In this document: piece by piece, positions 1-64,000 of the stretch | Layout of the letters: each line of letters opens with the position of its first letter | How positions within the stretch are numbered: the first letter of the stretch is position 1 | Assembly: GCF_900112605.1 (NCBI RefSeq) | Contig: NZ_FOMJ01000003.1 | Coordinates: forward strand, 1 to 64,000 | Source of the DNA: Thiohalospira halophila DSM 15071 | Lineage (GTDB): Bacteria; Pseudomonadota; Gammaproteobacteria; Thiohalospirales; Thiohalospiraceae | Direction: 5' to 3' | Length of the DNA: 64,000 nucleotides | Made by a program: the position numbers and the translations under genes | Notes under the pieces: generated by a model | What the model saw: only the letters and a program-made list of their open reading frames with translations | The model's database searches: none | What the model was told of the DNA's origin: nothing

Positions 1-326
1 GACGCAGCGGCTCCGGCAGCAGGGTGTGCTCATCAGCATGGATGGCCGTGGCCGGGCGCTGGACAATGTCTTCGTGGAGCGGCTGTGGCGGACCGTGAAG
101 TACGAGGACATCTACCTGCGGGGCTACGAGACGCCCGCCGAGCTGGAAGCCGGCCTGCACCGCTACTTCCGCTTCTACAACGAGCAGCGGCCGCATAGTG
201 CCCTTGACCGCCGAACCCCGGCCGAGGTCCACTGGACCTCTCAGCCGGACCCATGAACCCGATGGAGAGGCCTCCGGTCTTTACTTCTCAGCGCCCCTCC
301 GTGGTCCAGCGATCGGGGTCCACCCC
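1..326 (+). mobile_element. right end of an IS3-family insertion sequence
   Basis: The transposase stops at 256. About 45 bases later comes a block (301–326) with the tandem-like words TGGTCCA and GGGTCCA, which resembles right terminal inverted repeats of IS3-family elements. The exact outer base cannot be fixed because the left end is outside the window. Relaxase-like coding sequence starts immediately afterwards, so the element seems to have inserted into, or recombined with, a mobilisation gene. Confidence 0.6.
2..256 (+). CDS. IS3-family transposase, C-terminal part (cut by window edge)
   Basis: DDE-type integrase catalytic domain of an IS3-family transposase (OrfB), which would cut and join the element's ends. 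The frame is open to the window edge and shows the motif SMDGRGRALDNVFVERLWRT followed by KYEDIYLRGY and the terminal FYNEQRPHSAL block, which is diagnostic for the end of IS3 OrfB. The catalytic Glu lies in the VERLWR segment. The start is outside the window. The element's right end follows, and the next reading frame overlaps the stop codon (ATGA). Family call is firm; subgroup is not determined. Confidence 0.9.
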   Translation, partial: TQRLRQQGVLISMDGRGRALDNVFVERLWRTVKYEDIYLRGYETPAELEAGLHRYFRFYNEQRPHSALDRRTPAEVHWTSQPDP

Positions 327-1383
327 AGTGGCCTACAACGAGATCGGGATCGAGCGGGGCATACGAAAGGTGGACCGCCTCAAAGCCGGTGAACCCGACT
401 CGAAGACCGTCCACCGTTCGGTGAAGCAGCTACACGCCGACCTACCCGCCGAGATCGAAGCCGCCCAGGAACACACCCAGGAGGTCCTCGCGGAGGCACG
501 CGAGCAGGCTGACGTAGCCCGGACCGAGGCCGCTGACGCCGAAGCGGAACGAGAGCGGGCCCGAGAACGGGCCGACGAGGCCCAAGCCGAACTCCAGGCC
601 CTCGAAGAGAAGATCGCCAAGAACGAACGCCTCGAATCCCGGGCGCGGGAACAGGCAGAAAAGGCCGAGGCCGAAGGTGGCGAGCGGGCGGCCAGGGCCC
701 GCAAGAAGGAACGCACCTACCAAAAGCGTGCCGAGAAGGCGCGGGCCCGGTACGACGAGATCATGGCCGAACCGCCCCTTCCAGAGCCGAGAAGGGAGAA
801 AATCGTCACCCAGGACCGGGGAGCATTCCGGCAGCCAGAGACAAAACTCGTGAGGGTCTATCCGGCCAGACAAATCGAGCAGTACACCGCGCACACCGAC
901 ATGCTGCGCAAGAAGACCGAGGACAATAACCGGGCGTTGCGGAAGCGCCTCAAAACCCTGGAAGACGCCACCAATAAGTGGCCGCACGCCGGGCCAGACA
1001 CCGAGGTTTCCTGGTCGGCTGAAAAGGCCCTGACGGCACGGCAAGAGCACCGTTACGGCGTCATCTGCTCAACGCAGGACAACGAGATCGCCGTACCGCC
1101 GCAGAACGCCACCCCAAAGCAAGTGGCGGCGGCGATCTACCGTCACGGAAAGGAGCAGGGATGGCCCTCGCTGGTATTGGACGCTGACACCAATGTTCAG
1201 CGGGAAGTCCTCAGGGTGGCGAAGGAAGATGGCCGTTTGGAGTGGGTGCAGGGCGTGAGAGCCGAAATCCGGAAGGATTTTGACCCAATCCCGGCCACGA
1301 CCGGCGAACCGGCCGTCGCTAATACACAGCGCCCAATACAGCACGAAGACCTTGAACCACCGACCGCACCGACTTCCCCTTAA
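253..1383 (+). CDS. MobV/Pre-type relaxase C-terminal remnant fused to an IS end
   Basis: 376-codon frame. From about residue 26 it resembles the tail of plasmid mobilisation (Mob_Pre) relaxases: an IGIERGI segment, a TVHRSVKQLHADLP segment, then a long Glu/Arg/Ala coiled coil (about residues 65–180). The C-terminal part (ATPKQVAAAIYRHGKEQGWP, then LVLDADTN) is like the LPD7-type domain found at relaxase C-termini. The N-terminal nicking domain with its histidine cluster is missing, and the first 25 or so codons derive from the IS end, so this is a broken relaxase that stayed in frame. It probably cannot nick an origin of transfer. Expression is unknown. The Mob assignment rests on motif memory and is moderate. 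Confidence 0.55.
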   Translation: MNPMERPPVFTSQRPSVVQRSGSTPVAYNEIGIERGIRKVDRLKAGEPDSKTVHRSVKQLHADLPAEIEAAQEHTQEVLAEAREQADVARTEAADAEAERERARERADEAQAELQALEEKIAKNERLESRAREQAEKAEAEGGERAARARKKERTYQKRAEKARARYDEIMAEPPLPEPRREKIVTQDRGAFRQPETKLVRVYPARQIEQYTAHTDMLRKKTEDNNRALRKRLKTLEDATNKWPHAGPDTEVSWSAEKALTARQEHRYGVICSTQDNEIAVPPQNATPKQVAAAIYRHGKEQGWPSLVLDADTNVQREVLRVAKEDGRLEWVQGVRAEIRKDFDPIPATTGEPAVANTQRPIQHEDLEPPTAPTSP

Positions 1384-1613
1384 GGAATCAATGATTCAGC
1401 CGGTTCTGGTTCCACAGAAGGCCGAATTCCATCGCTGTCGGTTGGCCGATGGTCGGACGCGGGCCGTTTTCGCCCCTCGTCCGAGGACGAGTGACCGCCT
1501 CAATGTAAAGACCCCTTGGCTTCCACACTCCCCACCGCCCAAAAACTTGGCACTCAGCCGCTTCGGGACCGCGTAGCCGTTCCAGCGTCGCGAGAAAGCG
1601 AATTGTTCGGCGT

Positions 1614-2390
1614 CTACGACGCCCGTATAAACTCCGAATCCCACCAGCGCTTACACAACCTTGGCGCTCTCGGCGCCCACTTTTTCACTGGTTCAATGTC
1701 CGGCGCACGCGCATAATACTCCTGTTTCAGGGAAGTCAACCCGTCTAGACCACGCATATTGCTTAGCTCCCATTCCTCGGCGGCGTAGTACTCCCACGCA
1801 GGAACATCAAAGCCCATATTTTGAAGGGCATGCTTAAATTGGCCGTTGTTCAGGAGAGATGGATACGCATCATCATTATTCATGCCTACAAAGTTCCAGC
1901 CTAGAATCCAATACGGAAAGCACTCATTGACCCCATCGAAGACTCTCACGAATGCGCGTTGCACTGCATCTATATATGCCGCAGTTCCGGCATCATCCAA
2001 CTCCTTGTATAAGGAATGATCGCGTCTCTTACGGTGGGTCACTTCATTTCTCAGTTCAAGAAATTGCAGGATAACTTCACAGTCGCCCTCATCGATGACG
2101 GCGTCCGAGATTCTACGTGGCCACTTCTCAATTTTCTCACGAAGGGCTGTATATCTGATCTTGTTAGATATGCTCTGCTCTAGCTTCCCTTCCTGCTCCA
2201 GCACATTCCGCATTCTGGTGTTCAGAAAGGCCTCAATTGCACACCCACCAAATAGCAGACATGCACTCACATGGTGATATCGCATAATATCGTTTGTGGC
2301 AGAGATCGATAAGCTGTGCTCTTGGTACATGGAAGAATAGCTTTGCCACACGTCATCTACGTTCCATCGCCATACGCCATCCGTCGACAT
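1614..2390 (-). CDS. HEPN-like protein of unknown function
   Basis: 258 aa, unrecognised as a named family. The segment LELRNEVTHRKRRDH (about residues 112–126) contains an R-x4-H motif (RNEVTH) in a helical context, the hallmark of HEPN-fold RNases and toxins. The region before it (HHVSACLLFGGCAIEAFLNTR) resembles the first HEPN helix. The rest is rich in Trp, Tyr and acidic residues. It is the most distal of four minus-strand genes in the AT-richer island and lies 179 bases downstream of the zinc-knuckle gene. Base composition is clearly lower in GC than the chromosome to the right, consistent with transfer. A nuclease role is inference. Confidence 0.6.
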   Translation of the reverse strand: MSTDGVWRWNVDDVWQSYSSMYQEHSLSISATNDIMRYHHVSACLLFGGCAIEAFLNTRMRNVLEQEGKLEQSISNKIRYTALREKIEKWPRRISDAVIDEGDCEVILQFLELRNEVTHRKRRDHSLYKELDDAGTAAYIDAVQRAFVRVFDGVNECFPYWILGWNFVGMNNDDAYPSLLNNGQFKHALQNMGFDVPAWEYYAAEEWELSNMRGLDGLTSLKQEYYARAPDIEPVKKWAPRAPRLCKRWWDSEFIRAS

Positions 2391-2569
2391 TTAGTTCCCC
2401 ACGTTACTCGCCGAACGCCCGAAAAACTTGCGGCCATGTAATAACGGCGCAACCAAAATGAAAACGCCGTCGCTGTGCCTGCGTTTGTTATTCATTGTTC
2501 GAATGCATAACCCAACCCATAACCCGCAGCGGAAAAGCGGCCGGCTCCAGCCCTTAATTGTGTAATGAA

Positions 2570-3391
2570 TCACCGGGCGACCCGCATTGCCATGTGCTCA
2601 TTAATAGCAAGGTCGCAGTACACTTTATTCCTTTGAGATACGGAGGGGGTACCTAAAACGAGGATGTACGCCCCAGCAAGGCCCTCTTCATCTTCGATGC
2701 CGTATCGGTCATACAACGGGGTAACTAAATGCTCGTCCAAACAAAAACTGATCGCATCTCGACCTCCGCTATTTAGCCAAAGCGTGCCGTCGTGTCCCCT
2801 TCTTGCGTCAGACAACATTCCCCAATAACCGCGAAACTGACCTTCATGATCAGTGGTCACTTCCAGCAGCGGAACAAAGAAGTCTCTTACTAAGATTTCA
2901 GGACAGCCTTCGATTTCTAGGATTTGGTCAGACTGCCTAAATTCCGGCATCTCAATCAGGTTTCGTAGCAACGAACTAAGCCGGCGCTGCATCCTTGCCT
3001 GAGGCCTACCGCCTTCTTCGCCGTATCTTCCTCGCCTATCTCTATTTTGAGGGAGCCCGTCTTCCTCCCGAACAACTGGTTGGCGTGCCGCGCCATAATT
3101 GAGATCAACTACAATCCGATTGCCTGGGTTCAAAAGTTGCTCTTGGTCTTCCCCTCGACCGTCCGCATTAGGATCATATTCAGGCGCTGCTAATTCGCAG
3201 TTAGGTGCGTGAGGGCGAGCACCAAAGCATGCCGCTCTACCGCCACGAGATGCTTTTCTGAAAAAGGCTGGGCCACCACATTCCGAACACTGAAGAAACT
3301 GGCGTTTCCGAGCTAACTCTTCAGGAGGTAGCCTTGCAAAATCGACGGCGGCATAGATCACACCGTCCTCGGTACATCTTGCTGAGTACAT
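2570..3391 (-). CDS. hypothetical protein with N-terminal zinc-knuckle-like module
   Basis: 273 aa. Residues about 33–66 hold CSECGG, then FRKASRGGRAACFG, then HAPNC. This spacing of Cys-x2-Cys, Cys and His-x3-Cys looks like the small zinc module at the start of CoiA-like and several defence-associated proteins. The middle (residues about 80–130) is polar, with many Arg and Glu, and probably disordered. The C-terminal half has a beta-rich pattern (FFVPLLEVTTDHEGQF, GTLWLNSGG, YILVLGTP), possibly an OB-like or nucleotide-binding fold. Function unknown. It sits between two HEPN-motif genes on the same strand. The frame between it and the next gene (2391–2573) is not convincing. Confidence 0.6.
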   Translation of the reverse strand: MYSARCTEDGVIYAAVDFARLPPEELARKRQFLQCSECGGPAFFRKASRGGRAACFGARPHAPNCELAAPEYDPNADGRGEDQEQLLNPGNRIVVDLNYGAARQPVVREEDGLPQNRDRRGRYGEEGGRPQARMQRRLSSLLRNLIEMPEFRQSDQILEIEGCPEILVRDFFVPLLEVTTDHEGQFRGYWGMLSDARRGHDGTLWLNSGGRDAISFCLDEHLVTPLYDRYGIEDEEGLAGAYILVLGTPSVSQRNKVYCDLAINEHMAMRVAR

Positions 3392-3472
3392 ATCGCCCTC
3401 CTTTTATCTAAAGCCCGCGTTTTCGGCTTCTTTGGCGCGCCAGCGGACAAGCTGGTCGGCCTTAAGAAATTG

Positions 3473-4297
3473 TTAACGCTCATTCAGTTTTGCCAGCATG
3501 TAACTAGCGATTGTCCCTGCCAGCTCGATAGCGGCCGAAAACTCGGCCTCCCCCAATCCCGGGATCCATGGCCGACCATGGCCCGTACCTTCCTTATTTC
3601 TGAGACGATTGACTCCGAGAGCCGCTTGGTACATACCCCGTTCCATCATACGTTGCGGTGGCTCGGTTGAACATGGAGCGTCTTCCGGCGTAGCCAAACC
3701 GAGAACCACAAACGCTTGTCCCAGCAATGCGGGGAAGTTCGCCTGCTGTGGGTATTCGCCGTATTTGGTGTTCAGTACGTGTGCAGCCGTCGCCTCGAGG
3801 AGGTCTTTACCTGTCCCGGAAACTAATGCTGCGTCGTGTGAACCTTTTTGGGCTCGCCGCGCATATCCCAGCAATGCCTCGGTGAGCTCCCTTCCTCGCA
3901 GAGATTCGAGATTCTTGGCGCGAAGTGAACCATCCATCGAAAGAACGAACCCTTCGGACTCAAATGCATCTATCGCGTGCCGAACAGATTCCGAGCCTAT
4001 GTAGTTCTCCGATGAATCACGAAACCCGCCTGACGCGCGAATCTTGGAAATCAACGCCTCAATCAACTTGGCACCAGCCTCGGGGTCATTATCAATCGCC
4101 CAGGATAAGACCGCTCGCACACGCTTGGCCTTGCCGACTGTTTGCCCCTGTGACTTTGGATCGCCATCTTTCAAACCGAAACGCCCAATATAGAACTCTA
4201 GGTCCGAATGGCTCGGTTCTCGATACCCGTCAATCTGTGAGTCGTCGACCATTTTGCTGACGGCCGCGACAATCAGATCGTTTATTGGCACTAACAC
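3473..4297 (-). CDS. abortive infection (Abi-C, HEPN) family protein
   Basis: 274 aa. The C-terminal third carries the Abi-C signature: LLEATAAHVLNTKYGEYP, later the helix MYQAALGVNRLRNKEGTGHG (about residues 226–245) with its R-x6-H HEPN catalytic motif, and a final helix AAIELAGTIASYMLAKL. Proteins of this family are found in phage-defence islands and are presumed to cleave RNA and stop growth of infected cells. The N-terminal part (residues 1–130) looks like an AbiJ-type helical sensor domain but is not assigned. It is 86 bases downstream of the SH3-domain membrane protein and 81 bases upstream of the zinc-knuckle gene, all on the minus strand. Confidence 0.75.
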   Translation of the reverse strand: MLVPINDLIVAAVSKMVDDSQIDGYREPSHSDLEFYIGRFGLKDGDPKSQGQTVGKAKRVRAVLSWAIDNDPEAGAKLIEALISKIRASGGFRDSSENYIGSESVRHAIDAFESEGFVLSMDGSLRAKNLESLRGRELTEALLGYARRAQKGSHDAALVSGTGKDLLEATAAHVLNTKYGEYPQQANFPALLGQAFVVLGLATPEDAPCSTEPPQRMMERGMYQAALGVNRLRNKEGTGHGRPWIPGLGEAEFSAAIELAGTIASYMLAKLNER

Positions 4298-4383
4298 TTA
4301 GATATCTCCAGCATTTTCGCTAACGCCTTGGGTAAGCTGCCAGCGTGGAACGCAGCGTAGTCCCGATCGGCTTGACCCACTTG

Positions 4384-5211
4384 TTAAGGCCTTTGATATT
4401 TGCTTGGCGTTTTTGGGTTGAGCAAACGCAAATATTTCTTGTATACCCAACCTTCTCTATGGATATCCTCGAGATGGTCATAGAATTCCACTTTGATCCA
4501 TTTTTGCTTTTGTTCCATTAGCCTGACCTTCTGATTTGGGTATAGAATATCTATCACTTGATGTTTGGTAGAGGGCCCTTCGCGAAAATTTACGTTTGCC
4601 TTAACTATATAAAAAGATGAGTTCTGTTCCTCTCTGGTCGCCACTTCATACTTCTCAACTATTGTCGATTCAAGTCGATCTAGCCTTTCCATCAAGTCGT
4701 CATCGGCTTCATTTGAATCAATGCTCTGCATCAAAAAGATAGTGAGAGTAATAACTAGAGTTAAATAAAACTCTAAACTCAAAGTTGTTTTGGACGATGA
4801 CGCCTTTTCTTCGATCTCATTGATCGAACTCTCTAGCGAACCAGAGGCATTGGCGTCTGCGTATTCTCGTAAAATCTGAGAATAAATATCTGATAAGTTT
4901 TCGTGCTGGAGAGCGGAGATGTTTCTGGCAATTTCAGATGCTTGCCGGGAAGCTTTCAGAAGGTCGGGGTTCTTAAGAACCTCTTGATTCAATGCCTTTG
5001 CGAATGTGTCCCACTTTTTCTGAATTTCCAGAGATTGACTCCGAACTGGAGCCAATCGGTCATTCAGGTTCTTCGCAATATTCGCGTACGGCTCAATTCG
5101 CCTATTCCATTCATTTATGGCTTTCACGGTAGGCGCAAAGTGCCTATTGAAAGCCTTATTAACTTTCTCAATGTCTTTAACAGAAGAATTGAAACGGAAT
5201 TGATTATTCAA
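4384..5211 (-). CDS. membrane protein with C-terminal bacterial SH3 domain
   Basis: 275 aa. Residues 1–140 are helical and charged, probably coiled coil. One membrane helix (FYLTLVITLTIFLMQSI) lies at about residues 148–164. A C-terminal SH3b domain (YIVKANVNFREGPSTKH, then ILYPNQKVRLMEQ and GWVYKKYL) occupies about residues 204–265. The start is a TTG preceded by AGGAAAGG. The sequence is the most AT-rich gene of the island and uses codons such as ATA and AAA freely, unlike the chromosome, indicating recent acquisition. SH3b domains often bind cell-wall peptides, so it could be an envelope sensor or effector of the neighbouring Abi-C protein. That coupling is inference. Confidence 0.65.
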   Translation of the reverse strand: MNNQFRFNSSVKDIEKVNKAFNRHFAPTVKAINEWNRRIEPYANIAKNLNDRLAPVRSQSLEIQKKWDTFAKALNQEVLKNPDLLKASRQASEIARNISALQHENLSDIYSQILREYADANASGSLESSINEIEEKASSSKTTLSLEFYLTLVITLTIFLMQSIDSNEADDDLMERLDRLESTIVEKYEVATREEQNSSFYIVKANVNFREGPSTKHQVIDILYPNQKVRLMEQKQKWIKVEFYDHLEDIHREGWVYKKYLRLLNPKTPSKYQRP

Positions 5212-6176
5212 CGCCTTTCCTATAGATAATGGACTGCTATCAATCGGGTCGTGTCCATGTAGCCTTAATATTCCGCTTCACCCGACCGCAAGAGCGGACC
5301 GATGACGCATGACCGACGCAACTATCCCGCGCCGCGCTTGTTGATCGTGGTGCATCGTGTGTTAGGCACTTGGCAGACTCCAGATCGTTACCTCGTCCCC
5401 GTAGAGCCCGGCTCTGCGCCGCTGAAGGTTAGCCCGTGGATCGAAAAAATCCTCATGGAGTGGGCAGCGAAACCGGGCGTGGCTACTTCGACGTATCCCT
5501 AGGCGCTCGGCACCCTGCTTTTCGTCGGTCAGGGGAGACTCGCTATCGGGCTGGACTGGCGGCCCGATTTGGTCAGGGAAGTTTTCCTTGAAAGGGGCTC
5601 TACGGAGAGCCTGGACGTTCCGGGGGAAATTGGCCCAGCGGCGCGCATAGCTGTGGGCCAAGGGGTCGGTGCCAAACTGTTGCCTCGCCGCTGAGGCTCT
5701 CGAGGCAGGGAATGGGAGGAATAGCACTAAGAGCCCGCTCGGTCTTCTGGTCCTAGGGCTGCAAGCTGGTTCCATGAAAGTGTCCGTCCGTGACCCGTAC
5801 CCGCATGAACACGCGAGTGATCGATAGGATCACGTTATCGGCTCGTTTCCTGGGCCGCAACAGGGGACTCTTGTCCAAAAGGCCTGATGGGCCACCAAAG
5901 CGGATGCACGGACGCGAGGGTTTTGAGGGCTAGGGGGGGCACGGGCAGGCGCAAGAAACCGCACACATAGCCTTTACGTCCGTGTGTGGTACTGGGCAAG
6001 AGCCGGGGTTTGCACCACGGCCTCTGGGCTGGCCGTATGGCAATCCGCAAAAGGGGGGTCGACGACGCTAGGTCCAGTTACTAGACAGATCGAGCCCCAA
6101 ACCACCTCCGCGCTCTGAATGCCAAGACTCAGACGGGTAGCTTCCATCGAAGGGGATTGGACAGGCAGGAATGAAA
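5212..6176. other. gene-poor stretch between island genes and tRNA-Ser
   Basis: About 960 bases in which I find no supportable gene. The open frames present (for example 5302–5502 plus strand and 5362–5775 minus strand) lack a ribosome-binding site and recognisable motifs. Composition is intermediate between the island and the chromosome. It may be decayed island sequence, including a lost integrase gene, but nothing in it identifies one. Confidence 0.5.
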
Positions 6177-6179
6177 AAT

Positions 6180-6261
6180 CAGTGAGTTACGTTATGGCTA
6201 GCGATGCTGAAAAGTGTGGGACTCAGCGTGGGACTCGCTCTTTGAAGACTGTAACTCACTG
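6180..6261. repeat. attachment-site-like array next to tRNA-Ser 3' end
   Basis: An exact 11-bp inverted repeat, CAGTGAGTTAC (6180–6190) and GTAACTCACTG (6251–6261), encloses two direct copies of GTGGGACTC (6216–6224 and 6228–6236) spaced 12 bp apart. The array lies 15 bp from the CCA end of tRNA-Ser. This layout of inverted core-type and direct arm-type sites is what tyrosine-integrase attachment regions look like. No integrase gene is visible in the window, so the site may be a remnant or its integrase may lie beyond position 1. Confidence 0.5.
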
Positions 6262-6276
6262 CTTTTCAAGAAAAAG

Positions 6277-6366
6277 TGGCGGAGAGAGAGGGATTCGAAC
6301 CCTCGAAGGGGGTGACCCCTTACTCCCTTAGCAGGGGAGCGCCTTCAGCCACTCGGCCATCTCTCC
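6277..6366 (-). tRNA. tRNA-Ser(GCU)
   Basis: The minus strand reads GGAGAGATGGCCGAGTGGC at its 5' end, an anticodon stem CTCCC/GGGAG with loop CTGCTAA (anticodon GCT), a long serine-type variable arm, the T-loop GGTTCGAATCC, and an encoded GCCA end. The acceptor stem pairs perfectly. It sits downstream of csrA, the usual gammaproteobacterial arrangement, and forms the chromosomal border of the island. Confidence 0.97.
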
Positions 6367-6408
6367 GGCGTCCGCAGGGCAACGATTGCCGCCCCTGAGG
6401 AATCGACA

Positions 6409-6438
6409 ACTATACCGCCCCACCTGCGGGGGCGTCAA
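6409..6438 (-). promoter_or_regulatory. promoter of tRNA-Ser
   Basis: On the minus strand TTGACG (6438–6433) and TATAGT (6414–6409) are separated by 18 bp and end 43 bases upstream of the mature tRNA. The match to sigma-70 consensus is strong for this GC-rich genome. Confidence 0.7.
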
Positions 6439-6452
6439 AAGGGGCGAGCCTC

Positions 6453-6650
6453 TCAGGCGGGCGTGCCGCCCTGGCCCGGCTCTTCGTCCTCGTCCTGGAT
6501 CCGGTCGTAGATCTCTTCCCGGTGGACGGTGACATCCTTGGGCGCATTGATGCCCAGGCGGACCTGGTTGCCCTTGACGCCCAGCACGGTGACCGTGATG
6601 TCGTCGCCGATGATCAGGGTCTCTCCGACCCGTCGAGTCAGAATCAGCAT
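6453..6650 (-). CDS. csrA: carbon storage regulator CsrA
   Basis: 65-aa RNA-binding regulator that dimerises and binds GGA motifs in mRNA leaders, controlling translation and stability of genes for carbon flux, motility and biofilm. The sequence starts [16 protein letters not shown] and has the conserved [21 protein letters not shown]... block with the RNA-binding Arg in [10 protein letters not shown]. The length is normal, with a short acidic tail ([10 protein letters not shown]). It lies between lysC and tRNA-Ser, as in many gammaproteobacteria. A CsrB-like antagonist RNA is encoded at 21950–22262 in this same window. Confidence 0.97.
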
Positions 6651-6698
6651 GGTTTTCGCTCCGGTTGAACCATTATTGTAGTAATCTTTCGTTTCCCC

Positions 6699-6720
6699 GC
6701 ACGGCCATCCAGGACCGTGC
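6699..6720 (-). promoter_or_regulatory. hairpin with GGA loop upstream of csrA
   Basis: Between lysC and csrA the minus strand has GCACGG...CCGTGC with the loop TCCTGGATGG, that is, a GGA exposed in a loop. A second GGA (CCGGAGCG) is at the csrA ribosome-binding site. This resembles the arrangement through which CsrA represses its own translation. It requires that the csrA transcript begin upstream of the hairpin (for example read-through from lysC), because a TACAAT hexamer lies between hairpin and start. Confidence 0.3.
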
Positions 6721-6746
6721 TTCCCCAGTGGCGCTCGTACAGCGCC

Positions 6747-7988
6747 CTAACCGGCGGCGGTTGCCGCCTCCTCCAGATTGAAGGCCTGGTGCAGGGCGCG
6801 CACGCCGAGCTCCAGGTACTTCTCGTCGATGACCACGGAGATCTTGATCTCGGAGGTCGCGATCATCTGGATATTGATCCCCTCGTCGGCCAGGGCCCGG
6901 AACATGGTCCCGGCGATACCGGCGTGGGAGCGCATGCCGACCCCCACCAGGGAGACCTTCACGATGCGGTCGTCCCCGGCCACCTCGCGGGCGCCGAATT
7001 CCTCGGCCAGCGCCTGGAGGATCTCGACCACGCGCTGGTAGTCATTGCGGTGAACGGTGAAGGTGAAGTCCGTGGTGCCGCCGTCGGCGCCCACGTTCTG
7101 GATGATCATGTCCACCTCGATGTTGGCATCCCCGATGGGGCCGAGGATGCGCGAGGCGATGCCGGGGGTGTCCGGCACGCCGCGGATGGTCACCTTGGCC
7201 TCGTCCCGGTTGAAGGCGATGCCGGAGATCACCGGTTGTTCCATGTCGTTGTCCCCTTCGTCGACCGTGATGAGGGTACCGGGCCCCTCCTGAAAGCTGG
7301 AGAGGACGCGCAGCGGCACGCTGTACTTGCCGGCGAACTCCACGGCGCGGATCTGGAGCACCTTGGAGCCGAGGCTGGCCATCTCCAGCATCTCCTCGAA
7401 GGTGATGCGTTCCAGCCGGCGCGCCCCGGGCACCACCCGCGGATCCGTAGTGTAGACGCCATCCACGTCCGTAAAGATCTGGCACTCGTCCGCCTTCAGC
7501 GCCGCGGCCAGGGCCACCGCCGTGGTATCCGATCCGCCGCGCCCCAGGGTGGTGATGGAGCCGGCCTCGTCGATGCCCTGGAAGCCGGCCACGACCACCA
7601 CCCGGCCGTGACCGAGGTCGGACCGCACGTGCTCGCCGTCGATATCCAGGATCCGCGCCTTGTTGTAGGCGCTGTCGGTGAGGATCCGCACCTGGGAACC
7701 AGTATAGGAGCGCGCTTCGCATTCGCGCCGCTCCAGTGCCATGGCGAGCAACGCGATGGTCACCTGTTCACCAGTCGCGAGCAGGACGTCCAGCTCGCGA
7801 CCGTTGGCTTCCGGGTCGACGCGCCCGGCCAGCTCGACCAGGCGGTTGGTCTCCCCGGACATGGCCGAGACCACGACGACGACGTCGTCCCCGGCCCGCC
7901 GCCGGGCACAGACCTGGTCAGCCACCGCCTCGATGCGTTCGGGGGTACCGACGGAGGTCCCGCCATATTTCTGAACGATCAACGCCAT
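6747..7988 (-). CDS. lysC: aspartate kinase
   Basis: 413 aa. Phosphorylates L-aspartate with ATP, the first step to lysine, threonine, methionine and diaminopimelate for peptidoglycan. It starts MALIVQKYGGTSVG, with the KYGG nucleotide-binding motif. The kinase domain fills residues 1–245 (FQGID, LGRGGSDTTAVALA, DVDGVYTTDPR), and two ACT domains follow (GVPDTPGIASRILGPIG; VGVGMRSHAGIAGTMF), which sense lysine or threonine. The upstream-extended frame (to 8042) has no support; the chosen ATG begins the family's usual N-terminus. Monofunctional class, normal length. Flanked by alaS and csrA on the same strand. Confidence 0.96.
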   Translation of the reverse strand: MALIVQKYGGTSVGTPERIEAVADQVCARRRAGDDVVVVVSAMSGETNRLVELAGRVDPEANGRELDVLLATGEQVTIALLAMALERRECEARSYTGSQVRILTDSAYNKARILDIDGEHVRSDLGHGRVVVVAGFQGIDEAGSITTLGRGGSDTTAVALAAALKADECQIFTDVDGVYTTDPRVVPGARRLERITFEEMLEMASLGSKVLQIRAVEFAGKYSVPLRVLSSFQEGPGTLITVDEGDNDMEQPVISGIAFNRDEAKVTIRGVPDTPGIASRILGPIGDANIEVDMIIQNVGADGGTTDFTFTVHRNDYQRVVEILQALAEEFGAREVAGDDRIVKVSLVGVGMRSHAGIAGTMFRALADEGINIQMIATSEIKISVVIDEKYLELGVRALHQAFNLEEAATAAG

Positions 7989-8135
7989 AGGAGCGATCTC
8001 ACCGATTAGGGCGCGGCAGAGCCCCGCGCCAAAGGGGCGCAATTAAACACGAATCAAGGAGATGGTTAAAGGGGTAGGACAATCCCTACAGCCGATGACC
8101 ACCCGGGAATAGGCCCCGAGGTGGCCGTCTGCGGC

Positions 8136-10742
<2,607 letters not shown>

Positions 10743-10764
10743 GCGGTTATCCCGTACTGCGAAT

Positions 10765-11217
10765 TCAGTCGTCGTCCTCGCCCACCACCCGGCGGACCTG
10801 CTCGGCGGTAAAACCGCGCTGCTGCAGAAAGCGCATGCGCCTGGCCCGCTCGCGATAGTCGGCCGGGGGTTCGGCGTTGCCGAAGCGGTGCTGGTAGGCC
10901 GCGCGGGCCTGCTCCACCCAGTCCACCGCCTCGAGATGGGGATCGGCCAGGGCCGGTTCCACCCCGCGCTGGCGCAGCTCGGCACCGATCTTCATCGGCC
11001 CCTGGCCCCGCTCCACGCGGCTGTTCACGAAGGCCTCGGCGAAGCGCTCGTCGCTGACCAGGCGCTCCTCGGCCAGCTCGGCGACCACAGCGTCGGCGAT
11101 CGCCGGTTCGTGGTCACGCTGCTCCATTCGTGCGCGGAGTTCGGCAACGGCGTACTCACGCCGAGCGAGCAGGCGGATGGCCACCTCCCGCGCCGCGGCG
11201 TGGTCGTCGGCGCTCAC
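10765..11217 (-). CDS. recX: regulatory protein RecX
   Basis: 150 aa modulator that binds along the RecA filament groove and inhibits recombinase and coprotease activity. It has the RecX repeats: [20 protein letters not shown], then [20 protein letters not shown] and a C-terminal [19 protein letters not shown]. The start is GTG, overlapping the recA TGA (GTGA), so translation is coupled to recA, as is common for recX. Length is typical. Confidence 0.95.
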
Positions 11218-12275
11218 TCGTCGGCCTTCTCCGTCCCGCTCGCGGCCTCGGCCTCGCCCTCGCCCGCCTCACCAGAGCCGGCCTTGCCGGGGAGCAGGCG
11301 GGCACGGATGGCATTCTCGATCTCGGCGGCGGTCTCGGGGTGGTCCTTGAGGAACTGCCGGGCGTTGTCCTTGCCCTGGCCGATGCGCTCGCCGTTGTAG
11401 GAGTACCAGGCGCCGGACTTCTCCACCAGCCCCTCCTTGGCGCCCATGTCGATGATCTCGCCCTCGCGGGAGATCCCCTCGCCGTAGAGGATGTCGAACT
11501 CCGCCTGCTTGAAGGGCGGGGCCACCTTGTTCTTGACCACCTTCACCCGGGTCTCGTTGCCCGTGACCTCGTCGCCCTTCTTGATGGAACCGATGCGACG
11601 GATATCCATGCGGACCGAGGAGTAGAACTTCAGGGCGTTGCCGCCGGTGGTGGTCTCGGGGGAGCCGAACATCACCCCGATCTTCATGCGGATCTGGTTG
11701 ATGAAGATGACCTGGGTGTTGGAGCGCTTGATGTTGGCGGTGAGCTTGCGCAGTGCCTGGGACATCAGGCGCGCCTGCAGGCCCACGTGGGAGTCGCCCA
11801 TCTCGCCCTCGATCTCCGCCTTGGGCGTGAGCGCCGCCACGGAGTCCACGACGACGACATCCACCGCCGAGGAGCGCACCAGCATGTCGGCGATCTCCAG
11901 CGCCTGCTCACCGGTGTCGGGCTGGGAGACCAGGAGGTCGTCCACGTCCACGCCCACCTTGCGGGCATAGTCGGGGTCCAGGGCGTGCTCGGCATCGATA
12001 AAGGCGGCGGTGCCACCGGCCTTCTGCGCCTCGGCCACCACGTGCAGGGTCAGGGTGGTCTTGCCCGAGGACTCCGGGCCGTAGATCTCCACCACCCGGC
12101 CCCGCGGCAGGCCGCCAGCGCCCAGGGCCACGTCCAGCCCCAGGGAGCCGGTGGAGATGGCCGGCACGTCCTTGACGGCCTCGGCGTCGCCCATGCGCAT
12201 CACCGAGCCCTTGCCGAACTGCTTCTCGATCTGGCCCAGCGCCGAGTCCAGCGCCTGCTTCTTGTTCTCGTCCAT
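11214..12275 (-). CDS. recA: recombinase RecA
   Basis: 353 aa. Forms filaments on single-stranded DNA, drives homologous pairing and stimulates LexA autocleavage. Motifs: Walker [11 protein letters not shown] (about residues 66–75), MAW-type loop, Walker [13 protein letters not shown]-binding loop L2 around [21 protein letters not shown], and an acidic C-terminal tail rich in Glu and Ala. It starts [20 protein letters not shown]. The 93 bases before the gene contain GATAAT as a possible -10 but no CTGT-N8-ACAG LexA box of the usual gammaproteobacterial type. Confidence 0.98.
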
Positions 12276-12368
12276 AACCGCGATACCCCGCCTGCTGTGC
12301 GGCCCGGCTCCCTGCCAGTGCCCGTGTTTGACTTGCTACCGATTATCCCACAGATGGCCGCTGCGGGC

Positions 12369-12902
12369 CTAGGCCGGGAAGGCCGTGTTCGCCAGTGGCC
12401 AGCGGGCCAGCTCGCGGTAGACCGCGCCCCTGGAATCCCGACGAGAGGCCATCAGCGAGAAGGCCGTCGCCTTCCAGGGGACAGCCTCGGGGAGTTCGGT
12501 GGTATCCCGTGCCGGCGCCTTGCGGGCCACCGTCACGTGGGGGCGATAGGGACGTTCATCGGCAGCGAGGCCGCAGGCCAGGGCCGCCGCCTCGCTGGCG
12601 GCGTTGAGGGCGGTGAGGTGGGTCGGGATGGCCGACGGCGCCAGCCAGGCAACACCGGGCCCGCGCCAGCTCCCCTGGCGGTCCAGGGTCAAGGCAAAGG
12701 GCGCCACGCGGATCCGGGCGGCGGCCCGCTCCAGGCAGGCGCGCCCGTCGGGCTCCACGGTGCCCAGGAAGCGCAGGGTCAGGTGCCAGTTCTGCCGGGG
12801 CATGGGGCGGCCACCGGGCCCGCCGGCGGCCTCCAGGGCGCGGTGGATGGCGTCGCGCTCCGCCTCCCCCGGGACCAGGGCGAAGAAGAGCCGTTCGCTC
12901 AT
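12369..12902 (-). CDS. thpR: RNA 2',3'-cyclic phosphodiesterase (LigT/ThpR)
   Basis: 177 aa of the 2H phosphoesterase family, which opens 2',3'-cyclic phosphates on RNA and can join tRNA halves in vitro. Two catalytic H-x-T/S motifs are visible: HLTLRFLG (about residue 40) and HVTVARK (about residue 123), as expected. It starts MSERLFFALVPGEAERDAI. The ATG overlaps the cinA stop (ATGA), so the two are translationally coupled. It lies upstream of recA on the same strand. Confidence 0.92.
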   Translation of the reverse strand: MSERLFFALVPGEAERDAIHRALEAAGGPGGRPMPRQNWHLTLRFLGTVEPDGRACLERAAARIRVAPFALTLDRQGSWRGPGVAWLAPSAIPTHLTALNAASEAAALACGLAADERPYRPHVTVARKAPARDTTELPEAVPWKATAFSLMASRRDSRGAVYRELARWPLANTAFPA

Positions 12903-13405
12903 GCCGGGACCCGGGCCAGCAGCCCCTCCAGGGCGACGGCCACGGTCTGCCGGCGGACGGCCTCTCGATCCCCGGCGAAGTCGTGGCAGGCGGTCGCCAC
13001 CCCCGCCGGCCCGGCCCAGGCCAGCCAGACCCGCCCCACCGGCTTCTCCGGCGTGCCGCCCCCGGGACCGGCGATGCCGGAGGTGGCGCAGGCGAGGTCC
13101 GCCCCCGCCCACTCCCGAACGCCGGCGGCCATGGCGTGGACCACCGGTTCGGAGACGGCACCGAAGCGTTCCAGGTCGTCGGCCGGCACGCCCAGCAGTC
13201 GCTCCTTGGCCGTGTTGGCGTAGGTAACCAGGGCGGTGTCGAGCCAGCCGGACGAGCCAGGGATATCGGTGATGGCCTTGGCGATCCAGCCGCCGGTACA
13301 GGACTCGGCGGCGGTCACCCGCCAGCCGGCGGCGGCCAGGCGCTCGCCCAGGCACCGCGCCAGCCCCGCCAGCTCCGAATCCAGCGGTCCATGCACTTCT
13401 TCCAT
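12899..13405 (-). CDS. pncC: nicotinamide-nucleotide amidase (CinA C-terminal domain, PncC)
   Basis: 168 aa, single-domain CinA. Deamidates nicotinamide mononucleotide to nicotinate mononucleotide, recycling NAD. Motifs: AAESCTGGWIAKAITDIPGS (catalytic Ser region), VTYANTAKERLLGV and ATSGIAGPGGGTPEKPVG, all characteristic. The N-terminal molybdopterin-like domain of long CinA proteins is absent, as in most gammaproteobacteria. A GGAGGAAG ribosome-binding site precedes the ATG. Located just upstream of thpR and recA, the classic cinA–recA neighbourhood. Confidence 0.94.
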   Translation of the reverse strand: MEEVHGPLDSELAGLARCLGERLAAAGWRVTAAESCTGGWIAKAITDIPGSSGWLDTALVTYANTAKERLLGVPADDLERFGAVSEPVVHAMAAGVREWAGADLACATSGIAGPGGGTPEKPVGRVWLAWAGPAGVATACHDFAGDREAVRRQTVAVALEGLLARVPA

Positions 13406-13424
13406 CGCCGCGTCTTCCTCCTGT

Positions 13425-13724
13425 CTATTCGAGGATCCGGTCGATCCGGCAGCCGATGCGATGGCCCTCGCCCTCCGGCTCCACGCGCACCACGGTGGCC
13501 TCGGCGTGGAGCGGGCTCACGCCGGGCCGGCTGGGGAGGACCCGGACCTCCAGGGTCTCGCCCTCGGCCAGCTCGCGCTCAGCATAAAAGGAGACGCCGG
13601 TGGCGCTGAGATCCCGGCCGCGTCCCTGCTCCATGGTGGCTGACCCCTCCGGGCGGAACTCCACCTCGCAATCCACCTCCATGCGGATGAAATCGCGCTT
13701 CTCCGAGTGTCCTCGTCCCAGCAC
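13425..13724 (-). CDS. PilZ domain protein
   Basis: 99 aa, essentially one PilZ domain, a c-di-GMP receptor. The RxxxR motif is RDFIR near residue 10 and the D/NxSxxG motif is DLSATG near residue 38, so ligand binding should be intact. The remainder forms the expected beta barrel (VRVLPSRPG, ATVVRVEPEGEGHRIGCRI). No output domain, so it probably works by protein–protein contact. It is divergent from the MCE operon and lies 20 bases upstream of cinA on the same strand. Partner enzymes in the window are the GGDEF and HD-GYP proteins. Confidence 0.88.
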   Translation of the reverse strand: MLGRGHSEKRDFIRMEVDCEVEFRPEGSATMEQGRGRDLSATGVSFYAERELAEGETLEVRVLPSRPGVSPLHAEATVVRVEPEGEGHRIGCRIDRILE

Positions 13725-13875
13725 CTTCCTGCCCTCCTCCGGATGCCAGTTTTCCCCGTTCGGGGCGCTTGGCAGAATCCTCGCCCATCCACCGCCCGAC
13801 GTCCACTGACCGGTTTACCGAAAGGTCAGGCAGCACTACGATTTCAATACCCGGTTCATCAGGAGTCGTACTCCC

Positions 13876-14997
13876 ATTTCCCGCTCCGACCCCGAACAGG
13901 CCCGGCTGGAAATACAGCCGGCCGACCATCGCCTTCAACTGAGCGGCCCCTGGCGAGCCACGGCCCTCGCCGATGCGGCCCGTGAGGCGGCGCAATGGGC
14001 GCCGGAGCCGGGCGAGTGGACCCTGGATCTGGGCGGGATCACTGCGCTGGACACCGCCGGAGCGGCCCTCATCCACCAGCTCCGGACGCATCTGGCCGAG
14101 CAGGGCGGTACTTCGGTGATCGCAGAGGCCGGCGACCTTCGCCAGCAGCTCCTGGACCTGGTGGATGAGACCCCTCCAGCCCCGAAGCCGGCCCGACGGC
14201 GATTCCGGCCCATCTCCCGGCTGGGGGAACGGGCCCTGGATCACGTCGGTGCCGGAAGGGCGCTGCTCGCCTTCCTCGGGGCCGTCGCCCTGGCCGCTCT
14301 GCCGGCCCTGCGCCACCCGAGGCAGCTGCAGCCGACGGCCATCAGCGACGAGATGGTCCGGGCCGGTGTCCAGGCCCTGCCCATCACCGGGCTGCTCGCC
14401 TTCCTCGTGGGCATCGTCGTCGCCTACCAGGGTGGGGCCGTCCTGGCCCCCTACGGCGCCACCACCTTCATGGTCGAGCTGGTGGGCAACGTCCAGCTCC
14501 GGGAGCTCGGCCCCATCCTGGTGGCCGTCATCGTCGCCGGGCGCACCGGCTCGGCCTACGCCGCAGAGCTGGGCACCATGCGGGTAACCGGCGAGATCGA
14601 CGCCCTGCGAACCATGGGGGTCAATCCGCTCCACGCCCTCGTCCTCCCCCGCCTCATCGCGCTGATGGTCGTGCTGCCCCTGGTAACGTTATGGGCAGAC
14701 GCGGCCGGCCTGGCAGGCGGCATCCTGACTGCGGGGCTACTCTTCGGGCTGGAACCGGCGGTCTTCATCGCCCGGATGCCGGAGGCGATCTGGAACAGCA
14801 GCCTCTGGCTGGGCCTGATCAAGGCCCCCGTCTTCGCCATGCTGGTCGCGATCACGGGCTGCCACCACGGCCTGCAGGTCCGCGGCAGCGCCGCCGAGGT
14901 GGGGCGGGCGACCACCGTCGCGGTCGTCCAGGCCATCTTCCTGGTCATCGTCACCGATGCCCTCTTCTCGGTGGCCTTCCAGCAACTGGATCTCTAG
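13876..14997 (+). CDS. STAS–MlaE-type lipid ABC transporter permease (ATT start proposed)
   Basis: About 373 aa. Residues 1–85 read as a STAS domain ending LDLGGITALDTAGAALIHQL, then the MlaE permease with the family motif NVQLRELGPILVAVIVAGRT and EIDALRTMGVNPLHALVLPR, and five or so membrane helices. It moves phospholipid between membranes with the ATPase and MCE proteins that follow. The STAS codons run upstream of the first GTG (14116) in the same frame, and no ATG, GTG or TTG exists before the upstream stop. The best start is ATT at 13876, 10 bases after AGGAG. A start at 14116 would delete most of STAS. Stop is 9 bases before the ATPase gene. Confidence 0.85.
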   Translation: MSRSDPEQARLEIQPADHRLQLSGPWRATALADAAREAAQWAPEPGEWTLDLGGITALDTAGAALIHQLRTHLAEQGGTSVIAEAGDLRQQLLDLVDETPPAPKPARRRFRPISRLGERALDHVGAGRALLAFLGAVALAALPALRHPRQLQPTAISDEMVRAGVQALPITGLLAFLVGIVVAYQGGAVLAPYGATTFMVELVGNVQLRELGPILVAVIVAGRTGSAYAAELGTMRVTGEIDALRTMGVNPLHALVLPRLIALMVVLPLVTLWADAAGLAGGILTAGLLFGLEPAVFIARMPEAIWNSSLWLGLIKAPVFAMLVAITGCHHGLQVRGSAAEVGRATTVAVVQAIFLVIVTDALFSVAFQQLDL

Positions 14998-15006
14998 GGA
15001 GGGAGT

Positions 15007-15780
15007 GTGACGACACCCGTCATCGAACTGCACGGCCTGATCAACCGCCTGGGCGGGGCCACCATCCACGACGGGCTGGATCTGCGCGTGGAGCCGGGGG
15101 AGTTCATGGCCGTGGTCGGCGGCAGCGGCTCCGGCAAGACAGTACTGCTGCGCTCCCTGGCCCTGCTCCATCGGCCGACCGCCGGCTCCCTGCGGCTGTT
15201 CGGGGAGACCGTCGCCGATCCCGAGACCGCCGCGCCCTCTCTTCGCCAGCGCATGGGTGTACTCTTTCAGGGCGGGGCGCTGTTCAGCGATCTCAGCGTC
15301 ACCGAGAACGTCCTGCGCCCCCTACGCGAGCACACCCGGCTCCCCGAGGATCTCCTCCAGGAGGTCGCCGCCATCAAGCTCCACCTGGCCGGGCTGGACC
15401 CGGCCGTGGGCCCGCAGCCGCCCCGCTCCCTCTCCGGTGGCATGGTCAAGCGGGCCGCCCTGGCTCGTGCCCTGGCCCTGGATCCGGAGCTGCTCCTGCT
15501 GGACGAGCCCACGGCCGGCCTGGACCCGGTGGCCGCGGCCCACTTCGACGCCGTCATCAATCGCCTGCGCTACCTGCTGGGCCTCACCGTGGTGGTGGTC
15601 ACCCACGACACCGACTCCATCCACGCCATCGCCGACCGCGTCGCCTTCCTGGGCAACCAGCGGATCCTGGCCGTGGACACTCCCGCCGCCCTGCGCGAGC
15701 ATGCCCGGCCGGAGATCCGACGCTTCTTCGCCGAACGGGCGGCCATTACCGAGGAGGAATTCCCGTGGAAGCGCGCCTGA
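15007..15780 (+). CDS. MlaF-type ABC transporter ATP-binding protein
   Basis: 257 aa cytoplasmic ATPase of the MCE lipid transporter. Walker A GGSGSGKTVL (about residues 38–47), Q-loop LFQGGALFSDL, signature LSGGMVKRAALARAL, Walker B LLLLDEPTAGLDP and the H-loop VVTHD are all intact. The start is GTG behind GGGAGGGA. It overlaps the start of the MCE gene by 16 bases. The order permease–ATPase–MCE protein–lipoprotein is the standard layout, although this set is not the Mla operon proper (no MlaC or separate MlaB). Confidence 0.93.
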   Translation: MTTPVIELHGLINRLGGATIHDGLDLRVEPGEFMAVVGGSGSGKTVLLRSLALLHRPTAGSLRLFGETVADPETAAPSLRQRMGVLFQGGALFSDLSVTENVLRPLREHTRLPEDLLQEVAAIKLHLAGLDPAVGPQPPRSLSGGMVKRAALARALALDPELLLLDEPTAGLDPVAAAHFDAVINRLRYLLGLTVVVVTHDTDSIHAIADRVAFLGNQRILAVDTPAALREHARPEIRRFFAERAAITEEEFPWKRA

Positions 15781-16646
15781 ACCACCTCATCGCCGGGATC
15801 TTCGTCCTCGTCTTCGGCGCCGCTACCCTCGTCGCCGGCGTCTGGCTGGCTGCCGATCGCGATCCCGCCGAATATCGCACCTATCGCCTCTACATCGAGA
15901 CCACCGCACAAGGACTGGCGCGCAACGCCGCCGTCACCTACCGCGGCATCGAGGTGGGGCGAGTGGACCGCATCGACATCGACCCCGACAACCCGGCACG
16001 CGTCCGGGCCGACCTGCGGGTCCGCCGGGACGTCCCCGTCCGCAGCGGCACCACGGCCACCCTGCGCAGCCAGGGGCTGACCGGCGGCGCCACCCTGGCC
16101 ATCTCCGGCCCGGAGCCCGGCGCCCCGGCCCTGACGGTCCCCGCCGGCGAGCCCTATCCGGTCATCCCCTTCGAACCCTCCTTCTGGAGCCAGCTGGACC
16201 GGGAGGCGGAGAAGACCCTGGGTGCCTTCCGGGGGCTGATGGCGGACCTCCGCGCGGTGGTCAACGAGGAAAACCGTGCCGCCCTGGGCGACTCCCTGGC
16301 CCACCTGGAGACCGCAACGGCCGCCCTGGCGGACAGCGACGACGACCTGCGCGAGGGGATCCGTGCCGGTCGGGAGCTCCTGGAGGGCAGCGCCCGCACC
16401 CTCCCGTCCACCCTGGAGCGGATCCGCGATGGCGCCTCCGCTGCCGAGCGCGCCGGGGGAGCCGTCGAGGAACTAGCCGCCAGCGGGGAGGCGGGCCTGG
16501 ACCGGCTGGAGGGGCGCTCGCTGCCACGGCTGGAGGCGCTCACCCGGGAGCTGCAACGCCTGGCCGAGGACCTGGGGCGCCTCTCCCGACAGCTCGAGGA
16601 CGACCCGGCCGGCCTCCTCCACGGCCGCCGCGACAATGGGAGCTAA
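15765..16646 (+). CDS. MCE/MlaD domain substrate-binding protein
   Basis: 293 aa. One N-terminal membrane anchor (LIAGIFVLVFGAATLVAGVW) followed by a single MCE domain (about residues 38–120: YIETTAQGLARNAAVTYRGI, VGRVDRIDI, LTGGATLAISG), then a long helical region with heptad character (about 135–280). Such proteins form hexameric rings or tubes that conduct lipids across the periplasm. Start chosen is GTG at 15765, preceded by GAGGAGG and overlapping the ATPase gene. The long helical tail suggests a PqiB/YebT-like or Mycobacterium Mce-like tube rather than the short MlaD. Confidence 0.9.
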   Translation: MEARLNHLIAGIFVLVFGAATLVAGVWLAADRDPAEYRTYRLYIETTAQGLARNAAVTYRGIEVGRVDRIDIDPDNPARVRADLRVRRDVPVRSGTTATLRSQGLTGGATLAISGPEPGAPALTVPAGEPYPVIPFEPSFWSQLDREAEKTLGAFRGLMADLRAVVNEENRAALGDSLAHLETATAALADSDDDLREGIRAGRELLEGSARTLPSTLERIRDGASAAERAGGAVEELAASGEAGLDRLEGRSLPRLEALTRELQRLAEDLGRLSRQLEDDPAGLLHGRRDNGS

Positions 16647-16649
16647 TCC

Positions 16650-17222
16650 GTGCGCCTGATCACCCTTGCCCTGACCCTCTCGCTCCTCACCGCCTGCTCA
16701 ATCTTCCCCGAGCCGGCCCCGCCGTCGGTGGACCACGACCTCACCCCCGCCGCCGGCGAGGCCCGACCGGATCCCGACGGGCCGGTGGTCACGGTCACCG
16801 CCGATGCCGCCCCGGCCGCCGCCGGCCGCGACCTGCTCCGCCGCGAGGACACCGCCCTGGTCCCCCTGACCGGCCACCGCTGGGTGGAGCCCCCGGCCCG
16901 CCTGCTGGCCGATACCGTGGCCCGGCGCCTGGAGGAGCGCGGCGCCGTCCGCGCCGCACTGGTCGGCACCACGGGCGCCCGGCCGGGCCGGCATCTGGAA
17001 CTGCGCCTGCTGGCCCTGGAACAGGCCGGCCCCGGGGAGCCGGTCACCCTGGCCCTCACCGCCCGGCTACTGACCGCCGACGGTACCCTGCTGGACAGCC
17101 GCCGGCTGCGCCTCACCGAGGCGGTGGACGGGCCGGGCGGTCGCGCCCACGCCGCCGCAGCCCGAGGGGCAGTGGACCGCGCCGCCAACCAACTAGCCGA
17201 GATGGTCGACTCCCTCGAATAG
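16650..17222 (+). CDS. ABC-type transport auxiliary lipoprotein (PqiC-like)
   Basis: 190 aa. Signal sequence with lipobox LLTACS, so probably an outer-membrane lipoprotein. The body matches the PqiC/DUF330-type auxiliary component in pattern ([30 protein letters not shown]), which docks MCE tubes to the outer membrane. GTG start 3 bases after the MCE stop. It ends the operon; the first copy of the constant-core element follows. Family assignment is based on position and pattern. Confidence 0.8.
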
Positions 17223-17276
17223 GGCGCGGAACCGAACGACGAGCTGGAAGCTCGGGTGGGGGTGGGGTCTGTCAGG

Positions 17277-17419
17277 TCCTCGACGGCAGGGATGCCGGAA
17301 AAGGCCCGGCGTGCGGTGCGAGTCCCTGCTGCCAGGTCGTCGGCAGCAGGGATGCTGCCGTCGAGCCGACAGGGACGTCTTCACGGCGTACCTGGCAGCC
17401 GGGACTCGTGCCGCACGCC
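17277..17419 (+). repeat. constant-core/variable-arm element copy 1 (plus truncated copy)
   Basis: Arms 17308–17336 and 17391–17419 (29 bp, three mismatches, two of which would be G·U pairs in RNA) enclose a 54-nt core at 17337–17390. The core contains hairpin CGGCAGCA-GGGA-TGCTGCCG and the later ACAGGGACGTCT. Ten to eleven bases before the left arm, 17277–17297 repeats the first 21 nt of another core version (as in copies 3 and 6), then stops. Lies between the MCE operon and mutS. Confidence 0.85.
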
Positions 17420-17465
17420 CCCGGAATCAACAACAGGGAATTGGCGCCCCCGCGCCGACGGGCGG

Positions 17466-17471
17466 TAGACT
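17466..17471 (+). promoter_or_regulatory. -10 hexamer of a possibly leaderless mutS transcript
   Basis: TAGACT ends 7 bases before the mutS ATG and no Shine–Dalgarno sequence is present, so transcription could begin at the A of the start codon. Confidence 0.45.
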
Positions 17472-17478
17472 CCGCGCC

Positions 17479-20061
17479 ATGGCCGACGCGACCGCTCCCC
17501 AGCACACCCCCCTCATGCGCCAGTACCTCGGCATCAAGGCCGAGCACCCCGACATCCTGGTCTTCTTCCGCATGGGGGACTTCTACGAACTCTTCTACGA
17601 GGATGCCCGGCGCGCCGCCGAGCTCCTGGACATCACCCTCACCGTCCGCGGCGAATCCGCCGGTGAGCCCATCCCCATGTCCGGCGTACCGGTGCACGCC
17701 GTGGAGGCCTACCTGGCGCGCCTCATTCGCAAGGGCGAATCGGTGGCCATCTGCGAACAGATCGGCGACCCGGCCACCGCCAAGGGGCCGGTGGAGCGCC
17801 AGGTGGTCCGGGTGGTCACCCCGGGCACCGTGAGCGACGAGGCCCTGCTGGAGGAGCGCCGCGACCAGCTCGTGGCCGCCCTGGCCCCCGACGGCGACGG
17901 CTGGGGCCTGGCCTGGGCCGACGTCAGCGGCGGCCGCCTGGCGGTGATGTCCCTCGACGACGCCGAGGCGGCGGAGGCCGAACTGGCCCGGCTGCGGCCG
18001 GCGGAACTCCTCCTGCCGGAGACCATCGATGCCGGACCGGCCAGCGGCCACCACGCCCTGAGACGGCGCGGCGACTGGCTCTTCGACCCCGCCGAGGCCG
18101 CCCGGCAGCTGGCCGAACAGCTGGGCAGCCGCGACCTGGCCGGCTACGGCCTGGCCGACCCCGGGGCGGAGACCGGCGCCGCCGGGGCCGTCCTCGACTA
18201 CCTCCGCCACACCCAGCGCGGCAGCCTCCCGCACCTGCGTACCCTCACCGTGGAGGACCGCTCCGAGGCGGTGCTCATCGACGCCGCCTCCCGGCGCAAC
18301 CTGGAGATCGAGCAGAGCCTGGCCGGCGACGACCGCCACACCCTCGCCGCCCTGCTGGATACCAGCATCACGCCCATGGGCGGCCGCCTCCTGCGCCGCT
18401 GGCTCCACCGCCCCCTGCGCGACCACGCCGCCGTGGCCGAGCGCCAGGCGGCGGTGGCGGCCCTGCTGGAGGGAGGCAACTACCTGCCGGTGCGCGAGGC
18501 CCTGGCCGAGGTGGGCGACATGGAGCGGATCCTCACCCGGGTGGCCCTGCGTTCCGCCCGCCCCCGGGACCTGGTCCGGCTGGGCCACGCCCTGGCCGCC
18601 CTCCCCGGGCTGCGCGCGGCGGCCAGCGCCGCCGGGGCCGACCTCATCCACGCCCAGGTGGAGGAGCTGGCCGACTTCTCCGAGCTGGCGACCACCCTGG
18701 GCTCCGCCCTGGCGGAACCGCCACCGGCCTGGCTCCGCGACGGCGGCGCCATCGCCGCCGGCTACGACACCGAGCTCGACGAGCTGCGCCGCCTCACCGA
18801 GGATGCCGACGGCTTCCTGGCCGAGCTGGAGGCCGACGAGCGCGAGCGCACCGGCATCCCCAACCTGCGCCTGCGCCACAACCGCGTCCACGGCTACGCC
18901 ATCGAGGTGCCGCGCTCGGCCAGCGACCGCGTCCCCGCCGACTACACCCGGCGCCAGACCCTGAAGGCGGTGGAGCGCTACGTCACCGACGAACTGGAGG
19001 CCTTCGAATCCCGCGTGGTCTCCGCCCGGGAGCGGGGTTCGGCCCGGGAGCGCGCCCTCTACGAGGGGCTGCTGGATCTCATCAACGAACAGCTTCCCGC
19101 GCTGCAGGCAGCGGCCGCGGCCGTCGCCACCCTGGACGCCCTGACTACCCTGGCCGAACGCGCCGAGACCCTGGGCTGGAGCCGGCCGGCGCTGGTGGAG
19201 ACCCCGGGGCTGTGGCTGGATGCCGGGCGCCACCCGGTGGTGGAGCAGGCCCAGGCCGAGCCCTTCGTCGCCAACGACCTGGCCCTGGGCGGCGACCAGC
19301 GCATGCTGGTGGTCACCGGCCCCAACATGGGCGGCAAGTCCACCTGGATGCGCCAGGCCGCGCTCATCGCCCTGCTGGCCCACGCCGGCTCCTACATCCC
19401 CGCCGAGGCCGCCCGGATCGGCCCGCTGGACCGGATCTTCACCCGCATCGGCGCCAGCGACGACCTCGCCTCCGGCCGCTCCACCTTCATGGTGGAGATG
19501 ACCGAGACGGCCAACATCCTCCACCACGCCACCGACCGCTCCCTGGTGCTGCTGGACGAGATCGGCCGCGGCACCTCCACCTTCGACGGCCTGGCCCTGG
19601 CCTCGGCGGTGGCGGAGGAGCTGGCCCGGCGCGGGGCGCTGACGCTGTTCGCCACCCACTACTTCGAGCTCACCGCCCTGGCCGAGCAGCTCCCGGGGGC
19701 GGCCAATGTCCACGTCCGCGCCCGGGAGCACGGCGATTCGGTGATCTTCCTCCACCGCGTGGAGACGGGGCCGGCCAGCCGCAGCTACGGCCTCCAGGTC
19801 GCCGCCCTGGCGGGCCTTCCCGACCCCGTGCTGCGCGCCGCCCGCCAGCGCCTGCACGAGCTGGAGGCGCGCACCGCGCCGGCGGACCCGGCCCAGCCCG
19901 ACCTTTTCGCCGAACCGGCGCCACCGTCCGCACCGGAACCGGCCCCCGTCCCGGAGCCGCCCCACCCCGCCGTGGAGGCACTGCGCGAGGTGGACCCCGA
20001 CGAACTGACCCCGCGCGCGGCGCTGGACCTGGTCTACCGGCTGCGGCGGGAGGTGGAATAG
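17479..20061 (+). CDS. mutS: DNA mismatch repair protein MutS
   Basis: 860 aa (E. coli 853). Recognises mispairs and small loops and recruits MutL. N-terminal mismatch-binding domain has the F-x-E motif ([11 protein letters not shown], about residues 31–41). Clamp and lever domains follow. The C-terminal ATPase has Walker [16 protein letters not shown] (about residue 612), Walker [17 protein letters not shown] and [10 protein letters not shown] short Pro/Ala-rich linker precedes the C-terminal tetramerisation segment ([20 protein letters not shown]). The frame is open upstream through element copy 1, but the family's N-terminus begins at this ATG. Element copy 2 follows. Confidence 0.97.
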
Positions 20062-20097
20062 GGCCTTACCCGGGCCGGGGACTCCTCCAGCGGCTAC

Positions 20098-20207
20098 AGG
20101 CCGGAGGGGTGGGCCGGTGTCAGGACCCTCGACGGCAGGGATGCCGTCGTGGAGGCTACAGGGACGTATGTACGCCGTGTCCTGACACCGGCCCGCCCCT
20201 CCGGCCT
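20098..20207 (+). repeat. constant-core/variable-arm element copy 2
   Basis: Arms 20098–20125 and 20180–20207 are 28-bp inverted repeats with one difference that is a U·G pair in RNA. The 54-nt core is 20126–20179, with inner hairpin CGACGGCA-GGGA-TGCCGTCG and the outer pair GGC/GCC around TACAGGGACGTATGTAC. It fills most of the 316-base gap between mutS and fdxA; the rest of the gap shows only the fdxA upstream region. Confidence 0.9.
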
Positions 20208-20377
20208 CCTTCCCCGACCGCCTGCGCGAATCCCTCACCGAACAGCACGACCGCCCGCCGGCGTGCTATGATCCGTGCCATTGCAACAGGCGTCGGGAAG
20301 AGAAGACCGGCCCCTTCCCGGTTGATCCCGCCCCCGCGAACCATTACAACGCCCCGAGTTCACAAGGAGTCCCCCCA

Positions 20378-20701
20378 ATGACCTACGTCGTCACCGAAAA
20401 CTGCATCGCCTGCAAGTACACCGACTGCGTCGACGTCTGCCCGGTGGACTGCTTCCACGAGGGACCCAACTTCCTCGCCATCGACCCCGACGAGTGCATC
20501 GACTGCACCCTGTGCGAGCCCGAGTGCCCCGCGGAGGCCATCTTCGCCGAGGACGAGATCCCCGATGGCCAGGAGGACTTCCTGGAGCTCAACGCCGAGC
20601 TCGCGGCAAACTGGCCGGTCATCAACGAGAAGAAGGATCCCCTCCCGGAGGCGGAGGAGTACGACGGCAAGGAAGGCAAGCGCGAGCTCCTCAAGCGCTG
20701 A
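20378..20701 (+). CDS. fdxA: 7Fe ferredoxin FdxA
   Basis: 107 aa cytoplasmic electron carrier with one [3Fe-4S] and one [4Fe-4S] cluster. It starts [20 protein letters not shown], with the first cluster ligands C-x7-C-x3-CP, and has the second motif [12 protein letters not shown] (C-x2-C-x2-C-x3-CP). The C-terminal extension ([20 protein letters not shown]) is typical of the FdxA/FdI type, and the mutS–fdxA linkage is conserved in gammaproteobacteria. A strong AAGGAG site lies before the ATG. Very acidic, consistent with a halophile. Confidence 0.95.
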
Positions 20702-20808
20702 TCCCCTCCCGGGCGGCGGTCCGCGCCGCCGCCATCGACTTCCCGCATCCGGCCGGGAGTGCCAATATACCCCCTTCGATATCCGGCGATCCGACGCAGG
20801 GGGGAGTC

Positions 20809-21924
20809 ATGGGTAATTTCCGGGAGACAGCCAGGCGATTTCTGCAGGAGGTCGCCTGGGACTGCCTGAGCGCCCGGCACCACAGCCGCACCTTCGACTA
20901 CTACCGGGCCGACCGGCTCATCCTCCGTTCTCGCTTCTTCGCCCTGCTCCTCGGGGTCGCCACGCCGCTGTGGCTGTTTGCCGATATCTGGCTGCTCCCC
21001 GCCGGCTATCTGGAACCCATGGTCATCCTGCGGCTGATGGCGGGTGCCCTGTTGCTGGCCCTGGTCTGGGTCGTGCCCAAGCCGAACCTGTTCGGCGCCC
21101 GTGCCCATATCCTGATGCTGGTGGGGATCCCACTGCTATTCCACGTGGCCTCCCAGGGGCTGCTCGGGCCGACCTACTCCAACCCGGCCCTCATCGGCTA
21201 CACCACCCTGCCGCTCTTCCTGGTGGTGATGCTGGCGCTCTTTCCCCTGACCCTCATGGAGGGGCTGGGGATCACGGCCCTGCTGGTGGGCGCCGTGGTC
21301 GTCCAGCACGCGGCCCAGGGCGTCATCGGCGAACTGGGGGTGCTCGGCCTCTTCTGGGACCTAGCGCTGCTCACCGGCTTCTCCCTGCTGGCCCAGGGCA
21401 TCCACCTGCACATGCTCATGCTGGTCCACCGCCAGGCCACCCACGACCCCCTCACCGGCCTGCTCAACCGTGGCGGCCTCTTCCGCCGCCTGGAGCAGGG
21501 GGTTACCCAGGAGGAGTGGCCGGATACCGCGACGGTCCTCATCATCGATCTGGACCGCTTCAAGACCATTAATGACCGCCATGGCCATCCGGTGGGAGAC
21601 GAGGTCCTGCGCCACCTCAGCACCATCCTGGAAGAACATCTGGGCCCGCAGGACCTGGCCGGACGCATCGGCGGCGAGGAGTTCGTCATCGTCGGCCATC
21701 CCGATGCAGGGGGCACTGTTCGGGAACGGGCGGATATCCTGCGCCAGGCCATCGCCGACCACCCGGCTCCTACCAGTGCCGGCCCCCTCACCATCACGGC
21801 CAGCATCGGCGTTGCCCGGTGGGAGTCCGGCCGGCGCGTCGAGGAGGTCATCGCCGAGGCCGACGAGGCGCTCTACGCCGCCAAGGAAGGTGGTCGCGAC
21901 CTGGTTGTCGAGCCTGCCTCCTGA
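20809..21924 (+). CDS. membrane diguanylate cyclase (GGDEF)
   Basis: 371 aa. N-terminal part has about six hydrophobic helices (residues 38–205), then a GGDEF domain starting DPLTGLLNRGGLF (about residue 210) with the active site RIGGEEF and the metal-binding DLDRFKTINDRHGHPVGD. It should make c-di-GMP from two GTP. The product-inhibition site (R-x-x-D five residues before GGEEF) is not present: the segment reads LGPQDLAGRIGGEEF, so feedback inhibition is probably lost. ATG chosen because GGGGGAGT precedes it and the first helix starts soon after. Faces the CsrB-like RNA gene tail to tail. Confidence 0.9.
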   Translation: MGNFRETARRFLQEVAWDCLSARHHSRTFDYYRADRLILRSRFFALLLGVATPLWLFADIWLLPAGYLEPMVILRLMAGALLLALVWVVPKPNLFGARAHILMLVGIPLLFHVASQGLLGPTYSNPALIGYTTLPLFLVVMLALFPLTLMEGLGITALLVGAVVVQHAAQGVIGELGVLGLFWDLALLTGFSLLAQGIHLHMLMLVHRQATHDPLTGLLNRGGLFRRLEQGVTQEEWPDTATVLIIDLDRFKTINDRHGHPVGDEVLRHLSTILEEHLGPQDLAGRIGGEEFVIVGHPDAGGTVRERADILRQAIADHPAPTSAGPLTITASIGVARWESGRRVEEVIAEADEALYAAKEGGRDLVVEPAS

Positions 21925-21949
21925 GCCGCTCCCGGGGTGGAGCGATCAT

Positions 21950-21974
21950 AAAAAGGCCCGCTCGAAGCGGGCCC
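21950..21974 (-). terminator. Rho-independent terminator of the CsrB-like RNA
   Basis: The minus strand reads GGCCCGCT-TCG-AGCGGGCC (21973–21955) followed by TTTTTA (21954–21949). The perfect 8-bp GC-rich stem and T run make this a textbook intrinsic terminator, pointing away from the RNA and toward the GGDEF gene's 3' end. Confidence 0.92.
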
Positions 21975-22262
21975 AAGTATTCCAAACCGGAACGAAGGGA
22001 AACGAAAGAGCGGGTTGTCGGTCGGCCTCCTGCCCACCGGGGCTTCATGCCCGAACCCGCGACTGCCTCCTGCAGACTGTTCAATCGGGCGAAGATCCCT
22101 GGCTCCCCGTACGAGCCTTCCGCCCTGCAATAACCAACCTCCCTGTTGCCTTCCCTGATTTCGGCCACTTCCTGTGGCCGCGCCTTCCTGGCGAATCGTC
22201 CCTGAGCTTGCCTTCCCTGGCGGGGCCCTTCCTGGGCCACCGCATCCTCCCTGGCGGATTTC
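21950..22262 (-). ncRNA. CsrB/RsmZ-type CsrA-sequestering small RNA
   Basis: The minus strand encodes roughly 310 nt with at least 12 GGA motifs, most in hairpin loops: GCCAGGGAGGATGCGG, GGCCCAGGAAGGGCC, GCCAGGGAAGGC, CTCAGGGACGA, GCCAGGAAGGC, GGCCACAGGAAGTGGCC, TCAGGGAAGG, AACAGGGAGGTT, GCAGGGCGGAAGG, GCCAGGGATC, GCAGGAGGC, GGGCAGGAGGCC. It ends in a Rho-independent terminator with a T run. This density of (C)AGGA/AGGGA loops is the hallmark of CsrB-family RNAs, which titrate CsrA. No protein-coding frame explains the region. The 5' end is estimated from the first GGA hairpin. csrA itself is at 6453–6650. Confidence 0.85.
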
Positions 22263-22291
22263 TTGCCGGCCCCGAGCCCGGGGCCGCGTTT

Positions 22292-22311
22292 TGTTTAGTC
22301 AGAGCCTAACA
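22292..22311 (-). promoter_or_regulatory. imperfect palindrome upstream of CsrB-like RNA (GacA/UvrY-like site)
   Basis: TGTTAG-GCTCTGA-CTAAACA on the minus strand is an imperfect palindrome some 30–50 bases before the estimated 5' end of the RNA. It recalls the TGTAAG-N6-CTTACA upstream activating sequence through which GacA/UvrY drives csrB and rsmY genes. The right half has an extra base, so the match is partial. On the opposite strand a GGCCCC/GGGGCC hairpin followed by GCGTTTTGTTT (22268–22297) could instead act as a plus-strand terminator. Confidence 0.35.
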
Positions 22312-22440
22312 AAGCGGCCGGCTGTCTCAAGGCCACCCCCTCGCCGGCCCCTGGTAGCCCCGGCATCCCCACCAGTGGTTAAACAACCTACAACTCAATG
22401 ACTTGAAGCTCATTAATCCACCGGAGAGACAGAGACTGTC

Positions 22441-22608
22441 ATGAGACCAACCAGTAGCCCTACAGTGATTTCAGTCGATCCCTACAGATGTGAACGCATT
22501 CCATTGCCGAAACGCCTTGAAGCCGGCTTCCGGGGCCCCCAATTGAGGCCTTTGATGCCCGGCCCTGGCGGGTCGGACAAGCGGCATTACCAGGAGAGGA
22601 AAAGATGA
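22441..22608 (+). CDS. possible 55-aa small ORF coupled to cnoX
   Basis: ATG-initiated frame of 55 codons, preceded by GGAGAGA about 12 bases upstream, whose TGA overlaps the cnoX ATG (ATGA). The peptide begins MRPTSSPTVISVDPYRCERI and is basic and proline-rich. No family recognised. The coupling overlap is suggestive, but the composition is ordinary and the ribosome-binding spacing is long, so it may be a chance frame in the cnoX leader. Confidence 0.25.
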   Translation: MRPTSSPTVISVDPYRCERIPLPKRLEAGFRGPQLRPLMPGPGGSDKRHYQERKR

Positions 22609-23468
22609 GCGAGACTGACAGCATCGTCGATGTCACCGCCGAGGATTTCGAACAGGAGGTTGTCGAGGCCTCCCGGCAGCGGCCCGTGCTGGTCGATTTC
22701 TGGGCCTCCTGGTGCGGCCCCTGCCAGAGCCTGATGCCGGTCCTGGAACGGCTGGCAGAGGAGTACACCGGCGCCTTCCGGCTGGCGCGGGTCAATACCG
22801 ATGAACAGCAGCAGCTCGCCGCCGACTGGGGGGTCCGCGGGCTGCCCACGGTGAAGGTCTTCCGTCACGGGGAGGTGGTGGAGGAATTCACCGGCGCCCA
22901 GCCGGAATCCGCCATCCGGCCGCTTATCGACAACCACCTGCCGCGGGAGTCGGATGCCGCGGTGGAGAAGGCGGAGGCGGAACGCGAGGCCGGCCGCCCG
23001 GAGGAGGCACTGGCCCTGCTACGGCCGGCAGCCGAGGCGGAGCCGGAGAATGCCCGGCTGCAACTGCTCCTGGCGGAGCTACTGACGGATACCGGGCACG
23101 CCGACGAGGCCGAGACGCGCCTGGACGGACTGCCGGTGAACCTCGCCTCCGATCCCCGCGTGGAGTCCCTGCGGGCCCGCGTGACCCTGGCCCGGATCGC
23201 GGCAGAGGGGCCGTCGGATGAGGAACTCGACCGCCGCCTGGAGGCCGATGGCGACGACCTGGAGGCGCGCTACCACCGGGCCGCTCGCCATGCCCTGAAG
23301 GGGGATCACGAGACGGCGCTGGCTGATTTCCTCCATATCCTGCAGCGCGACCGCGGCTTCGCCGAGGATGGCGGCCGCCGCGGTCTGCTGGCGGTCTTCG
23401 AACTACTGGGCAACTCGGGCGATCTGGTCAATCGCTACCGCGGCCGGATGTTCGCCGCCCTCCACTGA
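22605..23468 (+). CDS. cnoX: thioredoxin–TPR co-chaperone CnoX (YbbN)
   Basis: 287 aa. N-terminal thioredoxin domain with the active site WASWCGPCQSL (about residues 33–43) and the cis-proline RGLPTVKVF, then a C-terminal tetratricopeptide region (about residues 120–285) as in YbbN/CnoX. These proteins hold unfolding clients during oxidative stress and pass them to GroEL or DnaK. The CGPC motif is fully redox-competent, unlike E. coli CnoX (SxxC), so it may also act as a reductase. AGGAGAGG ribosome-binding site. Convergent with dsbC. Confidence 0.9.
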   Translation: MSETDSIVDVTAEDFEQEVVEASRQRPVLVDFWASWCGPCQSLMPVLERLAEEYTGAFRLARVNTDEQQQLAADWGVRGLPTVKVFRHGEVVEEFTGAQPESAIRPLIDNHLPRESDAAVEKAEAEREAGRPEEALALLRPAAEAEPENARLQLLLAELLTDTGHADEAETRLDGLPVNLASDPRVESLRARVTLARIAAEGPSDEELDRRLEADGDDLEARYHRAARHALKGDHETALADFLHILQRDRGFAEDGGRRGLLAVFELLGNSGDLVNRYRGRMFAALH

Positions 23469-23472
23469 CGCC

Positions 23473-24231
23473 CTACTGCTCCAGCGCCTCCACCAGCTTC
23501 TCCGGCGGCGCAAAGCCGGGGATCATGCGGCCGCTCTCGGCAACAATGGTGGGCGTCCCGCGGATCCCCAGTTCACCGGCGAGATCGAACTGCCCGCCCA
23601 CGGGGTGGTCGTCGCAGGCCTCACCACCGCCATCGCTGCTGTTCTTCATCGCCCGGTCCATGGCGGCCTGGCGGTCGTCGGCACACCAGACGGCCACGGC
23701 CTTGTCCCAGGAGCCGGAGCCCCGGCCGGCGCGGGGGAAGGCGGCGTACTGGACCGTGATACCGCGCTCGTTGTAGGCCTCGATCTGCTCGTGGAGGCGC
23801 TGGCAGTAGGGGCAGTCGATATCGGTGAAGACGGTGACCCGATGGCGCTCGTCCTCGGCCGGATAGGTGATAAGCCCCTCGTCATCCAGCCGGGCCACCT
23901 GCTCGGCGCGGCCGCGCCCGCGGGCGGCCTCGCTGAGGTTGCGCCGCTCCTCCACGTCCAGCAGGTCGCCGGCGAAGATGTAGCGCCCGCCCTCGGTGAT
24001 GTAGAGGACCTCCTCGTCCACGACCACCTCGAGGATCCCCTCCACCGGGGTGGAGCGGATCACCGGATCCTCCGCCTCGGGGATGAGCTTGCGCACCTGC
24101 TCGGTGAGCCGGGCATCGCGCTCGGCGCTGCCATCGGCCGGCGCGGCGCCGGTATAGAAGGTAAGGACCAGGGCAAGGCCCAGGCCGACGACGGCCAGAA
24201 GGCCGCCCATTCGCTTGGATGCTGCGGTCAC
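23473..24231 (-). CDS. dsbC: thiol:disulfide interchange protein DsbC
   Basis: 252 aa periplasmic disulfide isomerase. Signal sequence (MGGLLAVVGLGLALVLTFYT), N-terminal dimerisation domain (IPEAEDPVIRSTPVEGILEVV), hinge helix, and thioredoxin domain with FTDIDCPYCQRLHEQI (active-site CPYC) and the cis-Pro RGTPTIV. A second Cys pair (VWCADD...GEACDDH) corresponds to the structural disulfide. GTG at 24231 is used here; an in-frame ATG at 24210 would remove seven residues before the signal peptide and is equally possible. Tail-to-tail with cnoX, only four bases apart. Confidence 0.93.
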   Translation of the reverse strand: MTAASKRMGGLLAVVGLGLALVLTFYTGAAPADGSAERDARLTEQVRKLIPEAEDPVIRSTPVEGILEVVVDEEVLYITEGGRYIFAGDLLDVEERRNLSEAARGRGRAEQVARLDDEGLITYPAEDERHRVTVFTDIDCPYCQRLHEQIEAYNERGITVQYAAFPRAGRGSGSWDKAVAVWCADDRQAAMDRAMKNSSDGGGEACDDHPVGGQFDLAGELGIRGTPTIVAESGRMIPGFAPPEKLVEALEQ

Positions 24232-24299
24232 GTCGATTCCTCGCTGCTATCGGTGGGCATACAGTTTCATTGGTCACCGCCAGGGCGGACAGGTTCCCC

Positions 24300-25307
24300 T
24301 CATCCGGCCGCCCGGGCCGGTACCACGGCCGCCAGCGCCTCGCGGATGAGGCCCGGCCCGGAGCCGGCGCGGGGCGCACCCTCGGAGAGGATCCGGCGCC
24401 AGCGGCGCGCGCCCGGGCGGCCGCTGAAAAGGCCCAGCAGGGGCCGGGTCAGCGCGGTCATGGGGGCGCCGTCGGCGTGGCGCTCCTGCGCGTAGGGGAG
24501 CCAGGCGGCCACCGCCTCCTCCGGCGTCGCCACCGGGGCCGGTTCGCCGAAGAAGGTGGGGTCCACCGCCTGCAAGAGCCAGGGGTCCTGGTAGGCCGCC
24601 CGGCCCACCATCACCCCGTCCAGGGCCGGCCCGGTGGCGGGGTGGAGCTGCGCCCGGGCGGTCTCCCAGTCGCGGATCCCGCCATTGATCTGGATGGCAA
24701 GCCCCGGATGCTCCGCCTTGAGGTGCTGGACCCGCTCCGGGCGCAGGGGCGGGATGTCGCGATTGGCCTTGGGCGAGAGCCCCTGCAGCCACGCCTTGCG
24801 GGCGTGGACGATGAAGGTCTCCACCCCCGAGCCCGCCACCGTGGTCACGAAACGCTCCAGGTCCGCGTACTCGTCCTGGTCATCGATGCCGATGCGGCAC
24901 TTCACCGTCACCGGGATATTCACCGCCTCGACCATGGCACCGGTGACTTCGGCCACGTGCTCGGGCTCCGCCATCAGCGCGGCGCCGAAACGGCCGGACT
25001 GGACCCGGTCGCTGGGGCAGCCGACATTAAGGTTGATGGCGCTGTAGCCCCACGCCTCGCCGATCCGGGCCGCCTCGGCCAGGTCGCCGGCATCGGCGCC
25101 CCCCAGCTGCAGCACCAGCGGCGACTCCGCCGGGTCGTGGCCCAGCAGCCGCTCCCGATCCCCGTGGATGGCCGCCTGGGCGTGGACCATCTCGGTATAG
25201 AGGACCACCCGCCGGGAAAGGAGCCGGGCGAGATAGCGGTAGTGGCGGTCGGTCCAGTCCATCATGGGCGCGACCGACACCTCGGGGGCAGTACGGGGTT
25301 CTGTCAT
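24300..25307 (-). CDS. dusA: tRNA-dihydrouridine synthase A
   Basis: 335 aa FMN-dependent enzyme reducing U20/U20a in tRNA D-loops. Motifs: SVAPMMDWTDRHYRY, the active-site stretch INLNVGCPSDRV with catalytic Cys, KCRIGIDDQDEY, FIVHARKAWLQGLSPKANR (DusA-type), and INGGIRDW. DusA length and the HARKAW-x-GLSP-x-NR motif separate it from DusB and DusC. TAGAAT (25319–25314) lies 6 bases before the ATG with no ribosome-binding site, suggesting a leaderless message. Element copy 3 is upstream. Confidence 0.96.
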   Translation of the reverse strand: MTEPRTAPEVSVAPMMDWTDRHYRYLARLLSRRVVLYTEMVHAQAAIHGDRERLLGHDPAESPLVLQLGGADAGDLAEAARIGEAWGYSAINLNVGCPSDRVQSGRFGAALMAEPEHVAEVTGAMVEAVNIPVTVKCRIGIDDQDEYADLERFVTTVAGSGVETFIVHARKAWLQGLSPKANRDIPPLRPERVQHLKAEHPGLAIQINGGIRDWETARAQLHPATGPALDGVMVGRAAYQDPWLLQAVDPTFFGEPAPVATPEEAVAAWLPYAQERHADGAPMTALTRPLLGLFSGRPGARRWRRILSEGAPRAGSGPGLIREALAAVVPARAAG

Positions 25308-25313
25308 GGGGCC

Positions 25314-25319
25314 ATTCTA
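25314..25319 (-). promoter_or_regulatory. -10 hexamer of a possibly leaderless dusA transcript
   Basis: TAGAAT on the minus strand, then GGCCCC, then the dusA ATG. No Shine–Dalgarno sequence fits between hexamer and start. Confidence 0.5.
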
Positions 25320-25361
25320 GCGGGCCACCGGTCGTTCCGGGTAGCCGGGGCTCCGGTCAGG

Positions 25362-25486
25362 GGCGGTTGGAGGTTGGAGGTAGGCGGTGGGGGTCACGGG
25401 TCCTCGACGGCAGGGATGCCGTCGTGGAGCCTACATGGACGTATGTACGGCGTACCCGTGACCCCCACCGCCTACCTCCAACCGCC
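25362..25486 (+). repeat. constant-core/variable-arm element copy 3
   Basis: Core 25401–25454 (54 nt). The right arm 25455–25486 is the exact inverse of the left arm 25362–25400 for its first 28 bp; the left arm then has a 7-bp tandem duplication (GGTTGGA twice), after which pairing resumes for 4 bp. Core hairpin CGACGGCA-GGGA-TGCCGTCG; outer pair is GCC/GGC, swapped relative to copy 2. Located between the 3' end of the AI-2E gene and the start of dusA. Confidence 0.9.
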
Positions 25487-25505
25487 TCGCTTTCCGGCAC
25501 TCCCC

Positions 25506-26585
25506 TCAATCGGTTTTGGCGATCTCACCGGTCTCAGCCGGCCCGGTCTCCGGCCAGGCGCGCAGGATGGCGTTGACCAGGGTCGCCAGGGGGATGGCGA
25601 AGAAGATCCCCCAGAAGCCCCAGAGGCCGCCGAAGACGAGCACGGCCACGATGATGGCCACGGGGTGGAGGTCCACCACCTCGGAGAAGAGCCACGGCAC
25701 CAGGACGTTGCCGTCCAGCGCCTGGATGACGAGATAGATGATGACCAGCCAGGCCAGGTCCGCCCCCCAGCCCCACTGGATGTAGCCGGCCACCGCCACG
25801 GGGATGGTGACCACCGCCGCGCCGATGTAGGGGATGAGCACCGAGACGCCCACCAGGACCCCCATGAGCAGGGCGTACTCCAGCCCCAGCAGGCTGAAGA
25901 CCGCCCAGGAGACCACGGCCACGATGAGGATCTCCCAGAACTTGCCGCGGATGTAGTTCCCGATCTGCTGGTCCATCTCCCCCCAGATCCGGGCCAGGAG
26001 GCCGTGGTCCTCCGGCAGCAGGCCGACGAACCAGTCCACTAGGGTGCGCTTGTCCTTGAGGAAGAAGAAGATGAGGACCGGCACCAGGACCAGGTAGACC
26101 ACCAGGGTAATAATCCCCAGCACCGAGGAGAGCGACAGCGACAGGACCCGCTGACCCAGGCCGGTGATCTCCGTCCGGGCGGCGTCGATGAGCTCCCGGA
26201 TCTGGCTCTCGGAGAGGAAGGCATACTGCGCCGGAAGTTCCAGCAGGGCCTTCTGCCCCTCGGCGATATAGGTTGGGAGCTGGCGCAACAGGTCGGTGAT
26301 CTGGACCCAGACCAGCGGCACCAGCCCCAGCAGCAGGAAGGCGAGGAAGGCGGTAAAGGCCGCCAGGACCAGCAGGATGACCAGCAGCCGCGGGGCCCCC
26401 CGGCGCTGGAACCAGCCCACCACCCCCTCCAGGAGATAGGCCAGCACCACGCTGGCGATGACCGGCGCCAGCATGCCGCCGAAGAGGAAGACGATGCCGA
26501 AGCCCACCAGCAGGGCCACGGCCAGGGTCACCGTCTGCGGCTCGGAGAAGCGCCGCCGGAACCAGGCGGTGACCAGGTTGCTCAT
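25506..26585 (-). CDS. AI-2E family transporter (PerM-like)
   Basis: 359 aa integral membrane protein of the AI-2E/PerM family, whose members export or exchange small molecules or ions; halophile homologues act as Na+/H+ antiporters. About eight hydrophobic helices: two near the N-terminus (VALLVGFGIVFLFGGMLAPV), a soluble loop (residues about 130–190) and a C-terminal helical bundle with the family motif LLMGVLVGVSVLIPYIGAAV and GLWGFWGIFFAIPLATLV. The ATG overlaps the stop of the upstream 123-aa gene. Substrate cannot be told from sequence. Confidence 0.9.
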   Translation of the reverse strand: MSNLVTAWFRRRFSEPQTVTLAVALLVGFGIVFLFGGMLAPVIASVVLAYLLEGVVGWFQRRGAPRLLVILLVLAAFTAFLAFLLLGLVPLVWVQITDLLRQLPTYIAEGQKALLELPAQYAFLSESQIRELIDAARTEITGLGQRVLSLSLSSVLGIITLVVYLVLVPVLIFFFLKDKRTLVDWFVGLLPEDHGLLARIWGEMDQQIGNYIRGKFWEILIVAVVSWAVFSLLGLEYALLMGVLVGVSVLIPYIGAAVVTIPVAVAGYIQWGWGADLAWLVIIYLVIQALDGNVLVPWLFSEVVDLHPVAIIVAVLVFGGLWGFWGIFFAIPLATLVNAILRAWPETGPAETGEIAKTD

Positions 26586-26953
26586 TCGCCGTCCTCGCCC
26601 GCGGTCCCGAAGTTCCGCTCATAGTGGCGATAGAAGACGGTCTCCAGCTCGTCGATGACCGAATCGGCCTCGCGGCCCTGGAGGGTGTGCTCGGCCATGA
26701 GCTGGGAGGTCTCGTCCAGCATCTTCGCCTTGTCCAGCATGGGGTAGGTGGCGGAGAGGCGGCGGATGGCCTTGACCACGCTCTCCTTCTCCGGCCGGGG
26801 GATGTCCACCGGCTCCGGCGTCGGGCGCTCCTCCTTCTCGCCGCGCTGACCCAGATACTCGGCGAAGCCGATGACGGTCTCCCGCTCGCCCTCTTCCAGA
26901 TCACGGGCGGCGGCGAGCATTCGCTTCTCCCAGTCCTTCATCCGTTCCGTCAC
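26582..26953 (-). CDS. hypothetical 123-aa protein in LysR–AI-2E operon
   Basis: 123 aa, soluble, charged, mostly helical, no signal or membrane segment. It begins MTERMKDWEKRMLAAARDLE and has a central proline-rich linker (EERPTPEPVDIPRPEKE). No family recognised beyond its operon position. It overlaps both neighbours by four bases (ATGA), so it is translated with the amidotransferase-like protein and the AI-2E transporter and probably works with one of them. Confidence 0.8.
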   Translation of the reverse strand: MTERMKDWEKRMLAAARDLEEGERETVIGFAEYLGQRGEKEERPTPEPVDIPRPEKESVVKAIRRLSATYPMLDKAKMLDETSQLMAEHTLQGREADSVIDELETVFYRHYERNFGTAGEDGE

Positions 26954-27687
26954 TCCACCTTCAACGAAAAGACCGGCGTCTTGTGGCGCTCCTGCATGAG
27001 CTGCAGCTCGCTCACCAGCGCCACCGCGACGCGGTCGGTAACATCCTGCATGTCCGGCCAGCGATTGCGCGCCTCGCTCATGAGTTCACCCAGGTTCTCC
27101 GGCGTCTCCCGGTCGTCCTCCATGACCAGGTCCTCCAGCATGCCGGGCTTCATCTCCGGGCGGAAGAGCAGGCCGTAGGTGGTCTCCGTGGGCCGGATGG
27201 CCAGCCACTTGCCCTCGTCGTCCACCACGATGGGGTCGAGCCCCTCGGGCAGGGTCGCCGAGCCGTTGTAGAGGACCAGCACCTGCCGGCCGTCCACCGC
27301 CTGGGCGAGCTGGTCCTCGGCACCGGCCTCGGTGGCGTGGGCGGTGGTCCAGTAGGCGTTGTGGAAGGGCTCCGTGGAGAGCTCGGCCCCATGGACGGCG
27401 GCCACCGACAGGCCGCCGAAGCCGATGCCCACCGCCGGTCGCTTGGCCTTCTCGTAGACACCGATGAGACGCATCTCGTCGTCCAGCCAGGGGCAGGCCT
27501 CGCGATCGGCGTTGGGGTGGCTGCCACCGAGGACGAAGAGGCCGTCGAAGTGCATGGCGCTGGAGGGCATGGCATCGCCCACCGCCATGCGGTAGTAGGA
27601 GAAGCCGATCTCGCGCTTCTCCAGCTGCGCCTCGAGCTGACCCAGGAATTCGGTGTAGGTGTGCTGGATGACGGCCATCTGTTTCAT
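26950..27687 (-). CDS. class I glutamine amidotransferase-like protein lacking the catalytic Cys
   Basis: 245 aa with a GATase-1 fold pattern: N-terminal FDGLFVLGGSHPNADRE matches the usual substrate strand (GVILSGGP...), and the nucleophile elbow position reads PAVGIGFGGLSVAAVHGAEL where active enzymes have G-I-C-F/L-G-x-Q. Residue 89 is Gly instead of Cys, so hydrolysis of glutamine is not expected. A later TTYGLLFRPEM resembles the region with the catalytic His (FHPE), here Arg instead of His. It is probably a binding or regulatory protein. Coupled to the LysR gene upstream and the 123-aa gene downstream. Confidence 0.75.
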   Translation of the reverse strand: MKQMAVIQHTYTEFLGQLEAQLEKREIGFSYYRMAVGDAMPSSAMHFDGLFVLGGSHPNADREACPWLDDEMRLIGVYEKAKRPAVGIGFGGLSVAAVHGAELSTEPFHNAYWTTAHATEAGAEDQLAQAVDGRQVLVLYNGSATLPEGLDPIVVDDEGKWLAIRPTETTYGLLFRPEMKPGMLEDLVMEDDRETPENLGELMSEARNRWPDMQDVTDRVAVALVSELQLMQERHKTPVFSLKVE

Positions 27688-28610
27688 TTCGGCTCCTCCA
27701 TTGTCGCCGGGTCGGCGTGCGACCGGCAGTAGTCCCGCGCGAATTCCATGAGTTCCTCCATGGCGCGCAGGCGGAATTTCTGGCGCTGGTGGACGAAGGA
27801 GAAGGGCCGGCTTACCTGCGGCTCCAGCTCCAAGGCCACCAGCGTCCCCAGGCGCAGCTCCTTGTGCACCGTGGAACGCGAGAGGATGGCAACCCCCATC
27901 CCGGCCTCCACTGCTCCCTTGATGGACTCCGGCGAGCCGAGTTCCATAATGACCTGCAGGTGGCGGTAGTCGATACCCTCGGCCTTGAGCGCCTCCAGCA
28001 GCACCTCGCGGGTCCCGGAACCCTCCTCACGGCAGATGTAGGGGTACTGGTGCAGCTCGGCGAGGGAGAAGGTCGTTCGCCTGGCCAGTTCGTGCTCCGG
28101 GGCGCAGATGAGGACCAGGGGGTCCATGCGACAGTGCTCCACGGCCAGGTTCTTGTTGGCCACCGGCGCCTCCACCAGGCCCAGGTCGATCATGTTGTTC
28201 TCGACCATGGAGACGATGGCGTCGGTGTTCGCCTCCTTGAGCCGGATCCCGACATCGGGGTAGCGCTTCTTGAAGTCACCCAGCAGCCCCGGAAGCATGT
28301 ATTCGGCGATGGTGGTGCTCGCCCCCAGGAGGAGGACCCCGTTCACCGCGCCGGTGAGGTCGCGGACGGCGTTCTCCATGTTGCCGTAGAGCTCGAAGAT
28401 CCGCTCGGCGTAGTCGAAGACGCGCTGGCCCGCCTCGGTGAGGCTGATCCGGTTGTGGGTACGATCGAAGAGCCGGGTATTGAAGTGCTCCTCGAGCTGG
28501 CGCACCTGGAAGGTCACCGCCGGCTGCGTCATGTGCAGCGCTTCGGCCGCCTTGGTGAAGGAGAGCAGCCGCGCCACGGTATGGAAGACCTGGAGTCGCC
28601 GATCGGCCAT
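27684..28610 (-). CDS. LysR-family transcriptional regulator
   Basis: 308 aa. N-terminal winged helix (FHTVARLLSFTKAAEALHMT, then QPAVTFQVRQLEEHF) and a C-terminal effector domain (LLLGASTTIAEYMLPGLLGD). Resembles the CysB/CbbR-like branch of LTTRs; inducer unknown. Unusually it heads an operon and is co-transcribed with the amidotransferase-like, 123-aa and AI-2E genes (4-base overlaps), so it may regulate its own operon. ATG chosen at MADRRLQVF, preceded by GGGAG; the longer frame to 28652 is unlikely. Confidence 0.92.
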   Translation of the reverse strand: MADRRLQVFHTVARLLSFTKAAEALHMTQPAVTFQVRQLEEHFNTRLFDRTHNRISLTEAGQRVFDYAERIFELYGNMENAVRDLTGAVNGVLLLGASTTIAEYMLPGLLGDFKKRYPDVGIRLKEANTDAIVSMVENNMIDLGLVEAPVANKNLAVEHCRMDPLVLICAPEHELARRTTFSLAELHQYPYICREEGSGTREVLLEALKAEGIDYRHLQVIMELGSPESIKGAVEAGMGVAILSRSTVHKELRLGTLVALELEPQVSRPFSFVHQRQKFRLRAMEELMEFARDYCRSHADPATMEEPK

Positions 28611-28779
28611 GGGGTTGGCTCCCGCGTCGCCTGGAGGTTTCGGGGCGCGCACGCCGCCGGCGGCGATCCTAGCATGAATGACCGGGGCCGCCGGTTCCTT
28701 AGTACAATACTAAACTTTAGGATAGGGGTCAGACCAGAGCGAACCCGGCTGGGTCTTCCGCCGAAAAGTCCACTCAGGA

Positions 28780-28893
28780 CTCCTGCGGGCCGGGGGACGG
28801 GATCCGGGGCCCTCGGCGGCATGGATGCCGCCGTGGAGGCTACAGGGACGTATGTACGCCGTGCCCCGGATCCCGTCCCCCGGCCCGCAGGAG
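28780..28893 (+). repeat. constant-core/variable-arm element copy 4
   Basis: Perfect 30-bp inverted repeat, 28780–28809 against 28864–28893, enclosing a 54-nt core 28810–28863. Core hairpin CGGCGGCA-TGGA-TGCCGCCG shows a compensatory A–T to G–C change relative to copies 2, 3 and 6. Outer pair GGC/GCC. Sits in a divergent intergenic region between the lysR-type gene and the TM2 gene; apart from it the 300-base gap holds only an AT-rich stretch (28697–28724). Confidence 0.92.
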
Positions 28894-28932
28894 GCCGCCC
28901 CGAATCGAATCCGCCTTCCATCCGGAGCCAAC

Positions 28933-29511
28933 ATGTCCCGACCCTGGCAGAAACTCGACCTCTCCGGCGGCGGCCTGCAGAGCGTCAACCAGAACCTCGC
29001 CGGCCGCCTGCGCAAGCGCACGACCACCTGGGCATTGTGGCCATTGTTCCCACTGGGGTTGCACCGTCTCTACCTGGGCGACCGGCGCGGGGCCATCGCC
29101 CTGCCGCTGCTGACCCTGGGCGCCCTGGGCCTCTGGTGGGCCGGCTGGGCCCCGGTGGCCGCCGCCCTGGCCACCGTCGTACTCGGCTGGGGCGTCGTCG
29201 ACCTGTTCCGTATCGAGGGGCTGCGGGCGGAGGTGAACAAGACGCTGCGCAAGCAGGCCTTCCTGGGCGGCGGCGCGACCCCGCCGGCCGGCTATCGCGG
29301 CCGCTACCCCCAGGAGAGCGAGGACCCCGAGGCAGCCATCGCCGCCTACAGCGCCGAGAAGGAGCGCGAGCACGGGGGCCACATGCCCCCTCGAACGGGG
29401 GAAGACGACAGCGGTGGCCGGATGCCATCCTTCACCGAGCAGGAGAAGATGCTCCGGGAAATGGCCAGGGAACGGGACGCGGATGAACCGAAAAGCGGCG
29501 GCAATGATTAA
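28933..29511 (+). CDS. TM2-domain-like membrane protein
   Basis: 192 aa. Residues about 32–82 form two membrane helices with a short turn: PLFPLGLHRLYLGDRRGAIA resembles the TM2 domain motif G-x-H-x-F/L-YLG, followed by LPLLTLGALGLWWAGW and a third hydrophobic stretch. The C-terminal 100 residues are soluble, charged and probably disordered, with a conserved-looking end (PSFTEQEKMLREMARER). Function of such proteins is unknown in bacteria. ParA follows 101 bases later. Confidence 0.75.
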   Translation: MSRPWQKLDLSGGGLQSVNQNLAGRLRKRTTTWALWPLFPLGLHRLYLGDRRGAIALPLLTLGALGLWWAGWAPVAAALATVVLGWGVVDLFRIEGLRAEVNKTLRKQAFLGGGATPPAGYRGRYPQESEDPEAAIAAYSAEKEREHGGHMPPRTGEDDSGGRMPSFTEQEKMLREMARERDADEPKSGGND

Positions 29512-29612
29512 TCATTGACCAGCGCAAAGTGTGACGGCGTTCACATTAATGCGCCGGTGGGATACCGTGGCTCCGATGGGAGCCGTCGAGCGTGCGGCAT
29601 AGGGAGAGGTTT

Positions 29613-30317
29613 ATGTTCCGGGTCATGGTGGTCAATGCCAAGGGCGGTAGCGGCAAGACCACCCTCTCCACCAACATCGCCGGCTATTACGCCGATCAGG
29701 GCTACCACACGGCCCTGATGGACTACGATCCCCAGGAATCGGCCATGGCCTGGCACGCCATGCGGCCGAAGACCGCGGCCCCCATCCATGCCATCTCCGC
29801 CAACCGGCACGTCACCGGCGCCACCCGCTCCTGGCGGCTACGCATCCCGCCGGAGACCCAGCGGGTCGTCGTCGACGTCCCCGCCGGCTTCACCGGCTAC
29901 GACCTGCAGAACATGCTTCGCCGGGTGGATGCCGTCATCATCCCGGTGCTGCCCTCGCCCATCGACATCCATGTCACCTCGGACTTCATCAAGGACCTCT
30001 TCCTCACGGGAAAGATCCGCGCCATGCCGGTGGAAGTGGGCGTCATTGCCAATCGGGTCAAGAAGGACACCCCGGTCTACCATCCGCTGCAGCGCTTTCT
30101 GAAGCGGCTGGAGATCCCCTTCATCACCACCCTTTGGGACAGTCCCAGCTACACGGATGCCGCCGAGCACGGGCTCTCCATCCACGAACTCCACGACGTC
30201 GACCCCTCGGAGCTGGCCCAGTGGGAGCCGCTGCAGGAGTGGCTGGCCGCCGCCGAGGCCAAGGCGGAAAGCCAGGAGCCGCCGCCCATTCCGCGGACGA
30301 CGACCTCGCGCTGGTAG
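29613..30317 (+). CDS. ParA-family ATPase (orphan)
   Basis: 234 aa. Deviant Walker A MVVNAKGGSGKTTLSTNIAG (about residues 5–24), the switch I/II aspartates in MDYDPQESAMAW and VVVDVPAG, and the ADAVIIPVLPS-like segment RVDAVIIPVLPSPID. The type is short (MipZ/ParA-like without N-terminal DNA-binding helix). No parB or parS is visible nearby, so it is an orphan that may position a protein complex rather than a chromosome. ATG chosen with GGGAGAGG upstream; a GTG at 29592 is less likely. Confidence 0.88.
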   Translation: MFRVMVVNAKGGSGKTTLSTNIAGYYADQGYHTALMDYDPQESAMAWHAMRPKTAAPIHAISANRHVTGATRSWRLRIPPETQRVVVDVPAGFTGYDLQNMLRRVDAVIIPVLPSPIDIHVTSDFIKDLFLTGKIRAMPVEVGVIANRVKKDTPVYHPLQRFLKRLEIPFITTLWDSPSYTDAAEHGLSIHELHDVDPSELAQWEPLQEWLAAAEAKAESQEPPPIPRTTTSRW

Positions 30318-30337
30318 GAACACACGACGGAAGAGCC

Positions 30338-30447
30338 GGGGAGGGCCGGGTGGCCCGTTCCGGGACCGTCGGCGGCATGGATGCCGCCGTCGAGGCTACA
30401 GGGATGTATTCACGCCGTGTCCCGGAACGGGCCACCCGGCCCTCCCC
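30338..30447 (+). repeat. constant-core/variable-arm element copy 5
   Basis: Perfect 28-bp inverted repeat, 30338–30365 and 30420–30447, around a 54-nt core 30366–30419. Core hairpin CGGCGGCA-TGGA-TGCCGCCG; the distal loop reads GGGATGTATTCAC rather than GGGACGTATGTAC. It fills the gap between the convergent parA-like gene and hrpA. Confidence 0.92.
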
Positions 30448-30477
30448 AGCCCCCCGGACTGATTCACCCGAACCGAC

Positions 30478-33400
30478 TCACCGGGACACTTCCTTCCAGG
30501 CCGCCGCCACCCGTTTCTCCGAGACCTTGCCCCGCGCCCCGATCTCCTGGGCGAACAGCGCGATGCGGTACTCCTCCAGCAGCCAGCGGAAGTCGGTGAG
30601 TTCGTCCCGGCGGGGATGGTCCCGCCAGCGCTCCCACCAGGGGCGGATGGCGCGCAACGGCCCCCGCTCCCGGGCGGGGTCCTGCTCCAGCCGCTCCACC
30701 CGGCGCTGGATCCCGCGCAGGTAGCGCGGCAGGTCTGCGAGCCGCTCCGGCGGTAGCGCCCCCAAAAAGCCCGGGTAGACCAGGAAGTCCAGCTGCTCCC
30801 GGATATCCGCCAGGCTCTCCATGAGCGCCAGGCTGTTGAAGCCCTCCAGGGCGCGGGTGATGTCCCGGTACTGACCCAGGATCCCGTGGAGCTGTTCCAC
30901 CAGCTTGGTGGCGGTGGGCACCAGGTCACCGCGGCGCTCCAGCCGCGCGCGGAAGGTGGCCTCGTCCCGGGGCAACGGCTCGTCCCCCAGAAAGACCCGG
31001 TCCACGGCCACGTCGGTGATGACCTCGGCGGCGTCACTGCTCCGGTCCACCCGCAGCAGCTCCTTGCGCACCGCCTCCAGGCCCGGCAGCTGCCGGCGCA
31101 GGTAGCGCACCGTCTGGCCCGCCGCCAGCCGGTAGAGTCGCCGCAACCCGGCGCGGCTGGCCGCCTCGGCCGCCTCGGCGGTATCGAAGAGCCGCAGCCC
31201 CACCGCCTCACCCTGGTCCACCAGGCCCGGGTGGCCGGCGAAGGTCACCCCGCCGGTGGTCAGTTCCACCCGCTGGGGCAGCTCGCCGAAGTCCCAGTCG
31301 GTGATCCCGTCGCGCTCCCACTCGTCCCCGGCCACGCCGGTGAAGCCGGCGGTGGCCGCCCCGCCCTGCTCGGACTGCAGGGCGGCCAGATCCCGGCCGG
31401 TGGCGACCACGGTGCCGTCGGCATCCACCACCTCGAAGCGCAGGCGCAGGTGGTCGGGCAGTTCCACCGCGGTCCATTCCTCGGCGGCGACCTCCACCCC
31501 GGTCATGCGGAGCAGCGCCCGGCCCAGCGCCTCGGTGAGCGGCTCGTCGCCGCGCGTGCCCACCGCCTCCCGGGCGGCACGGGCGAAGTCGGGGGCGGGG
31601 ACGAAGTGGCGCCGGCGCGCCTTGGGCAGGCCGCGGATGAGGGCGGTGATCTTCTCCTCCAGCAGTCCCGGCACCAGCCACTCGAACGGTGCCGGCGGGA
31701 GCTGGTTGAGGGCGGCCAGCGGCACCGTGGCAGTGACGCCGTCCTCGGCGTGGCCGGGGTCGAAGCGGGAGCGCAGGGGCAGCTCCACCCCGGCCACGGT
31801 AAGCCGGTCCGGGTAGTCGGCGGCGGTGACGTCACCGGCCTCGCCGGCCAGGGCCGCCTCCGGATCCAGGAAGAGGTAGCGCGGGTCGTCGGCCTCCACC
31901 TGCTTGCGCCAGCGTTCGAAGGCCTTGCCGGTGTGGATGCCCTCGGGGATGCGGCGGTCGTAGAAGTCGAACAGGGTCGCCTCGTCCACCAGCAGGTCCC
32001 GGCGGCGCGCCTTGTCCTCCAGCTGCGCCACCGCCTCCAGGCACTCGCGGTTGTGGGCGTAGAAGGCGGCGTCGGTGGCGTAGTCCCCCTCCACCAGCGC
32101 CTGCTGGATGAAGACCCGGCGCGCCTCCTCGGGATCGATGCGGCCGTAGTCCACCCGCCGGTTGCTGGCGAGGATGAGCCCCTGCAGGGAGGTCTGCTCG
32201 GCGGCCACCACCCGGGCGCTCTTGCGCTCCCAGTGGGGGTCGCCGTAGCTGCGGCTCACCAGGTGGTCCGCCAGGGGCTCGATCCACTCCGGCTCGATGC
32301 GCGCCACGGTCCGGGCAAAGAGCCGGGAGGTCTCCGCCAGCTCGGCGGCGATGATCCACTTGGGCGCCCCCTTGATGCCGCTGCCGGGGAAGAGGTGGAG
32401 CTTGCGGCCCCGGGTGCCCAGGTATTCCTTCTTCTCGTCGCGCACCGCCACGTGGGTGAGCAGGCCGGCGAGCAGGGCGCGGTGGAGGCCGGCGTACTCC
32501 GCCGGGGTCTCGTTGAGCCGCCAGCCCTGCTCGGTCACCGTCTGCTTGAGCTGGGTATGCAGCTCCCGCCACTCCCGCACCCGCACCGGGGAGAGGAAGT
32601 TCTCCTTGCAGTGGGCCTCGAAGCGCCGCCGGGTGAGGTGGCGGCGGCGGTCCTCCACGTGGTCCCAGAGCCGGAGCAGGGAGGCGAAGTCGGAGGCGTC
32701 GTCGGCGAAGGGGGCGTGGCGGGCATCCGCCTCCCCGGCGGCCTCGGCGGGGCGCTCCCGGGGGTCCTGGATGGTCAGACCGGCGACCACCACCAGCGCC
32801 TCCGCCAGGGCGCCTTCCTCCCGGGCGGCCTGGAGGATCCGGCCCAGGCGCGGGTCCACCGGCAGGCGGGCCAGCTCGCGGCCGGCGTCGGTGATCCGGC
32901 GGCCGTCGTCCACCGCCCGCAGCTCGTGCAGGAGGCGGTAGGCGTCGTTGATCTGCTTGCGCTCCGGCGGGTCGACGAAGGGGAAGTCGGCCACGTCCCC
33001 CAGCCCCAGGTCGGCCATGCGCAGGACCACGCTGGCCAGGTTGGTCCGCCGGATCTCGGGGTCGGTGAAGGGGGGCCGGCCCTGGTAGTCGGCCTGGCTG
33101 AACAGGCGGATGCAGATCCCCGGCGCCACCCGGCCGCAGCGGCCGGCGCGCTGGTCGGCGGAGGCCTGGCTCACCGGCTCCACCGGCAGGCGCTGGACCC
33201 GGGAGCGCACCGAGTAGCGGCTCATGCGCACCAGGCCGGTATCCACCACGTAGCGGATCCCCGGCACGGTCAGGGAGGTCTCGGCGACGTTGGTAGCCAG
33301 GACGATGCGCCGCCCGCCCCCGGTGCGGAAGACGCGGTTCTGCTCCGCCGCCGACTGCCGGGAGTAGAGGGGCAGGATGGTGGTCTGCGGCGGGTGGTGC

Positions 33401-34365
33401 TTGCGCAGGGCCTCCGCCGCCTCGCGGATGTCCCGCTCGGTGGGGAAGAAGACCAGGATGTCCCCGGGCCCCTCGGCGGCCAGCTCATCCACCGCCGCCA
33501 GGACCCCGTCCAGGATGCCACCCTCCCCGTCCTCGGCCTCCTCCGGTGGGCGGTAGCGCACCTCCACCGGGTAGCCGCGGCCGCTGACCTCGACCACCGG
33601 CGCGCCGTCGAAGTGGTTGGAGAAGCGCTCGGTATCGATGGTGGCCGAGGTGATGACCAGGCGCAGGTCGGGCCGGCGCGGCAGCAGCCGCTTGAGGTAG
33701 CCCAGCAGGAAGTCGATGTTGAGGCTGCGCTCGTGGGCCTCGTCGATGATGATGACGTCGTAGGCGAGCAGGTCAGGGTCGTGGGGGATCTCGGCCAGCA
33801 GGATCCCGTCGGTCATCACCTTGACCCGGCTGCCCTGGCCAACCCGGTCCGAGAAACGGACCTTGTAGCCCACCAGCTCCCCGGTCTCGCCGCCCACCTC
33901 CTCGGCCAGGCGGTTGGCGACGCTGCGGGCGGCGATGCGCCGGGGCTGGGTGTGGCCCACGCGGCCGTCGATGCCATAGCCCAGCTCCAGGCAGAGCTTG
34001 GGCAGCTGGGTGGTCTTGCCGGAGCCGGTCTCCCCGGCCACCACCACTACCTGGTTATCCCGGATGGCGTCGCGGATGACCTCGCGGTGGGCGGTGACCG
34101 GCAGGTCCGGCGGATAGTCCAGGCGCGGCTCCGCCTCCAGGCGGGCGGCGCGATCGGCGCGGGCCCGGCCCAGGTCGGCCTCGATGGCGGCCAGCGCCTT
34201 CTCCCCCACCGGCTGGCCGCGCTTGAGGCGGCGCTCCACCCCGCCCAGGCGACGACGCAGCGCCTCGGCCTCCTGCCGGGGCACCTCCGCCAGGGCGCCC
34301 CGCAGGTCAGCCAGGCGCTGCTTCTGTTCCCGGACCCGCGACCGGGCGCGCGTATCACCACTCAT
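30478..34365 (-). CDS. hrpA: ATP-dependent RNA helicase HrpA
   Basis: 1295 aa DEAH-box helicase; E. coli HrpA (1300 aa) resolves stalled or collided ribosomes. Motifs in order: GETGSGKTTQLPK (I, about residue 90), TQPRRIAA (Ia), DEAHERSLNIDF (II, DEAH), SATI (III), QRAGRCGR (VI), then the HA2 and OB domains and the long HrpA-specific C-terminus (DUF3418 region). The ATG at 34365 follows TATAAT by 6 bases with no Shine–Dalgarno site. The frame extends to 34401 but without family support. Element copies 5 and 6 flank the gene. Confidence 0.96.
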   Translation of the reverse strand: MSGDTRARSRVREQKQRLADLRGALAEVPRQEAEALRRRLGGVERRLKRGQPVGEKALAAIEADLGRARADRAARLEAEPRLDYPPDLPVTAHREVIRDAIRDNQVVVVAGETGSGKTTQLPKLCLELGYGIDGRVGHTQPRRIAARSVANRLAEEVGGETGELVGYKVRFSDRVGQGSRVKVMTDGILLAEIPHDPDLLAYDVIIIDEAHERSLNIDFLLGYLKRLLPRRPDLRLVITSATIDTERFSNHFDGAPVVEVSGRGYPVEVRYRPPEEAEDGEGGILDGVLAAVDELAAEGPGDILVFFPTERDIREAAEALRKHHPPQTTILPLYSRQSAAEQNRVFRTGGGRRIVLATNVAETSLTVPGIRYVVDTGLVRMSRYSVRSRVQRLPVEPVSQASADQRAGRCGRVAPGICIRLFSQADYQGRPPFTDPEIRRTNLASVVLRMADLGLGDVADFPFVDPPERKQINDAYRLLHELRAVDDGRRITDAGRELARLPVDPRLGRILQAAREEGALAEALVVVAGLTIQDPRERPAEAAGEADARHAPFADDASDFASLLRLWDHVEDRRRHLTRRRFEAHCKENFLSPVRVREWRELHTQLKQTVTEQGWRLNETPAEYAGLHRALLAGLLTHVAVRDEKKEYLGTRGRKLHLFPGSGIKGAPKWIIAAELAETSRLFARTVARIEPEWIEPLADHLVSRSYGDPHWERKSARVVAAEQTSLQGLILASNRRVDYGRIDPEEARRVFIQQALVEGDYATDAAFYAHNRECLEAVAQLEDKARRRDLLVDEATLFDFYDRRIPEGIHTGKAFERWRKQVEADDPRYLFLDPEAALAGEAGDVTAADYPDRLTVAGVELPLRSRFDPGHAEDGVTATVPLAALNQLPPAPFEWLVPGLLEEKITALIRGLPKARRRHFVPAPDFARAAREAVGTRGDEPLTEALGRALLRMTGVEVAAEEWTAVELPDHLRLRFEVVDADGTVVATGRDLAALQSEQGGAATAGFTGVAGDEWERDGITDWDFGELPQRVELTTGGVTFAGHPGLVDQGEAVGLRLFDTAEAAEAASRAGLRRLYRLAAGQTVRYLRRQLPGLEAVRKELLRVDRSSDAAEVITDVAVDRVFLGDEPLPRDEATFRARLERRGDLVPTATKLVEQLHGILGQYRDITRALEGFNSLALMESLADIREQLDFLVYPGFLGALPPERLADLPRYLRGIQRRVERLEQDPARERGPLRAIRPWWERWRDHPRRDELTDFRWLLEEYRIALFAQEIGARGKVSEKRVAAAWKEVSR

Positions 34366-34371
34366 GCTGGC

Positions 34372-34377
34372 ATTATA
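34372..34377 (-). promoter_or_regulatory. -10 hexamer of a possibly leaderless hrpA transcript
   Basis: A perfect TATAAT on the minus strand, then GCCAGC, then the hrpA ATG. A TTGTGA 20 bases further upstream could be a distant -35. Transcription would start at or next to the start codon. Confidence 0.55.
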
Positions 34378-34442
34378 CGGGGCAGGGGCCGACCGGGTCA
34401 CAAGGAATCCTGGCCCGGGAACAGGAATCCAGCAAGGATCGA

Positions 34443-34560
34443 GGACGAGCGGGAGGGAGGTCGGGTGCAGCAGGTCCTCGACGGCAGGGATGCCGTCGTG
34501 GAGCCTACATGGACGTATGTACGGCGTACCTGCTGCACCCGACCTCCCTCCCGCTCGTCC
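34443..34560 (+). repeat. constant-core/variable-arm element copy 6
   Basis: Perfect 32-bp inverted repeat, 34443–34474 and 34529–34560, around the 54-nt core 34475–34528. The core is identical in sequence to copy 3, while the arms are unrelated to those of copy 3. It lies in the divergent gap between hrpA and the CHASE2 cyclase gene, ending 34 bases before the cyclase ATG. Confidence 0.93.
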
Positions 34561-34594
34561 GGCCTAGTCCGGCCAGAACAGGAAAAGACATCCC

Positions 34595-36814
34595 ATGAAG
34601 ACCACACGCTGGCACAGGACGGGGCCCATCCTGCTGGGACTGGCACTGCTGGCCGCGGCGCTCTGGTGGCAGCACACCGACCTGCGTGGCGCCGCCGACC
34701 TCCGGGATCGGCTGGAGCGGCTGGTCTACGACTGGCGCTTCGAGGTGACCCGTCCCTTCGCCGGGGCCGACAGCGGCGCCCAGGTGACCATCGTCGACAT
34801 CGACGAAGAGGCCCTGGCCGCCCACGGCCGCTGGCCCTGGCCCCGGGAGACGGTGGCGGAGCTGGTGGAGCGGCTCCACGCCGCCGGTGCCGTGGTGGTG
34901 GGGCTGGACATCCTCTTCCCCGAGCCCCAGCGCAATCCGGTGGAACGGGCCCGGGACCTGGCCGAGCGGGCGGGCCTGCCCCTCGACTTTCGCGATCGGC
35001 TGACGACCCTGGCCGAGCGGGCCGACGGCGATGTCCGCCTGGCCGAGGCCCTGGCCGGCGGCACCTCGGTCCTCGGCTATCACTTTCGCAGCGACGAGGG
35101 CCGCAAGGGCGCCCTGGGTCCGCCCCTGCCCCTGGCCGAACCGCTGCCGCTGGAGCAGACGCGCCTGCGCCGGGCCGATGACTACACGGGCAACCTCCCG
35201 GCCCTCCAGGAGGCGGCGGCCAGCGGCGGCTTCTTCACCATCCTGCCGGACAGCGACGGGGTCCTGCGCCGCTACCACCTCGTCATGGGCCACGACGGCG
35301 AGGTCCACCCCTCCCTGGCCCTGGAGATGGCCCGCCAGTACCTGCTGAGCGGCCCGGTGGAGGTTACGACCGCTCCGAGCGGCCGCGCGCTCTCGGTTAC
35401 CGGTCTGGACCTGGGCGGCCTCTCGGTGGAGACCGACGGCGACGCCTCGGTGCTGGTCCCGTATCGCGGCGGGGCCGGCGCCTTCCCCTACCTCTCCGCC
35501 GCCGATGTCCTGGCCGGGGAGGCCGACCGCGATGCCCTGGCCGGAGCCCTGGTCCTCATCGGCACCAGCGCCGCCGGCCTCCACGACCTGCGGAACACCC
35601 CGCTGCAGGCCGCCTATCCGGGTGTGGAGGTCCACGCCAGCGTCCTCGCCGGCCTGCTGGGGGAGACCTTCCCCCGGCAGCCGGACTGGGCGGAGGGGGC
35701 CGCCTTCGTGCTGCTACTGGGGCTGGGCGGACTCCTGGCGCTGGGGCTGCCCTGGCTGCGACCGCTGGCGCTGGCGGTGGTCACCGCCGTGGCCGCCGGC
35801 GGCGTGGTGGCCGGCAACCTGGCCGCCTGGGCCACGGCCCACTGGGTCCTGCCAGCGGCGGTACCGCTTATCCTCGTTCTGGGGCTGGGCATGCTCAACA
35901 TGGCCTGGGGCTTCCTCTTCGAGAGCCGCAGCCGTCGCCAGATCCAGGGGATGTTCGGCCAGTACGTCCCGCCGGCCCTGGTGGAGGAGCTGGCCCGGGA
36001 CCCGGAGCGCTCCGCCAGCATGGAGGGGGAGCGCCGCGAGATGACGGTGCTCTTCTGCGATATCCGCGGCTTCACCACCCTCTCGGAGCAGCTGGACGCC
36101 GGGGCACTGAAGGATCTGCTCAACCGCTACTTCACCCCCATGACCCGGATCCTCTTCGAGCACCGCGGCACCGTGGACAAGTACGTGGGCGACATGATCA
36201 TGGCCTTCTGGAACGCGCCGCTGGACGACCCCGACCACGCCCGCCACGCCGTGGATGCCGCCCGCGCCATGCTCGCCGAGACCGAGCGCCTGAAGCCGGA
36301 GCTGGCCGCCCTGGGCTACCCGGAGGTGAACATCGGCATCGGCCTGAACACCGGCGAGATGAACGTGGGCAACATGGGCTCGGAGTACCGCCGCGCCTAC
36401 ACCGTGCTGGGCGATGCGGTGAACCTCGGGTCCCGGCTGGAGGGGCTGACCAAGTTCTACGGCGTGAGCCTCATCATCGGGGGGACCACCCGCGCCGCCC
36501 AGCCCGACCTGGTCTGCCGCCCCCTGGACCGGGTACAGGTGAAGGGCAAGGAGGAGCCGGTGACCCTCTACGAGCCGGTGGGCCGCAAGGACGAGGTGGA
36601 CAGCCCCACGCGGGAATGGCTCGAGCAGCTGGAGCGCGCCCTGGCCGCCTACTGGTCCCGGGACTGGGAGACCGCCCGGGCCGACTTCGAGGCCCTGGCC
36701 GCGGCGGAGCCGGAGCGCGTGGTCTACCAGCTCTACCTGGAGCGCATGGCGGCCGTGGACCCGGCGGAGCTACCGGCGGACTGGGACGGCGTCTTCCGCC
36801 ATACCAGCAAGTAG
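34595..36814 (+). CDS. CHASE2-domain class III adenylate cyclase
   Basis: 739 aa. N-terminal membrane helix, a periplasmic CHASE2 sensor (about residues 30–365; VTIVDIDEEALAAHGRWPWPRE is its signature), three membrane helices (about 370–450), a linker helix, and a class III cyclase domain (about 485–660). Metal-binding Asp residues are in LFCDIRGFTTLSEQ and VGDMIMAFW. Lys in VDKYVGD and Asp in TVLGDAVNLGSR specify ATP, so cAMP is the likely product. A short C-terminal TPR-like tail follows. Convergent with the HD-GYP gene. A CRP-like site upstream of the nearby fecR gene offers a possible target. Confidence 0.9.
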   Translation: MKTTRWHRTGPILLGLALLAAALWWQHTDLRGAADLRDRLERLVYDWRFEVTRPFAGADSGAQVTIVDIDEEALAAHGRWPWPRETVAELVERLHAAGAVVVGLDILFPEPQRNPVERARDLAERAGLPLDFRDRLTTLAERADGDVRLAEALAGGTSVLGYHFRSDEGRKGALGPPLPLAEPLPLEQTRLRRADDYTGNLPALQEAAASGGFFTILPDSDGVLRRYHLVMGHDGEVHPSLALEMARQYLLSGPVEVTTAPSGRALSVTGLDLGGLSVETDGDASVLVPYRGGAGAFPYLSAADVLAGEADRDALAGALVLIGTSAAGLHDLRNTPLQAAYPGVEVHASVLAGLLGETFPRQPDWAEGAAFVLLLGLGGLLALGLPWLRPLALAVVTAVAAGGVVAGNLAAWATAHWVLPAAVPLILVLGLGMLNMAWGFLFESRSRRQIQGMFGQYVPPALVEELARDPERSASMEGERREMTVLFCDIRGFTTLSEQLDAGALKDLLNRYFTPMTRILFEHRGTVDKYVGDMIMAFWNAPLDDPDHARHAVDAARAMLAETERLKPELAALGYPEVNIGIGLNTGEMNVGNMGSEYRRAYTVLGDAVNLGSRLEGLTKFYGVSLIIGGTTRAAQPDLVCRPLDRVQVKGKEEPVTLYEPVGRKDEVDSPTREWLEQLERALAAYWSRDWETARADFEALAAAEPERVVYQLYLERMAAVDPAELPADWDGVFRHTSK

Positions 36815-36820
36815 GCCCGG

Positions 36821-38458
36821 CTATTCTCCGGCGTAACCGGGGATCGCGGCGAGATCCACCTCATCGATCTGCTCCGGCTTGAGGAACTGCCGGGCGTAGT
36901 CCAGGTAGACCCCCTCGCGGATGAAGGTATCGAAGAGGTCCGGGTCCAGGTGGCCTTCGGTGGCCATGCGGCCGAGGATGGTCAGGGCCTCGGTGAGGGT
37001 GTTGGGCCGCTTGTAGGGACGGTCGGCGGCGGTGAGCGCCTCGAAGATGTCGGCGATGGCCATCATCCGGGCGCCGGGGAGCATCTGGTCGCCGGTAAGA
37101 CCGCGCGGATAGCCCTTGCCGTCCATGCGTTCGTGGTGGCCGCCGGCCAGCTCCGGCACCCGCTGGAGATAGCGGGGATAGGGCAGCGCCTCCAGCATCT
37201 CGATGGTGACCACGATGTGGTCCTGGATGGTCTTGCGCTCCTCGGGGGTGAGGGTCCCCTTGGCGATGGTGAGGTTGTAGACCTCGTCCTCGTCCAGCAG
37301 GGGCCGCTCCTCGCCGGCCAGGGTCAGCCGGTAGCGCTCGGCGATATCCCGGATCCGCTGCTGGTCCTCGGGGTCCATGAACTCGCCGCCGGTATTGTGG
37401 CGGCGGACGAAGTCGCGATCCGCGTCGACGGCGGCCACGGCGGCGTCGCCCTCGGCATCCAGGCCATCGTCCAGACCGGCGGCCGCCAGCCGGCGGCGCA
37501 GGGCGGCGTTCTCGGCATCCCGACGGGCGACCTCGAAGCGGGCATCCACGGCGTGGATGCGGTCGAACATGCCGTCGAGCTTGGTCGCCTTGTCGATGAC
37601 CGGCTCCGGCGTGGTCACCTTGCCGCAATCGTGCATCCAGCCGGCGATCTTCAGCTCGTAGAGCTCGTCCTCATCCATGGAGAAATCGGCCATGGGGCCC
37701 TGCTCGGCCCGGTTGGTCGCCTCGGCGATCATCATGGTCAGCTGCGGCACCCGCTGGCAGTGGCCGCTGGTGTGCTTGGACTTGTGGTCGATGGCGTTGG
37801 CGATGACCTCCACGAAGGATTCGAACAGCCGCCGCTGGTCGTCGATGAGCTGCTTCTGGGTGAGCGCCACCCCGGCCTGGGAGGCCAGGGACTCCGCCAG
37901 CCTCTGCTCCTCGGGGCCGAAGGGGATGACCGCGCCCCCCTCGTCCAGGGCGTTGATGAGCTGGAGGACGCCCACCACCTCGTCCTCGTGGTTGGTCAGC
38001 GGCACGGTGAGGAAGGAGGTGGAGCGATAGCCGGTGCGCTCGTCCATGGAGCGGGCGCCGGAAAAGTCGAACTCTTCGGCGGTATAGGCGTCGGTGACGT
38101 TCACCGTCTCGCCGCTGATGGCGGCCCAGGCGGCGACATTGTGCCGGTTGGGCTCTCCGTCGATGTGCAGCGGCAGCGGCGGGAAGTCCGGTTCCGGGCC
38201 GGCTGTCCCCCCCATCCGGAAGCCCAGGGTGTCGTTGCGAACGGTGGAGAAGACCAGTTCATCCCCCTGCCGCAGGTAGAGGGTGCCGGCGTCGGCGCGG
38301 GTCAGGGCCTTGGCTCCCTCCAGGATGGTCTCCAGGAGGCGGTCCGTGTCCCGCTCTCGGGAGAGGGCGATACCAATGGCCGAGAGGCGCTCTACCCGCT
38401 CAAGAAGGGTAGCGTGGCTGGCGGTGGCCTCGGCGCGCTGTGCCAGGGTGTCGACCAT
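36821..38458 (-). CDS. GAF–HD-GYP cyclic-di-GMP phosphodiesterase-like protein
   Basis: 545 aa. N-terminal GAF domain (about residues 25–185; AKALTRADAGTLYLRQGDEL, VVGVLQLINAL) and an HD-GYP domain (about 210–500) with HxCQRV near the first His, WMHDCGKVTTPE (HD) and the GYP loop ERMDGKGYPRGLTGDQ. An insertion of about 90 residues between the HD and GYP motifs is larger than usual. Predicted to hydrolyse c-di-GMP or a related cyclic dinucleotide. ATG chosen after GAGGACC; upstream extension lacks homology. Follows the Slam-like gene by 73 bases on the same strand. Confidence 0.9.
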   Translation of the reverse strand: MVDTLAQRAEATASHATLLERVERLSAIGIALSRERDTDRLLETILEGAKALTRADAGTLYLRQGDELVFSTVRNDTLGFRMGGTAGPEPDFPPLPLHIDGEPNRHNVAAWAAISGETVNVTDAYTAEEFDFSGARSMDERTGYRSTSFLTVPLTNHEDEVVGVLQLINALDEGGAVIPFGPEEQRLAESLASQAGVALTQKQLIDDQRRLFESFVEVIANAIDHKSKHTSGHCQRVPQLTMMIAEATNRAEQGPMADFSMDEDELYELKIAGWMHDCGKVTTPEPVIDKATKLDGMFDRIHAVDARFEVARRDAENAALRRRLAAAGLDDGLDAEGDAAVAAVDADRDFVRRHNTGGEFMDPEDQQRIRDIAERYRLTLAGEERPLLDEDEVYNLTIAKGTLTPEERKTIQDHIVVTIEMLEALPYPRYLQRVPELAGGHHERMDGKGYPRGLTGDQMLPGARMMAIADIFEALTAADRPYKRPNTLTEALTILGRMATEGHLDPDLFDTFIREGVYLDYARQFLKPEQIDEVDLAAIPGYAGE

Positions 38459-38531
38459 GAGGTCCTCCGCGTTGATGCGATATATGCGAAGACCATCCCT
38501 GGCCCGGGTCCGGATAGCGGTCCGACGCAAG

Positions 38532-39920
38532 CTACCGGAAAGTGTAGCGCAGCGCGACCTCGTACCGGGTTCGCCGGTATTCGTAGATATCCACGTTGGA
38601 TTCGTTGGCGCTGTAGCGCACCGAGGGTGTGACCCGCCAGCCCGGCACCGGTTCCCAGTGGACGAGCAGATCGGCGCTGCGCAGGGTCTCGTCGCGGGCC
38701 GGCAACGGGACCAGCAGGGTCTCACCCTTGTCGTAATCACTCATGAGCGCCCGCAGCCCCAGGCGGGCAGTGAGGTTCGAGCGCGGCCGAAGGGTGAGGC
38801 CGAGGTTGACGCCGCGCAGATCCCGATGGGCACGGGCCCGGGCGGTCTCCCCGCTGGCCCTCGGCCGCTCGGCGCCGACCAGCAGGCTGGTGGTCAGCCG
38901 CGGCTGCCAGGCCAGCGGCAGGGACTGCTCGCCGGTCACCCCCAGCAGACTGAAGTCGCTGTCCCGGGTGTTGCTGTCGGCGTACTCCAGCCGGCGCAGG
39001 CGGAGGAAGGCGCCGGCGCCCCAGCCCATTGGCGAACGGTAGCGACCGCTGGCAGCCAGGCCGTAGCGATCCTGGTAGGCGTCACCGTCCAGCCTGTAGC
39101 TCCCCGCCTCCAGACCGGTTCGCACCCGGTAGCGCGGGCCGCCCCACTGGTAGCCGCCGGCGGCATCCAGGACCGTGTTATCAAAGTCGCTGAGGTCCGA
39201 ATGGCGCAGGGTCTCCAGCTCGGCCCGACCGTAGACGGCCTGACCTTCTTCCAGGGGGATCCGGCCGCGCGCGCCGGCGCCCAGGGAGGCGTAGCGGTCG
39301 CCGTCGGCCTCGGCATCCTCTATCCGGACAAGGAATGGTCCGACGTCAAGGGCGAACTCTTCGGGCCCGCTCTTTACGTTGGAATCATGCCCGAAACCGC
39401 CCTCGACCCAGCCGGCCCACTGCGGCCCCCGGCGCTGCTCCCGCGCGTCCATGGCGTCCAGGTGGGCCCGGATGCGCTGTTCCACCATGCGGGGCGGGTC
39501 GGTCTCCAGCACGCGCCTGAACTCGCTGCGGGCGCGGCCGTAGTCCCCCAGCCGGAAGTGGGCCCGGGCCAGCTCCAGCCGGGCCCGGCGGGAGTCGGGA
39601 TGGACGGTGAGCACCCGCTCCAGGGCGAAGATCCCCTGGTTGGGATCGCCGGCCTCCATGGCCGCCAGGGCGTACCAGAAGTCGAAGTCGGGATCGCCCA
39701 TGTACTCGGCGCGGTGTTCCCGGGCCACCCGGAGTGCGGCGGCAAAATCGCCGGCCTCGACCAGCTCGCGGAGGGTAGCAGCAACTTTCTGCCGCTCCTC
39801 GCTTTCCGCCCCGGACGGTTCCGAGGTTTCCTGGGCCCCGGCGGCCCACGGCCCGCACAGGGCCAAAAGGCAGAAGACCAGCGGCCCCTTCCATCTACGC
39901 TGACGGCTCACGCTCGCCAC
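38532..39920 (-). CDS. Slam-like outer-membrane protein (TPR plus DUF560-type barrel)
   Basis: 462 aa. Signal peptide (LVFCLLALCGPWAAGAQ), TPR repeats (about residues 45–145; FWYALAAMEAGDPNQGIFAL), then a 14-or-so-strand beta barrel starting WVEGGFGHDSNV and ending VALRYTFR, with a terminal aromatic residue two from the end. This two-part plan is that of surface lipoprotein assembly modifiers (Slam), which move TbpB-like proteins across the outer membrane. The adjacent upstream gene encodes a plausible client. A plain porin-type barrel with TPR is the alternative. Confidence 0.75.
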   Translation of the reverse strand: MASVSRQRRWKGPLVFCLLALCGPWAAGAQETSEPSGAESEERQKVAATLRELVEAGDFAAALRVAREHRAEYMGDPDFDFWYALAAMEAGDPNQGIFALERVLTVHPDSRRARLELARAHFRLGDYGRARSEFRRVLETDPPRMVEQRIRAHLDAMDAREQRRGPQWAGWVEGGFGHDSNVKSGPEEFALDVGPFLVRIEDAEADGDRYASLGAGARGRIPLEEGQAVYGRAELETLRHSDLSDFDNTVLDAAGGYQWGGPRYRVRTGLEAGSYRLDGDAYQDRYGLAASGRYRSPMGWGAGAFLRLRRLEYADSNTRDSDFSLLGVTGEQSLPLAWQPRLTTSLLVGAERPRASGETARARAHRDLRGVNLGLTLRPRSNLTARLGLRALMSDYDKGETLLVPLPARDETLRSADLLVHWEPVPGWRVTPSVRYSANESNVDIYEYRRTRYEVALRYTFR

Positions 39921-40009
39921 TCCCGAACCCCGCCGGCCTCATGCCACCGGGGATGTTGACTGGATCGCGCCGCGGCCCTCCGCCGCCGTGGCGTCGGCAG
40001 GCGGACCCG

Positions 40010-41896
40010 CTACTGCCTCTCCAGGACGCCGACGCCTTCGAGGCCCTGGACGTTCTGCTCTGTGTTAATCGAGAAGGTGACACCCGCGCCATCGGCCTCC
40101 TCCCCGATAAAGAAACCCTCCACCCAGGCAGAATCGGTGGAATCCGAATCCTGCAAGGACACCATGAAGGAGGCATCAAGGGCCGGATCCATTTCGGGGC
40201 CGTGCATGGTCACCTCCTGGCCATCGATCGCGAACTCTGGCGCATCATCATCGGTAACCAGTCGTAGCGTTCCGCCCGTAAAGGTGTCGGCCTTGAAATC
40301 GGCCGTGAGAGTGAATTCGTCCACTGCATAGGTGTACTCGGCCACGCCGTCGAGATCCGTCGCCCGGATCTCCGTCCCGCCAGCCCAGACAAAGTCCACG
40401 TCAGTTCCCGAGAGGGTATCGTACTGCGCGGAGGTCATAAGATCCTCGGCATTCTCCAGGACGAGCCAGTGCCAGTCCGTTCCCGGAGGCGGGCCCTCCT
40501 CCCCATCAGGCGAGATCATAATGTTGCCATCGACGACCTGTTCGTAATCGCCCAGATTCCAGCGCCCCCAGTGGACCCCGAGGCCCGATGCACTACCGGT
40601 TTGCGCCGGTTTGGCCCCGGACTCCGCACGCATCACTACCTTTTCAAAGCCATACGAATCGAGCGTTGCCTCCTGACCTCCTTCAAGGTCACCCCCGGGT
40701 ATCAGCATCCCGCTCTCCACCCGGTAGTAAATCATCTCCTCCAACCAACCCTCGTCATCCAGCGTAAGACTCTCGACTTTGCCGTTGACCGGATGTGGCT
40801 CACCATCAGTGACGTAACCGGGGGACTGCCAGGGACCTCCTAGTAAGCCAGTCATCCCAAACTTGGTCAGGGAGTCATCCTCGTACCAGGGAGTGGTGAC
40901 CACGGTGTCACCGTTGTCCGAAGTTCCGTCATCCGTAGTTCCATCGTCGATGCTACCGCCGGACCCGGTGTCGATGTCGCTCCCTTCGTCCTCTGCGCGC
41001 TCACGAGTCCCTTCGTCCTCGCCTGCGCTGTAGGCCGGTTCCTCGCCGTCTACGCCGAAAGCATCTTCCCCGTCGGCTGTATCACCCCCCGGAGTGGAGG
41101 ATTCCGAAGGATCTTCACTCGGGCCCTCACTCTCGACGGGATCGTCACCGGCATTCTCGTCTCGACCCTCCGAGGCTTGTTCTTCACCTCCGGCCTCGCC
41201 CTCTTCTCTGTCACCCTCGTCGCCGCCGCCCTCGAACTCTTCTTCTGCGGCCCCACTCCCGTCCTCGACTTCACTCCCGGTATCCAGCTGCTGCGGCCGC
41301 TGTTCCAGCTCCTGCGGGGCCTGGTCGCGGCTGCGAACGGCAAAGAACTGGCCGGCGCCAACCTCGGTGCCGCCGCCATCGTTCTCCACCACGATGGCGC
41401 CCTCGGCGACCTCGCCCACGGTCCCGCTGTCGTCGCTGTGATGGAGGGCGAAGCGGGTCCCGCGGATGCCGATGGTGGCCACGGGGGTGTCCAGCTGGTA
41501 GTCCTCCGGGTCGTCATCCCCGATGGCGCCGGTGACGGTGCGCAGGCCGCCTTCCACCAGCTCGGTGACGGCGCCACGCTCTTCGCCCTGGGCCCGGTAA
41601 TGCTCGATGCGGTATTCGGTGTCGGCAGCGAGCTGGACCAGCCCCTCGTCCGACAGGCGCAGCTGAGCCCGGGCGCCGGGGCCGGTGGTAATGGCATCGC
41701 CCTCGTAGAGGCGGTCCCCGCGGCCCAGGGCGCGGGTGGAGGCCCCCTCGCGGGTAGCGGTTACTTCGCCGCTGGCGACCAGGACGCGCCCCACCTCGCG
41801 GGGCTCCGCGGCCAGGACGGTGAAGGCCACCAGGGAGAGCAGGAGGAACAGGGTCCAGGGATGGGGTCGGCGTAGGGGCATGGGCAGAACAGGCAT
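40010..41896 (-). CDS. FecR-domain secreted protein with C-terminal Slam-substrate-like barrel
   Basis: 628 aa. Signal peptide without a lipobox (TLFLLLSLVAFTVLAAEP), FecR domain (about residues 35–165; ARAQLRLSDEGLVQLAADTE, TIGIRGTRFALHH), an extremely Asp/Glu/Gly-rich linker (about 185–320), and a C-terminal region ending GFFIGEEADGAGVTFSINTE and GLEGVGVLERQ. That ending recalls the G-x-F-x-G-x-x-A-x-x-x-G-x-x-F pattern of TbpB-type eight-stranded barrels exported by Slam. The next gene (89 bases on) is Slam-like. Probably a surface or secreted binding protein; ligand unknown. ATG chosen just before the signal peptide. Confidence 0.75.
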   Translation of the reverse strand: MPVLPMPLRRPHPWTLFLLLSLVAFTVLAAEPREVGRVLVASGEVTATREGASTRALGRGDRLYEGDAITTGPGARAQLRLSDEGLVQLAADTEYRIEHYRAQGEERGAVTELVEGGLRTVTGAIGDDDPEDYQLDTPVATIGIRGTRFALHHSDDSGTVGEVAEGAIVVENDGGGTEVGAGQFFAVRSRDQAPQELEQRPQQLDTGSEVEDGSGAAEEEFEGGGDEGDREEGEAGGEEQASEGRDENAGDDPVESEGPSEDPSESSTPGGDTADGEDAFGVDGEEPAYSAGEDEGTRERAEDEGSDIDTGSGGSIDDGTTDDGTSDNGDTVVTTPWYEDDSLTKFGMTGLLGGPWQSPGYVTDGEPHPVNGKVESLTLDDEGWLEEMIYYRVESGMLIPGGDLEGGQEATLDSYGFEKVVMRAESGAKPAQTGSASGLGVHWGRWNLGDYEQVVDGNIMISPDGEEGPPPGTDWHWLVLENAEDLMTSAQYDTLSGTDVDFVWAGGTEIRATDLDGVAEYTYAVDEFTLTADFKADTFTGGTLRLVTDDDAPEFAIDGQEVTMHGPEMDPALDASFMVSLQDSDSTDSAWVEGFFIGEEADGAGVTFSINTEQNVQGLEGVGVLERQ

Positions 41897-41936
41897 GGGC
41901 CTTCTCCGAGCACGACGAATCCCTGTCTGACACATT

Positions 41937-41952
41937 TGTGAGTAGTATCGCA
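41937..41952. promoter_or_regulatory. CRP-like site upstream of fecR-like gene
   Basis: TGTGA-GTAGTA-TCGCA matches the CRP consensus TGTGA-N6-TCACA at nine of ten fixed positions and begins 41 bases before the fecR ATG. The window encodes an adenylate cyclase a few genes away but no crp gene. Confidence 0.4.
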
Positions 41953-42064
41953 GATCCGGCGCCCAGACTCTGCTATAGACTGGTAACAAATCAACCACTT
42001 TAGTCCCCCCTAATCGAGGGCCTCTCCCGGGAATGACCAGGAGGCGCACCGCCGGGCGAACGGC

Positions 42065-42070
42065 TATCAT
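42065..42070 (+). promoter_or_regulatory. -10 hexamer of a possibly leaderless DUF502 transcript
   Basis: TATCAT, then seven bases, then the ATG at 42078. No ribosome-binding site precedes either ATG. Confidence 0.4.
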
Positions 42071-42077
42071 GCCCCCC

Positions 42078-42740
42078 ATGCATCTCCAGCGCTACCTCAT
42101 CACCGGCCTGCTCACCATCATCCCGCTGTGGCTGACCTGGTGGGTCTTCGACTTCGTCCTGGGCCAGCTCTCCAGTCTGGGAGGGCCCCTGGTCCGCGCC
42201 CTGGCCGGCCTCGTGGAACCGTGGGCGCCAGGGCTCTCCGCCCGACTGCTGGCGCCCTGGTTCGAGTTCGGCCTGGCGGTAGTGGCCACCCTGCTTGCCC
42301 TCTACATCCTCGGCTGGCTCACCACCCGCGTGGTAGGTCGCCGCCTCATCGCCCTGGTGGACGCCATCATCGACCGGATCCCGCTGGTCCAGCGCGTCTA
42401 CGGCGCCACCCGCCAGCTCCTGGCCGCCCTGCAGACGCGCCCCTCCGAGGATGTGGAGCGGGTGGTCCTCATCGACTTCCCCTCGCCGGAGATGAAGGCG
42501 GTGGGCTTCGTCACCCGGGTCTTTACCGACCCCGATGACGGCCAGCGCTACGCCGCCGTCTACGTCCCCACCACCCCCAACCCCACCTCGGGCTATCTCG
42601 AGATCGTGCCGGTGGAGAAGATGGTGACCACCGGCTGGAGCGCCGACGAGGCCATGTCCTTCATCATCTCCGGCGGTACCGTCGGGCCGGACGAACTGCG
42701 CTACCGGGCGGCACCCCCCGCTCCATCCCCCGAGGAATGA
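42078..42740 (+). CDS. DUF502 family membrane protein
   Basis: 220 aa. Two membrane helices at the N-terminus (LITGLLTIIPLWLTWWVFDF and GLAVVATLLALYILGWL) and a soluble C-terminal domain with the family motif IPLVQRVYGATRQLLAAL and PTTPNPTSGYLEIVP followed by ISGGT. DUF502 proteins are widespread and uncharacterised; the name LIV-like is not justified. An in-frame ATG at 42069 would add three residues. Divergent from fecR across 180 bases. Confidence 0.88.
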   Translation: MHLQRYLITGLLTIIPLWLTWWVFDFVLGQLSSLGGPLVRALAGLVEPWAPGLSARLLAPWFEFGLAVVATLLALYILGWLTTRVVGRRLIALVDAIIDRIPLVQRVYGATRQLLAALQTRPSEDVERVVLIDFPSPEMKAVGFVTRVFTDPDDGQRYAAVYVPTTPNPTSGYLEIVPVEKMVTTGWSADEAMSFIISGGTVGPDELRYRAAPPAPSPEE

Positions 42741-42853
42741 ACCGCGCCCGGCGGGCTGTCAGCGGAGTGCTCACCCTTTTGGCGTTGTGACCTGGTTCGC
42801 TTCCCCATGGCCGCGGCATGGCGTACATTGAGTGAGGATTCGGAGGACACACC

Positions 42854-44818
42854 ATGGGAACCCGAGCCACACTGCTTGCCGGCCTGCTGCTGGCGGCCAC
42901 CGCTGCCACGGCTTCGGCGGACCGCTCCGCGGACCGGACGGAGGAGCGCCAGCTCTTCCGCCAGGCGGAGCTGGCCCTGCATTACGGCCAGCAGGGGCGC
43001 TTTCGGACCCTTACCCGGGAGCTGCGCCACTACCCGCTGCTCCCCTACCTCCTGCGCCGGGATCTGGGCAACCGGCTGGGGCAGGCCGATAACGCCGAAC
43101 TCCGCCTCTTCTTCTACCGCTACGGCGATACCCTCCCCGGCGATCGCCTGCGCCGACAGCTGCTGAACCGGCTGGCGAACCGGGGGGACTGGGACCGCTT
43201 CCTCCGCTTCTGGACCCCGGACATGGGCACCCGACTCGGCTGCCACCATCGCCGCGCCCTGCTGGAGACCGGCAAGCGAGACCGGGCCCTCGAGGGAATG
43301 CAGTCCGTCTGGCTCACCGGCGAGAGCCTGCCCGGCGCCTGCGATCCCGTCCTCGCCGCCTGGAAGGAGGGTGGCGGCCTGACCCCGGCGCTGGTGGAGA
43401 GGCGCCTGGGTCTCGCCGTGCGCGCCAGCGAGCTGGGCCTGGCCCGCTACCTCCTGCGGCAGCTGGAGGGAGAGGCCCGGCAGCGCGGTGAGCGCTGGTT
43501 GAAGCTCTGGTACGACCCCGAGCGAGCGGCGGACTGGCTCGACCCACCGGCCAATGCCAGCACGGCCCAGCTCGTCTGGGGGCTCCAGCGCTGGGCCCGG
43601 CGTGATCCGGCCGAGGCCCTGGAGGCGTGGCGCAGCAAGGGTGCGAACCGCGCCTACACCCCGGATCAACGCATGGCCATGGAGAGAGCGCTGGCGACCT
43701 CCCTCGCCCGGGAGGACGACCCCCGCGCCCGGGCAATGCTCCACCGTCTGGCCCGCTATTCCGGGGACAGCGAACCGGCCCGGATCGGCCTGACCCTTGC
43801 CCTGCAATCGCGGGACTGGGACCAGGTCCTCGCTACCGTCGAGGCCCTGCCCACGGAGGTCGCCGACGGCCAGCGCTGGCGCTACTGGCGTGCCCGAGCC
43901 CTGGCGGCCACGGGTCGGCAAAAGGAGGCAGCCGGAATCTACCGGGAGCTGGCCCGGGAACGCGGTTACTACGCCTTCCTTGCCGCCGATCGCAGCGGGA
44001 CGTCCCCCTACCAGATCTCCCCAGCCGGCGGATCACCGACATCGTCGGCAATCACCCGCAACTACCCGGGACTGGCCCGCGCCTTCGAGCTTCGGGCGCT
44101 CCAGCGCCACCCGGATGCCCGACGGGAGTGGAACCGCGCCATCGCCGAAATGCCCCGGGAGGATCGCGCCGCCGCCGCCCGCCTGGCTGCCGCCCGGGGC
44201 TGGCACGACCGCGCGCTGGCCACGGCGCTGGACAGCGGGCTGGAGGATCCGCGGGTCTACTATCCGCTGGGCCACGGCGAGGCCGTCACCACGCTCACGG
44301 AATCCCACAAGCTGGACGCCGCCTGGGTCCTGGCCCTGATCCGGCAGGAGAGCGGCTTCATCACCGACATCCGTTCGGGTGCCGGCGCCCTGGGCCTGAT
44401 GCAGCTCATGCCGGCGACGGCGCGCTCCGTGGCCAGCCGCATGAACCGGCCCGCACCCGGTGTGCGGGACCTCATCGATGCCGAGACCAACCTCACCCTC
44501 GGCGTGCGCTACCTGGCTCGCAATGCCCGCCGCTTCGACTACCACCCGGCGGTGGTCACGGCCGCCTACAATGCCGGCCCCACCCGGGTCAGCCGCTGGC
44601 TCCCCGAACAGGGCCAGGTTCCGGCGGACATCTGGGTGGAGACGATGCCCTACCGCGAGACGCGGCGGTACGTCCGCCGGGTCATGACGGCGACGGTCTT
44701 CTACGAACAGCGTCTGGGAAGGGAGCCCACGCCGCTGGGTCAGCGGCTGCGGCCGGTAACGGCGCCAGGCTACGAGCGGGTCGCCCAGGCGGAAGAAGGC
44801 ACTCCGTCGAACCCCTAG
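42854..44818 (+). CDS. slt: soluble lytic murein transglycosylase
   Basis: 654 aa periplasmic enzyme cutting the MurNAc–GlcNAc bond with 1,6-anhydro product. Signal peptide (LLAGLLLAATAATASA), long alpha-superhelical U-domain (residues about 25–450), linker, and C-terminal SLT domain. The catalytic Glu is in ALIRQESGFITDIRSGAGAL, followed by GLMQLMPATARSVA and YNAGPTRVSRW, all standard. Length matches Slt70 (645 aa). Ribosome-binding site GGAGGA; TACATT upstream may be its -10. Confidence 0.95.
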   Translation: MGTRATLLAGLLLAATAATASADRSADRTEERQLFRQAELALHYGQQGRFRTLTRELRHYPLLPYLLRRDLGNRLGQADNAELRLFFYRYGDTLPGDRLRRQLLNRLANRGDWDRFLRFWTPDMGTRLGCHHRRALLETGKRDRALEGMQSVWLTGESLPGACDPVLAAWKEGGGLTPALVERRLGLAVRASELGLARYLLRQLEGEARQRGERWLKLWYDPERAADWLDPPANASTAQLVWGLQRWARRDPAEALEAWRSKGANRAYTPDQRMAMERALATSLAREDDPRARAMLHRLARYSGDSEPARIGLTLALQSRDWDQVLATVEALPTEVADGQRWRYWRARALAATGRQKEAAGIYRELARERGYYAFLAADRSGTSPYQISPAGGSPTSSAITRNYPGLARAFELRALQRHPDARREWNRAIAEMPREDRAAAARLAAARGWHDRALATALDSGLEDPRVYYPLGHGEAVTTLTESHKLDAAWVLALIRQESGFITDIRSGAGALGLMQLMPATARSVASRMNRPAPGVRDLIDAETNLTLGVRYLARNARRFDYHPAVVTAAYNAGPTRVSRWLPEQGQVPADIWVETMPYRETRRYVRRVMTATVFYEQRLGREPTPLGQRLRPVTAPGYERVAQAEEGTPSNP

Positions 44819-44839
44819 GGATCCCCTGAGGTTCGCGGT

Positions 44840-45412
44840 TCAACCCTCCCCCTCCAGGGCCCGGCGCAGGCGCAGCCAGGCCGAGTAGTAACTCCCCGGG
44901 ACCTCATCGCCCTCGCGCAGATCGGCCACATCCTCCGCCAGGCTGTCCACGGTGGAGACGCTCCAGGGCAGGGCGGTGGCGAATCGGCCGCGGCGGGTGA
45001 AGACGACCCGCCCGTGCACCGGCACCTCCGGTACCTGGTCGCTCACGGCCTGGACCTTGAACTGGTTGGGCGCAATGGGGTTGGGGAACTTGTAGGAGCG
45101 ACGCCCCACCGTCTGGGTCCATTCGTCGATGCGCTCCCCGGCGAACAGGATGCCGGGATAGTCCTTCAGATCGACGACCAGGATCCCGCCGGGGACGAGC
45201 ACCAGGAAGTCCACCACCACGGAACTGTCCAGCCCGTCCGGGATCACCGCGTCCTCCATGTACTCCCGCCCCAGGCGCCGCAGGGTACGACGCGTCCGCG
45301 CCCCTTCCAGGCGGAGCAGCCAGTCGTGGCGACGGCTCCAGGCCCAGGCCAGGACCAGGAGGCCGATCACGACGGCGGCAGCGGTGATCCCCAGGGTGGT
45401 GGTGTCGGTCAT
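44840..45412 (-). CDS. NERD-domain membrane-anchored protein
   Basis: 190 aa. One N-terminal membrane helix (TTLGITAAAVVIGLLVLAWA), then a NERD domain (about residues 40–150): DSSVVVDFLVLVPGGILVVD and LKDYPG carry the D-x-L/V... VDxK core related to restriction-endonuclease-like folds. Nuclease activity is uncertain because the second acidic residue is hard to place. It is the last gene of a six-gene coupled operon, overlapping the J-domain gene by four bases. Confidence 0.8.
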   Translation of the reverse strand: MTDTTTLGITAAAVVIGLLVLAWAWSRRHDWLLRLEGARTRRTLRRLGREYMEDAVIPDGLDSSVVVDFLVLVPGGILVVDLKDYPGILFAGERIDEWTQTVGRRSYKFPNPIAPNQFKVQAVSDQVPEVPVHGRVVFTRRGRFATALPWSVSTVDSLAEDVADLREGDEVPGSYYSAWLRLRRALEGEG

Positions 45413-46065
45413 CGATCTCCTCTCCGTGCAGGGGCTCCGCCGCCCGTGGAAGCGGGCAACCCTACCAGAACCGCGTGGGCAGCGTTAATCCGGGCAAACC
45501 GTGCCGAATCCCCCCCGCGATCGGGGTGGTATTGCATGGCCAGTTCACGATAGCGCCGACGAATGATATCCGGAGTGGCCTCAGCGCCCAGATCCAGCTC
45601 CCGGAGGGCCCACTCCCTCCGCGCATGGGCGTGGTAGCGGCGCCAGAAGGCCGTCAGCAGGGCGTCCACCTCGGCGGCACCGGTGGAGGCCAGCTCATCC
45701 GGGTCGAGATAGTAGGCGCGCAGGGGCTCCGGCGCCACCAGGGCCCGACGCCGGGGACCGGGATGCGCGCAGTAGCGCACCCCGACGGCGTCCAGCGCCA
45801 GGTCGCCGAGCCCCCGGGCCAGGAGGCGGTCCCGCAGACGGTAGAGCAGGTGGCGCAGGAGGAAATGGCGCCGGAAGAGGCCCAGCGTGGAGCCGTCCGG
45901 ATCCTCGAAGGGCGGCACGCGGCGACGCCTCAGCTCACCGAGGAGATCGAACTCCCGCCACGCCGGCCGACTCGCCAGCATGGCCTCCAGCAGGGCCAGC
46001 CGGGGATCGGGGTCGATCACGGCCGGCCCCGCCCGGCCGGGCCACCGGGCCGGGATACCGGTCAT
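45409..46065 (-). CDS. DnaJ-related protein with C-terminal J domain
   Basis: 218 aa. N-terminal DNAJ-related region (about residues 20–150; ALLEAMLASRPAWREFDLLG, LFRRHFLLRHLLYRLRD) and a J domain at the C-terminus with the obligatory HPD in YRELAMQYHPDRGGDSARFA. It should stimulate DnaK ATPase for a specific client. Overlaps the YgjP-like and NERD genes by four bases each. A Gly/Ala tail follows the J domain. Confidence 0.88.
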   Translation of the reverse strand: MTGIPARWPGRAGPAVIDPDPRLALLEAMLASRPAWREFDLLGELRRRRVPPFEDPDGSTLGLFRRHFLLRHLLYRLRDRLLARGLGDLALDAVGVRYCAHPGPRRRALVAPEPLRAYYLDPDELASTGAAEVDALLTAFWRRYHAHARREWALRELDLGAEATPDIIRRRYRELAMQYHPDRGGDSARFARINAAHAVLVGLPASTGGGAPARRGDR

Positions 46066-46775
46066 GCCGGCAGCCAGGGCGGGACTTGCCCGGCGGGGCT
46101 CCGCAGGGCCCGCTCCCGCTCGGCAGCATCGGGCAGGTGGCGGGTGAGCAGGCGGCGGAAGGCCGGGCCGTGATTCAGGTGGTGCCGGTGGCAGAGCTCG
46201 TGGACGAGGACATATTCCACCAGCGCCGGCTCCAGGAAGAGAAGCCGACGATTGAGGTTGATCCGGCCGCGGGCGGAACAGCTTCCCCAGCGGGTCCGCT
46301 GCCCCCGGATGGTCAGGCCGGTGACGGTGACCCCCAGGCGCCCCGCCCAGTCCAGCAACCAGGGCTCCAGCGCCGTCCGGGCCCGGCGGCCCACCCAGCG
46401 CTCCAGGGCCTCGTGGGCGGCGGCCTCATCACCGGCTCCGACCTGCAGGGCCCCACCGGACTCCCGGCAGCCGGCGGGGCCTTTCCGGTAGGTCACCGCC
46501 CACTCCTCCCCCACGGCGGACAGTCGCAGCCGGGTCGGCCAGGGGCCGCGCTCCGCTGCCGGCCAGGTCTGCCGCCGGGCCTCCTGGTCGGCCTGCACCC
46601 GGCGGATCCAGTCCCGCCGGGCCGCCACGAAGGCGGCGGCCTGCCGGCGGTCGCCCCCGGCGGGGACGGTCACCTCCACCCGGCCGTCCTCGCGTACCCG
46701 CAGGCGCATGCGCCGGGCGCGGCGGCTCTCCCGGAGTTCCCAGGCGGGCAAGGCCGTTTCCGCAGGGGTGTTCAC
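46062..46775 (-). CDS. YgjP/WLM-like metallopeptidase (DUF45)
   Basis: 237 aa. Zinc motif VLVHELCHRHHLNHGPAF (H-E-x-x-H, third ligand His in NHGPAF) and the preceding RWGSCSARGRINLNRRLL are diagnostic of the YgjP-like M48-related family. N-terminal half has the SRRARRMRLRVREDGRVEVTVP beta region. Substrate unknown. Part of the coupled operon, four-base overlaps with the FliB-like and J-domain genes. Confidence 0.9.
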   Translation of the reverse strand: MNTPAETALPAWELRESRRARRMRLRVREDGRVEVTVPAGGDRRQAAAFVAARRDWIRRVQADQEARRQTWPAAERGPWPTRLRLSAVGEEWAVTYRKGPAGCRESGGALQVGAGDEAAAHEALERWVGRRARTALEPWLLDWAGRLGVTVTGLTIRGQRTRWGSCSARGRINLNRRLLFLEPALVEYVLVHELCHRHHLNHGPAFRRLLTRHLPDAAERERALRSPAGQVPPWLPA

Positions 46776-48040
46776 GTGCGCACCAGGCCGGGGGTGGCGT
46801 CCAGGTTCATGAGCCCCTCCGCCTCGGCGGCCTGATAGAGGAGGTAGAGGAAGTCATTGTTGTGGTCCACCTGGCGGGCAAAGCGCGCCACCAGGATCGT
46901 GAAGCGGGCCGCGACGGCCTCCTCGTCACCCGCCTCGGCCGCGGCCAGCAGGATCGGGTCGAGATGGACCAGCAGCCGCAGGCCGGTCAGGCGCAGCGCC
47001 ATGAGCTGCACTGCCCGGAAGGGATCCGGGAGGGTGGTGAAGGGCTCGCGGAAAAGGGTGTTGTGACACCAGCGCGCCAGCCAGGTATCCAGCCGCTCGT
47101 CCAGCCCCTGGCGCACCCGTGCGCGCCTCTCCCGCAGGACCGTGGTCAGCGCTTCGCCCTCCAGGCCGCGTTCGGTGACCGGCTCGCCCGCCGCCGCCAT
47201 TGCCTCCCAGCTGGCCGCGATGATCGTGCCCAGGGGGCTCTCCGGCGCCTGGTCCCGGACCAGGAGCAGCGCTGCCTGGGCCAGGAGCAGCCCCCGATGG
47301 TCCTCCTCGGCGATGGCCAGGCGGTGGCGCAGGGTCTCCGCCACCGCCGGGTCATGGCGCCGCTCGAGGATATTGCCCAGCATGGGCTCGGGCTCGCTGC
47401 AGTCGGCGTGGTAGAAGGGCGCCAGGCGAGCGGCCAGGTAGGCCGCGGTGAAGAGTCCCTCGGCCAGGCCGTGCCCCTCCGTGGGGATGGCATCGGCCAG
47501 GGCGGCGCGAACCGGAATGAGGTAGCGCGCGTACGCGCTCCGCCCGGTATGGTGCCCGCGCTCGAGGTCGAAGATGAGTTCCTCGGCCCGGGCCGGCTCC
47601 AGCCGGTTGCCACCCTCGACCAGGAGGGAGCGCCGGACCACTTCCGGGCAGGACAGGGCGCCACTCACCTCGGTGGTCGCCGGGTGGCGGTGGATCACGC
47701 GGGGGTAGTGGGCGCAGTTGCGCGGCAGGGCCCGCTCCCCGTGGCGACGGTGGACGCGGCACCAGCCCTCGTCCTCGTAGAAGTGGCACATCCCCCGCTC
47801 GTCCAGCCGGAGGCGGGCGGGCGGCTCCCCCTCCCCCGAGAGTCGCTCCACGCCGGCGCTGAAGAGGCGGCGATCCCCCGGATCCCGGCGGGTGAAGTCC
47901 TGGAGCACGGCGTAGTCCCGCGCATCCAGGTTGATGTCGAAGCCGCCGCAGCACGGCATCTCGCAGTCGGGGCCGATGCAGCGGAATTCCCGGATGTACC
48001 GGGGGGCCCGGCAGGGTGTCGTCGCGGAGTGATCGGCCAT
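46772..48040 (-). CDS. FliB-like lysine N-methylase
   Basis: 422 aa. Cysteine pattern of the FliB family: CIGPDCEMPCCGGF near the N-terminus, CHFYEDEGWCRVHRRHG, ALPRNCAHYPR and LSCPEV, thought to bind an iron–sulfur cluster in a SAM-dependent lysine methylase. In enteric bacteria FliB methylates flagellin; no flagellar gene is near here, so the target may differ. It sits between the M99-type peptidase (3-base gap) and the YgjP-like gene (4-base overlap). Confidence 0.85.
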   Translation of the reverse strand: MADHSATTPCRAPRYIREFRCIGPDCEMPCCGGFDINLDARDYAVLQDFTRRDPGDRRLFSAGVERLSGEGEPPARLRLDERGMCHFYEDEGWCRVHRRHGERALPRNCAHYPRVIHRHPATTEVSGALSCPEVVRRSLLVEGGNRLEPARAEELIFDLERGHHTGRSAYARYLIPVRAALADAIPTEGHGLAEGLFTAAYLAARLAPFYHADCSEPEPMLGNILERRHDPAVAETLRHRLAIAEEDHRGLLLAQAALLLVRDQAPESPLGTIIAASWEAMAAAGEPVTERGLEGEALTTVLRERRARVRQGLDERLDTWLARWCHNTLFREPFTTLPDPFRAVQLMALRLTGLRLLVHLDPILLAAAEAGDEEAVAARFTILVARFARQVDHNNDFLYLLYQAAEAEGLMNLDATPGLVRT

Positions 48041-48043
48041 GGG

Positions 48044-49414
48044 TCAGCGGCCGGTGCCGTCATCGGGATCGCCGACGTGCCGGACCTGCTGGAGGGTGCG
48101 TTCGCGCCCGGGCTCCTCCCCGGCAAAGCGGACCAGCGCCATCCCGGCAAAGGCGTCGTCGCGGTAGACCTCCACCCGGAAGGTGCGACCGCTCCGGTCC
48201 AGGGAGAAGCGCGGCAGGATGTCGTCCCGGTAGATCCGGTCGCCGGCCTGGTCCTCCTCGTCGCTGACGTAGCCGATGACGTTGACCCGATAGCCCTCCC
48301 GCGGCTCCACCCGGAAGTCCTCGGCGACGGGGATCACGGAGCCGAACTCCGCCTCCACGGGCCGGCCGTCCACCTGCAGGCGCACCCGTTCAAGGCCGTC
48401 GTGGTACTCGAAGTACTGCGGATGGAGCCGCGTCAGCTCCCGGTTGCCGTGGCGGACCACGTAGCTGCCATCGTCCTGGAGGACCGCCACCAGGGGGCTG
48501 TCGGCGGCGAACTCCAGTTCGCTCCCCTCCTTGAGCGGCACGTAACCGAGACGGCTGCGCGCGTTGGCCAGCTCCAGACGGATCCGCCGGTCGTAGAGGG
48601 CCAGATCCATGTCGTCCTCGATGGCCGCCTCCACGCCCGCCAGGGTACGGGGAAAGTCACGCTCGTAGCCGATGCCCATGCGATCCATGAAGCCGTGCAG
48701 GACCTTGAGGTGGAAATCGGTCCGGCGGACCGTACCGAAGGACTTGCTCGCCTCCACCCCGAAGGCCGGCTTGCCGTGGCGCACCGCGTACCAGGTCAGG
48801 GTCCGCGCCATCTCGGCGTTGCCCTGCCCGGTATGGGTGTTCTTCACCGCGTAGAAGTGGTCATTGTCGGGGATGTGCATGTTGGCTCGGGCCGCCACGT
48901 CGGCCGCCACCGACTCCAGATTGCCGAACAGCGGCGCATCCATGTGCGCCTGGTCGACGATGACCGACTGGCCCCAGCGCCAGGGCGACTGCAGCTCGTC
49001 GATGTGGTGTCGGCGGTAGAAGCCGGAGCCGTCGTGGAGGTTGAGGACCGCGTCCACCTCCTCGTCCCGGATGAGCGCCTTGACCCGCTGCACCGCCTCG
49101 TACTGCGGATCGGAGGGCGGCAGGTTCGCGAACTTGCGGTTCATGTCGCCGTGGACCCCGCGGGAGCGGCGCAGGATGCTCTCGAAGTTGAGATTGGGCA
49201 CCACCCAGACGGAGCCCCGGGTAATCCGGTAGCGCGTGACCAGGAGGGCGGCGGCATTGAAACCGCCCGGCTCGTCCCCCTGGATCCCGCCGACCACCAG
49301 CAGTGTGGGCCCCGGCACGCCGGAGTCCAGCCGATGGACGGTGAAATCCCGGGCCGCCGCGGGGCCGGCGGTGAGCATCAGGGCCAGGGCGAGGAGCACG
49401 CTCCCCCGCCACAT
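48044..49414 (-). CDS. M99/Csd4-type peptidoglycan carboxypeptidase
   Basis: 456 aa, signal peptide (SVLLALALMLTAGPAAA). The metal site motif GGIQGDEPGGF has Gln45 and Glu48 in place of the usual His-x-x-Glu, exactly the peculiarity of Csd4/Pgp1 DL-carboxypeptidases that trim muropeptide tripeptides and set helical cell shape. The third ligand His lies in LNLHDGSGFY, and VVPNLNFESILRRSRGVHGDMNRKF... is also family-typical. The ATG at 49414 is preferred over an upstream GTG. Starts four bases after the M15 gene and precedes the FliB-like gene. Confidence 0.85.
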   Translation of the reverse strand: MWRGSVLLALALMLTAGPAAARDFTVHRLDSGVPGPTLLVVGGIQGDEPGGFNAAALLVTRYRITRGSVWVVPNLNFESILRRSRGVHGDMNRKFANLPPSDPQYEAVQRVKALIRDEEVDAVLNLHDGSGFYRRHHIDELQSPWRWGQSVIVDQAHMDAPLFGNLESVAADVAARANMHIPDNDHFYAVKNTHTGQGNAEMARTLTWYAVRHGKPAFGVEASKSFGTVRRTDFHLKVLHGFMDRMGIGYERDFPRTLAGVEAAIEDDMDLALYDRRIRLELANARSRLGYVPLKEGSELEFAADSPLVAVLQDDGSYVVRHGNRELTRLHPQYFEYHDGLERVRLQVDGRPVEAEFGSVIPVAEDFRVEPREGYRVNVIGYVSDEEDQAGDRIYRDDILPRFSLDRSGRTFRVEVYRDDAFAGMALVRFAGEEPGRERTLQQVRHVGDPDDGTGR

Positions 49415-49418
49415 CCGC

Positions 49419-50378
49419 CTAGACCACCTTGATGTGCCAGGGCTCGAAGCGCACCCCATACGGATTCCGGTCGGTATAGCGGATGTCCACCAGGCCGAGA
49501 TCGGCCAGGCGATGGAAGAGTTCGGTCTCGGCGAATTCGGCGGTGAAGTTGCGCTCGCCGAAGCCGGCCTTGCCCACGTCGAAGTCGCCGATGCCGTGGT
49601 AGGAATAGCCCGGCGGTGCCAGGGAGCGGGAGGCGCGGGAGAGGTTGCCGCCGGTCTCCACCGCCTTGGCCAGGAAGAGGTGCATCTGCTTGACCACGGA
49701 GCGCACGCCGGAGGTCAGCACCAGCTCGTCCCCCACCTTCCGGCGCAGGTCGCGGAAGAGCCCCTCGGCCTCGCCGTGGAGGAGATAGTGGCCGGAGCCG
49801 GCGACCTTGCGCGCCTCCTGCTCGGGGAAGCGGGCGGTGAGTTCGGTGACCACCTTCTCGCCAAAGAAGCCGTAACGCCGGGCATCGGCAGCGAAGATCC
49901 CGTCCATGAAGTCGAGCTCCGCCGGGGTGAAGGCGCCGATGGCCTCGTAGTTCCGGGCAAAGCGCAGCATGCGGTCGAAGGAGAGGAGGTTGAAGTTGCC
50001 GTAGCCGACGAACTTGATCACCCGTTCCAGCCGGGCCACGACCTGCGCCAGGCGCTCCCGGTCGGCGGCGTCGAGGTGGACGTCCTCGCGATGGTCCTCG
50101 TCGAACTCCCGGATACGCCGGAGGTAGCGGTCCCGGTCGGCCATCTGCTGCGGGGGCGCGTTGGGCTCCACCAGCACCCGGGTCTCCAGCTCGCCGGCGT
50201 CACCGGTCTCCGTGGCCCCGCCCGCGGCCGTCGGCTTGGGCGATTGCGTCGACCCGGCGGCCTGCTCGGCGTCCATTCCCGGTCGGTCCCCACCCCCGGT
50301 CCGGAAGTGGTACGCCGTGGCGACCGCACCGGCAGCAACTGGCAAGGTCTTGAGCAGGGTCCTGCGTTGCACGCCCAT
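49419..50378 (-). CDS. M15 (VanY-type) D-alanyl-D-alanine carboxypeptidase, Tat-exported
   Basis: 319 aa. N-terminal QRRTLLKTLPVAAGAVATAY is a twin-arginine signal. After a Thr/Gly-rich linker comes an M15B peptidase with the zinc motif SYHGIGDFDVG (S-x-H-x-x-G-x-x-D) and the terminal EPWHIKV (catalytic Glu and ligand His). Cuts D-Ala from peptidoglycan stem peptides. First gene of a six-gene operon, next to the Csd4-like enzyme; together they could supply successive trimming steps for cell curvature. Confidence 0.87.
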   Translation of the reverse strand: MGVQRRTLLKTLPVAAGAVATAYHFRTGGGDRPGMDAEQAAGSTQSPKPTAAGGATETGDAGELETRVLVEPNAPPQQMADRDRYLRRIREFDEDHREDVHLDAADRERLAQVVARLERVIKFVGYGNFNLLSFDRMLRFARNYEAIGAFTPAELDFMDGIFAADARRYGFFGEKVVTELTARFPEQEARKVAGSGHYLLHGEAEGLFRDLRRKVGDELVLTSGVRSVVKQMHLFLAKAVETGGNLSRASRSLAPPGYSYHGIGDFDVGKAGFGERNFTAEFAETELFHRLADLGLVDIRYTDRNPYGVRFEPWHIKVV

Positions 50379-50487
50379 CCTCCTCCGCGATTGAGCAGAC
50401 TCTACCGAGCCTTGCCATCTCGTGACAAGAATAAAGACCGCATGCCCGGAGCCTCCGCCCCGGCTTGCCGCTCTTGGCAGGGCCCCG

Positions 50488-50493
50488 TAAGCT
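50488..50493 (+). promoter_or_regulatory. -10 hexamer of a possibly leaderless speE-like transcript
   Basis: TAAGCT, seven bases, then the ATG at 50501, with no Shine–Dalgarno sequence. Confidence 0.35.
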
Positions 50494-50500
50494 GCCCGGA

Positions 50501-51283
50501 ATGCGACGTTACAACGGTGAACTCATCCACGCCAGCCGCGACGAACACGGGCCCATCGAGATCGTGGAGGATAGCCGCGTCCGCTCGCTGCACTTCGGCA
50601 GCCGTTCCCGGCAGAGCGCCCTCTTCCTGGACCGCCCGGAGGCGCTGGTGCTGGCCTATACCCAGTCCATGATGGCGGCGCTGCTCCTGCATGCCGCGCC
50701 CCGGCGGGTGCTGCTGGTGGGCCTGGGGGGCGGCTCCCTGGCGCGCTTCCTCCTCCACCACTACCCCGACTGCCAGATCGATGCGGTGGAGCTGCGCCCC
50801 CGCGTGGTGGAGCTCGCTCATGGCTACTTCCGCCTGCCCGAGGATGATGCCCGCCTGAACATCATCCCCGGCGAGGGTCGGCACTTCCTCACCCACGCCG
50901 CCCTGCGCCACAGCGACTACGACCTCATCCTGGTGGACGCCTTCCACGGCACCGGCATGGCCGAGGAGGTAGCGGAGGCCGACTTCTTCGCCGCCGCGCG
51001 CGGGCGGTTGGCCGACGAGGGCGCGCTGGCGGTGAACCTCTGGCAGCAGCCGGCCCAGCGCCTGCGCCGCACCCTCACCGGCCTGCAGGACGCCTTCGCC
51101 GGCCGCTGCCTGCAGCTCCCGGTCCCCACCCGCGGCAACCTGGTGGCCCTCGCCTCCACGCGCCCCGTACCCCCCGACCTTGCCACGGCCTGGGACCTGC
51201 GAGCCCATGCGCTGTCGCGCTTCACCGGGCTGGACTTCCCCGGCTTCCTGGAGGGGCTGGCCGAGGCCAACAGCGCCTCCTGA
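50501..51283 (+). CDS. spermidine synthase-like protein
   Basis: 260 aa Rossmann-fold aminopropyltransferase-like protein. Motifs: VLLVGLGGGSLARFLLHHYP (cofactor loop), IDAVELRPRVVELAHGYF and DLILVDAFHGTGM, where spermidine synthases have the catalytic DxxDP/G segment. The N-terminal beta domain is short, so it belongs to the truncated PrmT/SpeE-like group whose substrate is often unproven. ATG chosen because the family's first strand starts there. Confidence 0.85.
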   Translation: MRRYNGELIHASRDEHGPIEIVEDSRVRSLHFGSRSRQSALFLDRPEALVLAYTQSMMAALLLHAAPRRVLLVGLGGGSLARFLLHHYPDCQIDAVELRPRVVELAHGYFRLPEDDARLNIIPGEGRHFLTHAALRHSDYDLILVDAFHGTGMAEEVAEADFFAAARGRLADEGALAVNLWQQPAQRLRRTLTGLQDAFAGRCLQLPVPTRGNLVALASTRPVPPDLATAWDLRAHALSRFTGLDFPGFLEGLAEANSAS

Positions 51284-51319
51284 GGCCACGCCACCCCCAT
51301 TCGCGCTGCGGGCTTTTTC

Positions 51320-51348
51320 TTGACTATTTTCGTCAGTTAATTTATACA
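51320..51348 (+). promoter_or_regulatory. iscR promoter
   Basis: TTGACT (51320–51325) and TATACA (51343–51348) are exactly 17 bp apart in an AT-rich island 44 bases before iscR. The overlapping TGACT...GTCAG dyad is a plausible autoregulatory IscR site. Confidence 0.75.
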
Positions 51349-51391
51349 TAGTCCAGATTCACGACCAGCCGGTAATACGAGGGATTCAGCC

Positions 51392-51868
51392 ATGCGACTT
51401 TCCACCAAGGGGCGTTACGCCGTCACGGCGATGATGGACCTGGCCATCCATGAAGACAGCGGCCCGGTTACCCTGGCCGACATCTCCCTGTGCCAGGACA
51501 TCTCCCTCTCCTACCTGGAACAGCTCATGAGCCAGCTGCGCCGCAACGACCTGGTGCGCGGCATGCGCGGCCCCGGTGGCGGCTATAGCCTGGCCCGGCC
51601 GGCCAGCGAGATCAGCGTCGCCGAGATCATCTCGGCGGTGGACGAGCCGCTGGAGGCGACCCGCTGCGGCGGCGAGGAGAACTGCCAGGAGGGTGAGCGC
51701 TGCCTGACCCACGAACTCTGGAACGACCTGAGCCACCGGCTCTACGAGTTCCTCGACGGCATCACCCTGGACGCCTACGTCCAGCGCGAGGACGTACAGG
51801 AGGTCATCCGGCGGCAGAAGAGCCGGCAGGGGCAGCGGAACAACATGCGCCGGATCCGGGCCGCCTGA
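51392..51868 (+). CDS. iscR: Rrf2-family iron–sulfur regulator IscR
   Basis: 158 aa. Winged helix ([40 protein letters not shown]) and the [2Fe-2S] ligands C-x5-C-x5-C-x2-H in [20 protein letters not shown], spacing identical to E. coli IscR. Holo-IscR represses isc genes. Here no iscS, iscU or iscA follows; the next gene encodes a cytochrome c–porin fusion. The isc genes may lie elsewhere, making this a displaced copy. Confidence 0.93.
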
Positions 51869-51905
51869 TCGCACCGGGTCGCGCACCCGGACCCCCTGAA
51901 ACGGG

Positions 51906-51944
51906 AACCATTGGAACGGGAATCATTCCCGTTTCCATCTGGTT
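51906..51944. promoter_or_regulatory. nested palindrome between iscR and the cytochrome–porin gene
   Basis: Perfect inner palindrome AACGGGAA-TCA-TTCCCGTT (51915–51933) with outer arms AACCA and TGGTT and inner GGA/TCC. ACGGGAA(C/T)CATT also occurs as a direct repeat just before. No T run follows directly, so an operator (iron or zinc regulator type) is as likely as a terminator for iscR. Confidence 0.4.
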
Positions 51945-51964
51945 GTTCCTGCTCGATTTTTCCC

Positions 51965-51993
51965 GTGACCCTGCGGAGCTGACCCGCTATACT
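51965..51993 (+). promoter_or_regulatory. promoter of cytochrome–porin gene
   Basis: GTGACC (51965–51970), 17-bp spacer, TATACT (51988–51993), 29 bases before the ATG at 52023, with GGGAGGAG as ribosome-binding site. Confidence 0.6.
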
Positions 51994-52022
51994 ACCTCCC
52001 TCACCAACCGGGAGGAGTATCG

Positions 52023-53318
52023 ATGTTCCGCCACCTCTTCGTCAGCGCCGCCCTCTTTGCCGTCGTCGCCGGGGTCTGGCCCCAGGTGGGCGAGGCCATG
52101 CCGGCCTTCGCCCGGCAGTACGAGGTGAGCTGCGCCGCTTGCCACAGCGCCTTCCCCAAGCTCAACGGCGGCGGCGAGTCCTTCGCCGGGAACAACATGA
52201 AGCTCCCCGGCTGGGAGGACCAGGCGGCGAGCTTCGGCGACGACCGCCTGGCGCTGCCGAAGATCCCGCCGCTGGCAGTGCGCGCCCAGGGCTTCTTCCA
52301 GGTCCGGGAGGGGCGGGTCGCCAAGTATGACGAGGAGAACCCAACGGACCCTCCAACCCTCTCGGGCGCGGACAACGATCTCCAGTCCCCCTACCTCATC
52401 AAGCTCCTCTCCTCGGCGCCGCTGTCGGAGAACCTGACCTACTACTTCTACGGCATCATGGCCGAGAAGGGGGGTAACGGCTCCTTCCTCATCGAGGATG
52501 CCTGGTTCGGCTACCAGGACGCCTTCGGCACCGGCATCGACGCCACCCTGGGGCAGTTCCAGGTCTCCGACCTCATGTTCGCCCGGGAGACGCGGCTGAC
52601 CTTCCAGGACTACATGGTCTACCGCATGGCCGATATCACCTACGACCGCGGCCTCATCCTCAGCCGCGCCCTGGGGCCGGTGGACCTGGCCGTGGGCGCG
52701 GTGAACGGTAACGGCATCAAGGAGAGTGCCACCCTGAATGCCCCCGGCTATGCCCGGCCCGACCACACCTTCGACGACGACCACGAGAAGTCCGCCTTCA
52801 CCCGGCTGGGCTTCGAGGTGGGCGGCATCGGCGTAGGGATCATGGGGCTCTCCGGCGGCTGGCAGGGCGTAGACACAACCAGTAATGCGGTCTCCGCCGG
52901 CAATGGCCCCGACAGCGACATCCGCATCGGCGGCCTCGACCTCAGCGGCCGGATCAGCCCGACCCTGGACTGGTACGCCCAGTACCTGCAGGTGACCTGG
53001 ACCGACTTCCTGGACGGCGAGGATGTGACCTGGGACGGCGGCTTCGCCGGGGTCGACTGGATCCCCAACGACCGCTGGGCCTTCTCCGCCCTCTACAACC
53101 ACACCGATGCCGGCGACCTGGACGGCAGCGAGACGGTCTACGACGGCATCGACATGCAGACGGTGTCGCTCACCGCCTCCTACTACTTCATGCGCAACGT
53201 GAAGGGGCTGGTGGAGGTCAACGCCGACCTGCTGGATACCGAGGATCCGGACGTCCACCCCTACGGCCACCTCACCGGCGAGGACTACCTGCTCATGGGC
53301 TTCGACGCCGCCTTCTAG
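52023..53318 (+). CDS. monoheme cytochrome c–porin fusion (Cyc2/PioB-like)
   Basis: 431 aa. Signal peptide, then a single c-type heme site CAACH (Cys37, Cys40, His41) in FARQYEVSCAACHSAFPKLN, followed by about 380 residues of alternating beta strands (YYFYGIMAEKGGNGSFLIED, LTASYYFMRNVKGLVEVNAD) ending GFDAAF with a terminal Phe, as an outer-membrane barrel. The plan, one heme plugged into a porin, is that of Cyc2 iron oxidases and related proteins that move electrons across the outer membrane. Smaller and less similar to true Cyc2, so substrate is open. Downstream of iscR. Confidence 0.8.
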   Translation: MFRHLFVSAALFAVVAGVWPQVGEAMPAFARQYEVSCAACHSAFPKLNGGGESFAGNNMKLPGWEDQAASFGDDRLALPKIPPLAVRAQGFFQVREGRVAKYDEENPTDPPTLSGADNDLQSPYLIKLLSSAPLSENLTYYFYGIMAEKGGNGSFLIEDAWFGYQDAFGTGIDATLGQFQVSDLMFARETRLTFQDYMVYRMADITYDRGLILSRALGPVDLAVGAVNGNGIKESATLNAPGYARPDHTFDDDHEKSAFTRLGFEVGGIGVGIMGLSGGWQGVDTTSNAVSAGNGPDSDIRIGGLDLSGRISPTLDWYAQYLQVTWTDFLDGEDVTWDGGFAGVDWIPNDRWAFSALYNHTDAGDLDGSETVYDGIDMQTVSLTASYYFMRNVKGLVEVNADLLDTEDPDVHPYGHLTGEDYLLMGFDAAF

Positions 53319-53319
53319 C

Positions 53320-53946
53320 TCAATCGGCCGGATTGGGGCAGTGCAGCACCTTCCAGTAGCCGCCGAGGTTCACGGAACGGACCTCGGCGGCCTCCAGGCC
53401 GGTCTCGGTGAGGAAGTGGTCCATGCGGAAGTCGGGGTGGAAGCCGACGAACTTGGCGATGGGCGCCAGGGCACCCTCGATGCCGCCGATCACCGGGTTC
53501 TCCGACTGGAAGTGGTTGACGATGTAGAGGTCGCCCCCCGGCTTGCAGACCCGGCGCATCTCCCGCACCAGACGGTGGTAGTCGGGGACGGTGGAGACCA
53601 CGTACATGGCCACCACCCGGTCGAAGGCATCATCGGGGAAGTCCATGGCCTCGGCATCCATCTCGCGGATCGCCTCCACGTCCTCGCCGATGCCGTCGCG
53701 CTCCACCCGCCGCTCGGCGACGTCGAGCATCTCCCGGGAGATGTCGATCCCGGTGAGCTTCACCCCGCGGGGATACAGCGGCAGGGAGAGGCCGGTGCCC
53801 ACCCCCACTTCCAGGACCCGTTCCCCCGGCTGCGCCCCCAGGGCCTCCACCACGTGGCGGCGGCCGGGATGGAAGATGGGGCCGAAGACGACGTCATAGA
53901 TCCGGGCCCAGCGGCGGTAGGCGGCCTTCACCGACTCGATGTTCAT
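53320..53946 (-). CDS. class I SAM methyltransferase, PmtA-like
   Basis: 208 aa. SAM motif VLEVGVGTGLSLPLYP (about residues 44–59), DISREMLDVAERR and a C-terminal CKPGGDLYIVNHF, the pattern of phosphatidylethanolamine N-methyltransferases of the Rhodobacter PmtA type. It would make phosphatidylcholine or methylated intermediates; UbiE-like quinone methylation is the alternative. GGAGAAGG ribosome-binding site. Converges on the cytochrome–porin gene. Confidence 0.85.
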   Translation of the reverse strand: MNIESVKAAYRRWARIYDVVFGPIFHPGRRHVVEALGAQPGERVLEVGVGTGLSLPLYPRGVKLTGIDISREMLDVAERRVERDGIGEDVEAIREMDAEAMDFPDDAFDRVVAMYVVSTVPDYHRLVREMRRVCKPGGDLYIVNHFQSENPVIGGIEGALAPIAKFVGFHPDFRMDHFLTETGLEAAEVRSVNLGGYWKVLHCPNPAD

Positions 53947-54013
53947 GCCTTCTCCTGGCAGGTCGCGAAAAGTTTTACTCTAGCACCACCCGCGGGACCC
54001 GCGCATGGGGCCT

Positions 54014-54268
54014 TCAGTCCTCGCCGCCGAAGACATTGCCGAACTGGCGCTCCACCTTCCAGTCATGGGGGCTGTAGGCGGCCTCCATGTTGGACAGGTA
54101 GGCGTTGATCTGGCCCTCCTGATACTCCCGGGGGACCTCGACCAGCCGCACCGGGCGGCCGGTCGCCGTCTCTCCCACGCCCTCCCGGAGGGTCCTGGTC
54201 CGCTCACCGTCCAGAACGGGCTGGGCGGTGGTATAGATCCGGGCGGTTTCACCACTGAGGTCGGCCAT
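54014..54268 (-). CDS. hypothetical 84-aa protein
   Basis: 84 aa, soluble, beginning MADLSGETARIYTTAQPVLD, no recognised domain. GAGGAGAG precedes the ATG at a proper distance. The frame is open much further upstream, but only this part has a start with a ribosome-binding site and balanced composition. Conserved-looking VRLVEVPREYQEGQINAYLS could be a small beta–alpha fold. Function unknown. Confidence 0.6.
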   Translation of the reverse strand: MADLSGETARIYTTAQPVLDGERTRTLREGVGETATGRPVRLVEVPREYQEGQINAYLSNMEAAYSPHDWKVERQFGNVFGGED

Positions 54269-54671
54269 GATGCTCTCCTCACTGTCGTTATTGATCTTTT
54301 TCCCCCGGCGACCCCGGGCCACTCGGGGCAGGTCTGCCTGCCTGGTGATTAATTGTACGCCTCCGGGACCGCCATGGCCTCCGCGGCTACTCCCTATGGG
54401 GCGGCGGTATGGCCGGGAGCCGACTCTCGGCCGGTCCAGGCCGGCCGAGCCGGGGCCTGACGCTGCACGCAGGGGCCTGATTCCATCGCAGCGAGAACCG
54501 CACGACCCCTCACAACGAAACAGCCACCAGCGCCGTCGCCCATTTGCGACAGCCGGGGAGCACCGCATATCGGGGCCGCTCCCAAAATGCACCCACCCCC
54601 CTGTCGCCAGGCAGCGACACTCACTGCCCCGGAGATCGAACAAGTTGCTGATTTATTTGATCCCCCATTCC
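54269..54671. other. intergenic region without recognised gene
   Basis: About 400 bases between the 84-aa gene and the sigma-54 promoter. The open frames here (for example 54267–54713) lack a ribosome-binding site and family motifs. An AT-rich patch (54345–54356, TGATTAATTGTA) could be the 84-aa gene's promoter, and another (54648–54662, TTGCTGATTTATTTG) could be an enhancer or IHF site for the sigma-54 promoter. Nothing firmer is visible. Confidence 0.4.
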
Positions 54672-54687
54672 TGGCACACCTCCTGCA
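54672..54687 (+). promoter_or_regulatory. sigma-54 promoter of the 114-aa gene
   Basis: TGGCACACCTCCTGCA has the invariant GG (54673–54674) and GC (54685–54686) exactly 10 bases apart and matches TGGCAC at the -24 element. It lies 40 bases before the ATG at 54727. Confidence 0.75.
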
Positions 54688-54726
54688 AAAGGGAGAGCGA
54701 ACTCATCCTTTGAACGGAGGAAACCG

Positions 54727-55071
54727 ATGAATACGGAACGCGAATTCGGCAAGCTGCTCAAGGCCCTGCCCCAGGGTGTCCTCGGCGAACTACTCCTCCA
54801 CGGCGACGACGCCGTCTGGGCCGCCATCGCTGCCCACGCCTCGACCCTCCCCGAAGACGTGGTCGAGACCCTGGCCACGAGCCACAACGAGTCCGTCCAG
54901 CAGAACCTGGCCCGCCAGGCGGCGGACCTGCCGGAAGGCGCCCTCTACATGCTCCTGGCGACCACCAGCACCGAGGAGATCCGCGGCCTCGTCTTCCAGG
55001 CCCGCCACCAGCTGCGCACCGACATCCGCCACTTCCTGGAAGAGACCGAGAACCTCCCGGCCAGCGCCTGA
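54727..55071 (+). CDS. hypothetical 114-aa protein, sigma-54 driven
   Basis: 114 aa, entirely helical and acidic, no signal or membrane segment. It begins MNTEREFGKLLKALPQGVLG, with repeating SLPED/DLPEGALYMLL-like helices (about residues 38–80) resembling short HEAT-like repeats. Unrecognised. It is a monocistronic unit: its own sigma-54 promoter, GGAGGAAA ribosome-binding site and a strong terminator. That packaging suggests a specific stress or nutrient-induced role. Confidence 0.75.
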   Translation: MNTEREFGKLLKALPQGVLGELLLHGDDAVWAAIAAHASTLPEDVVETLATSHNESVQQNLARQAADLPEGALYMLLATTSTEEIRGLVFQARHQLRTDIRHFLEETENLPASA

Positions 55072-55103
55072 CAACACCCGGGCAAACCGGGCAGAAAGCT
55101 AGC

Positions 55104-55137
55104 GAGCCGCGCCAGGGGACTGGGCGCGGCTCTTTTT
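55104..55137 (+). terminator. Rho-independent terminator of the 114-aa gene
   Basis: GAGCCGCGCC and GGCGCGGCTC pair over 10 bp around AGGGGACTG and are followed by TTTTT. Confidence 0.9.
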
Positions 55138-55266
55138 ATGTTCGGCCATCTGGCCCCGAAAAGGCGGCCACGCCCCTCATGGCCCGAGGGTGATCTCTGA
55201 CGTATCATCGAACGCGGCGTCAGGCACATCCCGAACCCCACTCGGGCGTAACGGACAAGGAGGCCC

Positions 55267-58200
55267 ATGGCCGAGCACGCCCATTCGGCGGCTACCCCGC
55301 TCCCCCGGCTGGTCCGCGGCGGCGAATCCGATCCCCTTCTCCCTCAACTCCTGGCCTCGATCCGGCGAGCGGAGGAGATCGAGCTGGCCGTCGCCTTCAT
55401 CAAGACCACCGGCCTGGAGCTCATCTTCGACGCCCTCAGCGAGCGTTGCCAGGGGGAGCGACCCGCCCGTATCCGGATCATCATCAGCGACTACCTCGGC
55501 ATTACCGATCCCCAGGCCCTGCGCTGGCTCATGCTCCTGGCCGAGCGCGGGGCCGAGGTCCGCATCTTCGAGACGGACCGGCACAGCTTCCACCTCAAGG
55601 CCTACATCTTCACCCGGGAGCACGGCCATCGCGGCGAGGCCTTCATCGGCTCCAGCAATATCAGCAAGGAGGCGCTGACCGCGGGGCTGGAATGGAATTA
55701 CCGCATTGAGGAGCCGGACCCGCCGGGCGAGGCGCGCCTGGCCGAGATCCGGGAGGGCTTCGAGGGTATCTTCCGGGACGACCAGGCCCACGTCCTCGAC
55801 TATGCGTGGATCGATGCCTACGAACAGCGGCGCCCCGCCGAGCGCCCGCCCATGGGCCCCGGTAGCGACGACCCTGAACGACCGCCGCCCGATCCCACGG
55901 ACACTCAGCGCGAGGCCCTGGCGGCGCTCGCCGAGACCCGGGACTCGGGCCATGGCCGGGGCCTGGTGGTCATGGCCACGGGCCTGGGCAAGACCTTCCT
56001 GGCCGCCTTCGATGCAGCCCAGGCCGGTGCCAGCCGGGTGCTCTTTCTCGCCCACCGGGAAGAGATCCTCCTCCAGGCGGAGACCACCTTCCAGCGCGTC
56101 TTCCCCCAGGCCCACGTCGGCGGCTACCGGGGGACGCAGCGGGAGACCGAGGCGGACATGCTCTTTGCCTCGGTGCAGACCCTCCATCAGGAGAACCACC
56201 TGGACCATTTCGACCCCGAGGCCTTTGAATACATCGTGGTGGACGAATTCCACCACGCGGCGGCCGGGACCTATCGTCGGCTCCTGCAGCACTTCCGGCC
56301 CCGGTTCCTCCTCGGCCTGACCGCCACCCCGGAGCGTGCGGACCAGGCCAATATCCTCTCGCTGTGTGATGACAACCTGGTCTATACCGCCGATCTCTTC
56401 GTCGGGATCCGCGAGGATCTGCTCTGCCCCTTCCACTACTACGGCATCCTCGACGAGGAGGTGGACTACCAGGCCATCCCCTGGCGCGACCGTCGCTTCG
56501 AAGAGACAGCGCTGGAGAACCAGCTCGCCACCCGCGGCCGTGCGCGCCACAACCTCCGGGAGTGGCAGGACAAGGGCGGCGAACGCACCCTGGCCTTCTG
56601 CGCCTCCCGCCGCCATGCCGACTTCATGGCCGAGCAATTCCAGCGAGCAGGGTTCTCGGCCCGCTCCGTCCACGGCGCCTCGGACACCACCCGGGACGAG
56701 GCCATTGAACGCCTCACTCAGGGCACCATCCAGGTCGTCTTCTCCGTGGACCTCTTCAGCGAGGGCGTCGACATCCCGGCCGTCGACACCATCCTCCTGC
56801 TCCGGCCTACCGAGTCGCCCGTTCTGTTCCTCCAGCAGCTCGGTCGCGGTTTGCGCCGGGCCCCCGGCAAGGACCACCTGGTCGTCCTGGACTTCATCGG
56901 CAATCACCGCGCCTTCCTGAACCGGCCCCGGGCGCTCTTCCAGGCCTCCAACACGGGGGCGGGACTGCGGGCGTTCACGGAGGGGGTCCGCTCCGACTCC
57001 CTGGAGCTGCCGCCAGGCTGCTTCGCCAACTACGACCTGCGCTTTATCGAATTCCTCGAGAGCCTGATCCCCGGTAACCCGGGCGAGGAGTACGAGAATC
57101 TCAAGGCGGGCCTGGGCCGGCGCCCGACAGCGGCCGAGGCCTACCGGGCCGGGTTGAGCATGACCAAACTGCGCAAGGAAGGGGGTCACTGGTGGGCCTT
57201 CCTGGAGGGGCGCGGAGAGCTGGTCGAGGCCGAGGCCCGCTGCGTCACCGCCCACGGCGATTTCCTTAAGGAAGTCGAGACCACGGCGATGACCAAGTCC
57301 TTCAAGATGGTCCTGCTGGAGGCCCTGCTGGAACTCGACGGGTTCCGTCAGCCCCCGACCCTGGAGGCCCTGACGGCGGCCTCGGCGGCGATCTTCGGCC
57401 GGCGGCCCGCCCTGCTGGCCGACCTCCCGCCAGAGCTCCAGGACGCCCAGGCGCTCGATGGCCAGGGCCTTGCCGCCTACTGGCGGAAGAACCCCATCCA
57501 CTTCTGGACCAAGGGCGACAAGGGGCCGGAGGCGCAGCGCTGGTTCGTGGTCGAGGGGGAGCGATTCCGGCCGACCTTCTCTCTCGATGACACCGTGGAG
57601 GCGGCCACCTTCACGGACATGGTGCAGGAGCTGGTGGACTACCGCCTGGGCCGTTACCAGCCATCCCAGTCGTCCTCCGGGGCGTCCTCCCGGGCCTCCG
57701 CCGCCGAGCGCGGTCAGGTCATCCCCTTCCCGAACCAGGAAGACCGGACCGAGGTCCCCTACTACCCCGATCTGGGGATCGCCTGCGGCCACTTCCGCAA
57801 CAGTCGAGCCGAAGACGAGGAGCGGGTCGCGGTGCCACCCGGCCAGGGGCGGCTGGACCCGGAGCGACACTTCGTCGCCCGTGCCAGCGGCGATTCCATG
57901 AACGGGGGCAAGAACCCCATCCGGGATGGCGACTACCTCCTGCTGGAGTGGGTCACGCAGACCTCCGCCGGCTCCATCACCGGGGATACCATGGCCCTCG
58001 AGCGCCAGGACGAGGCCGGTGACACCCAGTACCTCCTGCGCGGGATCTCCAAGACCGCGGATGGCCGTTACGTCCTGCAGGCCCGGAATCCCGATTACGA
58101 GGATCGGGAGGCCGATGAGTCCATGCGCACCTTCGCGCGGCTCAAGGCGGTCCTGGATCCCCTGGAGCTGGCCAAGGGCGAGAGCTTTCAGCGCGAGGAG

Positions 58201-58575
58201 ATCCCGGCACTATTCGGCGCCACCTTCAACCAGGGCGTGTGGAACAGCGGCCACATCGTCCTCTCCGACCGCACCCACATCCTGCTGGTCACCCTGAACA
58301 AGCAGGGCAAGCAGGATGAGCACCGCTACCTCGATTACTTCATCGACGAGCAGACCTTCCACTGGCAGAGCCAGAACCAGACCACCCCCGAGAGCAAGCG
58401 CGGTCGGGAGATCGTCGAACAGGCCCAGCGCGGGACGAAGATCCACCTCTTCGTCCGCGATCAGAAACTGGGGCCCGATGGTCGTGGAGCCCCGTTCCGC
58501 TATCTCGGAACCGTGGACTACGTCTCCCATGAGGGCTCGGCACCCATGGGAGTCACCTTCCGCCTGAAGGGCTAG
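55267..58575 (+). CDS. PLD–SF2 helicase–S24-like–DUF3427 protein
   Basis: 1102 aa, four regions: a phospholipase D-like nuclease (about residues 20–175; HxK in FHLKAYIF at 109–111 and GSSNISKE), an SF2 helicase (about 210–560; ATGLGKTF, DEFHH, LTATPERAD, QQLGRGLRRAPGK), a helical linker with an S24/LexA-like region (about 835–960; ARASGDSMNGGKNPIRDGDY, NPDYED) and DUF3427 (about 965–1100; FHWQSQNQTTPESKRG, PFRYLGTVDY). The S24 Ser is present, but no Lys is seen where TVKRL occurs. Related helicase–nuclease proteins occur in defence islands. Role is inferred; DNA translocation and cleavage are likely. Confidence 0.85.
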   Translation: MAEHAHSAATPLPRLVRGGESDPLLPQLLASIRRAEEIELAVAFIKTTGLELIFDALSERCQGERPARIRIIISDYLGITDPQALRWLMLLAERGAEVRIFETDRHSFHLKAYIFTREHGHRGEAFIGSSNISKEALTAGLEWNYRIEEPDPPGEARLAEIREGFEGIFRDDQAHVLDYAWIDAYEQRRPAERPPMGPGSDDPERPPPDPTDTQREALAALAETRDSGHGRGLVVMATGLGKTFLAAFDAAQAGASRVLFLAHREEILLQAETTFQRVFPQAHVGGYRGTQRETEADMLFASVQTLHQENHLDHFDPEAFEYIVVDEFHHAAAGTYRRLLQHFRPRFLLGLTATPERADQANILSLCDDNLVYTADLFVGIREDLLCPFHYYGILDEEVDYQAIPWRDRRFEETALENQLATRGRARHNLREWQDKGGERTLAFCASRRHADFMAEQFQRAGFSARSVHGASDTTRDEAIERLTQGTIQVVFSVDLFSEGVDIPAVDTILLLRPTESPVLFLQQLGRGLRRAPGKDHLVVLDFIGNHRAFLNRPRALFQASNTGAGLRAFTEGVRSDSLELPPGCFANYDLRFIEFLESLIPGNPGEEYENLKAGLGRRPTAAEAYRAGLSMTKLRKEGGHWWAFLEGRGELVEAEARCVTAHGDFLKEVETTAMTKSFKMVLLEALLELDGFRQPPTLEALTAASAAIFGRRPALLADLPPELQDAQALDGQGLAAYWRKNPIHFWTKGDKGPEAQRWFVVEGERFRPTFSLDDTVEAATFTDMVQELVDYRLGRYQPSQSSSGASSRASAAERGQVIPFPNQEDRTEVPYYPDLGIACGHFRNSRAEDEERVAVPPGQGRLDPERHFVARASGDSMNGGKNPIRDGDYLLLEWVTQTSAGSITGDTMALERQDEAGDTQYLLRGISKTADGRYVLQARNPDYEDREADESMRTFARLKAVLDPLELAKGESFQREEIPALFGATFNQGVWNSGHIVLSDRTHILLVTLNKQGKQDEHRYLDYFIDEQTFHWQSQNQTTPESKRGREIVEQAQRGTKIHLFVRDQKLGPDGRGAPFRYLGTVDYVSHEGSAPMGVTFRLKG

Positions 58576-59183
58576 GCCGGCTTTCGAAGCGCCACCTCCC
58601 CCCAGGCCACCTCCGGACGGCCCAGGGCATCGGCGCTCACCCCGTTGTGGACCAACTCCAGCCCGTACGCCGCCCCGAGGGCCACCAGCTCTTCGTTGGT
58701 AACTTCCGTCATGCCCCGCTCGGCATCCGGCTCCCCCAGCCGCAGCGTAACCGCCAGCAGCCCACCCGGCCGCAGCAGTGAGACCAGGGTCTCGAAGGCG
58801 CGCTCCCGCTCCACCGGCAAGACATGCATCCAGACGGCCGAGACGAGGATCAGCGAGAAGGTCTGCCCCCTCGCCGTCACGGCCTCCAGCTCGGGGAGGC
58901 GGTCATCCAGCCACGCTATGGATGGCTCGGGATGCCGCGCCCGCGCCTCCGCGCGCAGGTTCGCCGCCGGCTCCACCGCCACTACGAAATACCCGCGCGC
59001 CGCAAACCAGGCCGCATCACGCCCGGAGCCGGCCCCGATATCCAGGACCGGCCCGTCCGTCGAGCCATCGAGAAGGGGAAGCAGCCATCCGTGGACCGTC
59101 TCGAAATCGGCCCCCTCGTACTGGTCCGCCAGCCCCGGGGCATTGCGGTCGTACCAGGCGACACCAGCACCGGAGGACGTCAT
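58572..59183 (-). CDS. class I SAM-dependent methyltransferase
   Basis: 203 aa with SAM motif VLDIGAGSGRDAAWFAARGY (about residues 46–65), VAVEPAANLRAEAR and LLRPGGLLAVTLRLGEPD. Small-molecule or protein target unknown. Tail-to-tail with the helicase gene, overlapping by four bases, and overlapping the small membrane protein gene upstream by four bases, so it is the last gene of the nfeD–qmcA operon. Confidence 0.85.
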   Translation of the reverse strand: MTSSGAGVAWYDRNAPGLADQYEGADFETVHGWLLPLLDGSTDGPVLDIGAGSGRDAAWFAARGYFVVAVEPAANLRAEARARHPEPSIAWLDDRLPELEAVTARGQTFSLILVSAVWMHVLPVERERAFETLVSLLRPGGLLAVTLRLGEPDAERGMTEVTNEELVALGAAYGLELVHNGVSADALGRPEVAWGEVALRKPA

Positions 59184-59404
59184 TGCGGGGGCGTTTTGGG
59201 GGCCCAGTCGTTATGCCGGATCACGGCGATGGGCGCGATGATGATGGAGAGGATCCAGGCGCCAATCGGCGCGACGAGCGTTGGCCAGCCGAAGATGGTG
59301 ACCAGCAGGAGGATGACCCCACCCACCGGGGTCGCGTAGATTAGCCCTATCGGGCCGAGGAGGACGGCCAGCAACAGCGCCAGGATCATGGATTTAGGGC
59401 GCAT
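59180..59404 (-). CDS. small two-helix membrane protein
   Basis: 74 aa, two membrane helices (ILALLLAVLLGPIGLIYATP and GVILLLVTIFGWPTLVAPIG) separated by a tight turn, with a third weaker stretch (WILSIIIAPIAVI). No named family recognised; Pmp3/YqaE-like by size only. Translationally coupled to the methyltransferase downstream and 30 bases after qmcA. Confidence 0.75.
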   Translation of the reverse strand: MRPKSMILALLLAVLLGPIGLIYATPVGGVILLLVTIFGWPTLVAPIGAWILSIIIAPIAVIRHNDWAPKTPPQ

Positions 59405-59434
59405 GGTCAGCCTGCGTGAGTGTGGGCCAGACCA

Positions 59435-60403
59435 TCACCGAACCACGCCCGGGGCGCCGGCCTTCTCCCCCAGACCTGTGAACAAACCCTGGATGGACTC
59501 GATGCTGCCCATGAGGCCGGTCGCCTCGTAGGGCACCAGCACTCGTTCCCCGTCCTTGGCGATCTCGGGCAGCTTCTTGATGTATTCCTGTGCGATGAGG
59601 TAGCTGATCAGGGACTGCGGCTGGAGCTCGGTGCCGGTTTCCTGGCCCGCGGCGAGCAGTTGCTCGATGGCCTTGCGCTCCCCCTCCGCCCGGGCGATAG
59701 CAGCGTCACGATCGCCTTCGGCCTCGCGCACCTGCGCCTCCTTGTAGCCGTTGGCCTCGGTTACCGTGGCCCGGCGCTTGCGCTCGGCGGTCATCACCTG
59801 GCGCATGGCATCCTCCACCTCTTCGGGGAGAACGATATCCTGGATCTCCACCCGGTTGACCTTCACGCCCCACTTGTTGCCGGCGTCGTCCATCACCGTC
59901 TGGAGCTTGTTGTTGATCTCGTCCCGCGACGAGAACAGGGTGTCCAGCTCGCGCTCACCCACCACCGCACGGAGGGTGGTCTTGGCCAGCACTTCCACTG
60001 CCTGGATCAGGTTCTCCACCTCGTAGACGGCATCCCGAGGCGACTGGATCTGGAAATAGAGCGCACCGTCAATCCGGATGGAGACGTTATCGTTGGTAAC
60101 CACCGGCTGCGAGGGGAAGTTGAGCACCGTCTCGCGGGTATCGATCTTGGTCTCCTCCACCACCCGCTCCTGCAGCTCCTTGGAGCCAATCCCGGCGCTC
60201 TCGTAGCGGCGGATCTTGATGGGCCGTGCGCGCTCGAGGACGGGGATGAGGAAGTTGATGCCGGGACCGAGGGTCCGGTTGTAGCTGCCCAGCCGCTCGA
60301 CGACCACCGATTCGCTCTGCTGGACGATGAACAGGCCCTTCGCGATGAAGGCGATGAGGCCGAGGCCGATGACTGCGGCGGCGATGAGACCGATATCGAG
60401 CAT
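59435..60403 (-). CDS. qmcA: SPFH/band 7 protein QmcA
   Basis: 322 aa. N-terminal membrane helix (LIAAAVIGLGLIAFIAKGLF), SPFH domain (about residues 25–200; VQQSESVVVERLGSYNRTLG, PGINFLIPVLE) and a C-terminal coiled coil rich in Ala/Glu. Forms large membrane scaffolds and affects FtsH-type proteases. It sits directly downstream of an NfeD-like gene, the usual partner that caps the assembly. Confidence 0.92.
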   Translation of the reverse strand: MLDIGLIAAAVIGLGLIAFIAKGLFIVQQSESVVVERLGSYNRTLGPGINFLIPVLERARPIKIRRYESAGIGSKELQERVVEETKIDTRETVLNFPSQPVVTNDNVSIRIDGALYFQIQSPRDAVYEVENLIQAVEVLAKTTLRAVVGERELDTLFSSRDEINNKLQTVMDDAGNKWGVKVNRVEIQDIVLPEEVEDAMRQVMTAERKRRATVTEANGYKEAQVREAEGDRDAAIARAEGERKAIEQLLAAGQETGTELQPQSLISYLIAQEYIKKLPEIAKDGERVLVPYEATGLMGSIESIQGLFTGLGEKAGAPGVVR

Positions 60404-60436
60404 GGTTCCTTCCTCCTACTGTGAGGCCCGGCAGAC

Positions 60437-60919
60437 TCAGCCGGCCTCCGGACGATGAGCGACCAGGGTGATCCCGTCCATGTGCTCCACGATCAACTCC
60501 TCTCCCTCCACCGGTTCGCTGCCGTCGCTGAGACGAACCGGGAAGTGATCACTCTTGAGTTTCGCCACCAGTCGATCACCCTGGGCGACCACCGTGACGC
60601 GGACCCCCTGTTCCCAGCCCGGATCACGCGGAGCCACCTCCCGGCGCGTAAAACGGGTCCGGAACAGATGGATCATCAACGGCACCAGGACTGCTGTCGC
60701 CAGGACAAAGCCCCAGCCCTGCCCGGCCACGCCGAAACCGATGGCCGCCAGGCCCGCCGCAACCAACGCCGCAAGACCGGTAGCAACGAGGATGAACTGC
60801 GTCCCGACCAGAGTGAGGTCGACGACGACCAGTGCGACCGCCGCGATAACCCACATCAACCAGGCGGGTAGAACCATGGACCCCAAGGGCTGCTCCTGTT
60901 CGGGGAATGGTTTCAGCAT
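60437..60919 (-). CDS. NfeD-like membrane protein
   Basis: 160 aa with this ATG. Membrane segment block (LPAWLMWVIAAVALVVVDLT and LAALVAAGLAAIGF, GFVLATAVLVPLMIHLF) and a C-terminal OB fold (RVTVVAQGDRLVAKLKSDHF, GEELIVEHMDGITLVAHRP), the short NfeD type. Partner of the SPFH protein that follows after 33 bases. A later ATG at 60877 is also possible. The frame continues upstream into tRNA-Lys, but that extension is a tRNA artefact. Confidence 0.88.
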   Translation of the reverse strand: MLKPFPEQEQPLGSMVLPAWLMWVIAAVALVVVDLTLVGTQFILVATGLAALVAAGLAAIGFGVAGQGWGFVLATAVLVPLMIHLFRTRFTRREVAPRDPGWEQGVRVTVVAQGDRLVAKLKSDHFPVRLSDGSEPVEGEELIVEHMDGITLVAHRPEAG

Positions 60920-60988
60920 GCATGCGCACCCTCGGTGACGCAATGCGGCTACTTGCCAGAGTGAATCGCCCCCCACCGGGAGCGATAC

Positions 60989-61015
60989 AAAAAAGCCCCC
61001 GTCGAGGCGGGGGCC
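60989..61015 (-). terminator. Rho-independent terminator downstream of tRNA-Lys
   Basis: The minus strand reads GCCCCCGCC-TCGA-CGGGGGC and then TTTTTT (60994–60989), about 95 bases past the tRNA 3' end. Confidence 0.85.
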
Positions 61016-61074
61016 GGGAAGTCCGTCGAGTCGACGCGTCACTGGAGATGTGACTTTTCTGTGACTCGGGGGAT

Positions 61075-61104
61075 AGGGAGTCACACCCTTCGTTGTAACT
61101 CCCT
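61075..61104. repeat. inverted repeat beside tRNA-Lys 3' end
   Basis: AGGGAGTCAC (61075–61084) and GTAACTCCCT (61095–61104) pair at nine of ten positions, 6 bases from the tRNA CCA end. GTAACTCCCTG is close to the GTAACTCACTG of the array beside tRNA-Ser. Nearby GTGACTTTTC and GTGACTCGG words echo it. Possibly an integrase site or remnant. Confidence 0.35.
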
Positions 61105-61110
61105 GATTTT

Positions 61111-61186
61111 TGGTGGGCCGTGCTGGTCTCGAACCAGCGACCAATGGATTAAAAGTCCACTGCTCTACCAACTGAGCTAACGGCCC
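61111..61186 (-). tRNA. tRNA-Lys(UUU)
   Basis: The minus strand begins GGGCCGTTAGCTCAGTTGG, has anticodon loop CTTTTAA (anticodon TTT) on stem TGGA/TCCA, T-loop GGTTCGAGACC and acceptor CGGCCCACCA. All stems pair. TATGAT 13–18 bases upstream is a likely -10. Confidence 0.97.
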
Positions 61187-61208
61187 GAAAGACCCGGGAT
61201 CATACCCG

Positions 61209-61238
61209 AGCCCCCGCCCGTCCGGAAGGGCGGGGGCT
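61209..61238. terminator. hairpin between yeeE-like gene and tRNA-Lys
   Basis: AGCCCCCGCCC and GGGCGGGGGCT form a perfect 11-bp stem with an 8-base loop, eight bases after the transporter stop codon (minus strand). No T run follows, so it may be a 3' stabilising hairpin or a weak terminator. Confidence 0.5.
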
Positions 61239-61246
61239 TGCGGCCG

Positions 61247-62512
61247 TTAGATGGCCTCGAGCTTGCGCAGGCCCGGGGGCAGCAGCTTGAGATCCACCAG
61301 GGCGGTCACGAGGGCGCGGCCGAAGGTGGCTTCCTCCTCGTAGACCATCTTGTAGTACTGGATCTTCATGGTCGTGGCCGCGCCGAGGACGATGGAGACG
61401 AAGGTCAGCATCGAGCCCACGGAGAGGGTGGAGAAGCCGGTCACGCCCTGGCCGATGGTGCAGCCCAGGGCCATGACGCCGCCGATGCCCATGAGCACGG
61501 CGCCGATGGCGTGGTTGGCGAAGTCCCCCTTGGAGGCGAACCATTCCTTGCGGAAGGTGCCGCTGAGGATGGCGTAGAGGAACGAACCCACGATGACGCC
61601 GGCGAAGGCGGCCAGGCCGAAAGTCACGAAGGCCTTGCTGAAGCCGGAGCCAACCCAGCCCACGGCCTGGGCCGTGGGGTTCACGAAGGTGTAGGACTGG
61701 GTATCCACGAAGGCCGAGCGGATGGGCTTCACCGCGTCGGCGCCGGGGCTGTTCATGCTCCAGTCGGCGGCGAAGCCAGCGAGGTTCGTGGAATCGAACA
61801 TGCCCTGCACCTGAATGGTCCCGGAGAAGTACCAGCCGGCGGTGACCACCAGGCCGACCACCAGGCCGCCCAGGATGTTGTCGAAGTTCTGGCGGAAGTC
61901 GGTGGACCGGACCACGAACAGCAGCAGCGCCAGGGCGACGATGACGCCGATGACCAGGCGGCCGGTCATGGCGGCATCAGCCCCGGCGATGAGGCTGCCC
62001 AGGTCCTGGCCACCCTCCAGCGTCACCCGCGACCAGGAGAGCAGGGGCAGGAAGAAGTTCATCAGGGTCACGTCGGTCCCCGGGAAGGGGAAGATCATGA
62101 AGTAGGCGGCGATGCCGACGATGGCGAGCACCACCAGCGACTTGAGGTTGCCGCCCCCCAGACGCACCAGGTTCTTGTTGGTGCAGCCGGAGGCCAGACT
62201 CATGCCGACGCCGAACATGGCGCCGCCGATGATGTTCTCCAGCCAGATGAAGTTGGCGCCGCGGTAGGCGGGGAAGGTGGAATCGAGATCCACCAGGCCG
62301 GTCCCCTCGATGACCAGGGCACCCACCAGGGCGACGGCGATGGCGAACATCCAGGACCGGAAACGGCCGGTGTCACCCATGTTCACCCAGTCGGAGACGG
62401 CACCCATGGTGCAGAAGTTGGTCTTGTTGGCGACGGCACCCAGGACCAGGGCGGCGACGAAGGACGTCCCCACCAGGTACCACAGGGCCGTGGTATACGA
62501 CTCGAAAAGCAT
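61247..62512 (-). CDS. YeeE/YedE family (TsuA-like) sulfur transporter
   Basis: 421 aa, about twelve membrane helices. The two halves carry the conserved Cys motifs of the family: KTNFCTMGAVSD and SLASGCTNKNLV in the first, ALGCTIGQGVTGFS in the second, which line the thiosulfate path in TsuA. Import or exchange of thiosulfate or a sulfane-sulfur species is expected, fitting a sulfur oxidiser. ATG at MLFESYTTALWYLVG; the longer frame to 62605 has no support. Confidence 0.9.
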   Translation of the reverse strand: MLFESYTTALWYLVGTSFVAALVLGAVANKTNFCTMGAVSDWVNMGDTGRFRSWMFAIAVALVGALVIEGTGLVDLDSTFPAYRGANFIWLENIIGGAMFGVGMSLASGCTNKNLVRLGGGNLKSLVVLAIVGIAAYFMIFPFPGTDVTLMNFFLPLLSWSRVTLEGGQDLGSLIAGADAAMTGRLVIGVIVALALLLFVVRSTDFRQNFDNILGGLVVGLVVTAGWYFSGTIQVQGMFDSTNLAGFAADWSMNSPGADAVKPIRSAFVDTQSYTFVNPTAQAVGWVGSGFSKAFVTFGLAAFAGVIVGSFLYAILSGTFRKEWFASKGDFANHAIGAVLMGIGGVMALGCTIGQGVTGFSTLSVGSMLTFVSIVLGAATTMKIQYYKMVYEEEATFGRALVTALVDLKLLPPGLRKLEAI

Positions 62513-62676
62513 GTCGGGATCCTCGCTCTGGCTCCTCGTGAACGGCAGACGACGGTGGAGGGGGCTCTTTATCAGAATCTTGTAATACGAATCATTCCGC
62601 CCCACCGAAACGCCCGGTTACTATAAACCACGCGTTACGGTCTGTCATGGCGGGGGATGCCGGGTCGGGGCGCCGG

Positions 62677-63369
62677 TCAGTCCTGGTAGGGAGTGGGGTC
62701 GGGCACGCCGGCCTCGGCGAAGCCCGCCGCCCGCAGGCGGCAGGAGTCGCAGACGCCGCAGGCGCGGCCCGCCTCGTCGGGGTTGTAGCAGGAGGTGGTG
62801 AGGGCGTAGTCGACGCCCCGGTCGTGGCCAGCGGCGATGATCTGCGCCTTGCTCATGTCCATCAACGGCGCGCGAATGCGTAGATAGCCCTCCCCTTCCA
62901 CCGTCGCTCGCAGGGCGCGGTTGGCCATCTGCTCGAAGGCGGCGATGTACTCCGGGCGGCAGTCGGGGTAGCCGGAGTAGTCCACGGCGTTGGCGCCGAT
63001 GAAGATGTCCCACGCCCCCAGGACCTCGGCCCAGCCCAGGGCCATGGAGAGGAAGATGGTGTTGCGCGCCGGGACGTAGGTCACCGGGATCCCGGCGCCG
63101 GTCTCGGAGGGGATCTCGATGGCGCGGTCGGTGAGGGCCGAGCCGCCGATGGCGCCCAGATCGAGGTTCATGACCCGGTGTTCCGCCGCCCGGAGTTGCT
63201 CGGCCACGGCGGCGGAGGCGGCCAGCTCGCCGCGATGGCGCTGGCCGTAGTCGAAGGCCAGGGTATGGCAGTCGAAGCCCTCGGCCCGGGCCATGGCCAG
63301 GGTGGTGGCCGAATCCAGCCCGCCGGAGAGGAGGACCACGGCCCGCTGATCGGTTCCGCTCTGACTCAT
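62677..63369 (-). CDS. queC: 7-cyano-7-deazaguanine synthase
   Basis: 230 aa. ATP-dependent conversion of carboxy-deazaguanine to preQ0 for queuosine. PP-loop [15 protein letters not shown] at the N-terminus, [12 protein letters not shown], and the zinc site [20 protein letters not shown] with the four family Cys. The ATG overlaps the queE stop (ATGA), so the two are coupled. Confidence 0.96.
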
Positions 63370-64000
63370 CGGCCCGCCTCGTCGCCCCAGAGGAGCTTGT
63401 GCAGCTGGACCTGGAAGCGGACCGGCAGGGCGTCGGTGACGATCCAGTCGGCCAGCTCCTGGGCCGCCAGCCCCTCGTGGACCGGGGAGAAGAGGACCTC
63501 GCAGCGCCGGTCCAGGCCGTGCTCGGCGACCACGTCCCGCGCCCACTCGTAGTCGGCGCGGTCGGCGAGGACGAACTTCACCTGGTCGGCGGGGCGCAGG
63601 TCCTCGAGGTTGGCCCAGCGATTCTGGTGCGCCTCGCCGGAACCCGGCGCCTTGAGGTCGATGACCCGCTCCACCCGGGGGTCGACCCCGGTGATGTCCA
63701 GGGCGCCGCTGGTCTCCAGGGAGACCCGGTGGCCGGCATCACAGAGCTCGCCGAGCAGCTCGAGGCAGCCGCGCTGGGCCAGGGGCTCGCCGCCGCTCAC
63801 GGTCACGTGCTCGACCCCGTGGCCGGCCACCTCCGCCAGGATCGCCTCCCGGGTCCACGCCTCGCCGCCGGTGAAGGCATAGGTGGTGTCGCACCAGCCG
63901 CAGCGCAGGGGGCATCCGGTGAGCCGCACGAACACCGTCGGCCAGCCCACCTGGCGCGCCTCACCCTGGAGGGAGCGGAAGATCTCGGTAATCCGGAGGG
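63366..64000 (-). CDS. queE: 7-carboxy-7-deazaguanine synthase (cut by window edge)
   Basis: Radical SAM enzyme that contracts CPH4 to CDG in queuosine synthesis. The frame is open to the edge and reads [20 protein letters not shown] before [17 protein letters not shown], the C-x3-C-x2-C cluster motif. Only about three or four N-terminal residues are missing. Also seen: [18 protein letters not shown] and HKLLWGDE at the end. A GTG at 63950 is internal, not the start. Confidence 0.95.

Follow-up and report, generated by a model that had tools for sequence, protein, structure and literature searches.

Linkage of a Csr-type RNA with fdxA is not in itself new, since it has been published for Pseudomonas, in which rsmZ is linked to fdxA (PMC3349714, PMC4353343), and for Alcanivorax, in which CsrR2 is linked to a ferredoxin gene (PMC9788540). 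ChIP-exo and DNase I footprinting have demonstrated that UvrY binds a palindrome of E. coli csrB (PMC4682653). In our comparison, the corresponding sequence of E. coli csrB, TGTGAGAGATCTCTTACA, starts at -191 and is followed by a second TGTAGG 23 bp further.

The stretch of DNA analysed here, referred to as the window, corresponds to positions 1-64,000 of the forward strand of contig NZ_FOMJ01000003.1 of Thiohalospira halophila DSM 15071. Motif statistics, the genome-wide distribution of a motif pattern and syntenic counterparts in relatives indicate that its minus strand very probably encodes, from ca. 22296 to 21950, a regulatory RNA of the CsrB/RsmZ type of ca. 345 nt that would titrate CsrA, with a 5' end placed according to the predicted promoter. 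Such an RNA is an ordinary representative, not modelled before, of a class that is well known, and finding one of this kind is not surprising.

Genomic context and counterparts in relatives

The gene order around the candidate RNA is mutS, fdxA, a GGDEF gene, the RNA and cnoX, all genes being located on the plus strand and the RNA on the minus strand. The conserved neighbour, fdxA (20378..20701, +), encodes a 4Fe-4S ferredoxin with a DUF3470 domain. Immediate flanks are the GGDEF gene (20809..21924, +), which is convergent with the RNA, and a thioredoxin-TPR gene of the cnoX type (22605..23468, +), which is divergent from it, in agreement with an earlier sequence-only reading that had placed the RNA between these two genes.

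A DNA search in 37 related genomes returned the window itself as the only match, and homology was consequently sought by locus. Counterparts were found in two relatives of another genus, G001, which belongs to the same family, and G003 (loci L060 and L063, respectively). In G001 the order is mutS, fdxA, RNA and cnoX, with relative strands as in the window and no GGDEF gene, and in G003 it is mutS, fdxA and RNA. Both RNAs are ca. 200 nt long, are rich in AGGGA/AGGA, have a GGCGGC-type terminator and lie, as does the candidate in the window, on the strand opposite to fdxA; comparison of their first hairpins by eye shows changes on both sides of the stem that preserve pairing (CCCC...GGGG vs CUCC...GGAG). 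The arrangement that defines RsmZ by its locus, adjacent and antisense to fdxA with mutS nearby, is thus found as mutS-fdxA-(GGDEF)-RNA in the window and as mutS-fdxA-RNA in L060 and L063. The GGDEF gene (20809-21924, +), which separates fdxA from the RNA in the window and not in G001 or G003, has probably been inserted at this locus, or else was lost elsewhere.

Motif content and folding

Between 22311 and 21950, the minus strand contains 12 CAGG[AG], 14 AGG[AG] and 15 GGA motifs, with the terminator located 3' of them. The run of AGGA/AGGGA that had been noticed on this strand is real: the 12 CAGG[AG] compare with 2.4 expected (sd 1.4), a count of at least 12 occurred in none of 2000 dinucleotide shuffles of the stretch, and 12 per 300 nt is the maximum of the whole window, the runner-up having 8. 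At the level of the genome, a looser pattern of three CAGGR gave 786 matches and was too frequent in coding sequence, so that the stricter CAGGRA form was used. Three CAGGRA separated by short gaps were found seven times, six of these matches (overlapping) being within the candidate RNA and the seventh (C2:124164) in what appears to be coding sequence, while the reversed control gave none. As expected for a non-coding RNA that antagonizes CsrA, GGA is repeated here much more often than chance would predict.

These motifs might alternatively belong to an intergenic stretch that is rich in GGA but has no role in CsrA control, such as another sRNA or a 3' untranslated region, in which purine motifs arise from composition. 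The genome is indeed GC-rich with strand-biased purines, other stretches of the window reach 7-8 CAGG[AG] per 300 nt, and the candidate is without an Rfam match (see below). Against this stand the excess of 12 motifs over 2.4, the near uniqueness of the three-motif pattern in the genome, and the observation that the counterparts in relatives keep the motifs, the promoter and the upstream element while the remainder of their sequence diverges, all of which make this explanation very unlikely.

Folding of the predicted CsrB/RsmZ-type RNA was evaluated by asking how many AGG[AG] fall in a loop of 4-7 nt. The figure of at least 12 GGA hairpins put forward by the sequence-only reading turned out to be an overcount, since 8 of the 14 motifs lie in simple hairpin loops closed by at least 3 bp (31% for the window background, P 0.039) and 5 in loops closed by at least 4 bp (13% for the background, P 0.031). 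When the identical rule was applied to E. coli CsrB, 11/18 and 9/18 motifs were counted, respectively. Clear loops are GGCCC-AGGAA-GGGCC, CGCC-AGGAA-GGCG, CGGCCAC-AGGAA-GUGGCCG, CAAC-AGGGAG-GUUG and CUGC-AGGAG-GCAG. Enrichment relative to the background is mild under this strict rule and was not clear under a lenient hairpin count, and the fold energy of the whole RNA is only slightly better than that of shuffles (z -1.7); both observations count against the assignment.

Terminator and promoter

An intrinsic terminator composed of GGGCCCGCTTCGAGCGGGCCT followed by TTTT is located at 21974-21954 (minus strand) and has a 9-bp stem, a 3-nt loop and a T-run, confirming the one previously proposed; in relatives, the RNAs end at the equivalent position in a GGCGGC...GCCGCC terminator. 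Its position bears on two other explanations. The first is that the region is protein-coding, for instance through frames at 21848-22240 (minus, 130 aa) or 21470-22309 (plus, 279 aa). Open frames do occur on both strands, as is expected for a GC-rich genome; these have no Pfam match and the 130-aa frame crosses the terminator and extends antisense to the GGDEF gene, which renders a coding function highly improbable. The second is that the motifs are part of a CsrA-responsive 5' leader of a minus-strand gene and not of a free sRNA, CsrA being also known to bind leaders with several GGA sites. This is hardly conceivable and the least probable of the alternatives, since the terminator precedes any minus-strand gene and the next gene, the GGDEF gene, is on the plus strand. 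An RNA of the CsrB/RsmZ type is much more likely than any of the three alternatives, namely a purine-rich stretch devoid of function, a coding frame and a CsrA-responsive leader.

The first hairpin of this RNA (GGCCCCGGGCUCGGGGCC; 22267..22286, minus strand) is GC-rich and its complement reads as a terminator on the plus strand, where CGTTTTGTTT comes after the hairpin and the sequence is scored as a terminator. This plus-strand terminator possibly serves the convergent GGDEF gene, in which case readthrough from the latter would be antisense to the sRNA.

A promoter is predicted from a -35 element, TTGAGA (22325..22330, minus strand), located 16 bp before a -10 element, TAGGCT (22303..22308, minus strand), which is preceded by TTTGT in a manner resembling an extended -10. 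TAGGCT is a weak match to a -10 and this counts against the prediction; nonetheless TTGAGA-N16-TAGGCT aligns with TTGCCA-N16-TAATCT in L060 and TTGCCA-N16-TACTCT in L063, with TTTG directly before each -10, and the pattern TTGnnA-N11-TTTGnTAnnnT has a single match in the window, at this position. At the sequence level, the candidate thus has both a promoter and an intrinsic terminator of its own. The 5' edge first given to the RNA, 22311, falls inside this promoter; because 22308-22303 is the -10 element, transcription probably starts near 22296.

Upstream element

A GacA/UvrY-type element, CTGTAGGGATCGACTGAAATCACTGTAGGGC, is predicted at 22457..22487 on the minus strand and starts 178 bp before the -10. 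It reads TGTAGGGATCGACTGAAATCACTGTAGGGC with TGTAGG half-sites 22 bp apart, and an additional TGTAGG half-site occurs at 22387..22392 (minus strand). The palindrome is imperfect, with CTGAAA where CCTACA is expected, which counts against the assignment. In L060 and L063, perfect TGTAGG-N6-CCTACA palindromes start 179 bp before the -10 in both cases, and the spacing is 175 bp in L167, a locus of another family. Shorter spacings were found in L187 (134) and L214 (92), where the promoter calls are less certain.

Among fdxA-linked loci of other families, L167 contains TGTAGGAATTATCTGAAATATCTGTAATCC and L214 contains TGTAGGAATTTTCTGAAATTTCTGTGAGCC. With a consensus built from these two loci only, no site in the window scores higher than the one described above (22/31, the next best having 19), and a consensus that included the window sequence has one match in the genome. 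A search with TGTARGN6CYTACA allowing one mismatch did not find the element of the candidate sRNA, which the consensus from other families did. The window has a single pair of TGTA[AG]G with this 22-bp spacing when 0.006 would be expected on base composition, for a pattern framed after the site had been seen. What is predicted here is thus a half-site element with a conserved spacing and an imperfect palindrome. A similar situation exists in L255, the sole RsmZ of the class sample at gathering level, in which TGTAAGCATTTGCTTACG precedes the RNA by 178 bp and a second half-site is again present.

Elsewhere in the window, TGTAGGGATTGTCCTACC (8073-8090, minus strand) differs from the GacA/UvrY-type palindrome by one mismatch and is almost the same as the upstream element of the G001 sRNA. 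It lies upstream of csrA, between two minus-strand frames (8136-10985 and 6747-8042) that by their position are likely alaS and aspartokinase, and through it the Gac system possibly acts directly on the csrA operon.

Regulatory partners and proposed mechanism

The csrA gene announced for this window was confirmed at 6453..6650 (minus strand); its 65-aa product, the presumed target of the RNA, matches PF02599 with 95.1 bits (cutoff 27). The genome encodes two CsrA proteins, the second of which is a diverged paralogue on C1 (45701-45847, L162). It also has a UvrY/GacA homologue, which is 47% identical to E. coli UvrY and adjoins uvrC as in E. coli, and a BarA/GacS-like kinase of 908 aa that is 29% identical over ca. 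780 residues, so that CsrA and a GacS/GacA (BarA/UvrY) pair are both present. No CsrA match was found in G001, the best syntenic relative, which counts against the assignment, although the assembly of G001 is 91% complete.

Under the proposed mechanism, a phosphorylated regulator of the UvrY/GacA type would bind the TGTAGG half-site element ca. 180 bp upstream and activate a sigma-70-type promoter. The resulting RNA, ending at the terminator at 21954, would present ca. 8-14 AGG[AG] sites, about half of them in short hairpin loops, and these sites would titrate CsrA dimers, which would thereby be freed from their target mRNAs. We infer that the RNA is transcribed, that the regulator and CsrA bind as described and that regulation is affected accordingly, the CsrA-binding step being proposed because of the motif class.

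The CsrA-sequestering, CsrB-type identity proposed by the sequence-only reading is supported by the motif density, the terminator, the conserved locus, promoter and upstream element, and the partner genes. A CsrB/RsmZ-type RNA is the one explanation that fits all analyses performed, namely motifs, terminator, locus and orientation, promoter, upstream element and partners; the comparative evidence from relatives is what decides for this prediction.

Rfam searches and breadth of the fdxA linkage

Over the whole window, only tRNA (two genes) reaches an Rfam gathering score, which counts against the assignment. The csrB/rsmX covariance search that had been suggested as a check remained below gathering at a relaxed threshold, with 13.9 bits for CsrB RF00018 (gathering 71) and 20.6 bits for rsmX (cutoff 56), and PrrB_RsmZ RF00166 (gathering 44 bits) has no match in this genome; E. 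coli csrB, used as a positive control, scored 380 bits. Diverged Csr RNAs do miss Rfam scores, and standard RNA-family searches miss the candidate because its sequence has diverged. Counterpart RNAs in related genomes also fall short of the Rfam cutoffs, which designates the models, and not the candidate alone, as the limit. Matches to Trp_leader, a Betaproteobacteria toxic sRNA and RyhB, obtained at a relaxed E-value, were discarded as resting largely on the terminator.

The breadth of the linkage was addressed by automatic scan and reading of fdxA loci, 69 of which came from a sample of 140 genomes of the class, those of the family itself being added. Besides family members, GGA-rich terminated RNAs opposite to the fdxA strand were found in L187, L214, L179 and L167, which belong to other families. 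Most have TGTAGG-type upstream elements and none of the four reaches the Rfam cutoff; they are probable unannotated RsmZ-like RNAs, from four additional families within the class. In relatives of genus g3, no RNA was found beside fdxA and no UvrY match at 1e-30, with CsrA kept in nearly all, and L071 and L072, two loci from a cnoX search, have no such RNA at cnoX. Adjacency to fdxA, combined with an upstream TGTAGG element whose distance from the -10 varies little, can thus find diverged Csr RNAs where sequence models fail; this use of position plus element, which is of modest interest, is what gave candidates in four further families. For the lineage studied here, in which Rfam finds none, the candidate would add a CsrA sponge.

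Comparison with known systems

The candidate resembles E. coli CsrB (RF00018) by its length (ca. 345 nt vs 369), its many CAGGR motifs, its terminator and its UvrY-type element, which begins ca. 190 bp ahead of the start and has a further half-site at a distance of 22-23 bp. It differs from CsrB in having 14 AGG[AG] instead of 18, a less perfect upstream palindrome, only 13.9 bits to RF00018 and another locus, that of E. coli csrB being yqcC-syd. With Pseudomonas RsmZ (RF00166), it shares the location beside fdxA and mutS (PMC4353343, PMC3349714) and a GacA-type upstream element, but it is ca. 2.5 times longer, has too many sites to fit in the 133 positions of the RsmZ model, and is separated from fdxA by the GGDEF gene. 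As judged from its description, CsrR2 of Alcanivorax dieselolei is likewise a predicted CsrA-binding sRNA adjoining a ferredoxin gene (PMC9788540), with six unpaired GGA motifs when compared to the 14 AGG[AG] found here.

We tentatively raise the scenario, which we do not favour over others, that the RsmZ/CsrB RNA of Gammaproteobacteria would ancestrally have resided at the fdxA locus, that a short RsmZ-like RNA would have grown in this lineage to the size of CsrB by motif gain, and that one RNA would thereby fill the role for which Pseudomonas has multiple Rsm RNAs. The interest of the candidate is modest and lies partly in its combination of a CsrB-like size with an RsmZ-like locus.
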